The notes under the pieces were generated by a model. That model saw nothing but the letters and a program-made list of their open reading frames with translations. It was not told where the DNA came from and ran no database searches. DNA of 64,000 nt from Allacma fusca (Eukaryota; Arthropoda; Collembola; Symphypleona; Sminthuridae): NCBI GenBank assembly GCA_947179485.1, contig OX359246.1, positions 46,417,632 through 46,481,631 on the forward strand, in the 5' to 3' direction. Positions 1-64,000 of the stretch are shown here, in pieces (within the stretch, counting starts at the first letter, position 1; the number at the start of each line of letters is the position of its first letter). The position numbers were made by a program, and so were the translations under genes.

Positions 1-962
1 GGGTTTAAAAGAGGGAAAAAATCCGCACAACTTGTAAACCGACAAGTATTTTTTTAAAACCATGGCACTTTAACTTAATCAAGAAATAGCTGCAAGATCC
101 ATCCGAACAATTCGAAGTACATATTGTTATTGAAGTCCTTTCCTAAATCTTTCATACTAAGTACATTTCAAAGTCTCATTGACAATTTATGGGCATTGTA
201 TTTATTTTCTCTGTTTTGCTCTAAGTTTTATTAGTTTGTTTACTACTTAAGTTTTAATAGGAAATGCACTCCCACGAAAACAAACAAACTTACGAAAGCA
301 CCTGACGAGTTACGTAGTCACAAGTTTTGTTTTGTCAATAATAAATATTTACTATGCACATGAGGCGTGAGTATTTACACTATTTTCCTTTAAAACGGCA
401 TTCTTTGGCAATAATCTATTATTTTGCTATTTTTAGAATTTCATTTGCAGATTTTACTGCTGGGAAAACAAGATTCCTGCAATTTCAGTGATTAAATCGC
501 TCGTGAAGAGATATATGTAAGTATCTCGAATCATTTGAAGTTGAAGGTTTCGAGACACAAAGAGCATTGTTTTTATTTACAATTGCATTCATTATAGTTA
601 CATTTCTTGTGACAACAGACTCCAAACCACCTCTCAAATACGGGGAAAAAATATGCCGTGTATTATTTTGAGCAAATATTAAAACAATAATGATACAAAT
701 ATTAAATGCACACAAAATTCGTTGTGATTTTAAAATATAAATCTGAGAAACTTGAGAGGGACAATATACAAAAAATTGATCCTGTGACATACTCTTATGT
801 AAAACACATGCCGAAAAATCAGTATCAAATAGAACACACTATTTGTCATACACGTTATTAACTCAACAAATTAAAGTCAGGATTTATTAACAGAAAGCTC
901 TTTTTAATACAAGCCTCATTCCCTTTTCTATATAATATTACAGGCAACTCTCTCTCGCTAAA

Positions 963-1040
963 ATGCACAGCTGGATCGATAGCGGAAACTTCGATGTCAA
1001 GACTGATCTGCCTGTCCCGACCTCATTAAAAATACGCTGA
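963..1040 (+). other. Short coding-like fragment, unassigned
   Basis: A 25-codon reading frame begins MHSWIDSGNFDVKTDLPVP and ends at TGA. It lies 19 bases after a plausible splice acceptor (TATTACAG, ending at 943). The composition looks more protein-like than its AT-rich surroundings. The GNFDVKTDLPVP stretch is faintly like the start of a zinc-type alcohol dehydrogenase, but no continuation is visible before the stop. It may be a chance ORF, a first exon with a misjudged end, or a gene relic. The rest of 1-1308 shows nothing I can support beyond the 3' flank of the SEC14-like gene. Confidence 0.15.
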
Positions 1041-1308
1041 ATAATATAGTAGTGTTGCCCTTATTAAAATAACAGTGAAATTAGGGATACGTTATAAGAA
1101 TAGCCTGTAGACTCATGATAAAAATATAATTTAAGCTAATCTCCATATCATTCATATTAAAAAATATCATGACCCTCTGTTTTGAGCTAACACGTTTTCA
1201 TGGGTAGGAAATCCCAACTAGGAATTATCCACTAGACGGTCATTTTACTTTTAAACATATAATTCTTCCAGAAGTGTATATAGCTACAGAAGCCCTAGAC
1301 TTTTCGAA

Positions 1309-4300
1309 CTATGTCCAACGATCCAGTTTCTGGAAGTACACGGTGGTGAAGTCCGGTGCACTTTTTTCAACCATAATCGCATAATGTAAAGTTTTAGACC
1401 GGCATCGACTGTAACCGTTATCGAACACCAGTGTGTCTGTAATTTAAAAATTTAGACATTGTTTATAAAATCTATAATAACAGGTTCAATTAAAAAAAAA
1501 ATGATTGAAAAGAAAATTGATATGATTACATGTGCCGGGCTCAGCAGCATCAATCAATCCTTCTTGGGTACATTTGTGTGCATCTGTCTTTGCATATGAA
1601 TATAATGGCTGACCATCCAGAAAGCACTGAAAGCCAATGTCGTACATATCCGTTTTGAAATTCCACCTGTGAAGTTGAAAGATTAATTTGAATAAATGTT
1701 TAATGCTATAGAAAGTCAAATCATTATTTAATTAATAGCCATAGGAAATCGATAGAACAGCTTTTGGCATCGAACATAATTACACGAAGGACTTGTCACA
1801 ATGCGACTGTAGATAGATGGCGATAATGACTGAAATTACATTTTGATTTTGTTTTATTCTGACAAGTTTGAGCTGTAGGTTTCAAGCCAGTCAAAATATT
1901 TTCAAGAACAAGGAAACTTCTGTATTCAAAAATTGAATTGAACATTCCGTAAGCAAATATTTTAGAGTTCTCCATTTTATAAAAAAATGCAGGGAGTCAA
2001 CAAAGGGTTGAACTAAGGTTTCAAAATCCTTGTAAACGAGAAAATATAAAAGGAAATCAACCTCAATTTAAATGTTTCGAGTTTCGAAATATTTTAACTT
2101 TTTATAAATGTCAGCCCGTTAACTTTCCCTGAAAATACTGAAACATTAAAAATTCCTCTTACTCCATGTCTTCCTCACTTTTGAAATTTTCCAACATTCC
2201 TCTCATTTTTTTACCGGTCATGCCCATAATTCAAAATCTACGATATATATGCCATGTACGTCTATGAAGCCTCAAAATATTGATACAGACACATGAGCGT
2301 CAAAATATATTTACAAAATAATTTTGACCGGGAGTAAAAAATTATAATGTCTAAAATTCTTTAAAAAATCCTGACTATATGCTTTACATTTTTGACGAGT
2401 CTGGCCGAGATTCTTGACATACATATGTCAATCCTATGAAGCAAATTTTGAAAAATTTTGAAAAAAACAAGAATTTGTAAAAGATTGTATTTCTAAATCA
2501 AATGTTTTGCAATATTTTTGTTTACAGGATAGAAAGGGGAGATAATTTTTGTTGGGTGATTCAATATGGTGGTAGAATTATTTGTATTACTAAATATAAA
2601 TTCTAAAAATCGCTCACGATATTCGATTTCCAAAACGGAGGTTAAAACTTCTTATGTATTTCTCGCCCGCATTCACAACAACTGTTTCAAACTCATCTTC
2701 CTTAAATGTCCTTGCTCGAGGCGGCCAATCCAAGCCAACGTCATGGGCTGGGGCAAACTGAGAAAGAATTTTAATTTTTTAAAAGGCCGGAAATACATAT
2801 TACATACATGCCTGTTAGCAGTACTTAAATGCAATTATAATTCAAACTCAGGCATCAAATTTCGCTAAGCACTCACATAAGGGTGAGTCGTATTTGTTCC
2901 CCCAAATCTGGACGGTAGATCCTTAAAATCTATATTTTGTAGCAGAGCTTTTTTCCATTGTTCAGCATTTCCTCCATAGATGCTGCACTTGGAAAGCGTG
3001 TGTTGGGTCAGGAGTGGTTTCAGGCAGGTCCATAAGAGTTCAAAAATCTTTGGAGCTACATTTAAAAAAGAAATCCTTTAAATTATTGATTAATAATTTA
3101 AAAGTAATTAAATAAAAATATTAAAAGGAATTCGTTCAAATTTTCAATTTTGGAAAGTTACCATTAACAGCGTAAGCAGCTTTCATGGTCTCAGGGTACC
3201 GGGCCTCAAATATTCTCAAACTGTCCATCATGAAGCCCACGGCTGGAATTTGTACAAAAATAATTTTCTTGTTTTATTTTAATCTATTATTAAATTAGAT
3301 TCCTGCTAAACTATTTCAAATGAATTTCCATAATTTTGGTCTCTAGTTTGTATTACCTTGTTTGGACATTACTTGGCTGACGGAAAACTTGTCAAAATCA
3401 AAAATTACTATGAACTGTGTATGGAGTTTCTTGTTAGTACTTCGAGATTTCATATATCGGAACCCACGCTCCAGTAGCTGAAGTTGGTATTGCATGGCGG
3501 TGTCCCGGTAACCATCCTCTAGTACTTTCTTTATATCCCACTGTCCCAAAGGAATGATACATACTGCAAGATGGGATAACGTTAGGCTTTAGTATTGACA
3601 TTATTATTTACTATATATGATACGTTTTTGTAAACAGAGTATTGTTTTTTATGTTATGAATCGGAACTTGGACCCTACTAATGGATCCCTGCTTGTCGTG
3701 TCCAGCGACAATAAAGGGGAGCTCATCCAGCAAATACTGAGGCATTTTTACAGCCATAATGTTGTCCATGTCGTTCTCCTCCCTCCATTGGATAGCCTTG
3801 AGACATAAATCATTTTCATTTAAAATGTTACCTTGTTTTTTATATTCACCGCCTTCATATAAGCAGCAATTAAAGCATCTCTTACAAAAATGTGGAAATG
3901 TTTTTAATCCCAGTCTAACAAACAAGAATAAAATAAAATAGCAAAAAATATAACGAGGATAAAACACGTCTAGAATCATCTTAAATTAAATATACCCCGA
4001 GGGGAAACTTATAAAACGTTTACCTTCCGAAGCATGTCTTCGGCTTTTGTAAGGTTGAATTCTCGGGCTGAAAAAATCAAATAATACAAGTTTTAAAATC
4101 GGATTTTAATTCTTACAATTTATTATTAAATGCAATAATTAAACAATAATATTAAAGGCAGAGTTAATATTAATTGTATGAGGAACGGCTAAAGAAATAC
4201 AACTCCAAAAACAATTTCCGTAAAATATGAGTTCCTGAGCGTGACGTAAAGATATGATGTTTACATTTCACACATATTCTTAGAAATAATAATTATTACA

Positions 4301-4695
4301 CACATTTATTTCCTGACACTTCCGATGAAAAATTGTCCCAGTTATAAAATTTTATACGGTTCTTATTTCCACTGTTTACCGTAAGTAAGTACTTAACTGT
4401 AATAATTATTATAAAATATACGTGACATCAAAGTGATATTTAAAAAACTTACCTCTTATCCATCGGATCAAATTCACATCGTGTGCATCGAAACTGTCAA
4501 ATTTGCCGATAATGTCGGAAACATTGTCACGAAACTGCAAAAAATTTAATTATTGCATTTTATTATTTTCTTCCTCCTGTCAGGACGAAGACCGCTTATC
4601 ATTGCATCCAAAATATAAAAATTTGAAACATTTTGCCCCACCTTATCTAAAGCCTGCCGCTCTTTATTGCTAAATGCCACTTTATTGCTGTCCAT
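1309..4695 (-). CDS. SEC14-like protein (CRAL-TRIO plus GOLD domain), 10 exons
   Basis: Predicted cytosolic lipid-binding/transfer protein of the SEC14L family, which binds hydrophobic ligands such as phosphoinositides or tocopherol. I joined ten exons by GT-AG junctions: 4642-4695, 4453-4534, 4024-4067, 3679-3796, 3357-3563, 3162-3242, 2877-3055, 2618-2757, 1530-1666 and 1309-1436. They total 1170 bases, 389 codons plus stop, with every junction in phase, close to the roughly 400 residues usual for the family. The start is MDSNKVAFSNKERQALDK. The N-terminal CRAL-TRIO helices (AREFNLTKAEDMLRK) come next, then the lipid-binding core with GHDKQGS and IIPLGQWDIKK, YPETMKAAYAVN, and LPSRFGGT. The C-terminal GOLD domain follows: WNFKTDMYDIGFQCF and PGTYTLVFDNGYSRCRSK. 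No defects were seen. Which SEC14L paralogue it corresponds to cannot be decided here. Confidence 0.93.
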
Positions 4696-5197
4696 TTTTC
4701 AGAAAATTTAAATTGTTCCCAAAATTTGGTAGGGCTACTTTTGGTTACACCGGTGATCTGAAATGAATTAATTTTTATATAAATTATTATAACAATTTAA
4801 AATAGATACACAAAGCACACACAACACTACAAATCTACATATGTTTATGCGTTCACGCACAAATCCTCCCCGAGCCCATTGGACATTGCTACTGACTAAA
4901 GAGGTGAGTAACTCAGGCTGATCCTGAGAGGGATGAAACGAGATGCAAAAATTTACATATGGCCAAAAGGTATGTAACAAACTCATGAAATTTCCAAGTT
5001 TTTTCCCTTACGCCAAATAAATTCCTGTACAGTGACCCCATACAAACCAACTCCTACTCTCCACAACGAGCGTGACTGGTCCTATTCTACCTTGAAAGTG
5101 CTCTAGGCAAAATCAGTGTTACACTCCGGCTTGGAATTCATTAACTTTTAAGCAATATTACGGAACTCGATCAAACTATTTTTATTGAAGGGCGTAG

Positions 5198-5590
5198 TTG
5201 TTGTATCTTACATGTAACGTACAATTGATACATGCGGTTTCTGTCTCTTTGAACTTGAAATTACAACTGTGTATAGGGTTGAAGGAAATAAAAACTGGAC
5301 TCGAACTGGAAGAACTAGCAGTAATTATACGATCTACTGCAAAAACTATTGAGTTAGTCGGGTTCGAACTTTATGTAATTACTAATTTTATCCAAAAGCT
5401 CTCTGAAATTATGGGGAAGGACTGGGGAAGTCCTGAGTGGTTTGACATACAAACACATATGTGCGGATGCTCTGAACTAATAGTTGTGCGTATTGACAGT
5501 TGTTTACAAATAATTATTCCAATTCCCTCATACAGTCTGCTATGTATGTGCTTGTGGAACATTTCTCTCAAAACACCCTCACGCTCCTAA
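5198..5590 (+). CDS. Doubtful 130-codon ORF, faint MOZART1-like segment
   Basis: An uninterrupted frame of 130 codons on the plus strand. The middle (about residues 29-70) reads LKEIKTGLELEELAVIIR, followed by a Gly and an amphipathic ELYVITNFIQKL stretch. This pattern loosely resembles the short mitotic-spindle organiser MOZART1, where an 'I..TGL..E.L' motif precedes a second helix. The spacing is not right, and the flanks (hydrophobic N-terminus, Cys-rich C-terminus) do not fit. A plausible splice acceptor (TGTATAG) lies just upstream of the motif. I consider a chance ORF at least as likely. Confidence 0.15.
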   Translation: MLYLTCNVQLIHAVSVSLNLKLQLCIGLKEIKTGLELEELAVIIRSTAKTIELVGFELYVITNFIQKLSEIMGKDWGSPEWFDIQTHMCGCSELIVVRIDSCLQIIIPIPSYSLLCMCLWNISLKTPSRS

Positions 5591-6080
5591 GAACGTGTTT
5601 GTGAAGGAAGTAGGAAAACACTTATTATATCTGGAAAAATATCCTGACATGTTATTTTTAATCTAAATTGAATAATTATAATTATTATAACCTTACAATA
5701 AAATTCCAGTTCCCCAAGAAGTATTCCACTCCTCAAATAATTTTGGAGGACAACAAGAGCACCAGATGATAGAGTGATTGTACTCAACGCTGACGGAAAT
5801 CAACTTGAGGATGTCAAAAGTAGAGTAAGATCAAGGAACATCTTACACTTTTGCTTCCCAATTCCCAACTCCGCCACATCCCCATAGACCCGAACTAAAA
5901 AGGACGTCGGGAAAAATTTTTGTGGGCTACTAGATATGCATGTAGGAGGTTTAGAGGTGAGAAAAAATGTCGGAACACTTTTTATTTGTGTCGCTTCAAG
6001 CTTTAATACCTCCACCTCATCATTGTTACACACACGCTTGCACTTCCAACAAGCGTTTTCAGAGTCTATGTATTTACTAC

Positions 6081-6166
6081 CTACATACAGGACATACATA
6101 CATACATAGGGCATACATAGGACGTACATACATACATAGGACATGCATAGGACATAGTACATAGGA
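6081..6166. repeat. Imperfect short tandem repeat (ACATACATAGG type)
   Basis: Successive variants of a unit built from ACATACATAGG, GCATACATAGG, ACGTACATACATACATAGG and ACATGCATAGG. Seen directly. The same TACA-type simple sequence recurs many times to the right of 20 kb. Confidence 0.7.
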
Positions 6167-9100
6167 GTTGACGAAAGAATTTGGGTCCGAGTGAGTAGGG
6201 TATGTACACTATGAGTTTTATTCTTGGGGAAGTAGTGGGCCACTTTAACTTTAACATGCATTTGCGTCAAAGTAAATAAAACTGACCCACCTTGGAAAGA
6301 TATTAAGAGCAAATTGTCTGTTATGTGACCGTATATCTACGTATAATAAAATCATGCTTCATAATGTCATGTCTATTATTGTGATTGCAAAAACGGGGTA
6401 AATTATGGGATGTCAGGATGTGAGGATTATCATATTAATGCACTAAATCCCAGGAACAAAAAGTTCACTCAAACCCTTGCGTGATCTTTACAACTTGTGT
6501 GCATTGAAACCCAAGAACTATAAACTCTTTTACAATAACAATGTTTTCCTGGCAAGTTTTTTTTTATTGACACATGCTGGGACAGATGTAACTAATTGTT
6601 GTTGGATTTCAGTAATTCCTGGATAGTTCTTCAATGTTTTGTATAGAGATTCCTCCTTTTTGCTGGAATATGGGAGAAATCTTATGAGATTTATACAAAT
6701 AGACATTCGAATCCAGAATCCTCAAAGCCAAGGTTTTAAAGGTGCTTAAAAAAATTAACTTGAGGAAAGGACTAGGATTAAGCAATACGGGGGCAGGGGG
6801 GCAATATATTATATATGCAATAACTTGACTTGCTATTTCGCACTTGAGTTAATTGCCCCTTGGCATTAAATGTTTCATTTTTTTGGACGCCTTGCATGTA
6901 TACATAATTATGATTGTTCGTATTATGTAGTAATGCATATGTTTAGTACCAGTAATTACTTTTATGGTTTAACACTGGAGCGCCGGGGGTAGTTTCTGCA
7001 AACAAAGTCAAATTGGAGAGCAATGCAAAATTCCAGGACTTTTTCCTACTTTTGACATTGAACTGTGTAGTCAGTTTTAATTCTAGATTTTGATGAGAAC
7101 ATAAACTTGAAGGTTTTAATTGTGAAAAAGATTGTGCTTGCTTGACTGTATACATTTACATACACACAATGCCTGCAGTTCCAGCTCGTAACTTACGACT
7201 GTTCTTCATTCTTCCCAATACTTACAGTAGTTTTATCGTGACATAAATCTGCTTGCAATTGTTTTGCGTAAGCAAATTGTAATATAAAGTAAATAATCAT
7301 TTTACGTTAGTCAATATATAGCTGTTCATTTTAAAGGTAACCAATATCACTCATCATGACAAAAGCGTCACAGTCACAGCTTGACGTCAATGAATACATA
7401 ACTATCAAATTTTGCATTATGTTCATCCGCACTTAAGGTATACACTTCCGCTTATTTTATAGCATTTTTTAAAAACTCATTTTTAAAAATATTACTATAA
7501 TATGGGTACATATGCTACAGTAGTTAACTAAACGAGGATAGTTCTGACCAGAAATGAAACATTTGCATGAATAGAAATTCCTGTCTTCATTCGCTATCTG
7601 ACAGTCGTTGGGAAATAGAGAAATGACCGGACATGGGATTTCGTGATGGGAGATTTCGAAATGGAGGAAATCATGTCTTTTTAAAGGAATTAAAAGAAAT
7701 GACAGGGGATGTGGTATGAACTTTATAATGAATAGTAAAAATAAACTTGCTTCACTAATGTCATGACAGTCTTTCTCAGCACTAAATAGAGTCAGGGAAT
7801 GAAGAAGCGAGAAATCTCACCCTCAAAACGACATTAATAGTGCACTAAAGGAGCATATAACAATGATGCAGTCATTGCACTACACAAACGCTCAAAACCA
7901 GCAGCGTCTGCAGGACTGTGGCTGAATTTTATTATCTTTTCCTGTAACATTTATGGGCTTGCCGCATGTGCAACTTCTACCAATAGTGATAGATTTCCCA
8001 GTGTCAAAATCTCAAATACAGAAATTAAAGGAAAGATGGGGATGGTAATTAGATGGAGGTGTTATGAACCTTCGTCTTGTATTTGTAGAAAAACTCTGTG
8101 GTGACTGAGCATGTTAAAGGACTCGTGTGTGTACAGAGATGGGATGCGGTATCAGACTGTGAAATAAAATGTTGCATGGTTGATGTTAAATTGTATGTAA
8201 TCTGTGTTGCTCTCCCTCATCATGAAGATCTGATACCATTTAACATCGTAGACAGAGTTTTGCAAGCATCACGCGGGAGGAGAGTAGAATAGTATTTATT
8301 TAATTTGGGAGTACACATTAAATGAGTTTTGCATGCATGTGGTCAAAAAGGACAATGAGACTTCCATACAGTGACCCCATGCATCATACAGCCTTGAAGA
8401 TATGGCGTGAAGTAACATGGAATGCTTGGACACCTCCAACTCTGATGATGATATCCAAAACATTTTCATTGTTTCATTTTGTACTCTATAGAGTAATCTC
8501 ATTTAACAATAAGGATTAAGGGGGATATTAAAAATTAAGCCGGAAATTAATAATGACTAGATTGGAAAACCAGCTGGATGTCACTAAACCTTTTAGTATA
8601 AATAGTAAAATAGCAATTAAAAGTTAAGATGTGTGGCTCTCTGCAGTAGTTCCGATCAGACAATGACTAATAATTATTTAATGTGCAAATTATTAGTACT
8701 AGTTTCAGGCCAGCAGTGTCTGAAGGTGTTACAACTCATCAAATGATTTTTATGTACCTGTTCTGGGGCGAAAAGGACCTAATAACAAATATATAAAAAT
8801 TATGTGACGCGTAACACAGTAATATTTTGAGCTGTTTCTTAGTTCTTAAATTTTATAGAAATAAAATTAAGCTGACATTTCTGTATAATATGACGTCAGT
8901 GAAGAGAGAAAATGTATCAAATATCACTTGATATAAGATATGCAAGCAAAATAAAACGACTTTGTTTTTAAGTATGTATTTTTATTTGCTCTAAATATTA
9001 ATCTTGCTCTTTAATACTTAATTGAATTCTTCTACATGTACAATTCTTAGTTTAACCTGAATTTGTAACAAAACCAATACTTTCGTTTTACCTTTGAATC

Positions 9101-9702
9101 TCGGAATTTAATATAAAAACTGTCTTCTTTACCGAATTTTCTGAAACACACTGCAATAAATTATCTCACCGTATAGTACGTGAAACGTCTAGCAAAGTTA
9201 ATACGAGCTTGTTGATTGTTAAATTTTAAGTAATTATTTAACACCTGAAGGATTTACTAAATCCCTGCAACAAACATCTAGTTAACATGCCTGATTATTT
9301 ATTGTTTTCGGTATACTGCTCAGTATCAGTGTAGACAAATTGCCTGAAAAATTAATACCCCTTTAGGCGAACATGACCTCGTCTCACGTAATACAAAGCT
9401 TAACACTTAATGTATAAAAATTGCAAAAAAAAATGCAGTCGTCAAAAGATCTAAATGTAAGATAGCAAGGATATTGTCTATTTCACGATACATTGGTCAA
9501 TAAACCCTGAACTCGTTGTAAGGATTATTTTTATTTTGGGAAAACAGTAAGTTTTTGATATAGACCATACTAATCCGTTGTTGACACATACTAGAGAGGA
9601 TTTACTCCTTATCTTGAACACATTAGAGATTGAATCTATCTTTATAAACATACACTTGTTCATACAGTTGTTACTACAAGAGAGGTCAAAAATTCTAATA
9701 AT

Positions 9703-12700
9703 TCAATGCACTCGAATTCCTCCCACTTTCCTGCACCTCTCCCGACGCTTGAGCTCCCGCACAAACGCCCGAAATACTTGCTCCGTAGTACGCTTCTCAG
9801 TAGCCTGCAATCAAAACGTGCTATAAAAAAATACTCAGAACACAAAACCAAATGCACCCCTAATAATTATGACAAAACGAGACCAAACATGGGTCCCTCA
9901 TCTATAGTAAATTTTGTGAACATTTCAAAACCCAACAATCCTCGGGAGTCGAAAAGTACTTGTAAAAATAGAAGGTCGGTTTTTAGCATAACATTTAGCG
10001 GATTTGCTTAGAGTCCGAACAACATTAACCCCTTCAGTGACATTTTTGCCAGAGTGGGGTTGTCGAATGAACCGTGGTTCGATTTTCAACCGTCTCTTAC
10101 TTTTACCCCGAGCACTTGACCTAGTCTGATTTTTAGAACTATATTTAAATTGTAAATCTTTGGGGTTAAAACTGGAGGATGAAGGTGATAGAAGTGGCTC
10201 AGTGACACTAGACGTTACCATGACCTCCTCATGGAATGTACAAATGTCCTGGGTCAGGGGATTGACTCCTCCCAAGTAATTCCTCAGGGCGAGTTTGAGC
10301 TTCCAGTTGTCTTTGAGCAGAGCTTCTCGCCTGACCTGCAACGCTGCCCTCTCCAAACTGACCCTATTGTAACGGATCCAGAATCGCTCCAAAATTGTGA
10401 ACTCTTCGATTAGCTTCTGTGCCGGGACAATCATGTTAATCTCCTCCGGTTCAGCTTCACAAGTGCAAGGATTGCATTCGCAAGTCATATCATGAACTAC
10501 GGGGTCCACATGGAGGAGATAACTCCCTGAGAGCTCAACATCGGAAATGTTCTCCATATGAGTAGTGTCAATTTTCTTATCCGACTTGATCTCATCCCCA
10601 ACTAAATTATTTAAACTCCATTTGAGCAAAAATGGATCCATTTTCTCATCCAATCTTTCACGCTTTCGACAGCGCTCAATCGAGCGGAGGAGACGCTCTC
10701 GTTGGGATATCATCTCATTCATTACCTACAAAGAACGCATTTTGGGAACTCTATTATAGCTATTTCCCTTCAAATTGGAGCTGTTTACAATGTTTACAGA
10801 TCCACAGATTTTTATGGTGTATTAGTTATAATTAGTTGTAAAATAGTAATAAATGAAACAATTACGTACGTCATGTATTGAAGTACAATTTATGGCCAGG
10901 AAACGGACGGAAGCTGAGCTCACAGAAATTAACGATCGATGCTGGGTCATTAGCTCATCGTACAAGTCTCGGTACTCCTTTTTCTTATTTCGGAGCTCCA
11001 TCAGGAAATGTTCAAGGGCTTTTTCAAACATAGACGTTTTTGAGGTCATTTGTGTGATCCCCTCCTTTTAAAATAATTGGAGTCAGTCAAACAAACCACA
11101 GAATATTGTTAATTGATATACATAGTTAATTAATTGTAAGGACACCCTTACCCGAAGGGCGTAGAGACGGCGGAACTGTGCATCGATTAAGGATGACATG
11201 ACCAAGTCCTTCTCTCGGTGGTCCAAATATTCCGAGCGCTTTGTATCGACATTCACCTGCAATCATTATTCATTTCAAATGGTATTGAAGGGGGTAATTG
11301 TAACCTTTATTTGGATTTAAATATGGAATTTATAGCTTTAAGCGACGCGCCTAAATATTGTTGGAAATTATTATTTCTTTAAAAAAAACCTTACATCATA
11401 AGCTACAAGCCGACTGTGAAGATCTTTCCACATCTCGTTCATCCGCTGATCCATCTTGGCTTTGACTATGTGAACCTCCTCGACTCCCTAATGATTACAA
11501 AGGCGAATTTAGTTATAATTTTTGACACCATTGCATTGGACGGGGAAATCTTGTTCGTTCTTTCAGTTGGATCAAAAAATCAAGTGTTTCGGAGAAAAAC
11601 TAATTATAATCTAACTTACTTTATTTCTGATCTCCTCCTCTCTCACGGCAAAATCTGCCTTGGCATCTGCGGATTGCTCTTTAAAGTGATTCTGAGTCTT
11701 GGCCATGGCGTTCCGCAAGTGTTTCAAGCTTTTGTCTTGGTATGACTGGATCCGATTCCGCTCTTCCTCCAGATGTCGAATCAGTTTGTTCCTTTCTAAG
11801 TTGTAGGCATCCCGAATTTCTTGCAAACGCTTCCGCCAGAATTCTGAATAAATATAACGTATAACGAGAAATACATTTAATTATTTTTTTCTGAGCAACC
11901 CAAAAATGTTCTTCGTAGTACAACTGATTATTATCCGTCGATACAGTTTAGCTAAAACCTCAGCATTACACTACCAATGTTAGTAGAAATATGGTTATGC
12001 AACAAAATGGACTCAAAAATAAACTGCTAGCCGGTACCCATCATTTTATCAACGTTGTACATATGACTGTCAACCGCAGCATCATAGTCCATCTGGTTCT
12101 TGTCCAAATTGTCTCGAAGATCTTTCATTAAATTGTGCTTCTTGTCAAAGGCTCGTTCAAAAGCGTTTCGCATTGCCTGCAGGAAAAAATTGAAATGGTA
12201 GTTAATGTATTGCATAATTCCGTTCACTGTTTTTTCAATAATTCCAGAAAGTTTTCTGATAGGATTAAAAACCTTGTAATCATCCATGAGCTCTTCGATT
12301 TTGAGTTTGCGAAGTCGGGGCCGCCATAAGTCCAGAAGTTTGTTTGTGTTCAGCCGAATCAACTCATGTTCTTTCTCCTTTTTGAGCTACTCAACCATAA
12401 ATGAGAAAGTTATTAAGACACCATTTTGTCAAATCTGGACAGGTTGCAAATATTTTAGCCGCCAAACCCATATAAGGAAGGAACAATATGGTCCCATGAT
12501 ATTTGAGACTGTGTGTCGTTCAGTGATCCCTGATCACGTGACCCCCGATAAATTTGTCCATTTTGTCCCGTCTCATAAAAATGTGTGCCGTTCATTACTT
12601 TACTAATGCTTGGTTTCATTATACCGTCCCTGATTATTAATTTAGTGGCATTGGAATATTTTTTACCGTCCTTCCTTTGTATGGGCAACAGGGTAAATGA

Positions 12701-12899
12701 TTTTGTGAAACCTTGTTCATTACACAATTAGGGTGGTAATAATAGAACTTACCTTCAGAAAAGCATTCGTCACTTCCCTACGTCGAGTTATCTTTTCCTG
12801 TTCAGCAAGTGCCTTTTGCTCGGCTAATTTTTTCTTCTGTTCCTCCGTTAAATTTTCCTTTTTTTTCTTCCCCTTCCCCTTCCCCTTTTTGGGAGGCAT
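9703..12899 (-). CDS. DRC2: Dynein regulatory complex subunit 2 (CCDC65-like)
   Basis: Coiled-coil subunit of the nexin-dynein regulatory complex of motile axonemes. Exons: 12753-12899, 12273-12386, 12038-12176, 11620-11843, 11395-11487, 11152-11256, 10924-11064 (or 11061) and one beginning at 10725. These join in frame. The start MPPKKGKGKGKKKK leads into charged helix (LTEEQKKKLAEQKALAEQEK), as in CCDC65. Further matches are the SHMYNVDKMM segment, the basic/acidic coiled coil of exon 4, and in exon 8 the strongly family-like LERFWIRYNRVSLERAALQV followed by LALRNYLGGVNPL. Exon 8 stays open to a stop at 9925. A coding-looking exon at 9703-9804 (acceptor GATTGCAG, frame ATEKRTTEQVFRAFVRELKR, stop at 9703) suggests that exon 8 really ends at a weak donor near 10030 and that the protein ends there. 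I could not fix that last intron. About 575-590 residues, longer than the roughly 480 of human CCDC65. Confidence 0.87.
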
Positions 12900-15140
12900 T
12901 TCTTAGCAGTTGTACAACTCGTGTTGTCAAGCGTCTGTTGTTTTGGTAGGTTTCTATAAATTATACATGATTTTTATTTATTTATAGTCACTGTCACTGA
13001 CCTCAAATAACTTGTAGGAAGCTTCTTCCTAGTTTCAGTGCTCGTATGCTTGAAAGTATTGATTTTCTATTGGTAAACAAAGAATCAAGTAAAGAGAGCC
13101 AAGCTTTTGGCTTGCAATGGAATTGGAAAAATGTAAGTATGTAATGCAACTCTTCTACCTTCGATGTATCTGGAAAATCTTTAACTATTGTAATAGTGAA
13201 TGAATGAATTATGAATCCTGGAATTTTATTATTTTTAAGTTATAAAAAATATTGATAAAATTTCAGACTAGATCAAATTTTTTAAAGCACGGATGAAAAG
13301 AAAGAGCAGCAAGCTTTACACAATGTTGAAATATGCCTATTAAATCGATTTTACAGTAGTGCGGTAATCGTTGTCAAGGACGATGTTTAATCCGTATTTT
13401 CGATACATAGCCACACATGCTTCGTTCAAGTGCATAAACATTAATGTTAAGATTGGGACTACAGTGTTTGTTCTCTATAAAAGCATCTCTAAAAGCAGCG
13501 TTATAATAATAGGCCCTAAAAGGATAAAAACTCATTGTTGTGAACGGAAATGCGTCCAGATATTTTTACTCAAGTGGAGAAAATATACATTTTAAGGGTG
13601 TTTTGGAGAAGTATAAATTTTTTAAGGCACACTCCAGAATACCTGTCCAATCTGTTTCAAGAGTTTCACTCTTACCGTAAAAGGGAACGTTCACAAATGA
13701 CGCCCAATGATAGTTTTGAGTCTAAATCAAAAGGGTCAGTTGTTTTGGAAAAACATGACTTTGATGACAAAGTGGTAAAGTGATGTCAGCAGTTCATGTA
13801 TGAAAAAAATTTAAAATCCTCGACTCACGAGTCAATATGATTCAACAGAGTATCGTTCCTGAAATTTTATTAATAGTCCATTTATAATAATATTCTAATC
13901 AATAATAGCCCATAATTGTAATAATAATCCATTGCAGGTCAGATTAAATGGAATCTTGTCGTAGGGTCGTTGGGTAGACATTTAAGAACATTACATTTTA
14001 TGCGTAGTTAGTATTAAACAATTTACATACTTTCGGAAACTTATTTCCAGTTAATCCAGCTAACATTTTATGAGTCACTCACTTTTAGGGGCTAGAAATG
14101 GGGCAAAGGATAATCAAAGGAGATGCCTCACTCCCATTCCTACCGAACGCATTACATAATTGTGGGCTAGTTGCATAAAACACCTGGAGAAAAATCTCGA
14201 AAAAATGAGAAATTCATTTTTCATATGCTTCATAGGTCTATATAGACTTCTTAAACTAAAAGGGGAGGCACTAATTTGCAAAAAAATATCATTTATACTA
14301 AACCGGAACATTAATCTTTTGCAAAAAATCAAATATCAACTAGAACAGAATTATTTTCCTTTTGTAGCATTCGTATGACAATTATTTTTACCGAAAGATG
14401 GAGTCACCACAACGCACAGGGAACGAATACGTAGTGTTAAGACAGGTGATGTCAACAGGACAACTCCCAATAAGTATCTAATAGTCCATATTTTAATGGC
14501 GTCATTTGTGAGCACTCCCTTACAATTTTTTAAAATTGTGAACTTCCAAAAAAACACATCGTATATATAGCAACGGGACAAGTCTGCTTATTTTTAACTT
14601 ATTAAATCAATGAAGTTGTATTGATTTAATTTTTTTCAGTTTCGCCTTTCTGGAATTTTATCATTGATTTCAGAATTTTTCTTGCTGGACCGCAACCGCT
14701 ATTTTTATTTGGTCCATTCATAATAAATTATTCCATTTTAGTTCACGAATAATTATTTGACAATCCACATTAACACAATTTTTTAATCATAATTTGTACG
14801 AGTCGCAAGCGTCTTACTTTTTCTACCGTTACTTAAATAATATTTCCCTCACCCCAATGATTTACAAGAATCCTCCTTTCCTGAAACAAGTTTGAAACGG
14901 ACAGTTAATCAATTAATTTACTCCAATACTTTTTATCAGCAAAATTGATACATCTCACCTTTACCTTATTTATCCAACCCACTAACGAATAACTTCAGTC
15001 CAATAATTTATAAAACTCCTAAAGTCTAACTGTACGGACTACGGATCTCCATTTTCAATTACCATTACACTGTCTTCTGTATAGTTTGGATTTGCCTTAA
15101 ATTCGACTCCTGGAAATATTTATACCCGAATCTTGGAAAA
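12900..15140. other. Intergenic stretch with a possible divergent small gene
   Basis: Upstream of DRC2. A plus-strand first-exon candidate starts at ATG 13046, 147 bases from the DRC2 start, and runs 29 codons (MLESIDFLLVNKESSKESQA...) to a good donor, GTAAGT at 13133. Further coding-like pieces follow in differing frames: KKEQQALHNVEICLLNRFY near 13290-13370, and HTPEYLSNLFQEFHSYRKRE in a frame ending at 13783. I could not join them in phase. From 13790 to 15140 I see nothing beyond AT-rich DNA. Confidence 0.3.
13046..13783 (+). pseudogene. Possible small gene or decayed gene, structure unresolved
   Basis: Three stretches look coding: 13046-13132 (ATG, ends phase 0 at GTAAGT), about 13287-13388 (acceptor TTTAAAG, ends at TAA), and about 13550-13783 (ends LEKHDFDDKVVK, TGA). 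The second needs an entry phase that the first does not supply, and the third is in another frame. It could be a short intact gene whose exons I mis-set, or a frame-broken relic. The closeness of the ATG to the DRC2 start would fit a shared bidirectional promoter. The product is not recognised. Confidence 0.22.
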
Positions 15141-16125
15141 ATGTGTCCGGCCAGGTACGACATAAATTGCAGTCCCGGGAAAGTAGAGATAGTGCCCATA
15201 ACATTTGAGAAGCGGAAAGATTGCCCTCAAGGACCTCGGCCTCATCCCTTAACCTCTGACCCTGACATGTTCGATCCCAGACCGCCGTTCCCCTGCAATC
15301 GTAACCCCTGCTGCATGTGCAGACCCTTGGAGCCTCCGAAGCAGCCTAAAAGCTATGACCTCAAGCTCAAACTCCTAGAAGACTGCTACAATTGCAAGGT
15401 GTCGGAAAAGTGTCACGAGCGACGTCGAGCCTTCTATGACAGATGGCAACAGTATGTGGACCGCCTCCCACGAATGCCCAACTACGACTACAAAGTCTAC
15501 TGCTGCGATGACTATGTCGACCTTAGCGAAAATAAGGATTTTGAAAAATACACCAGATTTAAAGCCAACACCATGGGTATGAAACATTTCTAATTTTTCG
15601 AATTCAAACTTCGAGGAAGGACCCTTATTTATAAGTAACAAAAGATTCCAAGGAATAAAATTACTCTAAAATTGATTTAAAGGACAACGAGAGCGAGCTC
15701 GAAGGAACTTCATCTGGCCTGAAGTCATGTTCCAGACCCAAGAGGAGCAAGAGATGATGAGGAACTCAACAAAGCCTAAAGACAGCTGCGAGTGCACTAC
15801 AGTTTACGACTTGAGAAATAAGGCTTACTATGCCGTAAGTAAATTAGTACTTCCTCAAGAATTCTTATAATTCCTCTTTTTTGTATAAAGTTAATAGGCT
15901 TTGACTATTTAGGAAGCAAATTTCCATTTAAATAACATTGAGCCTTACACAAGATGGCATGAGCTCAGACTCCGTCCTCAAGGATATGTCGAGGGATCCA
16001 CATCGTTCAAGAGTAGACTTCGCCCGTTCCATAAAGACGCCAGCTTCACAACACCTCTCTACGAATTCTCGTCAGGAAATGAGTCCCCCTTTAAGGAAAT
16101 GAGGGATGTCAGAGTTGCCATGTAG
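15141..16125 (+). CDS. Unrecognised Cys-rich 266-residue protein, 3 exons
   Basis: Exons 15141-15576, 15683-15834 and 15913-16125 join in phase (GT-AG) to 801 bases, 266 codons plus stop. The start MCPARYDINCSPGKVEIVP is the first ATG of a long open exon. No signal peptide or membrane segment is seen. The N-terminal half is rich in Pro and clustered Cys: PCNRNPCCMCRPLEPPKQP, DCYNCKVSEKC and VYCCDD. The middle is basic (GQRERARRNFIWPEVMF), and the C-terminal third has TRWHELRLRPQGY and TTPLYEFSSG. I do not recognise the family. Paired-Cys clusters in a non-secreted protein suggest metal binding or a structural role. The repeated short Pro/Tyr/Arg segments recall small microtubule-associated axonemal proteins, but that is a guess prompted partly by the nearby DRC2. 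Codon use looks normal and I see no damage. Confidence 0.83.
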
Positions 16126-16247
16126 TTGATGATCTTTCGTATAATTACTCATTCTTTTTTATGCAAATATGAAAGTACGATTGCCTTCAAAATTCCAGAC
16201 AGTAAATCAAAAGTGTATGTAAAATGTATATACACGGATTGTTTAGA

Positions 16248-16285
16248 ATTAAATCAATTCAAATTAAACTTTATGTTGATTTATT
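16248..16285. terminator. Facing poly(A) signals of two convergent genes
   Basis: ATTAAA occurs on the plus strand at 16248-16253 and again at 16263-16268, about 125 bases after the stop of the Cys-rich gene. On the minus strand AATAAA (complement at 16280-16285) lies about 165 bases beyond the stop of the cuticle gene. The two 3' ends therefore probably meet or overlap here. Confidence 0.5.
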
Positions 16286-16448
16286 TAGCGTCAAACTTTA
16301 AGTAGGAAAGAAAAATGTTTATCGTTCAATAATGGCAAGTTTGCGATCACAAATGATGTGTTGTGCATAGGATTGGATTTCAGATCTAGATTAATATATG
16401 TGACTGAACTTGTAATTTTTATTTTTAAAAATTATGCCATCCCTGATA

Positions 16449-17116
16449 TTAATGACCGTGTCCATGACCGTGATGACCTGGGGTACGGTGAACGTTGGCA
16501 CGGAATCCCTTATGGTCAGCAACATATGTCACGTGTCTCCAGCCACCATCAGCCTCACGAAGGGAATATTCTCCCTTGACATTTTCTCCATCACGGTGCT
16601 CACTCTGTTGCTTCACATCACCGGTGTAATGATCATTGACTCCGTACTGGAACTTGTATTTGGGGTAAGCCTGTAATATAATGAAAAAATAATTCTGGAG
16701 ATTAAAATATGAAAATAAGTTTTGTTTTGAATTAGAACAATAATAATTCCAGACACAGGGGAAACTAATATTAAATCTTTACAGTAAAACGTTCCTGACC
16801 AGCAAATAGTAAATAACATCTATACTCAACTATTTTTGAGCTTACGTAATAATCTTGGACGTATCCATGTCCATGATGCCCATGACCATGACCAAGAGAA
16901 TTGCTGTCGTACTCAGCTCCATGCTCAGCCGAGGCGTAGGTAACACTGAGGAGTAAGCAAGCCTATAGTAAATTATAACAAAGTAAATTATAAAATCTTC
17001 TGCTAAAAATCGGGGATCACTTCTAAGCTTAAAGCTGAATTTTAAAATTATGAGGAAAAGCTGAAAAAAGTTGGATAGAAATTACGAACAATAGTAAGTA
17101 GATATTTGGATGCCAT
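16449..17116 (-). CDS. Secreted RR-2 cuticle protein with His-Gly repeats, 3 exons
   Basis: Structural protein of the exoskeleton that binds chitin through a Rebers-Riddiford (chitin_bind_4) domain. Exons 17090-17116, 16846-16962 and 16449-16670 total 366 bases, 121 codons plus stop. The signal peptide [21 protein letters not shown] is encoded across exons 1 and 2, cleaved probably before EHGAEYDS. The first donor (GTTCGT) is weak but is the only one that keeps the frame. A His-Gly stretch ([10 protein letters not shown]) precedes the RR core, which runs from [17 protein letters not shown] through [19 protein letters not shown] to [17 protein letters not shown]. The tail is a second His-Gly run ([10 protein letters not shown]). 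The pattern is RR-2, typical of hard cuticle. The His runs could support cross-linking or metal binding (inference). Convergent with the Cys-rich gene to the left. Confidence 0.95.
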
Positions 17117-17200
17117 TGCGATGTAGGAACTTGTGGAAAGTATTATTAGTTAAAAGACTAATTTATGACTGATACTAATTACAAGGGAAGCGATGCTTTA

Positions 17201-17207
17201 ATTTATA
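17201..17207 (-). promoter_or_regulatory. TATA box of the cuticle protein gene
   Basis: TATAAAT on the minus strand, in the context AGTATAAATTAAAGC, lies 85 bases upstream of the cuticle ATG. That leaves a 5' leader of roughly 50-60 bases if transcription starts about 30 bases downstream. The TATA assignment rests on sequence and position only. Confidence 0.5.
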
Positions 17208-20115
17208 CTAAAATTCTATTTGGTCCTGTGATTATGACCCCCTCCGCATGTAGCTTTCTTTTCTGGAATGTAATGAAATGATGTAATTAGTAGCAATCAT
17301 TGGGTCCTTTTGATTTATCAGATTTAAGTTACTAAACATTTAATTATGGGGTTGATGAGTGCTGAGGTCATTTAATAGGCTAGCTGACTGACGTAATTAG
17401 GTGACTGCATTGCATTTTATAGCTCTTTAAGAAGTAATTACTATAGCGGAAAGATGTAGGATCTTTTCCCATTTTAAAATAAAGGCATCACGTATATTTA
17501 TTTGCTGGTGGTTTTTATCAGATTATGTGATTTATATGTGCGTATCATTTTAGGTGAATAAAATGAAACTTTAGGATGCAAGGGAGCTTTTTCAACTTTC
17601 AATATCTAATAGTATCTGTATAGATGGGATGATTGTGGTATATTGTTATATTGTACTGTAAGCACCTGGGAATTGCAATAATTAGCTGCGATGGATATTG
17701 TAAACAAGATGTTATTTCAGTCAAGAATCCAATAAAATGGAAGGTCTTGTGCCTTACAATATATAAATATTTTGTTGAAGTAAAGGTTGTTCGTAAAGGA
17801 GTGCGACTTAGGCATTGAACATATAATTGCTTTGGTTCTCAGGTACTAAAGAGATTTCAGTGAAAATGATATGGTAACTGGATAAAGATAACTCATTAAC
17901 ACTGCTGCAACCATTGATTAATTTCTTCAATTCTGATAACAAATTTTTTAAAAAGAACAGCCGATTTGGTCCCAATGTGATTGTGAGTGCTTTTAAATTT
18001 TTTAAAATAATTATTATGTAGATACTATACATTAAATTAATTTGTTTAGTACTAACTATTGCTAACTTACAATTTGTTAACCAGTATTGAGTTTTTTGGA
18101 AACTACAAAAGTTTGTGCTCCTACTCTTGAAAATAATCTAAGGTTCATTCTGTTAGTAGCTCTTTAAACTACATGTTAAAGTACATGAATTTCATTAAAA
18201 ATTATTTATTTGGAGCTCAACAATTGCCAAAATAATTTGTACCTGGATTATATTTCCTGCTTTATTTCGCTTATATTTCTATATAAAAGACTGTAAAGGT
18301 ATAGTTGTACAAGAGTTGGTTTTTTATCTTCCCATTTGCGCCAAACTTCCAACTGTGACAGTTTCCCTAGAACATACATCTTTAGCGCAAAAAATAACAT
18401 GATTATAACAAAGTTCTGGTTTAGCAAATCGACCCCATCAAATCAAATAAGCTTTGAATCAAAACAAGGAATGCACATACAAATCTTTTGCCTAGATCGA
18501 CAAGTACATATGTGCCTATATGGTTTGGGTTACAGGTTGTGACTCCCATTCGGATCTAATTAAGCTGTCAATGTGTTTGGGAAACGTGCGGAACGGAATC
18601 CCCTGAGGATTTACTCATAGGATTTGTTTTCATCCTAAAACACACTTAAGATGATTTACTTTGATAGAGGAATGCGAAAGGAGGCAAAAAGTACTGGGTA
18701 CTGTTCCCTTTTCCTCCCCATAGAGGTTTATTCCAGATTCACACTCATATTTCAATTTCCGTAACAATATACAGACAACTCTAAAACACACACACATCAT
18801 GATTAATAAAAACTTAAAATACTTTATGTGACTTTGATTTTTCCTTTGAACAGAAAATACCTAATATTCTCATTTTTGAATAATTATTATTACAAGACAT
18901 AAAACGTCGGTATTTTAGTTTTACCATCAAATTTCCCTTTTTGAGTGCAGGAATGACTTATTATTACTGTCCTGAAATTAGCTCCGGTTAAAAATATAGT
19001 TCCCTAATTCCCTTTCGTTTTCCCTACAAAAAAAAAATTACCATATTTGAACATATTACATAATGCTGAAGAATGCAATGGCGTCCTAATTCTGTGGTAA
19101 ATTTAGGTCATGTATCAATTCAACAAAATTTCAACCTTTATAAGCTTCATCAAAAAATTTGATACACGCTTGTATGGAACCTCAAAGGGTACACTCAAAA
19201 ATACCATATGAGTGTCCATCTATATTTCAACATAGTGTCTACATATGAACCTAAACCCAACATTAACTTATTTCGTCCAAAGAGAGGATAACATATACAT
19301 ACTGTCATGACCTATAATCACCTACCACCAATATTATTGTAGGATCCTTTTACTGAAAGGATTAATTTATAGCTCGCTCATTTGTTCCAATTTAGATGAG
19401 GAATTTATAGGTTTCCTGTCCCACCTAAATTTTTTATCCGAACATCATTATCTGTCTCCATCGGTGGGGAGCTAAAAGGCTAAGTTATCTATCTATATAT
19501 TTCTGAGTGGAGGAGCAGCTTCCTGGCTCATTTCATATGCAAAAGAGAAATTAGGACATGATCCTGCCCTGGCTAGTATTCCCACCCGTGTATAGAACAA
19601 ATGTTATTACTGGATATTATTATTACTGGAAATGTCCCGGTATCACATTACTCCCTTAAATTATGCACTATGAAGGTTTCAAATCTCCCATACAGGGAGC
19701 CCAACATGGGAATATAGAAGCTGTAATCAAGTGCTTCTCCTACAATGGTAATACCACTCATTCAGTTTAATTCCAAGAGTTAAAATACCTGACAGTTTTA
19801 TCTCTATAGGCTTTCCCATGTTATACTCGAGCCCAGTCGGGTCTCTCTACAAGGTGTAGGGAATTCATTCCTATAATCTTCAGATTCCTTTTTGGGATAA
19901 ACCCTGGGTTTAGCTTAAACTCGTCCAAGCTTTCTCTTCCGCGTCCAGCCTTCCAGAGCTGCACTTACGTATGTATGTGTATATAATGTAATTGCGTATG
20001 TAAGTAGATAGATCGCATGGCATATAAATATAACCCAGGATGTTCTCTACTATTTCTCAAAACTATTCCAAAAAGTTCTCGGAAGGAAGAGCGTGCTCTA
20101 ATTCTAAGATTCCGG

Positions 20116-20137
20116 GAGAGAGAGAGAGAGAGAGAGA
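20116..20137. repeat. (GA)n microsatellite
   Basis: Perfect GA dinucleotide run of about 11 units, read directly. Confidence 0.9.
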
Positions 20138-23100
20138 CGGAGGCTGTACAAGTCAGGAGGAAGGGAAAGGACCAAAAATGATTGTTTCATTATACTTTTA
20201 CGCACTTTGAATGCCTTATGCGCCCCGCGTATAATAATTAAGGTTTTAAATTCATAAATTACAAGGAATTTCCAAGTGGTTGTACATATTAATGGCGGGG
20301 GTCTCCACTGAGGGAATGGAACCTCTTGAGAGTCTCGTGTGAGATTATACATTATGTATATGTACAGATATGTGACTTTCTTGCTTGTAGCAAATTTAGA
20401 TATATAGATACATCTATGTAGCTACATATCTGGAGTTTTGAAACAAATGAAAAATAAAAATGAAAGATGTTGGAATTGGATCGGGTTGAGCGTGTGGGGG
20501 AAGAAAGCAAGGAGACAAACTATTACTTAAAAGGAACTGGAGATTTGAGAATGCTCCTTGAGACGAAGGAATGTAAACAAGATAGACGTGAACTCATATT
20601 ATATCCTCACAGAAGGTAAGCTTAAGATAGGAGGAGGGGGGACGGATTTGAGGATTTTAAACAAGATAAAATAGATTGTGCGTAATTTTCGAGATGTGAA
20701 ATGTTATCTCAGATTTAAGTTTTTCTCCAAGCATTGCTTTTATTGTGATGAAGATTTGCTGTAGAGATTTGTAATCGGGCTTGGGTAAATGCTCCTCGTT
20801 CCTTCCGAGAGGTTTGGAGGAGGAAGAGGATCTGGAAAGGGATGAGAATACATGTTGTGTCTTTTGGAACGTCCCATGTATTTTTTTTTCCTTGTGGGTT
20901 TTATACCCAAAAACGTTTCCAAGAGATGTTCAAGTGAGGAGGAAAATCATAACATTAGGAAATGTTTATATCCGTATACACAAGGAATTATTGCTACACT
21001 CTCTTCAACAGGACAGAGGAGCTTCCGTCTCCTTTTTAAACTCCTTACATTTTTCTTCCCGGAGCCACTTCCAATGTCTTTTGGGCATAGGGATAAATAC
21101 CCATAGATATAGACGTAGTACATTCCTACACACATATAGGTACATAGATACTATACAGCATCAAGGCATAAAGAACACGGGATTTAATTTCCCCCACGTT
21201 TCCCTAGTCATCTTTTCGTACACACACTCCTAGGCAGATTCATATGTAGCAAATAGCTCACACTCAACGACCCCTGCATTTTACACTGACATTATCCAAG
21301 TTATGCAGGGATTTTTTCCCCTTTTTCCCAACGCTCCAGTGATCGTCACATCCATTAATTTCCTTCTTATTTATACATTTTCTCACTCTTTTCGTCTCAA
21401 TAATAAGTCTCAATTGAACATACACGCACCAATCCGATGTAGTTCCAGTATTTTCGACTCTTGCTCCTTCCAACTTCCTTGTTGCTCCGATCAAGTCCAA
21501 TGCTCTTGATTGGGATGTGCCGGGTGGAGAGGAACCTTTTATTCCCCGTCCTATATAACCGATGTAAGGAGGAGGGAACAATATGAAACATTTACGTTAT
21601 TTTGGAATCAGAGTAAGAAATCAAAATTATCCCTATTCCAAAAAACACTTGGCTTTATTTCCTTGTCCCCTGTTTTGAGAGATTTTGGCCCAGGGTGTAT
21701 GAAATAAATTGGGAAAAATCTATTGAAAGTTTTGCTAAATCACAGGAGGATTAATTAATTTTTACAATCCATGTGATTTTCTTAGGGGGAAGGGCCAAAG
21801 GGTTCTTGGAACCCTGCCGTTGGAAGGGTGTAGTGTCAACATTGAATTATTCCAATCCAGAGGCTCGCAGTAGCATTTTTTGGAAGGGAGTAAATCTTTT
21901 ATGGTGCTACAACTTTTAGCTTCTATTTGAACGTTTTTGCTAACCAAAGTAGCAGAGACTTTTTGCATGTACAAAAATTGTTCCCATTGCTAGAGTTTAA
22001 TTGTTGATGATGTTTTTAGATGACATTAAAACTTACAGGAAGCTGAGCGGCCAGGAATTCCACACTACAATTTTATGCGCATTCTGTTGTATGTCCATAG
22101 ATACGTGTATCTACGTGTGTTTAAATATAAATAGATAAGACTTGAATCCTTCTACACACGAATGCAACCCAGTAAACTAAAACTACATGAAATTACCTGT
22201 ACTTTCACTTTTGATACAAAACTTTGCTCATAAAAATCTGTCCTACTGAAATGTGAACTGAAAACAGAGCCCATTTAACTTCTCTCAGTCTAAAAGGACC
22301 TAATTTTGCAAAGTTCCGTTTCATGTCCCTGTGGGGATTTAAACTGTCTCTATTTGCTTACTTTATTATTACTTTACATACGTCTGCGTTTTCAGGCTTT
22401 AACACTAGTGACAAACAGAACTTACTACTATTTTCGGAATTTTGGGAGGGTGTTTTGAAATAAAACATTTTACACTTTATTTATTATTGTACGAAAATAC
22501 TTTTGTTCAGCCTCTAATCTTTTAAAATACAATTTAATACTGACTCTATCGTTATTATGCGGTGAGGCTTACCCGGGGTATTTCGTTGTAGGAAATCCTT
22601 TACTTGCCAATTGTCATCCAACAAACTGAGACTACTACAACTCAAAGGGATTTTGCAATTCATGGGGAGCGCCAGGCCATATGCCAATATTAGCAAAGCT
22701 ATCCATAAGTAATTACATATGTACATATCTTCCCCAATGTCCAACACTTCGGATTTTAATCTCACAAAAGCAATAATGTCAATAGGAAAATAATTGATAG
22801 GTTTGTATCATACTATTCTGACGTTCTTATGTCAAGTTCCCTTAAACGATTTCCTTACAAAAAAGCTTAACAGGTCTCTAGTGCATCCTAAAAAGTAACA
22901 TTTGGAAGGCACTCCGGCCGTAGGAAGGTGAATTATTGTCCTGCATATGTATGTGTAGTAGTGTGTAGAGAAATGTAGGTGGATGTCTCCAAGACAGGAA
23001 AACAAGCTGAGTCTCCTATTTGTGAGTCTATGGGAGAAAACAAGACAAAATTCCATGAATTCTATTTTTTTGTGCTTACAAATAAATTTCCTAACATCTC

Positions 23101-26100
23101 CACTTCATTCCGTCAGCGGGAGTGACAAAGTCTGTCGGCATATAATAGTGGAGTAGAATCTTCTCCTAGAATAGTTCCCCATACGCTCAATTCAAGTGTG
23201 TTATGAAAACTCAAATTATTTCATTCATGTCTCCAAGTTATGTATTAAAATATCTTTGGGAAATCTCCTTATAACAAATGAGTTGGGGGCGCTAATATAG
23301 GAATTTCCTACAGAATTTGTTATTTCATTTTTGTCAAATGGAATTCTCGTCCGAGTCTCATGTATCTATCCATCTCTATGTACATATGTTTGTATGGAGA
23401 TTCGGAGACAGTCTCGGCCCCTCAAGTTATTTTCTTAGGAAATATCACTTGTCTTATTCCTTTTCCTCCCTTAGTGTTTTCAGACCTGGATGGTGCTGGT
23501 GGCTCAGAGTGCAATAAGACTCAAGTCAAAATGTTTCAGCGGGATGAGAGGTAATCGAGAGGAAAGTTCATTGTAGCAGAGATAAATTGTGGGGAAGAGA
23601 CGAAAGAAAGTATAGAGTGTGGCTGTATGAGAGATTAATGGAAAGGGTGGGATGATATGATTATTATTATGTATTTTTATGAGCAGTCCCACAGCTTATG
23701 ATTCCCTCTCCATGGAGCAAGTTATCCATATAAATACATACTTGTATCTATACATTTACAAAAAAATATAAAGAACTAAAGAGGGATGTATATTTCAATG
23801 TACAAGTTGCTTATATTTTTTCCCTATTTTTTTTTTTTTTTTTTTGTAATACTCTACTATATGAGCTGCATACATAGAACATTGGACATTATATATAGAG
23901 AGCGGGCCAATTTACTGACGTGACCTGCGTCATTGAGAGCCAACTGAATGTTCACTTAAGTATAAGGAGATCCCTTGGAAACATTTATGTTTTTTGGCAC
24001 GTGGAAAGGTCCGATTTTCTCCGGTACTATAGTAGCCCCATCGCCCATCATATACAAGCCCCGCACATGTTCCAATAATGATAACTATTCCCACTAATGA
24101 GTCCATAAACATTTACTCCAGTCTTTCTCCCACAACAGACACCCTTTCCCCTTCCACACACAAAAAAAAACTCACACATCACCGGATCTCTGATTCGCCA
24201 AATGACCCAAAAATGCTCCTACTCCCAGCATCTTCAACACCCTCCGCTTTGAACAACTTCCTCCATGAACGATCCCAACCCAATTGAACCGGAACATCTC
24301 AGAGAATAGTTTTCTTTTACAGCCCTTTTTTTGTCCATTGAGACAGTCAGGGAGGAAATTGTCCACCAAAATTCCTTAATAGAGGAAAAATCCAACACAA
24401 TCTGATAATGCTCATCTCCCAAACGGAAATCATATTTTATTCATTTGTACACAATTACATATGTACTTTCTAGTAAAACTCCAAGGGAATAGATAGGATC
24501 CATCAGGACAATCAGTGTATAAAATCCTATTTCCTTCCCATTGTGTAAATGCTTTCTTGAGTCCGTGCTCGGGACATTATAGTACAGTACAGAGCTGAGA
24601 AATAATGAAGGTGGAAGTGTTTTTTCCCCCACCAGCTGTGAATAGACACTGTTTTGTAAGATGTGTCCAATTGGTTCCAGTCAGAGTGAAAAATACTCAA
24701 TTCTATCTACAAGGATGGATGTACATATGTACATATCTCTTCATTTCAAATATCTTATGGTGGTTTGCTCAAGCAATGGCAAGTATCTATGTATATTTAT
24801 TGTAACTATATCGAGATATGTACATGAATAAAATGCCCATGTGCATAAATAATAGGGGGACGTGACGATGGGGCCTTAAAATGCTGCGAGTTGGTTCCTG
24901 TTTTGTTTTCGTACAAATAATAATAAGCTATCATCTGTACTCCCAAAATATTCAATTTGAATCCTAATCCAAAAATCCACCTCGTCTTGACTTTTTAGCC
25001 TTAAATTAAACTCTCTTTTAAAGAGAATCTTATTGTCTGTAAATATTTATCTGGCATTTTACGTCCATAATATGCATTTTGTTAAATTTAATTTTGTACT
25101 TTGGAATAAAACACTGGAGTTTTGTGGTTTCAAAACACACTACAGGTTTAAAAACTGAATGGTATGAAATTTTTGTTGCTTAAAATCTTGTTGGGAAATT
25201 CTCGGCAATACCACAACACACTGTGTCTATTCACGGGCGGTTGAGCTGAAAACGTCCAGGAACATATTATGTAACCCTGGAAGAGTCACCCTGAAAAACA
25301 TTTACAGCCCAAAAGGAGACCGCACAGTTTAATGGGGAAATATATTAACTTGCCTCAATGGAACGCTGAAGTTTATCAAGAGGAATATGTTCCTGGGTCA
25401 GTGTATGTATATTACTTCGTTGAAGTCATATCTTTACATAGGGAACCACAAGTATGGACGAACATATGAACTGATGTATATTTATATAGTGAATCAGCAG
25501 ACGTTGGGGAAGAGGAGAGGAAATTGAAAATGCAAAGAGGGATTCCCTCGTGTTTCCTCCCCGTAACATGAACTGTCTTTTGTAAGTCTAATCCCAATGT
25601 GCTGGTCCATTGTCCATCTTCCTTGCCAGAAGGAAACCATCCAGGTCTCAAAGCACACTTTATCTTATACTCCTCCGGATTTTTGCAAGTGAAATATCTC
25701 CTGGAAAGTAAACAAGGATTTAACGCATTCTGAATCCACTTCCCCCTTTCAATCTTTCAAAAAGTTTCAATTCTCTTCCTTCCTGCCTCCTTCCCTGCCT
25801 TCCATGGATCCTTGTGTATTCTATTTACTTTTAAAATACACACCATCCCCCTGAAATGTGAAGACTTATATTTGCGGGGACGGAAATGAAACTTATGCGC
25901 TAATAAATTGCATTGTGGGAGATGAATAAAAATTGAATAAAATACTGATGCTATGGGAAAAACTAGGGGAGTAATCTCCATGATTATTTCATTAGACGGA
26001 GGACGAGATGAAGTAGTCATCTCTGAACACACTGTGTATTTTAAGGAGTATTAATATTCCGGGAGGGAAACACTGACTTTTTCTGGAACAATGGCCAGGA

Positions 26101-27614
26101 CATACATATGTACATACAATATAGCTATATAATAATTATAAGTTTTCGTATCTATGTAATTATGTACTATGCCCCGTGTACACGTTAAATGTACGAGTAT
26201 ACATAATGTCGGGAGGTTTGTTGGGGGATAGCATCTTCCATATGGGCATAGTTTTGTATTTTGTGGGAGAACTCTACTCTACTACCTGCATATATCGTGA
26301 TTTAAGATGTAAATGAGGGAGAAAGGTCGGAAATGAAAGAATCAAATTAAATGTGGGAATAATTTATCCTTGGTGCCATTGTGCCTCCCCAAATGTGTCA
26401 TCTCTCGGGGCCGGGAATGAATTCCAAGACTTTATAGAAATTAATGAGATCATCACGGAGGAGGATATATGTAACTTCCAGGTGAAGTCCCCTCCTACCC
26501 AGGAACATTCCTCCGGACTCCTTCCATATGCATGTAATTATGCAGACATGTCTCCACTCTCCAATTTTAGCACTAGAGCACTAACAGCAGAAACAAGAAC
26601 AAACTTCCAGGATCCAAATCAGATCCTAGCCCTAGACAATGTATCTACATACATACATACATAGGTCCGTTCAGTCGGAGGCAGTGAGAGTGCAAACACC
26701 CACGTCTTTGTTATGAACGCTCTGAATATTATTTAGCATATTTTTTCGGGTCTTGATGACAAATGTAGTTCGTACGTCGGGAAGACCATGTATAGAAATT
26801 TACAGTGCACACTCCCTAAATGAAATTCCCTTATGAGAGCATTGCCTCCATAAATACGAAAAAAAAAAATATTTAGGAAGATTCCGCATTTAACACAATG
26901 CTATAATAATAATTGTAGGGGCACAGTGAGACGATGTTATTTCTGTCCATTCCATTATTAGAGCATATACACCGAGCATGGGATTTTTGAAGAGTTCAGA
27001 GCCTTTCTAATTTTTGAGAGGACTCTCACATCTGTATAGTAAGAGTCTACTGTATCCTGTAGGTAGTACAAGATTATGCAATGGTTTGCATATTGTCTTT
27101 AGTTTGAGCGTAACTCTGTGGAGATAATTAAATTTGCATGTGTATCTACATATAGTAGGATTCCCATAATTTTTTGTACTCTGTCGTGTTTCATTAATTC
27201 GGAATTTTATCTTGTTATAATACCACTGTCTGCTTTTCCTGGTAATGCGTGGCCCATAGGATGGGTTCGGGATGCTTTTGTGAGATTCTCCAGACAATTC
27301 TCCAGGCTCCATGAGGTTTAAAGTGTATTATGGAGGTCCATTGATGCACTTTACATGAAGGAGTCATTGTAGTGTTTTAGAGCTATGTAGAGGAGAGAGG
27401 GACCCCTTTGAAGATGCTGCTCTGCGGACTCGAAAAAGAATTGTATGCATTAAAAGTTACTGTGGGTGGAAAATCGGTTCATTACACACTTTCACTCTTG
27501 ATGGTATTAAGTCAGAGACGTTAATTTCCTCCTCCTCCTTTTCCTCTTGTTTCAATTCTCCCGAACATAAATCATCATATAGGGATCACCTTTTTTGAGC
27601 TCTTCTCTTTCAAG

Positions 27615-27635
27615 TCTCTCTCTCTCTCTCTCTCT
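27615..27635. repeat. (TC)n microsatellite
   Basis: Perfect TC run of about 10 units inside a wider pyrimidine-rich block that continues to about 27680. Confidence 0.9.
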
Positions 27636-28181
27636 AGCCTTGTTTCCTCTCCTTTCCTTCCCCCTTCTCTCCCCTTGACTACTTGATTAGTTACTGAAAC
27701 CTATACACCTTCATTTAGCTGTTAGGTAACAATAAATTCTCTCAAGTTTTATACCTTCCGCCGTAAATCTTCCTATACTTTCATCCCAGGACCTCAATCT
27801 TCTCCACCGGTCTTTCATTATCTAATATTGGAGTCCCTCTTTGAAATTAATCCTGTACCGTCTGGACTGATGATATTATTACACAGGGCTCTTGACTTTT
27901 TTCTGGAATATGATAATGTTTTTTTTAAAAAAACGAGGAATTTTTAAACTGTATTTTTTTTTTAATTTTTGTACTGTCTTTATCTATAATTTACTGACTT
28001 CAAATTTGCCTACATCATATTTATTTCTGAAACATTTCCCCCTGGAGCACATAGCTCCATCATTCAATAATATCATTTGAGACACTTACAAAAATAATAT
28101 TTGCAAAAGGAGACACCACAAGAATACTACAATAGGTAATTAAAATTTTAATATGTAAAGTTTATGGGTACAGGTATTCAT

Positions 28182-28208
<27 letters not shown>
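28182..28208. repeat. (GA)n microsatellite
   Basis: AG/GA dinucleotide run of about 13 units, read directly. Confidence 0.9.
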
Positions 28209-28212
<4 letters not shown>

Positions 28213-31200
28213 ACGTCAAAAGTGAAGAGGGACATGTTTCAGGTATCAAAGAAGGGTTGATGAGTCAAAATATGCCATTAAGATTGAAAATCTGCATGGA
28301 TTATTAAATAAGGCTGGCGTCAGGGTGAACTTTTGAGGCTACAGCGTAAAACTCGTTGTCGGGATAGTGTTTACAATAAAATCCATGCCAACAACTATAT
28401 ACATTGATCCTCTGTTGGCATGCCTTGTCTCGAAGACTTGTAATTATGATGAGATCAGTCCGTCGGATTTTTTCCCTTGGATTGGCTAATAGAAAATAAC
28501 ATTAATTTATTTGGATAATGAATGTACCTGTGTAGGTAGAATTGAATCTCATATAAGAGATCCTATCTCCATGTCAATCTCCATTGAAGAATCAAATCCT
28601 CAGAGTCCATCATCCTCAATGCATAGAAACACAGAAGAAACATATTTTTTTTTTATTCCTTTTTGCAAAAATGTTGAGCAGGTGTTTGTGTGACTGCCCT
28701 ATAGACAATGACTTATGTATACTTATTTACATGTATCTATCCATAGGCGAGAATTTTTATGTATGTACATACAGGGATTTAAATATGGGGATGGAGGATC
28801 AATCCTAAGAAGCTTAATCCCAAATCCTCTATTGTATCTCCCAAAGGGTTTTTTGTTCTGTAAGGGGACAATAAGAAACTGAGATTTCGCTTCTGGAAGT
28901 GACTTGTACGAAATAACCAGACGATGACATAATCATGTTGATCTTGTGGATTGGACTAGAGCAAAAGGAATAATATATATTACTGGGTTTGGAATTAAAA
29001 TGCATATGGTCAAGTTTCTTTTGACAGGGTTTATTCAAGCCGCCAGCGCCAGGACATACATACATAGGTATCTACTTATGTGTGACTCGCCAGATTTGCA
29101 GATCTTCCACTGTTGGACATGTAAAACATGAAAGCCTAAGTAGATGTATTATATTACCAAAAGCAAGCCGGAGATTATCTAAAGTGAGAAATTCTTTGAT
29201 TGGAATAATCTGCGGGTGTGTGTGTTTCCTTCCATTAAATGACATATGCTTCGTAGTACAGTCCACTCTGGATATATGAGACCCCTCCAAGCATAACATT
29301 ATTTCTAAAGGGACAAAATGTTTTTTTCGACAGATTACATAATAGATATTAAACCTAATCTTATTTTCTCTCAGAGTAAAAAGCTCCTTTAAATTTGCCA
29401 AGTTTTAGGGATGCCCTTCAACAGAGAACGAACTGTAAATTCCCCTTGGTTGAGTACCACTCCTTTTACCTTTTAGCTTGACCATTTGGTTGGATAGTTT
29501 GGAATATTCACAAGACAATCAGGACAGCGGGTACACTTTTGATTACATTGCTGGATGAAAGTTATCTCCGTGGAGGTTAGCTTATAGGATCCCTCCATTA
29601 TGTTCATACATGTTCTGTTCATGTACCTACAGTTGGTTCGGACCAAGTCATGACTTGAGTCTTCCATCTGGCTATAATAGTATATATCCTTCCTATAGGA
29701 CTGTATACAATATACATATCTGTATATTTCGTTTAATTTGGAGTTCGTGTTAAATTTCTTGTCATTTCAGGAGACTTTTGGGGAGAACTCAACCGACGAC
29801 GCATCCATGTGTTGTGGTTGGGAAGGAAATAATATAATGATCCTGTTATGTACAATGCCTTGATATCATACATGAATTTAAGTGAACTTGTCTCATCTGC
29901 TGATGCTCCTCCGCATCTCTCTAGCCTTTTCTCACTTTGACAGAATTATTCCATGGCCGGTCCAATGATGGCTGTGAGAGAGGGTGAGTGTATAGGGAAG
30001 GGCTAATGAAGGAGAAAATGCATTACCTTATTAGTGTGAAACTTCATCGTTTGGCTTGACAAGCTATTCCATTATTGAATCCGACTGTCATCGCATCATT
30101 TTTTCCCCCAACGTTTTAAACATAACTTCATGTTTTACGACTGCAAAAAAAAAGTTGAGGCAGTAGTAGATAGTATTAACATTTTTTGGTAAGCTCAGGA
30201 GAAAAAAAAACAAATTGAACTCGCACAATCACAGCAGAGGTTTTTACTGCCTTTGCTGCCGTACAATTTTTGATAACCATCCCTTCCATCCAGAAATATT
30301 GCCAATTCCACGTAATGTCTGCAGTATTTATTATAAATATGATACAGGTTGTTATAAGCACATGAGTAGATATATCTATGCGTATGTATTTTTTTTACTC
30401 TGCAAAATAATAATCTGCTATTCATATATGCTCCTGGGAGCTACTTGCGAGCCAGGAATGTTCGACGGTTAGCGACCCCTTGCTAATTAAGACTTGTCCC
30501 CAGATAAATGTTGTCCTTCGAGTTGGGAATCAAACACTGACTGGGAGGAGGGTCATTTGATTTAGCAAATTTCGGAAACATATCCTGTTTAGCTATACAG
30601 AGAGCCATTTGGATAATTATCTAAGAACCTGCATCGAAGGCGGACATTTGTATGGAAATCTCAAGTTTTATTTTAACTATTCCGGGTTCGTTCGTTATTT
30701 ACTTGTGAGTGGACACACATGGAGTGGAAATGATACGAAATGGATGTACGGGAGATAAGAGATGTCACAATAATTTATGACCGATTTGATGGGGAATTTG
30801 CATGAGATTCACGCCCTTTTGTCAAATTAGGATTTTTCTCGGGCTGATCCACAGCTTTGGTCATGTATGGGAAAGCGCATGTGTTTATTTCAAGGAACTT
30901 GGGATAATGTGCTCGTGTCACTTTATAATTACTGGATAAGTTTTGAGTCTCGTTTTGCTCAAGTTCGGGTGAGTCATGAATATCTACATATGTCTGTGTA
31001 TATTTTAATTATTTAGTAAATTATTTAAAATTTATTAGCAAAAATCCCCCTCCTTATGAATTAGTATTCAATTCCCGGTAACAAAGATTTAGTCAGGAAA
31101 TGATCTCAGTAATCTGCAGACTTCCGTGTTTGTAGCTATAAGTCGCAGCACCTTGTGGTATTACAAATGGTAAGCCTTGGGAAAATGGTATAAATTTTGT

Positions 31201-32100
31201 ATTCAGAAAAATTAGGAAAATTAAATAGGACACTCTTAAATGACACACAATGATGATAGCTAATATACCTGTGACTTGCATCATTTCCGATTGGCTCACT
31301 TTTGCAAAGTGTAACCCCTTGGAAGTAAATCTCTCGCCTGTGAGTATATCACATTGAGATAGGAAGGGCCACTAAGAAATGAGTAACTGTCCAATAATTC
31401 AAGATTAGGACATCCAACGTAGGAAATAATAGCCACTAGTCATCCTGTCCTTAATGTGTTGAAATTAGCCGAAATGATCGTTAAACGATCCGAGGGTGAA
31501 ATGCATTAGGCAACCTGACGCCAATAAATTAGCTTTGTGAAATAGAGCCCACAAATTAGCTTTATATCATTATGATAAAGCCAATAAATGTTCTTTGAGA
31601 ATGTTCACTCCCCCTTATATCACTCCCTCATCCTTATATAATTAGATACATATATGCACTTGACCAGTAAATAATAAATCATCCTAATTATTTTCCTACA
31701 TTGCATTGATTAATTAACAAGAGAGCCCTATATTTTTTCTTCCCTACTCCTTCAAACGAAGAAGCTGGAAGTCTCAAAAGATACTTAATAAGCATCCAAC
31801 ATTACACAGATAAGATTCGTACGGGCTGAATATAAATATAGAATAAGTGAGTCCACCAACAGGGTAATAATTATTAATGGAAACAGTTACGGCGTTGAGG
31901 ATAGGTTAAATGAATTGAATCCCAAATTAATGCGTGCCAATTCAAAGATACGTCCCAATATCCATAAATGTTCCTCGAAACTACTGCCCATACATGATAG
32001 TATGTACTACATACACATGTTATGATACGGCAGTGAAAGAGATAAGTGGATAATTATGATAATGTCTTGGCAATGTTTGGGCTAATGACCGAGAGTATTT

Positions 32101-32104
<4 letters not shown>

Positions 32105-32152
<48 letters not shown>
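32105..32152. repeat. (CA)24 microsatellite
   Basis: The longest uninterrupted dinucleotide run in the window, 48 bases of CA without a break. Confidence 0.95.
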
Positions 32153-32154
<2 letters not shown>

Positions 32155-35100
32155 GAGATAGATACATAAGTTCCAGTGAAACCTCACAGTTCATTCATAA
32201 ATGGCCGAGTAAATAAAAACATAGGGTTTAATTGACTTCCACACACGTGCAGTCCCTTTCCTCTTACCCATATTAGAATAAATCTATAGGGGATTGTACA
32301 TAATTATACGTACATACGTATAAGTCAACACTCAATCCCCATCTGAACTATAGTATACACAGCACAGGCAGAAACAGACACAGACACACACCTTTTCGTC
32401 CAAGAATATTTACATATACTACACACACAAACAATTACATCATCTCGTAGAAGGGAAGATGCACATGCAATAATTTCCAATGCACAAACATCACAAATTA
32501 TGTTTCCTCACTTATCAACAACTCCCAGGAGTTCTGCAGTCAGAGTCAGTCCGTCCGTCCTGGGAGAGAAAACATGATCAACTTTATTCATTTCGAACCT
32601 CCTCAAACATGTTAGAATTGTAAGGAGTTTCTGCTCTTTTCTCCTCAAAGGAATAATCCATAGTCTCCGGCTCTCTTCCCATACACTTCATGTTTTTCTC
32701 CCAGGATTCCCCCAAAAAAAATCTATTGGTATTCCTTAAGTGTGAGCACATATTTGCGGAAGCGTCCATGTTATAAGATGACTCTTGAGTTTCCTTGGGA
32801 GAGAGACTCTCCATAGCTTATACTATTCTCCATGAATTTAACTTTACAATCAGGGGAACATACTACTAGGTATGGACAAACGTGTAGATACTTCCACATG
32901 TATGGGACATATGAACTTATGTCATACAAGTAAACCGCAGACTCATCTTGCAAGTCAAGCATATGTGACATGGCGGGATCATGTTATCCTCATCCACTGA
33001 CGGACTCCTAATCTCACAACACATTGGATCCTCGCGTGGGCTCAATATACAGTACACCCGCAGAAATGTACACTTCAAAGTCATAATTTAGACGCTACCA
33101 ATGCAATTATGACTTCCGATAATAACAGTATTAGAAATTCAAAGCAGGTTGTACGCATGTGGCTTTTGATGATATCTCCCCAACTCCAGCTCCATATCCA
33201 GGAGCTCAAACGTGACACTTTATTTTATTGAAAAGTACATATCTACCGATGGAGTTTTTTTTATGGGGCTCACTCAGATACATATGGTATATGAAACCGC
33301 CGGGAGCATTATACAGTATCCGAAAGTATCAAATTTCCTGTTACCCATGTTTTAAAATAATTTGACTTGCAGTTTGATTCTATACAGTAGAAGATAAAAG
33401 TTCCCTGGAATCCCAATTCATTGAAGGACCTTTTGCATGGAAGGAATAAGGACTGGGGAGAGACAGGCGCGGAGGTTATAGTGTCTTTTGATGAGGCTTT
33501 TGATACAGAGGTGTGTGTGTTACTTTATCATTTTAAAGAGGATTGGACAATGGTAATGGGAACAGTATATGGGATACTTTGGCTGAAGGGACCCTATGAA
33601 AGATTGGGTCGCTGAACATTATAAACTGCAAAAGGGGACAAATATATTGAAAATAGCTCTTGGAAAGAGCAAGGAGCTTTTTTTATAGGAAGCTTATTGT
33701 ATTGTACTCAGAGTATCTATCTATAGAAATGCATATAAGTGTTTAATATTACACCCGGAGCTTGCATGTGTATAAGGATCAGACTGGCTATTATTGGGAT
33801 AGATTTAGGAAATATTTGACAAGATCGTACAGTGCAAAGGTACATATGGAGCTGTATGGTAAGTATCTATCTATTGGAATGTGCTCCATTTGAATGTTCA
33901 AGGGGTGGGGATTGTGTTGGATAGATCTATTGGATAGAGGAAGGAGATGAACTGGACTATTTTCATTGATAGCCAGAGATGGGAAAATATTGCTGGATAA
34001 ATCATTTGACAGCTTTATAAAACGATCTTGTCACGAGTCCATTTTTCCTGTTAAATGTTTACACCCAGACTCACGCAGTCAGAGATACCTTCAATGACCC
34101 AGTACAGCCCCAGACGATACCTTGCTTCAGTAACAATGAGTCTGATATATAAGTATCTAGTTATATAATTACGTGGAGTTTGTATATAAAATGTCGTCTC
34201 AAAAACTTTCTAAACAATACTTGAAGTTCAAGGCTCAAATTTTATGGGCGCACTTTGTACATATATCTAGATGCTATATCTGCTGTAATTAGGTATGTAG
34301 ATACATATTCTCTCGCATAATACATTGTTACTTTTACACGAACAACAGAGCAGTAAGAGGGAATAAGGCTGAGCATCTTGTGTATTTCTTATTACAGTTA
34401 TCATGTTACCAGTGTATATGAAATGAGGATATGTAAATAAGGATTATGTAAATTCATTTTGTAATTTACACCTCCCAGGTATGCACATGCACTCACACAT
34501 GATGTACATTGTACAGTCTTGTACTAACTTGTAGTTCCCTGTACACACATGCAATTTCCCATCAAAATTGAAAATTCCATTCAGGTCCGCTCAAATTCCC
34601 CCTTACAGATCAAAGGTCGCTTGTTTAAATTACATTTGCTGCTAAACTTGCGTATGTGCAATCTTCAAAATTGTTTCCTTTTATTTATCCTCAAATGTAT
34701 GTATCTACGTATGTAATTATTACACATGTTGCTCTCTCTTTCCATTCTGAGATGGGGCAAATTGAGCCAATAAATGCACTGCGTCGACTGCGTGTAATAA
34801 TTAACCTTCATTTAAAATTTGTGTGATTCCTCCTGTGTGGAAGCTCCAAGAAATAATTATTATAAAGCAGTTGCAAAGGGAAATGGTGTTTGTAAACTTA
34901 ACTGCAGAAGGAGCTCTATTGCCACTCCATATCTCAGAAGTGAAGGGAAAGGGACGGAGAGGAGATTAAGTTTTTATAGTGTAACTGTCGGCAAACCTAT
35001 AATCCTCATAAGGGAAGATATTTCCCAGATAATTCCGGCGGGTTGGAGCAAGCCAGGGAATAAGTCACTGCTTGAGTTTAATTAGAAACTGAGGTCTGAT

Positions 35101-36760
35101 CCTTACAGGTTCGTCCAACCCTTTAAACTTGGACTACTCTTGAGAAATCTCAAAACCATATCTCATAGCTCCTTTTCTCCCTTAGATTTTTACCACCCAG
35201 TCAGGTAGTTTGAAAGGAGTTTCGGAGTCTTGTGAGAAATGAGATTATTAGTGAATTGACGCTTCCTTTAAAAACATACGGCGGGATCTATATACATATA
35301 TCTATAGATAGATACTAATATAAGGAGTTCAGCCCAAGTCCGGGAGAGAGTCCTCGACCGGATCGTAAAAATCTGGAGTTGTAACCTCATCCCTCATTGA
35401 GGATTCTAGAGGCAAGTCAGACGTGTTAACGCGTTAATTAACAAAGATGACAAGACAATTTTCCTAACCCATTCATCCCTCAGCCCCAGAGTATCTTCTT
35501 TCATGGAGAGTAACATATTTATAAGAAACTCATTCCGAGCGAACCTTCCCTAGCTGAAATTTGCTGGTTGTTTTGTTCCTTATTCCAGAACAGCATCCCT
35601 ATATCAATGGCTATCTCTTCCTAAGCATTAGGGTCCATTAGTTTAACAACAGCGGCTATATGGAGTTGTCTGCTCCTTGAGACTTTCGGAACTCGGAGCA
35701 ATTTCCAACGCTATTATGATCCCAGAATTGAGATAATGAAAACTGGCATTTAGCACGGAGGAACTTGCAAAAGCTCCGTGTAAAATAATTAGCACATAAG
35801 TATTCTTTTCGTACTGAGGGGATACTTGATAAATAATGAGTTTCTACAAGGCGATGGATTCCAGTTAGGATATCATTATCTTTGAACCTATTACATTGCA
35901 ATGAGCATGCTGTTTTCATTATGTAGATTCTACATATATATTATGTGTAGTATCTTCATGTAAAAAAAATGCTAAAAAAGACAAATGCAGCCCTTCCCTC
36001 GAAGCTAAAACCTTTTCATTAATAATACCGCAAAGATGTTGATTTCATTAGGGAACTCATCCGTCCGAGGCTTAAATCCTATTAAGAGTAGAGCCCGACA
36101 GGTAATCTAATTGCTAGGTTATTACAATGTGACGAGCAGATGCGGAACCGGTTGAGCACTATCAAAGCATCATCACATCCACCATCGGCATCCCAACACA
36201 CACACACACACACACTCCGATCCAAATTGAAATCTCTTCAAATCCTTGCACATGCACTCATCTAGTTATCTACATGTTTTATGGCTAAATACAAGACGTG
36301 AAGCCTTGTTTGTACCTCTGAGTATCTATCCATCCATACCCTGGGAACTTGCACCAGTATTTGGTCAATGAAGGAACACACCGTCCATTGTAGATTACGA
36401 TCAAAAGTTGGCATACGTACATACACACATACATGTTTACATACATACGATCCCTGCAAATCCCAAACCAAATACGCTTGTTAAAAGACTCAATGGAGAA
36501 AATCTTTTTGAACACCCACACAATATATAAAGGCTGAGCACACTCAGGACTTTACTACTCCTGAAATTTACCTTGTTTTTTTTACTACCCCGGTCAAAAA
36601 ATCCCAAAGGGTTGGGGCAATTACAATAACGGTCTACAAAAGAGGAACCACGCTAGACGCTATAGCATGTTTAATTTGGACACATCTCCATGTACTTTCA
36701 AGAAAGTGAGAGTTATGAGGGATAGGAATCTCAGGCTCTACGGTGTTTATGAATTCATGG

Positions 36761-36788
36761 GTGTGTGTATGTGTGTGTGTGTGTGTGT

Positions 36789-36824
<36 letters not shown>
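36761..36824. repeat. (GT)n microsatellite with two GTAT interruptions
   Basis: Sixty-four bases of GT repeat broken by TA at two points. The interruptions suggest an older array than the perfect CA run at 32105. Confidence 0.95.
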
Positions 36825-36825
<1 letters not shown>

Positions 36826-39800
36826 AGGCCAGAGAGCTAAAAACTACTCAGTCAGGTAAGTTTCATTTGGAGGGAGAGATGCAATTATGCATGTACAATT
36901 GGGGAGAAGAGCACCTCCATCTGGAAGTGTGTACCTCTCAATGTCTACCTATAAACGTGAGCCATACAAAGAATCAAAGGCATGTGTTGTGTCTCTCTCC
37001 CCCCCCCCTCCAATCTTGGGAAGTGGGGAAAAGGTTTAAACTTCTCCCTTGATTCCCACATTTAGTCCTGAGGAAGGGAAGTGTGCGGAAGGAAAACTCA
37101 AATCTCTCAACTTGGTCCAGCTCCAGAGCCAAAGGCCGTAGGGAAGACTCCAATTTTTTTTAAACTCTTCCAAGACTCAGTCTCCTCCAGCTCTCTCAAA
37201 AATCTCTGATCTGAGTCATGCATTTCATGTAGTAAAAGTATCTATTTAAACATCTGAAATTCAGAAGAAAACACAAGTTTTGCCAATTATTGTAACTTCT
37301 GTTTTTTTTTTGTACAAAGCTTTTAAAATTCTCCATAGAATTTTCGTACATTTCTCGGAAGACATGAATTTGTCAACACCGTCCTACAATCTTCCTCATA
37401 CACTGTACACCCAATAAATTGGGAAATCTATCCGTGAAATGTCCCCACCCACACAAGACTTTTTTCTTTGCAATTACTCAGTGAAAATTGACTCAGGAAG
37501 TTCTGCATGGGAGTTTCGGAAAGAGGAGGAAATCTGAGGAAATTGCATTAAATGGTGAAACCTATGGAGGTAATGAGACTCCCAAAAGTGAGGAAAAGTT
37601 TGCAAATTGGTGAGGTACATTGAAGAATGCCGGGTCTCATTGTTGATGCAAAGGTATAGTTATACTTTTTCCCAGAGTGGTAATAATATCTATACAGATG
37701 GTATAAGAATTACATATGTAGATAAGGAAAGGGAGAAGGTGTGCTGGGACGATTCAATTCTCCTAACCAATCTCCTTTTGTAGTATACACACATATGTGG
37801 AACATATGTATGTAGATATCTATAAGTATCTATCTGAAGAGTAGATATATACTTACTCTACTTCTCTTTCAGAGTTCTCTGACGACGCTCATACACCAAC
37901 ACACTGGGATGTTCAGGAAGTGAGGAAGGAGTCGTCGTTTCCCTCCTTGCAAACGAGAGAGTATATACTTAGAGTCAACTGAGGAGGATCGAGGGATGCG
38001 TCTCAAAATTGTTCCTTTCATTCGCTTCCAGTTAGCCGGAGTGTGAGGAGAAGCTTCAGAGAGTGTCGACTCTTCAGGAACATTTCCCTCTCACAGAGTT
38101 GAACTTGTGCGGCTATACTTCTCCCACAAGAACTGTCACATTACATGACCAACCATAACATTTCCATCCCGTACTTTATCAACGTGTGCTCCTCCGAGTG
38201 TGGACCCAAAGTGTTTAAATTCCGGCAGTGTTTGAGCAAATTTTCCCTGAGAAATAATTAATTTGGCAGGGATTTACAGTATTTCCCTCAGTCACATATT
38301 CCTCCTCGTTAATTGGGAAAGTCTGTGAAGTGTAGATACTCCAATTTTATAAGATATTGTCAAAGGACATGGGGAATTTCAAGTGAGTATACGGAAGGTC
38401 TGGGTTTGGGAACCCTCCACTTTCATTGAGAAATCTTGACTCTGACACCCCCGCTGGATTTCACATGAAGCCATTTGGCTGGCCTTTCCGAAACCCATCA
38501 GTAGTGGGAAGATAGGGGAAGACTCCAGACATAACAAGTCAGCAAGAGCCTGTATAGACATGAGACAGTCAGTCCATCTTCCTATCAGGTATACGATGCT
38601 TTTCATTTGACAGACTCTGTCCTGAGAAAATTCTGTGACTGTGCCGAGTTTATATGTAAGCATGTACATAGCAGTATTTACAGAATATTGAGATCATGTC
38701 AGTCCCACCGGTGACTGCGCCGAGAGCTGACCCAGTCATAGGGAGCGGAAAAAAGGATGAAGCATTTGACAAAAATGCAGTTGCATCATCCTAAAGCTGG
38801 TGTCAATATTTCGTTCGGAATTCTCGGAAGGTTTCTGACGTTCCGTTGGCAAATGATTATGTCATTCGGCGGAGCTGAAGCCTTTTTAGCCGGAATAAAA
38901 AGCAGAGCCAATGTTGTTTAGGATGCATATGAGACTGGCTATGCACAATAAGTCTGCATGTATTTTATTTTTATTTTTTGGAGTCAACCACTGAGACCAT
39001 GTGGAAACCTTTCCATGGGGAAGGGGTGGGTGTGTCCGACTGCATAATACTCACATCATCATCTTATATTCTCCACACACGCCAGGAATAGCCATAGTCA
39101 CCTACGCATTTCCGAGAGAGACTTGTAGGAGACTCTGCATATAACGCAGTAATAATCCTGGAGATACTTACAGTCCAAATTGTAGGATTGTACTCAGCGA
39201 ATAATGAATGGTCATTTCTGTTGATCTTTTGTGACCAGAAACAAAAACCACAGGAAAAATGACATGTGTGTATTCTGGAGAATACATTGTTTGTAATAAT
39301 CAACTTAAGATTGTTGTAACTGACGACGCTCCTATTTGCATTTCCCATCTCGGAAATCTGTACGGACTGTATGAAGTAAGGGACAAGGAAAAATATATAA
39401 TCTCATGCTTAATAAATTACCTCATTCCTGGATGGCTATCTCTGTATTGTGGCTACATTTGGAGAATACCAAATCTCATTGTATCTACTTTTGCACATAA
39501 TATTGTTTCTGACTTAATGTCATAAATTTATTGTGCCAAATCATCAGAGTCACAGATCAGTGGTTTCCAGAGACATAATTTCCAAGGAAGGACAATAGTA
39601 GAGACAAAGCGTGCTCAGCGGTATGTCCGGTTATCTCGAACCTGAGTTCATTGTAATGTATGGCTTACCCTATAAGCAGTCCAATGTCCCTATGAGAGCA
39701 CCCCTCCAAAAGCAAAACTCACTCTTACAAGCACCTGTCCTCATACAAAAGATCAACACTGGGACACACAGAAATGTCTCCCATAGCTTTACTCAACTTT

Positions 39801-41154
39801 CCTGAAAATCCTCCTCCAAGGGGATATGGAATAGCGAACCTGGACTGTACTTGTACAGTATAAATATATGCATTTACCACAGGGAGCAAAATTTTTCTAA
39901 CAACCTCCTATGTATTTAACATCTTTCCTAGTTTCCGTCATACTCCTGCGAAGAGTGTGTCATGAAATATAAATGCACGTTATAGTGTCTATACTGTACT
40001 GCCTATACTATCCATACAACATAAAAAATAGTAAAAGTAAACTTCCATGTATGTACTTAATATTTAGGATTTGTCATGTAGGGATTAGAACACAGAGCAC
40101 GTGCATATGCAGAGGCTCCTTTGGCAGACACTTGTGCGGACGTAATTATGTAAACGAAACAAGATTAGCAGAAATAATTTAAGTCCCATTGAATTAATGT
40201 CCTCGTACTAGTTCAGACAGCCCATAAGTTCTACTCGTTCATTATCAGCTCATTGTCAGGGAAAAAAAGGAACGTGAGCCGGATAAATCAAAAACAATAG
40301 AACTCACAAAAAAATCCCTTTAACAATCTTCCAGGAGACAGTGAGTGAAGGAGATTAATACATGTAGCTATTTTTATTTCCAAAACTTTTATGCCAATTA
40401 GAATATTAGCTTTGAAATTTTGCACTGGAATTCTCAATTTTTTCCATTTTGAATTTAAATCAATCATATTAAATGAACGTACATATCTGCGGTCATGGAC
40501 TTGCGTGTAGGGATACTTCTGGATATGTACGTTTGTATATACAGAACATGTGGCAATGTTTACCTATCTATACATACCTATGGGTATAATATAGAATGCA
40601 TTAGAATTTAGAAACATCTGATTTCATTGTTGTTTCCACGAGGAAAAAAAAGTCAAACCTCCCATCAATCTCATTCAGTGTAACCTTTTTGGATAAAAAG
40701 GTCCTCATTCTCTACCGGTTTTTGGGTAACAAATGCATTGGTACGAGCTGCTCCTTATTAATGTATGGGAGTAATGTATCTTCAATGGATTCCCATAAAT
40801 AAGTATTTGGGGAATAATGTTTGCTGAAAGGATAGTCTAGAGCTCGGAACTATAGTATACAGTCGTAGTATTTTGATATAGGGGGTAAACATACGAGCGG
40901 GAAATGTAGAGACTGACCTGGAATTATTATTGTGGAGGTGATGGGAAGATTGAGCGGGTGCTCAATAATTTCTCATACAATGCCAGGGCATCCGTCTTGC
41001 CCCCGCCCGACACTTTCCCAGAGTGATGTGTCACTTGAGTCCATTGAGACGAAAGGAGACTTGTAGGATTGCATGTATAATCCCAGGAACGAATCCGACG
41101 GTTATTTCAAAATAAATGTTATTCTAAACCAAACCATTCATCTTTTATTCACAG

Positions 41155-41900
41155 ACAGTCCCTCTGAGCCATTCAGCAGGAGAAAGGCACGCGGGCTACT
41201 GGAAAGAGAAGCTGAGAGTGAGCTCTAAACTCCCCACTTGAGAAAGGAACCTACGATGGCTATAACAGGGCTCACAAGGCTGTAAGTAGATACAGATAGA
41301 TACATAATTACATAAATGTCTAACTATAAATCCCTTCTAGTAACAATATTAAATATCCTGTCCATCCTCACCTCTACTGTACCTTTTAAGTTTCAAAATA
41401 CCGAAGACTCAAAAATAGCCAGGAATTTTTCGCCAGCTTAAAGATTACAAGTCTAAAATTATTACTATTGTAAAAAATTGCCAGCCTAAAATTATTACAA
41501 GTCTGAAAGGACTGTCTGAAATTACGAGTCCAAAAGAGGCTGTACTTATATAAAAAAATGTGTTTTACGAAAAACTCCGGAGACAGAGAGCGGAATGAGA
41601 AAAAGCTAATTTGACATTAGCTATATAGAGAAAGGAAACATTGGGTCTCTACAGAGTCAACGACACTCTTCACATAAATTTCAAGCAGACCAAACTTGTT
41701 TTTCCTTTCGGGATAAAAAAAACAGCGGGTTAGAAGTTAACGCACATGGATGTTCGAGTAAGAGGCAATCTGTGCACTTTTCGTTACGCAATGGCAAATA
41801 GAGTTCCTATGTTATGTACAAATCTATGTATGTACATACCTGTCTATGACTGTGCTCGTGCCCTGTAGCACGCTCATACACAGATACATACATACACACA

Positions 41901-41944
<44 letters not shown>

Positions 41945-42922
41945 AATTCTTAAAGGGAATCAATCCTAACGCAACATTATTATTTAACTCTTGAACTCTT
42001 CCCTGAAGTTACTCTCCCATCTCCGTTAATGCCCGGTTAGGAGTTTGGAGTCTACAGATTTTGAGGGAAAAAAGAACCTCGGTCCAATACAGGAATTTCA
42101 GGATATGTGTAGATATAGATAGAGTACACTGAGAGGAGAAGAGCGGAAAGGGAGTTCCTTCTTTCAGGTTTTGCACAACAATTTCAAAGGTTGTGGGAAG
42201 GAGCAAAGTTATCAAAAATAGAAGTAAGTGGTTGCTTCCGAGTCAACATGTGTTCCCCTTAACTCACCACAATGACAACAGCATTTTCACTTGCATGTTT
42301 TTCCTTCGTCTCGTCTGGAGCAGTCACTTTTCCTTTGGCCACTCCAACTTTGTACGTACCATGTATGTATGTATGTTTGTATGTATGTAGTATATCTACA
42401 GTTGTGTCGCCTTGTTAAGAAATTGCTGGGATTTTGTCCCTATGTACATGCATCTTATCACATATAACTACTGCATATGGGTCTTTATGATAAGCATATA
42501 AATATGTATATACTTATAAGGCCATACCCAAGATTGTACATACAATCACAGGGATATGCATACAACTTTTTCGTTTGAGCTTTTAGTATTATTACATACA
42601 TATGTACGTACATGTACGAAGACCAGCAGATAAATACGCGTTCCCAAGTTGGAGATGTGACTCCGTATATGTATGTGAGCTACCGTCAAGGTAAATCTAC
42701 GGGGAAGCCTGGAAAAAGTGAAGAGTCTGCAAAGACAAGGATGAGAAAGGGGAAAGGATTTAGGAAGGAACTCAAGGAGGAGGAAAGCAAGACAAATGTT
42801 ATGATATTTTGTAGGAGCAAATAATAGCACTGTTATGACTCCAGATAACTTGTCTCCGCTGATAAAGGATAAGACAAGGCAAGTGACACTCAAGTGGGAA
42901 AAGGAACTACGGTTTTTTTTGG

Positions 42923-42964
<42 letters not shown>

Positions 42965-43881
42965 ACTCTTCCACACAGGGTACTGCTCATAGCTACCTAC
43001 AAAGTACATCGACATCCGGGAATGCTGACTGCATGTTATTGCTCTGGTCGGAGTAGTAGTAAACTGCAAAATATGCTAAATGTCAAGCGGGACTGTAAAT
43101 TTCAAGTCCTAGGAGAAACCAAAATTGAGCATGTTCTTTTTTACAGAGAGAGAGAGAGAGAGAGAGGATTTAAACTCAAAAGTTTTTATGGGATTTTATT
43201 ATATAGCCCCTGTACTAAAATACAAATATGTATCAGACCTTCGTCTATGTATTTTTACCACAGGGTCCCCCAGCTGTAAAGCAAAACTCCAGATCTGGAG
43301 CATTAAATCCTGCAGAGCATTTTGAAACAATTTGAGATTCGTTTTGAAGTGTCTATGTCTAGTGTTTTGAGGTTATAATGTATAATTAGATACATATAGG
43401 GTAAGACACTGAATGCCCGGTTTTGTTTCTTAGCAGATATGTACATAATTATGCATATGTTAGGAAAAAATGAGGACCATGAGGAGAACAAAGTCCTTAG
43501 TACAAGCTAATCTGACGTGTTTTGCACACTGGTGAGAGTAATATGTGGCTGGCCGCATTTGTAATGGAAGAGTAAGTTTAAGTAGGGAGCTCCCTCATTG
43601 GGAGCCGGATTGCTTGCATAGAAGTTTTTGGGGTCCCCATGGATAATTGTGTGGATATGGCTGAGCGGTAATGTTATGGAGAGGAAGAGTGCTCTTTGGA
43701 GTGGGAGAGAGAGAGAGAGGGAGAAACAAAGAGAGAGAGAGAGAAGGAGGTGAGTGCAAAAAGGAAGAGGAATTAATCCAGGGGGATTGATCCGGAAGCT
43801 GTACATTGAGTGTGTTTTCTCTCGAGAATCTGCATGCTGATCGTCTTATGGCAAATTATGAGGAAACCATAATACACTTCC

Positions 43882-43926
<45 letters not shown>

Positions 43927-44224
43927 ACATTTATTTGAGTCAGAGGCAATGCCTGGAGGAGATGAGGATATGTGGGCTGTTTACTAATAGCTGGAGTTGT
44001 TTCCTCGCTCTGGAACAACCATAGCCTCGTAATAATGTCTACGTTACACAGATAACAATTCCAAGGGGAATCCAGTGCTGAAAGACAAACCACTCTCGAA
44101 GGCTTGTCTCTATGGAAACTGGAGCTTTTGGTGCACCAGCCTCTCCCATCGAAATTCAACCCTTTCCCACATGCAGACCGGGAGAGAGGATAGAACGGAA
44201 AGAGACTGGAAAGAAGAGTAGATT

Positions 44225-44261
<37 letters not shown>

Positions 44262-47200
44262 CTAAAGACAAAAAAAGGAAATGCACGCGTACGGACGGAG
44301 AAGTTCAGATGGGAGTCAAAGTAAATTTAATGGATTTTCATGAAAAATTCATGTCTACTTCCTTACCAAAAGCATTTATAGACTCGAAGAGAGAATCCCG
44401 ACGACGGCCAAGCGGCTAGTACTATGTACACGCTCTCCCTTGTTTTTTCATTCCCTTCCTATCCAATTCTATAAAAGTCCTCGGAGTCTCCTTCAACTAC
44501 TGTAGATATTCTTATCCTCAAGATTGCAAAACCAGCTAAATTTAAGTTACTGTAAATATAACGTAATTTCCTTCTGAAGTGTCCGTCAACTACTATCTGT
44601 ACAACAGATGTATCTACTTTAAACCCTTGTATTTGTAACTCCCCTGATATATCTCCCCTCTATAATAATTACGTATCTACTTATCTAATTGCTAATAAAT
44701 ACATATGTAATGACATACATGTAGGTAGATATACACACACGCTGATTTAATTATGTTCAATAGATACTTGGATCAGGCTCTAAATAATTATACAATTGTG
44801 TCCAAATTTATGTAATTACAAATAGATATGCACTAGTGCACTCACAATCAAGCCATTTAGTTTTTAGTATCTACAGAAAGAGCACATGGGCAATTTACTC
44901 GGTGTAAGGGACCCCCTTTTAGGAGCATTGCTTTTAAATAGACAAAAATTAGGGCACGTTTAGGTAATTACAAAGCAGGGCTCAAGTTTCTCTCCTTTGA
45001 GCAATGCTCGTGTGGACAGAGTGGATTTCACACTTTTACGCATAGCCATGGATGTGTAATTATGTATACTGCACGTGTAATCTTTTTTTATAAGAGCATT
45101 CCCAAAGGGAGGGAAATTTTGCACTTCTAAAGGAATAAATGTTTTGGAAGGGAGGCAAATCACATTGTGGTAAAGATGACTGTGTGTTGTGCATGTCCTG
45201 ATATTTTGTTCCCTTTGGAGCGAACAACTCTTGTAAGGGGGTTCCACTCTTCTTCTTTAGCATCTTAAAAATTTAAAGGGATCTACATATGCATATATTA
45301 TAACCTTTAGCTATTTTTAGCTATTTAGGATATTCTGACAGGTGTTCCCTTTTGCTTCTTAGCCAATGAGTCCAGGAGCGTGTGTAGAAGAGGAGATCCT
45401 GACAGTAGTCATAGGGATGATGTGCTCAAGAGTGTATTCATAAGAAAGAGTATGACATATTTGTGTTTGTTTATAAAGACATGGGAAAACATTTGAAAAA
45501 CTGATGTTTGTTTTTGATGGGTTCTAATTGCAGATTGGATCTGACCACCCTGCTCTTCAGCCTCGCTCTCATTTCAAGTGGCGAGCCCTTCGGCAGCATC
45601 CGCAACCTCGGCCCATTCAACTCGGGTAACTTTAATTAAGATTGTTTTCATTTGAGCGTAGCCCCTTTGGTAATAGGAACGTCGTTTCCCTGTCTCCAGG
45701 AACAACTCCACATGTCCGTAGGAGATGTATCTATGTAATAGATATGTACATACAGGAGTGTCATGTGGACCTCCCTTATAGATAGAGCAATGCTGACATC
45801 TCTGTCATTCATCACTTTCATTGTCACTCACAATAGAACAATAATATCTGCCTTGAAAACTCCTCTTTACCCTCACAATCTCGCAGAAAAAGACATTGAT
45901 GTCAAGAGAAGCATGATGACTTCACTTGACTGCCAAAAAAAAAAAAAATTAAGGAAAAAATCAATAGGAAAACAGCTGCGGGAAGGAAAGGGGGGAAGCA
46001 AATGTTAAATCGATGGAAGAATTTAATACTGAACTTAATAGTCCAACAGGCTCTTGCACTGATCTCCTTCATGAAATTACTCTGCGGCTTTTATGCGCCA
46101 GAGTGCATAAAGTTGCATCCTCAATGGCAGGGATTTCTTCTACGGAATAGGGCCAGTTTCCACAAATCCTGCCAAATTTGGGATATTTTAATTTTTTATT
46201 ACTCCCATTAGTATCTACATCTAAATGTCTCATGAGCTTAAAGGATTTCCATAAACATTTGGGTAATATGCTTGCAAAAACTTTTGTTTTTGTTTTTTTT
46301 TTTTGCAAACCGTAAAAATTTATTTTGGGTTGCGCGCTTTTGCAAAACCTGGTTTATATATGTAGGTTAGTCTCTCAGACTTCAATTCTGGGTTAGGCAT
46401 TGGGAGAATTCAACCTTGGTCAGATTCAAACTTGTCAGAGTGTGAACACATGTGCTGTACTGTTTTGATAGACAAGCTGTCACTTGGAGGGAGCTGAGAT
46501 TTGAAGACAATGAGTATGTCTACAGTAAAACTTTTGCATTCAACCCTCCATTAGTACTATTGCTTGTTTTATGGGAAATTGAAATGGCTTTTTTAATTTA
46601 AAGACTGCCATTAGTACAGACCTTTGTTTGGGACAAGTCTCTATTCCTAAATCCGAAGTTGAAAAACATAGCTCTGGGACGTTGTACATTTTCTAATAAA
46701 ACATTCGAATGTAAAATTTCGACCCAGAAAACATTCAGAATTTTGAATGTCACATTGAATTTCTAAGTACATTTTCAAAGAGAATGTGACTACCCCTTTT
46801 TCCCGAACTTGAATTAATAGAAATTTTGAGTTGGAGTTAGGAACTGGATGGACTGTATTTAACGTGAGAACGTGTGTTCTCTCGGAAGTAACTCAATACT
46901 CTTGTGCCCCGCACCAGACTGACGTTATCAGTAAGTCCCAACAAAGATTTAGTGTTTTTAAAGTCTGCCTTAATTTACGTTTGACACATGTGACTGTGAA
47001 TGCATGTACAATATGATAATTACACACTCTGGATTTCGCATTCATTTGGAACTTGTGCAAATTCTCAAACCTTGCGTAGAAAATGAATGCAAAAATAACA
47101 CTTGTGGGAAGTAACATCTAGAAAGTAATTATATCTGAGGAGTTCATACGCTAAAATATGTGTGTCTAGTTCCAGATGTGTGTGCTTGTTTGCTTCCTGA

Positions 47201-50200
47201 CAACGTAGGAAACTGGATGATGCATGTCTCACTAATTTGAAATGAAAATGCAAAAGATGGAATAAATTCCACAAGGGATTTCCCCCCGTCCAGATCCAAC
47301 GCACCAAATTTGGTCATTCATTTTGAACTATAGCCTTTTAAGGATGAGGGAGGAAGGGTCCTCATTTCTCATCACCTGACATGTCTCCCCTCTGGATCTT
47401 CCCATAAAAATCAATTCCCTGGATTCTCTCCACTTATCCACACTGATTTCCATCCGGACTCATGCACTTACCATGACTGTGTGTGTGTGTGTGTCTCTCT
47501 CTCAGGGTTGCGGAGCAACACCGTCACGGGGGAAGTATCGCTTGAGAATTATTATTATTATTCGAAGAAGATTATTAAATAGCTGGAGATTTCCATGGGA
47601 CCCTTGGAACATGGATAAAAACACTTTATGAAAGTGTATCCCCAGGGGGCCAGGGTTATGAGGATTCCATCAACAACATGACGAGAGAGTTATTTGTTGG
47701 AATCATAATTGTGTGTCGAGGAGGTAACCATATTTCAATATACCTTCTACTAGTCCTCTCATACCTGCACTTGTGCTCACAAAACCTGAGCCATGCATAA
47801 GTTAAGTAAGGGATGTCTGACAAACTTGAGATTGCTGGGGATTCTGGCACAATATTGCGTCTGGACTGGTGCTGGTACGAAGGTTAGGAATGTGATTCAA
47901 ATTTGACCTAACCTCCTCATTTGTCAGAGGTTAGGGAACATTTCAAACTGTAAAATCTTATCTAAGTGTTATTAATGTACATATCAAATTTCAATTGAAA
48001 TATATATATTTTGCAGTCTAATTTTTATATTTGTATTATAACCAATTTTTAAATTTAAATATCTAACTTCACCCCTGCCATCCCCCGGACTGAAAATTCC
48101 AGGGAGTTCGAATAATACAATCCTTTGAGGTGCATTTCAATAATTTTACACTCTATCATATAAAAAATTGACTATAGTAACTTCGTTGATGTTGAGACTT
48201 GTACTTGAATGTATTTTTATGATCAGAGACCCCGTTACTGATCTTCATTCCTCGGTCTTGACAGACCCTAAAATACTGACCCCAGAGAATTAGAATTCCA
48301 GAAATAATCCCAGTAGTCACGAGCCTTATTTTCCACCAGTCCAGTGAAGCTCTAGCTACATATATTTGTATATGTATGTGGTTCTGAGGAATGCTGCTAA
48401 TTTAGTAGTACGGATCCCAGACCAAAACACAGTCGTATATTTGTGGTGGATCTGAAGCCACAGGAGATTCAATGTGTACGATGTGAGAGAAGTGACTTGC
48501 AACTTCCCTCCCTTAAATTATCTGAGGCTTCTCCACCTGCCTCCGTTTCTGGAGCTTGGGTGAACCAAGTGTCACCCCATAAACAACAGTCGTAAATTCT
48601 TGACTACCATTCCTCTCCCAAACCATGCATCCTCCGAAATAAATACGTACATATAGTCACTTATGTCCAAACAAGCTTATTTTTCTCACACTGCCGCACA
48701 TAAACATTGGACTATTGACACACACCTCTTCCTTCCTCCTGTTTCAACTCCTCCATATGCAAATGTCACAGTAGGAGGAATCAATAAGGAAATAAGTTAC
48801 TCTTCTCCCGCAACCCCCTCCTCATCCTCCTCCTCCTCCTCCTCCTCCTCAAGTCTCTAAATACTCCACTTGGGGAAATGAGAGGGGGGAGGGAACTATT
48901 AAAAACAAGTAAATAAAAAAGTATAAACAAGTTTTGATAACGAAGCGTCAAGGAGGTAAAATCCTGAGAATAAAATAGGGACGTTTCATAAAATAAACAA
49001 AACAGTTTTTGAGGTTTCCTGACAAAAAGTAGCAAGTGAGAAGTAGCTATTAATCAGCATGCGATCCAAGCATATAAATGGAGAGCCTGTTCATGTGACG
49101 GTTCCTTGTTATCCTATAAATGTATGAGACTTGTCATGAAATGCCACCCTTTTTCTTCTCTCAAAAGCGTACAGCCCAGTCAACCCAAAGGTAACCCACA
49201 GAGAGTCACAGCAGGTGTGATTTATTAAAATGATTTCCTTGAAAAGCCCCCAAAAAGTAATAATTTCTAGAGACCACATTTCCCTCCCGGACTTCTTCCC
49301 CCCTCAAAAACCAAGTCTTTCCAAAAGGACTGCTCTCACTTCCCCCACCCCCCCGAGAGCATTAATTTAGAACCGTATACTTTATACTTCCTTACATGGC
49401 TCCTAATGAAAAGGGAATAAATGACCTGGTGACATGCAAGGTCTGTTGCAAAAAATGCAACTGTTCCCACTCCATACACACACACACACAAAAATAAAAA
49501 ATCCTCCGGCATTTCCCCACTAACCTACACACAGCAACACGCTTGTACCCAACTACGTGAGAGCGAGGAATAAAACTCAAGTTCCCCTGTCATTTAGCCA
49601 ACGAGGCAGGAGAGAGTGCTTGGGTTAAATCAACGCTCACAGCTTCTCTCTTGACTTTCAAATCAAGTTGACTTGACATGGACGTACATACATATGTACA
49701 TATGCAGGAGGAAATTTCCCGAGAGGGAATTCAACTCACATAACCTCCCTGGAACCTACATTTTTAAACAGTCTCCTAGCATAGTGTCACATACAGTTGT
49801 ACATACATACATATCTTAAGGAGAGAAAAAAAAACTCCTGTGACTTTCCTATGGAATGTATGACTTTCGTTAAGTGACATCCACTCCCAATGACTAAGAA
49901 TAGGAATACATACGGAGTATCTATGTATCCCCATGTGAAGAAAGTATTCACGCTAGATATAAGGTCAGCTCTCACAATCAGTCAAGAGTGGGATATCATG
50001 TTCACCTTTGTATTACTTTCCTGTTAAGTTCCTGGAGAGTCAGCCATTAGAGGGGAAAGTACCGTTCATTATGTACGTAAGTCAATTGTAATCACATTAA
50101 ATTGATATGCTATCACAGAAGTTCTCCAGCACGTGTGTAAATACCCAGCCTTGGAGATCCTATGTATATATGTATGGCCTGGCCAAAATCCACGGGAAAA

Positions 50201-53200
50201 ATAGAATATTACATAAGAATGAACACCTTCCCCAATCGCTAGTACGTTGAGGGGTAGAGTTTCAAAGAGTGTCAAGAGGCCGCCATCGATCCTTATGATT
50301 CATATCGTAGTGATAAGTATATTCCTCTTATATCCAAATCTACGTATGTACGTACATGCATTACCAGTACGCTCTGTGAGATATGGGGGGTTGAGTGTGG
50401 AAGATTGAACTGATAGGAAATCAAATGGTCTCTTCCATATAGCTCTACTGTAGAAGGTATGTACATGTCTTGGAAGTATATAATAATAAGGGGATTCCCT
50501 GAAAAAACATTTCATTGGGAGTTGGGACCTGACAGAGAGCTTTAACTTGATCACATTCTCAAGTGTGAGATGATGAGCCATCGAGGGAGGTCTCTTGAGC
50601 GAATCCTACAAGACTTTTCCCTCTCCGACTATTTTATTGACCTCGCCGAAATGGAAATGCGGGAGTTCATTTCCCCCCAAAATTGTACAACTTTCCCACA
50701 TTATAAATTCTACCAGTAAATTTTGTATGTAAACAAATAGAGCGTTCTTATATGAACCTACATCTTTGTATAATTACATAAAAGTCACATTTTTTGCAAC
50801 TCTTTGACTCTTTATAGACAGGAAATAATTTAAAAATTTATTGGGCCTCTCCAAGGGATTGTGTAAAAATAGAAATGATTTGTGAAAAGTTGTGGGGGGA
50901 AAAAATTCCACTTGCTTTTTTTTTCTTTTTCGGGGGAGTCCTTTGAAATACGAAGGGAATGATGAGAGAGATGGGAAGAGGATGAGCGGGAATCAAACGG
51001 TGGAATATTTATGGACAGCGATTAACATAAATATTTCAAGGATTTGGAGATGAGGTCGATAAGGGAGAATTTGATGGTCATTTCAATTGCTCCCCCACAC
51101 CAGGGCTTCTCTCCTTCCATCTGCTCCATTCAAAATGGATGAGATTTTGAGACTCGCTCTCCAATACCTACATATAATTTTATATACATATGGAGCTTGA
51201 GAGAGGAGCAGGACCTGAGAGGAGCCTGAGCTGGGGATAAATGGTCCATTGTAAATTAGAGCAAGCAGGGTCCCAGGCCGGATGGTTATTTTATGGTAAA
51301 CGAATGGACAAGTCGCGGAGGCAACATTCAGGAATATGCTAATGGTCAGAGAGGATAATATGAGTCCCGTCATACACAGACGGAGCTCCAAGTATCCCCA
51401 GGAATAATTCAATAGGACACAGTACTAGTGTGTTAAAGGCTCCTCGCTCCACTCTTTTCAAGTAGATACTTCCCATAAAGTTCACGTGGTGAGAGGGTTC
51501 CAGAAAGGAAGGAGTCAAAGTTAAGGAAATAACGAGCGGGGCAAGTGGACGGATTCCCGTGTTTTACAAGACAGTCTCGTTGTAATAGGAGTTGCATCAC
51601 AAAATCATTACTGATTTATGTCCCGAGCCATACGCAATGATAACAAATGATACTCTAGACTGAGAGTAAACTTGGTTTCTTTGTAAACTTTCTCGGGACT
51701 TGTTGTTCTTGACTTAAAAACTTTCCTCAAGTTTTTGAAGCTCCTCTCCAACCTACGATGGGTTATATATAAATTTTCTTTTTATAACGGAGCTATAGAT
51801 ATACATACGTACGTGTCTACATAATACGCAAGACCTCCAAATTTTATTCATGCATACGTATCTATACATAATTAATGTAGATACTTATACATGCGTGTGC
51901 CTCCTCGGGAAGGAACCTCTTTGGGAGAAACATAAAGTTTGGGATGATTTTGTTGCGGGTGAAATCTTATGGGACATGTTCACAACAAGGATAACCCTTG
52001 CTATTTAAATAGTTCATTATATTCCGTAAACTATGAACTTGAGGATGTATCCTATGCGGAAGGACTTCAGATGGGAGACCACACCTTATAGGTTACCAAT
52101 TTACAGGAAATCAGAACACTTTGGAGAAATTGCTCATGACATTTATTACTCATAATGACAATTTATTTTTCTCCTGCTAACAATCTATGTATCTCCAGGT
52201 CTGTATATACTGTAGTGCATCACACATGTATGTATTTATGGATAATTATATGAGCCGAGGGAATTTGAAAGCTCAGGCCTTGACGTGCCTTACTCCATGG
52301 ACAGGTCATTACTTGAGGAATATTAGTATTTATGTGTGAATGGCTCAGAGGAGAGCAGTTTGTTCTGTCAGGTCAGAGTCAAGTCAGGACACTTTATGTG
52401 ATGTCACATTTTACGGGAGGACGCCAAATGGAGAGCAAACAAAGGTCTTAAATCAAGTTCAGGATTGACAAGTCGTACTTGGGAATCTTGGGGGAGGAAT
52501 TGCTATAATAAATAAATTTCCTGTGCATACACATAATTATACATATCTACAATCTACATATATACATAATTGGAGTATATGCAAATACAAGGAGTGTATT
52601 ATTATTTCCATCCTTATGACATAAAATACAGTGTGAGTCACTGTGTGTGGTAATAATGTTGTGGTCATTTGTGTAGATATTTGGAGCAAACTGTGATAAC
52701 TCATGGCTTAACCTAAAACTAATATCTAAGTTTGTGTACACCTTGTGTTATAATTAATCATGTGTACAATCACAAAGTATAACTGTTGTTTAAGTTCATG
52801 CACTTATCACTTCGTGTAAGTGTGACTCATCTATTCTCTTGGAACTGAGCATTAGTCAACAAGTAACCCTTTACTCTGATGTGCTCCCTTAGGTCCGCAC
52901 CTTTCACTCCTTTCCGTATTTATATCGTGTATCACAAAATACTAGATAGTTCTTCTCCGGATCGTCACTCTGTCAGTTTGCTCTCTTAATATTTTACATT
53001 AAACTATTGAATCTTAAAGCCTAACCAGCTTTGTCAAAGATCCATTTATTTGCATATACTCCATAGGAGTATTTCATCACATGGTAGCAGAGCGTGGTTT
53101 CTGTAAGCTTCAAGGTATCTAGGGAAAAGTTGCACAGCTAGGATAAATTCCAGAAAGCGGTAAAGTGCTACTTCTAGTGGAAGTTTACAACGAACATCTT

Positions 53201-56200
53201 CAGATTATTGTGAAAAATTTTAAAGGTTACAATATAATAGTTTTGTGAAGAGGGGAGTAAAATGGCTCCTAAAAGTGACGCAGTGGAGAAATTGGTGGGG
53301 AGCAACTACCCTACCTGGAGATTCCAAATATCTCTAGTGTTAGAATCGGCGGAGTTATTCGACATTGTTGATGGAACCATCAAAATTCCTGAAGACGAAG
53401 GTGCCAAAAAGTCATGGAAGAAAAAGGATCTGCAAGCAAGGTCCCTCATAGCTCCAACCCTCGATTCTCGTCAGATCAGTCATGTTGCAAATTGTACAAC
53501 CTCTAACCAAATGTGGACCAGACTCCAAAGCGCGTTCTCGGATTCTAGCCGGCTTAACAAACAGCTAACGCTAATGCGATTCTACTCTTACAGTATGACA
53601 GAAGAGCAGGATCCAGTTTCAGGTATGCATGACATTGAAGAATTGGTTCAAGCTCTGAGAGATATGGGATCTAAACTCGATGAAGAAGATGTCATTGCAA
53701 AAATTGTGGCATCTTTGCCGAATGGATATGACAACTTTAAAACAGCGTGGGACAGCGTTCAACCTGAACATCAGACGAGGGAAACATTGCTGGCCAGACT
53801 CAAGAAGGAAGTCATGAGAAGAAACTCAAAGTTTGGGAAACCAGAGGAGGTTGAATCGTCAGTTGCATACAGTGCAGTTGCTGGCAAATCCAAATTTGAG
53901 AAGAAAAAATATCAAGACCCAAAGTCAAGAAAATGCTTCTATTGTGACAAACCCGGGCATATTAAACGGGATTGCAGAAAACGACAGCGGGATCAACAGA
54001 ATACCAACAAGGATACTAAGAAAGGTGGTGAGTCAAATAATAACTTTGCATTCTCACTACACGTTGAAGACCATGACAGCGACAGTGATGTGGTTTTTGC
54101 AAATTCCGCATCATCAGACTGTAGTCCTGACGAATGGATTAGCGACTCGGGTGCCACGCGTCATGTTTGCGGAAACAAAGAATGGTTTGTTAACATTGAA
54201 CAATTTAGTGGTAATGCTCCATCTGTTATTATGGCTGACAACAAGAAGACTAGGGCTGTTGGTATTGGACAAATTAGACTTGAAGCATTTATCAGTGGCA
54301 AGTGGTGTAAGTGTACCATAAGTGATGTGCTCTACGTACCCGGAGCGGCCAACCTCTTCTCCGAGCCAGTTATGGACAGAAAGAAGTATACAATTATACG
54401 GAAAAATGGTGAAACCAAGTACTCCAAACAAAACGGGAAACCTGGACCGGAAGCTACATTGACAAACAGAGGTTATATCCTGAAATTTCGTCCCATCGAA
54501 GAAACGGTACATGCTCAACTCAGCAAATTTCTTCCGAGTAACAAATGTTCAAAACTGTGGCATCAGAGACTCTCCCACATAAACCACCGGTACATCCTCA
54601 ACACAGCAAGGAAGGAAGCCGTGGATGGTCTGGATCTCAATGAGGTAAAGGAAAAATTTGAATGTCTCGAGTGTATAGCTGGAAAGATGACTCGGGGAAG
54701 TTTTCCAAGAACGACCTCTGAATGCAATTTTCAACCAGGCGAAAGGATATATGCTGACTTGGCAGGACCAATGCCAACTCCCTCAATAGGGGGTGCGGTG
54801 TATTTTCTCCTCCTTAAGGACCATGCCACAGGGTATAGATGTGCATATTTTTTAAAACACAAGAGTGAAACGTCTGGGTACATCAAGACATTCATCGCAT
54901 TACTTGAAAATCAAACGTCTAGAACAGTTAAGTTTTTTGCAAGCGACTGTGGAACTGAATTCATAAATCGTGACTTCAAGACATTTCTCAATGAGAAGGG
55001 TGTGATCATGGAAACCTCAGCCCCGTACTGCCCTGAAAGCAATGGAAGAATAGAGCGAGAGATAAGGACCATTAAGGACTCTGCCAGAACAATCCTTCTA
55101 GCAGCAGAACTTCCGGATTACTTGTGGGCAGAAGCTGTTGCAACGGTAGTCTACATTCACAACAGAGTTTTGGATCATCAAAGTCCACAACGGACGGCGT
55201 ACGAAAGCATTTTTGGTAAGAAACCGTCTCTATCACATATTCGCATCTTTGGCTGCACCGCATTTGCACATACACCAAAATCAAAGAGATCCGTGTGGGA
55301 AGCCAAAGGACTGTCCTACAAACTTGTTGGGTACTCTGTCAAAAATCACACGTATCGCCTATGGGATGGAAAGCACAAGGTCATCGAAGCTCACAATGTT
55401 AAGTTCTACGAAGAACAGCCAGATGTCGTAATGGTTCCCAGAAACATATCTGAGGTTAAATCCAAGGAAGCCCAAACATGTCCGGAAATTTCAAGTGCCA
55501 CAACGAAATCCAATCGTCGTATTATACCTTTAACCCCTGAAGTAAATTGTTCACCACCACTATTCAACGAGGAAGTTGATGCTGACTCAGACTGGATCGC
55601 TGAGGACGAAGAAATTCAACCAGTTCCTACCCGAACGGCTCCACTGGTTCTCGACGCTCCAGAACCAGCACCTATGAATCTCAGGAACCAACAGTGTCAA
55701 GAAGTGGTCATCTCAACCCCACGTGGACAGTTCAAGGCTCAAGTCCCGTTGGATCAAACTACGCAAATAAAATTACCGCGGGAACTCAGGCCAGGGAAGA
55801 ACTCCTCCTTTGTTCCCAAGATTTTATTCAACCGTTTGAGAAGCGGACATCCAACAACGGATAGCACAAAACAAGATGAATTTGCAATGGCACTTCAACT
55901 CATTAACGAGCCAACAACATACAAACAAGCTCTGGAAGCACCTGATTGCCAGGAGTGGAAACAAGCAATTGCAGAAGAGTTTAAAAGCCACGAGGAAAAT
56001 CAATCATGGGAAGTCGTGGATAGGCCCGAAGGAACTAAACTTCTTGATACAAAATGGGTGTTTAAGGTAAAGCGCAATACCGACGGCTCCATAGCTCGCT
56101 ATAAAGCACGACTGGTGATTAGAGGATACAAGCAAGAGGAAGGTGTCGATTTTTTTGAAACCTTTGCCTCTGTTTGTCGGTACGAAACAATCCGGATGTT

Positions 56201-59200
56201 ATTATGTCTAGCTGCCTGTCAAGGATGGTTCATGTACCAATTTGACGTAAAAACGGCGTTTTTACATGGTGATCTCCAAGAAGAAATATTCGCCAAGCTA
56301 CCTGAAGGGTACTCAATCCATGGAAATGGTAAAGTGCTGAGATTGTTAAAAAGCATTTACGGACTAAAGCAGAGTCCTCGCTGCTGGAGCGAGAAATTTG
56401 GCAATTTCTTAACTGATTCTTTTAACCTAAAGCGATCTAATTCTGATCCAAGTGTATTCATTGGATCTAGAAGCAAGAGCATAATAATTGTGGCTATGTA
56501 TGTAGATGACGGTTTAGTGTTTTCATCAAGTCGCGAATGCATTGTCTCATTGATGAAGAAAATTCAGAGTGAATACGATATTACTCATGGTCTACCTTCC
56601 AGTTATGTTGGAATCGACATCAGCAGGGATGATAGTGGTACAATAACACTGTCCCAGAACAAGTACATTAATGATCTTCTAGACCGTTTTAAGATGCAAG
56701 AGTGCAACCCGTCATCAGTCCCACTTCAACCATACACAGAATTGGTGGCTTCGAACGAATGTGATCCTAATATCCCTTACCGTCAATTAATAGGAGCCCT
56801 TCTATTCCTTGCCAAATGCACTAGGCCTGACATATCTTTTTGTGTGTCCCGACTGTCCCAATTTTTGTCCGGCTATGACGACAGTCATTGGAAGGCAGCA
56901 AAAGGGGTTCTTCGCTACCTCAAGGGTACCCTAGACTTTGGCCTAAAGTATCAATCTGGAGGGGTTCCCACCATGGAGACTTTCACAGACTCGGATCATG
57001 CAGGATGTAAGATTGACCGGAAATCTGTAAGTGGAGTTGCTGTTTTGCTTAATAATGGACTAATCAGCTGGAGCAGTCAGAAACAATCATGTGTGGCACT
57101 ATCATCCACTGAAGCTGAGTATGTTGCGTTGGCTTCCGGCGCTAAAGAAACAATATGGTTACGGAATTTAATGCAAGAATTAGGATTTCAGAAAGGACTT
57201 CCTACTCCAGTCTATGTAGACAACCAGTCGGCAATAAAACTAGTTCGGAACCCGGAAATGCATTCCAGAACTAAACATATTGACACAAGGTTCCACTACA
57301 TCCGGGAGCTTGTTGCAAAAAATGAGGTTGAAGTTCAATATGTCAATACAGCATCTCAGATCGCTGATGGGCTAACAAAGCCTCTTATCAAGGGAAAGCT
57401 CGAGGTCAACCGATCACAACTTGGAATTGAAAAACTTACCCCGAAGACAAAACCTAGTACAGCACCGTCACCATGGTTTTTCATCTGCCTACTGTATTTT
57501 TTCGTCATTGCAGCTTCTGGAAATGCTGGAACACCTGTTGCTCCAGTCATATGGAGGAAATCGGACACACCTGTAACTGTGGGTCATCATCAGGTTCATC
57601 TAATGGTGAACTTCATTAACCCCTGCCAAGCTATTTCCAATGAGACTGTGCATAACGACCTAACAAATTCAGCGCGTGCGAAATGTGATGAAGTATATCA
57701 GACAATGTTCCTGGACGAAATTCAAAGAATGTGCCCTAAGAAATCGTGGACGTCTGTAAATGTCAGACAAAAACGGTTCATTCCCCTAATTATTGGCGTA
57801 ATTGTGGTAATAGTGATTGCTAGTGCAGGTTTAAGTATAGCAGCGGTCACAATAGCAGTTACGAACAAGGATAAACTCGATCAAGTTGAAGAAAGGATGC
57901 AGCTGCAAGCAAACATGCTCAATGGTATGGAGAAACAAGTGAAACACAACCATGAGCTCATACAAAACTTGACTCTAAAATTTAACACTGCTATAGATAA
58001 ACTATCCTATTTACAAGATGACCATAACGAGATGAAGGGAAAGTTAATAGGAACTAATTATGTCATCTCTTATGTCACGAGTAATTTACTTTTAGCCAAA
58101 TCAGTGATTGTTGAAGCCAATAGGCAGTGGAAGCAACATAGAGTCCATGCAGCACTTCTTGACTATTTTAACTTTACACTTCCTTGTGGCGAAAGTTGCC
58201 CCATACACCTTGCCCGCGCTCAGTCTTGTCGTGTATCCGAAAATGGCGAAAAACTGTACATGGACTTCGCGGCTCCAATGATCAGCTCTGACTTGACTGT
58301 TGTTGAAGCCGATGCATTTCAACTCATGCTCCGATCCAAGAATCAAACGTGTACGATCAAATACACTGGGCCTGAAAAGGCCATTCTGTCGGAAACTAAT
58401 CAATGTGTTTATTCTATAAATGTTAGACATCAAGTAAGACATGACCTAATTCTAGCTCCAACTGGAGGTTGCCTTCCAAAGGATCCAACTATTACCGGGA
58501 CCAAACACTTTGTGGTGGATGATTGCCGAATGACCAAACCACTGGATGAGCGAAACTTCGTCCAAATAAAACCCCACGACAAGGAATACTATGTCTATTG
58601 TCCCGGGTCTAATTTAACCGTTGAAGGACTTCAGCGCCAGTGCCCCGAAGACGTATTTACCTTGCCCCTGAACACAAATTTCAAGATTAACGAATTGGAA
58701 TTCGTTGGCTCAAGGATTAGCCTAGTGCACACCGAAACCTTGGATCCAGTTCTCACAATGAGAACCAACTGGCACATTCAGCCTAACGTCAACTGGTCAT
58801 CCCTTAAGACGGAGATGAAAGCAGATGATTTTCAGGAACTGCATATTTCGGACAGTTTTCATTATGTCAATAACTATTGGTCTACAATCAGTCTTACCCT
58901 AATAACACTTGTTTTGATTCTTGTAATTGTAGTACTTTATGTTAAATCAAATCGTTCTCCCCAAACTATCTCTGTAATTGCCCGACCAATGACGAATATG
59001 ATTGAGATGTCTCCTATAAATCAACCATAAGCCACTCAATTCATAATATTGATTCGGATATCGTTTGTCTAGGATGTAATTAACTAATATTGTCTTTTAT
59101 GTTTTTGTTTCTAGTTTTGTTTTTGTAGCTATCTTGTTACATGTTTTGCAATATGACTTACGTTCAGTAGATTATACTTCGAGATTGAGGGAAAGTGTGA

Positions 59201-60455
59201 TAACTCATGGCTTAACCTAAAACTAATATCTAAGTTTGTGTACACCTTGTGTTATAATTAATCATGTGTACAATCACAAAGTATAACTGTTGTTTAAGTT
59301 CATGCACTTATCACTTCGTGTAAGTGTGACTCATCTATTCTCTTGGAACTGAGCATTAGTCAACAAGTAACCCTTTACTCTGATGTGCTCCCTTAGGTCC
59401 GCACCTTTCACTCCTTTCCGTATTTATATCGTGTATCACAAAATACTAGATAGTTCTTCTCCGGATCGTCACTCTGTCAGTTTGCTCTCTTAATATTTTA
59501 CATTAAACTATTGAATCTTAAAGCCTAACCAGCTTTGTCAAAGATCCATTTATTTGCATATACTCCATAGGAGTATTTCATCACACAAACCGGTCATTCA
59601 ACTCTAGGAATAGACAGATGCTCTTTTCACAATTATTTTTTATTTTGGGTGCTATTGTGTGTTGGTCATATTTGGTATTTTCGTAGGAAAAAATAATAAG
59701 AAGAATTCTGGACAAATTTGTGAAAATACTTGTTGATTATGTTTGTATATTGACATAGATGGGATTTAAATGGATTTAAATTCCTGTGAAGTCTTTAATT
59801 AAATTTTTCATTTAAATCCCATCCCCGTAAAAATTTTAAATCGATAAGAAACGGGGGATGGACAAAAACTGAGGGAAGTTTATTTCCGGGGCTAGGAAAC
59901 TGACAAATTAATATTGTTGATATGTTGATGTTTGGAGGGCTCCAATGATTTCTCATGTTAAATGAACCATCCAGGCGTGGAAAGGAAAAGTAACATCATA
60001 AAAATCCGCAAATTGCTCGAGTTTGTTCCCGACATGATGATCCCGAGGGGAAGCTTTATGAAATCAGCGTGGAAATTAAAATTGATAAGAAATTATTACA
60101 GCCCGCTTGTAAAATACCCAGGCCTAGCTGACAGGAGTTATGAGTCCATACTTTATGGCTCTGCAGACTCTCAGTCTCTAAACAAACATTTTATTAGATG
60201 AGGATAGAGATGAAGAGCCGTTATTTTCCTACAGGCTTTGCCAGGAAAACATGACTGTACAGGAAAAGATTGGAAATAATAATTGTTTGTTGATTTTGTA
60301 TTGCAGATGCAATCGAAGAGCACGATTTACTCCAAGCCATTCGGGTTCCATTTGAAGACCCCAAAAAACAGTACTTTGAGTCTGGCTCGGATGGATTTCC
60401 AGCCTACGGGTTGAAGGAAGGAGCAGACATAAAATCGCATTATAGGTAATGTCAT

Positions 60456-60494
<39 letters not shown>

Positions 60495-60612
60495 TCCTTC
60501 AAGCAAATAAATTTCATTATTTCTCATCCATAATGACAACAGAAGAGATGTTGAAAATGAGGAGTGTGGAATTCCCTCCAACCTCATATGTCTTCGGCAG
60601 AGACAAGTTCTC

Positions 60613-60661
<49 letters not shown>

Positions 60662-63600
60662 CACAAGCCCTAACTCCGTCTTCCGTCAAAATCCCACCAC
60701 TTGATTGTCATAAATACCCGTGTGGACAAGAAACAGACTTGAAGGTCTGACATTGTAAGATTCCCTCCTACTCCGACAACCGCCCCACATGATTTTCTCA
60801 TAAAACTGTCCATTAACTCTCAGCCATTCACAACAACACATTAGGATTGAGGCTCATGGGAAATGTCCATTTTTACAGTGCACTTGACACTTTACCCACG
60901 GCACTTGTATCTTTCAGCCTGGTCTGATTTTTTGTTTAGTGGGAATTTAAAGCATCCCTGCCCATTTACATGGTTTGTGCTAAAAAGTAATTAGGCTTGC
61001 AAAAATGGCTAATTGAGTCCAATCGTATTCCTTCCCTCCACAACATTACTTATTCTTTTTCTCTCTGCCGCTTTCCTCCCTCAAACAGAGGAGTACATAC
61101 ATCCGTCTCTCTACAAACAACATAACAAAAACGTGACAAATCCTATAATTATTTGTGCTAAATTTCACCCCAACAAAATCTTCCTTAAGAATTGTCTCTG
61201 CAATTGTTCTTATTATTATTATTTGTCCTGTACAACAAAACATTTTTGGATTGGTTTAAAAAAATTTACATACATAGTGTCATTTGCGAACTTTCGAAAA
61301 ATTAATTTGTAATATATTTTGAAATGATACATTTTTGGATTATTTTGACAGGTGGTTCCTGCCCGAGAGACTCTACCGTGACTTTGCAATCCTGGCCACT
61401 GTCAAATTAGAGAAAAGAGAAACAGCGTATTTGTTTGCGGTGGTGAACCCTTTGGACACCTTAATACAATTCGGCATCAAGGTGATAAACCAGAGTGTGA
61501 AGGGGAATTATTGAGAAATTGTTATTCAAATTGGACAATTATTATTAAAATATGAGCGCCCGGGCTATGGATTTTCATGTTTTGTGTAAATTAATACGTC
61601 AGTGGGAAAAAACAGAGGGAGGATTATGATGTAAATGCAATTGTGCATGTTCAGCAATTATTGTAATTTTTATGTGTATATGTTTATAAGGGGTGATTTG
61701 TGCATAGACGAGATGCAGTCTGTTCGGCTTCCTTTCGGAGGAATTCAGCAGACATTGCATAAATAAAGGTGCAATCTGGGCTGAGATTTGAATCTTGAAT
61801 GTAATAAGGTGGCAGGGAAAAGACGCCGAAAGTGACGTACTGTCCGTAGGAGTGCAACTTGAAAGTTATTTATAATATTCTTTGCATACAAATTGTGTTT
61901 ATTGTCAAAGTGCAAGCTAGTACATGCTGAGTTTGTCTTGGACTAATATTCTGTTTTTTTTTCGCCTGCTAATATATAAGGGAGATTAAGAGATGTAAGC
62001 CTATAATGTAGATATATGTAAACGGGATCTGTATATACATATAAGATCATTTTTGTATATTGTGCACATTCAACGAGCAACCATCAATCATGGGACCACC
62101 TTGAGTTCTTGGTATCAAATGGAACACGTTCTACACAGCGTCGTCGTACGTACGGGCAGCCCATAAATGAGAGACAAATTTTTTATGGAGATTACACTAA
62201 AACTGTTTTTTTTTGTCTATAGGCACAGTGTGCAACATTCCTGTACTGACCTTATGAGTCTGATTGTGAGTAATAGCTCTTGTGTTTCACTCAAATCTGT
62301 ATTTCTACAGTCATAATGAGAAGGTCAGCTGGGCACTTTCCGGACGACAAATGATAAGAGAAAATCACCCCATCAACTGCAAATCTTGAGAAGTTTAATG
62401 ATAGGAGCAATTACTATTCCTTCACGCCTCTACAAATTCTTGATGCTGTAAAATTGTATAGTTTCCGTGCTAAATTTTAACGATGGTCATAAAAACTTTG
62501 AGGGAAAATTTATTAAATCATGGATGAGCAAATGACCTTAAATTGCAACAAATCTTCACAAATAACAAGAAATGCATATGTACGCATTCGGAGGTGCATT
62601 CCAATCAGAAAAAGGCCAGCCAGTGCATTTTTCAAACTATAGATACTTGAAAAATAAAGGCGGGGAAATTTAAACACCAAGGAGCAAACAAACCAATTTC
62701 AAACACACCTTCAAGATTTATATCCATTTAAGTGGAACTTGACTAACGGCCCTGGTTCGTGGGTTCCTGGACGGCACACGTGGTGTACATGCTGAACAAA
62801 GCGCGCAGTATTTATACAACAAGCAACCAAAAATACAACCGTTCTTAATTTTCATTACATAATCAAATATCAAGTAAAATTCTAAAATAAATTTCGTGAG
62901 CAAAACACTGGAAGTAAAACTGAGACCACACAATAAAATAAAGTAAAAAGCAAAATTAAAGCCAGCAACACATGTACGTAATATTAAATGCCACAGCAAA
63001 TAAATTAAGATAAAGAAATGAGGTACATCCGACCATAAAAACAACGTTAATAAAATATACATTGAGAGATAAGGGTTAAAAGCAAACAAAATAATTGAGT
63101 ATTAATTGGTCTACTTAAATCAGCGCTGTGTAAACAAACGACAGTCACTTTAATTAAATGAAGACAAAAGGGTTCAGAAATGGCTACATAGATCAATCAA
63201 TCACTAGCAAAGAATAATGGAACGTTTTCAGGGAACTGAAACAATAATAATTCAGATGAATTCTTTGACCGACCTTTGAGCCCCAAAGAAAATGTTACAA
63301 GATCTCTGGAACCCGTGGAAAGGATTTAGTAATAGTGGGTTTGTAGTTCTTAAAAAAGACAATGGTACGGTTGTAGGTGTATGTTTGGGGTTGACTCGCA
63401 ATAAACACGAGAGGAGACCGGACGTTTTAAATCAACACGAAAGATAAATGATGTTTGAGATAAAAATTAGCCAAATAAGATACAGCCTCACAATAAGATA
63501 CAAATGATAATTCTTATATTGAGAGTCACTCAGTTGATATTTCTATCTGATTTCAGATCTCTCCAAGCGTCACTTCCTCCCAACATGTGATTTCTTTGTT

Positions 63601-63975
63601 GTACACCGATGTGGCGAGCCATTTGGTAACCCAAACCCTGGTCTCCTTTGAAGTACCCACCCTGACGAGGAAATGGACAAAGTTTGCCATTAAGGTCCCA
63701 TTGAATATTAATCAATTTAAATACCCATTCCCATATTTACCATATTTCCTCTCTCATCCCATGCCGCAGACTTTAAATACCTTTTCTTGTAATTCAGTCA
63801 TGCAATAAGTTGTTTTTTTTCTCTGTAGGTTGTAGGAGATGACATAACGTTGTACTTAAACTGCCAGAAGCACTCCACTGAGAAAGCATATCGAAACCCC
63901 AAGGAACTGGTCTTCGACACTGCGTCCACTCTCTACATTGGCCAAGCTGGTCCGCTCCTTAAAGGATACTTCCAG
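41155..63975 (+). CDS. Multiplexin (collagen XV/XVIII-type), 5' part, signal peptide and TSPN domain
   Basis: N-terminal part of a secreted basement-membrane collagen of the XV/XVIII class, continuing beyond the window. The first exon is 41155-41281, with ATG at 41256 after a leader beginning at TATTCACAG. Later exons are 45534-45625, 60307-60445, 61352-61481, 63557-63694 and 63829-63975. All coding junctions are in phase, giving 224 codons so far. Residues 1-24 form a signal peptide (MAITGLTRLL, then DLTTLLFSLALISSG). From about residue 44 a thrombospondin-N/laminin-G-like domain follows: HDLLQAIRVPFEDP, GSDGFPAYGL, FLPERLYRDFAILATVKL, YLFAVVNPLDTLIQFGIK, HVISLLYTD, RKWTKFAIKVVGDDITLYLN with its Cys, and LYIGQAGPLLKGYFQ. 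This matches the collagen XV/XVIII form more closely than that of thrombospondins, but no Gly-X-Y repeat is in the window, so another TSPN collagen is possible. Introns 1 and 2 are about 4.3 and 14.7 kb, the second holding a retrotransposon. Confidence 0.88.
41903..41942. repeat. (CA)n microsatellite in multiplexin intron 1
   Basis: About 20 CA units following a CATACATACACACAAG lead-in, about 620 bases after the first coding exon. Confidence 0.95.
42925..42957. repeat. (CT)n microsatellite
   Basis: CT run of about 16 units, one of several CT/GA arrays between 42.9 and 44.3 kb. A shorter (GA)n is at 43146-43167 and an imperfect one at 43703-43742. Confidence 0.9.
43885..43922. repeat. (TC)n microsatellite
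   Basis: About 19 uninterrupted TC units, read directly. Confidence 0.9.
44224..44262. repeat. (GA)n microsatellite
   Basis: GA run with a single AAAG interruption. It is in opposite orientation to the TC run 300 bases upstream, so a transcript of this intron could pair the two arrays. Confidence 0.9.
48815..48850. repeat. (TCC)n trinucleotide repeat
   Basis: About eleven TCC/CTC units in multiplexin intron 2. Read on the opposite strand it gives a spurious poly-Arg frame. Confidence 0.9.
52687..52691. repeat. Target site duplication, left copy (CAAAC)
   Basis: CAAAC directly precedes the left LTR and is repeated directly after the right LTR. Five bases is the usual duplication size for copia-type integrases. 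Confidence 0.9.
52692..53081 (+). repeat. 5' long terminal repeat, 390 bp
   Basis: Begins TGTGAT and ends ATCACA, giving 6-bp inverted termini around the canonical TG...CA. It reads as identical to the 3' copy over its full length. A TATA-like TATTTATAT at 52917-52925 is a candidate core promoter for the genomic RNA. I see no canonical AATAAA. The AT-rich TTAATATTTTACATTAAAC segment near 52986-53004 may serve instead. Confidence 0.97.
53082..53093 (+). promoter_or_regulatory. Primer binding site for initiator Met tRNA
   Basis: TGGTAGCAGAGC begins at the base after the LTR and is complementary to the 3' end (CCA included) of eukaryotic initiator Met tRNA, allowing minus-strand cDNA priming. 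Drosophila copia is known to prime from an internal site of the same tRNA, so use of the full 3' end is a difference worth noting. The leader to the ORF (53094-53261) contains a possible splice donor, AAG|GTATCT, with its GT at 53114. Confidence 0.9.
53262..59030 (+). CDS. Gag-Pol-Env-like polyprotein of copia-type element, 1922 aa
   Basis: Single uninterrupted frame. Gag occupies about residues 1-240 with a CX2CX4HX4C zinc knuckle at C225-C238. Protease active site DSGA is at 295-298. The integrase N-terminal zinc motif has H434 and H439 with C468 and C471. The catalytic triad is D499, D562 and E598 (D,D35E). Reverse transcriptase (copia RVT_2 type) spans about 898-1140 with YVDD at 1080-1083. 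RNase H has D1243, E1284 and D1320, and the pol end motif GLTKPL is at 1370-1375. All catalytic residues I looked for are present. Drosophila copia polyprotein ends shortly after this point (about 1409 aa). Here the frame continues into the envelope-like domain described separately. The start is the first ATG after the leader (AAAATGGCTCC). All these functions serve particle formation, reverse transcription and integration in the host cell. The method of separating the parts is presumably the encoded protease, but how an envelope part would reach the ER is unclear. Confidence 0.95.
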   Translation: MAPKSDAVEKLVGSNYPTWRFQISLVLESAELFDIVDGTIKIPEDEGAKKSWKKKDLQARSLIAPTLDSRQISHVANCTTSNQMWTRLQSAFSDSSRLNKQLTLMRFYSYSMTEEQDPVSGMHDIEELVQALRDMGSKLDEEDVIAKIVASLPNGYDNFKTAWDSVQPEHQTRETLLARLKKEVMRRNSKFGKPEEVESSVAYSAVAGKSKFEKKKYQDPKSRKCFYCDKPGHIKRDCRKRQRDQQNTNKDTKKGGESNNNFAFSLHVEDHDSDSDVVFANSASSDCSPDEWISDSGATRHVCGNKEWFVNIEQFSGNAPSVIMADNKKTRAVGIGQIRLEAFISGKWCKCTISDVLYVPGAANLFSEPVMDRKKYTIIRKNGETKYSKQNGKPGPEATLTNRGYILKFRPIEETVHAQLSKFLPSNKCSKLWHQRLSHINHRYILNTARKEAVDGLDLNEVKEKFECLECIAGKMTRGSFPRTTSECNFQPGERIYADLAGPMPTPSIGGAVYFLLLKDHATGYRCAYFLKHKSETSGYIKTFIALLENQTSRTVKFFASDCGTEFINRDFKTFLNEKGVIMETSAPYCPESNGRIEREIRTIKDSARTILLAAELPDYLWAEAVATVVYIHNRVLDHQSPQRTAYESIFGKKPSLSHIRIFGCTAFAHTPKSKRSVWEAKGLSYKLVGYSVKNHTYRLWDGKHKVIEAHNVKFYEEQPDVVMVPRNISEVKSKEAQTCPEISSATTKSNRRIIPLTPEVNCSPPLFNEEVDADSDWIAEDEEIQPVPTRTAPLVLDAPEPAPMNLRNQQCQEVVISTPRGQFKAQVPLDQTTQIKLPRELRPGKNSSFVPKILFNRLRSGHPTTDSTKQDEFAMALQLINEPTTYKQALEAPDCQEWKQAIAEEFKSHEENQSWEVVDRPEGTKLLDTKWVFKVKRNTDGSIARYKARLVIRGYKQEEGVDFFETFASVCRYETIRMLLCLAACQGWFMYQFDVKTAFLHGDLQEEIFAKLPEGYSIHGNGKVLRLLKSIYGLKQSPRCWSEKFGNFLTDSFNLKRSNSDPSVFIGSRSKSIIIVAMYVDDGLVFSSSRECIVSLMKKIQSEYDITHGLPSSYVGIDISRDDSGTITLSQNKYINDLLDRFKMQECNPSSVPLQPYTELVASNECDPNIPYRQLIGALLFLAKCTRPDISFCVSRLSQFLSGYDDSHWKAAKGVLRYLKGTLDFGLKYQSGGVPTMETFTDSDHAGCKIDRKSVSGVAVLLNNGLISWSSQKQSCVALSSTEAEYVALASGAKETIWLRNLMQELGFQKGLPTPVYVDNQSAIKLVRNPEMHSRTKHIDTRFHYIRELVAKNEVEVQYVNTASQIADGLTKPLIKGKLEVNRSQLGIEKLTPKTKPSTAPSPWFFICLLYFFVIAASGNAGTPVAPVIWRKSDTPVTVGHHQVHLMVNFINPCQAISNETVHNDLTNSARAKCDEVYQTMFLDEIQRMCPKKSWTSVNVRQKRFIPLIIGVIVVIVIASAGLSIAAVTIAVTNKDKLDQVEERMQLQANMLNGMEKQVKHNHELIQNLTLKFNTAIDKLSYLQDDHNEMKGKLIGTNYVISYVTSNLLLAKSVIVEANRQWKQHRVHAALLDYFNFTLPCGESCPIHLARAQSCRVSENGEKLYMDFAAPMISSDLTVVEADAFQLMLRSKNQTCTIKYTGPEKAILSETNQCVYSINVRHQVRHDLILAPTGGCLPKDPTITGTKHFVVDDCRMTKPLDERNFVQIKPHDKEYYVYCPGSNLTVEGLQRQCPEDVFTLPLNTNFKINELEFVGSRISLVHTETLDPVLTMRTNWHIQPNVNWSSLKTEMKADDFQELHISDSFHYVNNYWSTISLTLITLVLILVIVVLYVKSNRSPQTISVIARPMTNMIEMSPINQP
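57387..59030 (+). other. Envelope/fusion-glycoprotein-like C-terminal domain of the polyprotein
   Basis: Residues about 1376-1922. A hydrophobic signal-like segment lies at about 1405-1420 (WFFICLLYFFVIAAS). A furin-type site RQKR at 1502-1505 is followed directly by a hydrophobic stretch of about 30 residues starting FIPLIIG, as in class I fusion proteins. Next comes a charged, probably helical region (about 1536-1600), then an ectodomain with about nine cysteines and N-glycosylation sequons (NLT, NFT, NQT, NLT, NWS). A membrane anchor follows at about 1875-1897, with a short tail. Three cysteines and one sequon lie between the signal-like segment and the cleavage site. I cannot assign it to a named envelope family from sequence alone. 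Baculovirus-F-like, errantivirus-type or another viral source all remain open. No damage is visible. Confidence 0.85.
59187..59195 (+). promoter_or_regulatory. Polypurine tract
   Basis: GAGGGAAAG immediately abuts the 3' LTR and would prime plus-strand DNA synthesis. It lies about 155 bases after the ORF stop, so the element has only a short untranslated 3' segment, rich in TTTTG/TTTGT. Confidence 0.85.
59196..59585 (+). repeat. 3' long terminal repeat, 390 bp
   Basis: Reads as identical to the 5' copy from TGTGATAAC to TTTCATCACA. In the sense orientation of the host gene, so it carries the same TATA-like element pointing toward multiplexin exon 3, about 720 bases downstream. Confidence 0.97.
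59586..59590. repeat. Target site duplication, right copy (CAAAC)
   Basis: Matches the CAAAC directly before the left LTR. Confidence 0.9.
59758..59823. repeat. 15-bp perfect inverted repeat
   Basis: GATGGGATTTAAATG at 59758-59772 is mirrored by CATTTAAATCCCATC at 59809-59823 across a 36-base loop containing further TTTAAAT/ATTTAAA words. It would form a stable hairpin in the intron RNA. It may be a fragment of a small inverted-repeat element. No target duplication was recognised. Confidence 0.8.
60458..60491 (+). repeat. (CT)n tract just after a splice donor
   Basis: About 17 CT units starting 12 bases downstream of the multiplexin exon 3 donor (GTAATG at 60446). Confidence 0.95.
60621..60659 (+). 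repeat. Second (CT)n tract in the same intron
   Basis: About 19 CT units, 130 bases after the first. Both tracts are pyrimidine-rich on the transcript strand. Confidence 0.95.
61482..63556 (+). other. Multiplexin intron 4
   Basis: Phase 0 intron bounded by AAG|GTGATA and TTTCAG|ATC. AT-rich, no supported gene. A 123-codon hydrophobic minus-strand frame at 62718-63089 looks like translated AT-rich DNA. A further short phase 0 intron lies at 63695-63828. Confidence 0.85.
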
Positions 63976-64000
63976 GTAAGTTGTCACAATTCAGGCCGTT

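What the first reader, a model, noticed from the sequence alone, without database searches (positions are those of the whole stretch)
52692..59585. Copia-class retrotransposon carrying an in-frame envelope-like domain
The pol domain order and motifs are clearly Ty1/copia, yet about 545 codons with viral-envelope architecture follow RNase H without any stop or frameshift. Env-like genes in the copia class are best known from plant Sireviruses, and in arthropods env capture is best known from gypsy/errantivirus-type elements. A complete, apparently intact gag-pol-env copia element in an arthropod would be a retrovirus-like lineage of independent origin.
Basis: partly seen in the sequence, partly recalled or inferred. 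Interest (0 to 1): 0.9.

Follow-up and report, generated by a model that had tools for sequence, protein, structure and literature searches.

The report
Envelope-carrying copia retrotransposon in a springtail
A jumping gene of the copia class in a springtail genome carries, fused to the end of its polyprotein, a protein built like the membrane-fusion proteins of enveloped viruses, so this class of element may have become virus-like in animals independently of the known retroviruses.

The parts
52687..52691 (.). target-site duplication CAAAC, left copy
52692..53081 (+). 5' LTR, 390 bp, TG...CA, identical to the 3' LTR
53082..53097 (+). putative primer binding site TGGTAGCAGAGC... (resemblance to initiator tRNA-Met recalled; same motif in the C77 copy)
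53262..59030 (+). single open frame Gag-Pol-Env, 1922 codons
53334..53828 (+). copia-type gag (Retrotran_gag_2)
53934..53975 (+). CCHC zinc knuckle
54135..54389 (+). protease region (Pol_BBD) with DSGA
54537..55421 (+). integrase: HHCC, D-D35-E core, SH3-like domain
55998..56729 (+). reverse transcriptase (RVT_2), YVDD
56988..57386 (+). RNase H (motifs DSDHA, STEAEY; Pfam RVT_3 below cut-off)
57387..59027 (+). envelope-like protein, in frame with pol (class I F-like by predicted structure)
57459..57515 (+). internal signal-peptide-like hydrophobic segment
57765..57776 (+). furin-type motif RQKR
   Evidence: an R-x-K-R motif stands at the like place in 5 of 5 further A. fusca families fetched (in L055 within RHLRAKR)
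57777..57833 (+). hydrophobic fusion-peptide-like segment directly after RQKR
57882..58037 (+). long predicted helix / heptad region
58887..58943 (+). C-terminal membrane anchor
59181..59195 (+). purine-rich tract before the 3' LTR
59196..59585 (+). 3' LTR
59586..59590 (.). target-site duplication CAAAC, right copy

Best explanation
A recently inserted, intact member of a large lineage of Ty1/copia elements in Allacma fusca whose single frame encodes Gag-Pol-Env. SHOWN: copia anatomy, in-frame env, recurrence of the fusion across families, purifying selection on env, a predicted class I F-like fold. INFERRED: env is made as the tail of the polyprotein (no stop anywhere; in the window's family no Met between RNase H and the signal-like segment). 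The internal signal segment targets the tail to the ER, signal peptidase frees it, furin cuts it into a small N-terminal (F2-like) and a large anchored (F1-like) subunit, and the trimer fuses membranes so that particles can pass between cells (for example soma to germline) or, rarely, between hosts. The ancestor gained the gene from an enveloped virus with an F-type glycoprotein.
Confidence: 0.72

Rival explanations
1. Env is expressed from a spliced subgenomic RNA that uses the gag AUG or a leader AUG, as in retroviruses and errantiviruses; the open frame between pol and env is then incidental or kept for other reasons.
For: Usual in retroviruses and gypsy (recalled). In a crude scan, family 1 has donors at 53623 and 54028 and one acceptor at 56794, family 2 (L013) a donor at 3833 and an acceptor at 7220; these share the same phase, and the two acceptors lie at nearly the same place (796 and 811 bases after the start of the RT piece), so a frame-keeping splice is possible.
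Against: The scan is a simple consensus without a control; the acceptors lie about 0.6 kb before env, inside the RT-RNaseH region, so the product would still carry RNase H. The unbroken frame is kept in families about 30-53% alike in env.
Confidence: 0.25
2. The C-terminal part is a membrane-anchored accessory domain with no fusion role, or a structural look-alike.
For: No significant sequence match to glycoproteins; moderate models.
Against: Signal, R-x-K-R, hydrophobic segment, heptad helix, cysteines and anchor occur in F order, and the PDB fold searches list F proteins only.
Confidence: 0.12
3. A host gene was captured by chance next to one copia copy.
For: None found.
Against: The same domain follows pol in 52 of 54 copies, in Folsomia candida P0008 and in unnamed records P0007 and P0013, and lies inside the LTRs.
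Confidence: 0.01

Closest known systems
Bdelloid rotifer TelKA LTR elements (PMC5408684, abstract and passages seen)
   Same: Retrovirus-like LTR element of an invertebrate with an env-like protein that the authors find most similar to class I F proteins of paramyxoviruses
   Different: Env is an additional ORF3 there, and the passages I saw do not call the elements copia; here it is fused in frame to a copia pol, with IN before RT
Plant Sireviruses such as SIRE1 (seen only as a citation; details recalled)
   Same: Copia superfamily with an env-like region after pol, expressed (recalled) as a C-terminal extension by stop readthrough
   Different: Plant hosts; PMC5408684 says it is still unclear whether the plant elements encode an envelope-like protein; here there is no stop at all and the layout matches viral F
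Errantiviruses / insect ERVs (PMC12992720 passages)
   Same: F-type env with furin site, fusion peptide, anchor and conserved cysteines; hexapod hosts
   Different: Ty3/gypsy pol (order recalled); env as third ORF, usually from spliced RNA (recalled)
BEL/pao elements with chuvirus-like glycoproteins, and Anakin (PMC13172572 and PMC12440569 passages)
   Same: LTR elements with an envelope gene of chuvirus type
   Different: Not copia; class III glycoprotein
Lokiretroviruses (PMC9040795 passages)
   Same: Env shares similarity with fusion glycoproteins of Mononegavirales
   Different: Sister lineage of retroviruses with dual RNase H; not copia

Membership tests
Ty1/copia (Pseudoviridae) | Domain order gag-PR-IN-RT-RH | tested here: met
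Ty1/copia (Pseudoviridae) | Copia-type RT (RVT_2), nearest homologs all with copia-type domains | tested here: met
Ty1/copia (Pseudoviridae) | LTRs with TG..CA and 5-bp TSD | tested here: met
Class I F-type fusion glycoprotein | Signal, furin-type site, following hydrophobic segment, heptad helix, C-terminal anchor | tested here: met
Class I F-type fusion glycoprotein | F fold | tested here: met
   predicted models only, moderate confidence:
Class I F-type fusion glycoprotein | Significant sequence similarity to known F proteins | tested here: inconclusive
   F proteins at E 0.3 and 0.06-0.4
Class I F-type fusion glycoprotein | Membrane fusion activity | not testable with these tools
   -
Errantivirus (Metaviridae) | Ty3/gypsy order, IN after RNase H | tested here: not met
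   IN lies before RT
Sirevirus | Plant host | tested here: not met
   host Allacma fusca
Sirevirus | RT groups with named Sireviruses | not tested
   no named Sirevirus RT was in the trees
Retroviridae | gag, pol and env between LTRs | tested here: met
   but in one frame
Retroviridae | Retroviral pol order (RT before IN) | tested here: not met

The most novel reading that the evidence does not exclude
Collembola host an old, diverse and recently active lineage of enveloped Pseudoviridae: a separate origin of a retrovirus-like agent inside the copia superfamily. It gained a class I F protein from an enveloped virus and keeps it as the tail of one Gag-Pol-Env polyprotein freed through an internal signal peptide, a genome strategy unlike retroviruses or errantiviruses.
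Probability: 0.6. Interest if true: 0.9.

Novelty: new variant of a known kind. Interest (0 to 1): 0.82.

Why it matters
Env capture by LTR elements in animals is on record for gypsy-type, BEL and retroviral lineages (passages). An animal copia lineage with a conserved F-like env would add a further superfamily and give an independent case for asking what turns a retrotransposon into a virus. It also poses a testable question of expression: how a glycoprotein is released from the end of a Gag-Pol polyprotein. Many families and near-identical copies in one chromosome-level genome make this directly testable.

Tried and rejected
Rejected: chance host-gene capture; caligid host; errantivirus membership (pol order). 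Led nowhere: IMG/VR scans for env relatives (no pattern match, 25 pattern matches, none confirmed); Pfam on the env (sub-threshold matches only); PDB sequence searches (one chance hit, generic coiled coils mixed with F proteins, none significant for F; the top hit, E 0.0029, is a phage tail needle); Rfam on the window (nothing). Chary and Hayashi (eLife 108449) is not held, so it is known to me only through other papers' citations. That no animal copia env is in print rests (the last: copia + envelope + Collembola, 0 papers) and on passages of the papers named; two searches sought other things. Repbase, preprints and subscription journals were not searched.

Rows and parts left out: one search listed 120 of 1212 pol homologs (itself a capped candidate set). 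One search used those 120, P0007 and the window (122 rows); P0002, P0003, P0005 and P0008 were left out as too short or rearranged. Searches used 65 and 85 rows. In one search the six rows labelled env need four changes by themselves, since four rows cut before the env position (unknown state) lie among them. P0018 breaks off 39 residues after RNase H and was counted as env-bearing by its linker. Rows outside the clade that reach the end of RNase H stop 3-52 residues later; I did not check stop codon against contig end. The counts 28 of 79 and 51 of 92 were made by eye from the tables; those searches scored 79 of 283 and 92 of 293 candidates.

Full report
OBSERVATION. The frame 53262-59030 is open for 1922 codons. 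It lies between two 390-bp LTRs without a difference, flanked by the 5-bp duplication CAAAC, with a primer-binding-like motif next to the 5' LTR and a purine tract before the 3' LTR. Pfam on separate pieces gives the copia order gag, zinc knuckle, protease, integrase, RT, and the catalytic motifs sought, RNase H included, are present. The last 547 codons reach no Pfam cut-off but have a signal-like segment, RQKR followed at once by a strongly hydrophobic segment, a heptad-rich region and a C-terminal membrane anchor.

HOST. The window lies on C8 of a 392,743,791-base genome. Protein P0003, named Allacma fusca by its source, is 99.6% identical over 544 aa to locus L054 of this genome. So the host is a globular springtail, not a caligid copepod.

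RELATIVES. Protein searches with the env piece found 6, then 11 proteins, among them Folsomia candida LOC118438167 (P0008: copia integrase SH3 domain, then RNase H and env), two Allacma fusca records, and ENA/JGI records without organism. P0007 and P0013 show RT-RNase H running on into env, the latter broken off within env. P0005 is a gene model in which a near-identical copy is joined to a collagen-like protein (collagen assignment by eye).

THE GENOME HOLDS MANY. A search with env gave 79 scored matches (of 283 candidates) at 31-100% identity; 28 of these 79 lie in stop-free frames of 1,900 codons or more, by my count. The RT-RNaseH search gave 92 scored matches (of 293); 51 of 92 lie in such frames. 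Of the 54 RT-RNaseH rows with at least 52% identity, 46 have a scored env match 0-329 bases downstream. For the 8 others I read downstream DNA: 3 of 3 and 3 of 5 encode env; the 2 without it are copies whose RT match already stops short of RNase H. So 52 of 54. A further family (RT 44%, 26 matches with frames of about 2,146 codons, on all six chromosome-size contigs) was read downstream once and also encodes env (L059). Five further stretches fetched (L054-L058) have RT-RNaseH and env in one open stretch, 5 of 5. I read the full anatomy of two elements only, the window's and L013.

ACTIVITY AND SELECTION. A second copy on C77 has flanks without a match in the window, its own TSD AATCG and LTRs identical but for a 2-base indel, but broken frames. 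Env of the two copies differs by 24 synonymous and 8 nonsynonymous changes (dS 0.069, dN 0.006), with IN 15/7, gag 11/6, RNase H 4/2 and RT 3/3 (p 3e-10 for env). Family 2 (env 53% identical) has one 1946-codon frame in L013 and 608-bp LTRs without difference between GTGGT repeats. Of 10 further copies sampled, 7 have 5-bp TSDs, 2 neighbours share an LTR, 1 shows no TSD; the C10 and C12 copies have the same flank and may be one duplicated segment.

POL TREE. In the 65-row tree the 6 env-bearing rows fall in a ten-row clade (bootstrap 100, SH-aLRT 100) whose other 4 members are cut before the env position; rows outside it that reach the end of RNase H stop 3-52 residues later. Adding five A. 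fusca families gives a 13-row clade (SH-aLRT 96) plus a long-branched pair L057/L058 near it; all 15 together are one side of a branch with support 41 only, neither shown nor rejected. Env and pol distances correlate (Mantel r 0.715, p 0.0008, 9 rows), but L056 has an env more distant than its pol would suggest. One capture followed by co-descent is the simplest reading; swaps are possible.

MECHANISM. In families 1 and 3 no Met lies between RNase H and the hydrophobic segment; family 2 has one at the border. The segment ends in small residues as signal peptides do (my reading). A crude splice scan finds same-phase donors and acceptors at like places in families 1 and 2, the acceptors inside the RT-RNaseH region about 0.6 kb before env, so a spliced message is not excluded. 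The simplest model remains a Gag-Pol-Env polyprotein with an internal signal peptide, then signal peptidase and furin. This is inference.

KNOWN RELATIVES. Nearest in env type is TelKA of bdelloid rotifers (PMC5408684, passages), nearest in superfamily are plant Sireviruses (recalled; cited), nearest in host are errantiviruses (PMC12992720, passages). None of these combines an animal copia pol with a fused F-like env.

Noticed in passing
window 9925-10722 (-): ORF of 265 aa with a weak match to the sperm tail C-terminal domain NYD-SP28_assoc (E 0.00038, below cut-off), perhaps an exon of a dynein regulatory complex gene.
   Followed up: no
L013 1-2784, L010 5620-6477: Family-2 elements sit inside arrays of a roughly 130-150-base satellite, and their LTRs hold 30-base tandem repeats; many copies lie on C1 near 22.6-23.0 Mb and C8 near 50.6-51.2 Mb, which may be targeting of satellite DNA.
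   Followed up: partly
G000 C8:51155291-51169652: Two family-2 copies share one LTR in tandem; outer flanks both read TACTA.
   Followed up: partly
P0005: A gene model joins RNase H and env of this family to a collagen-like domain; probably a prediction artefact, possibly a chimeric transcript.
   Followed up: no
G000, RT matches at 44-45%: A family with frames of about 2,146 codons has 26 matches of equal or nearly equal score over six chromosome-size contigs; one was read and carries env (L059).
   Followed up: partly
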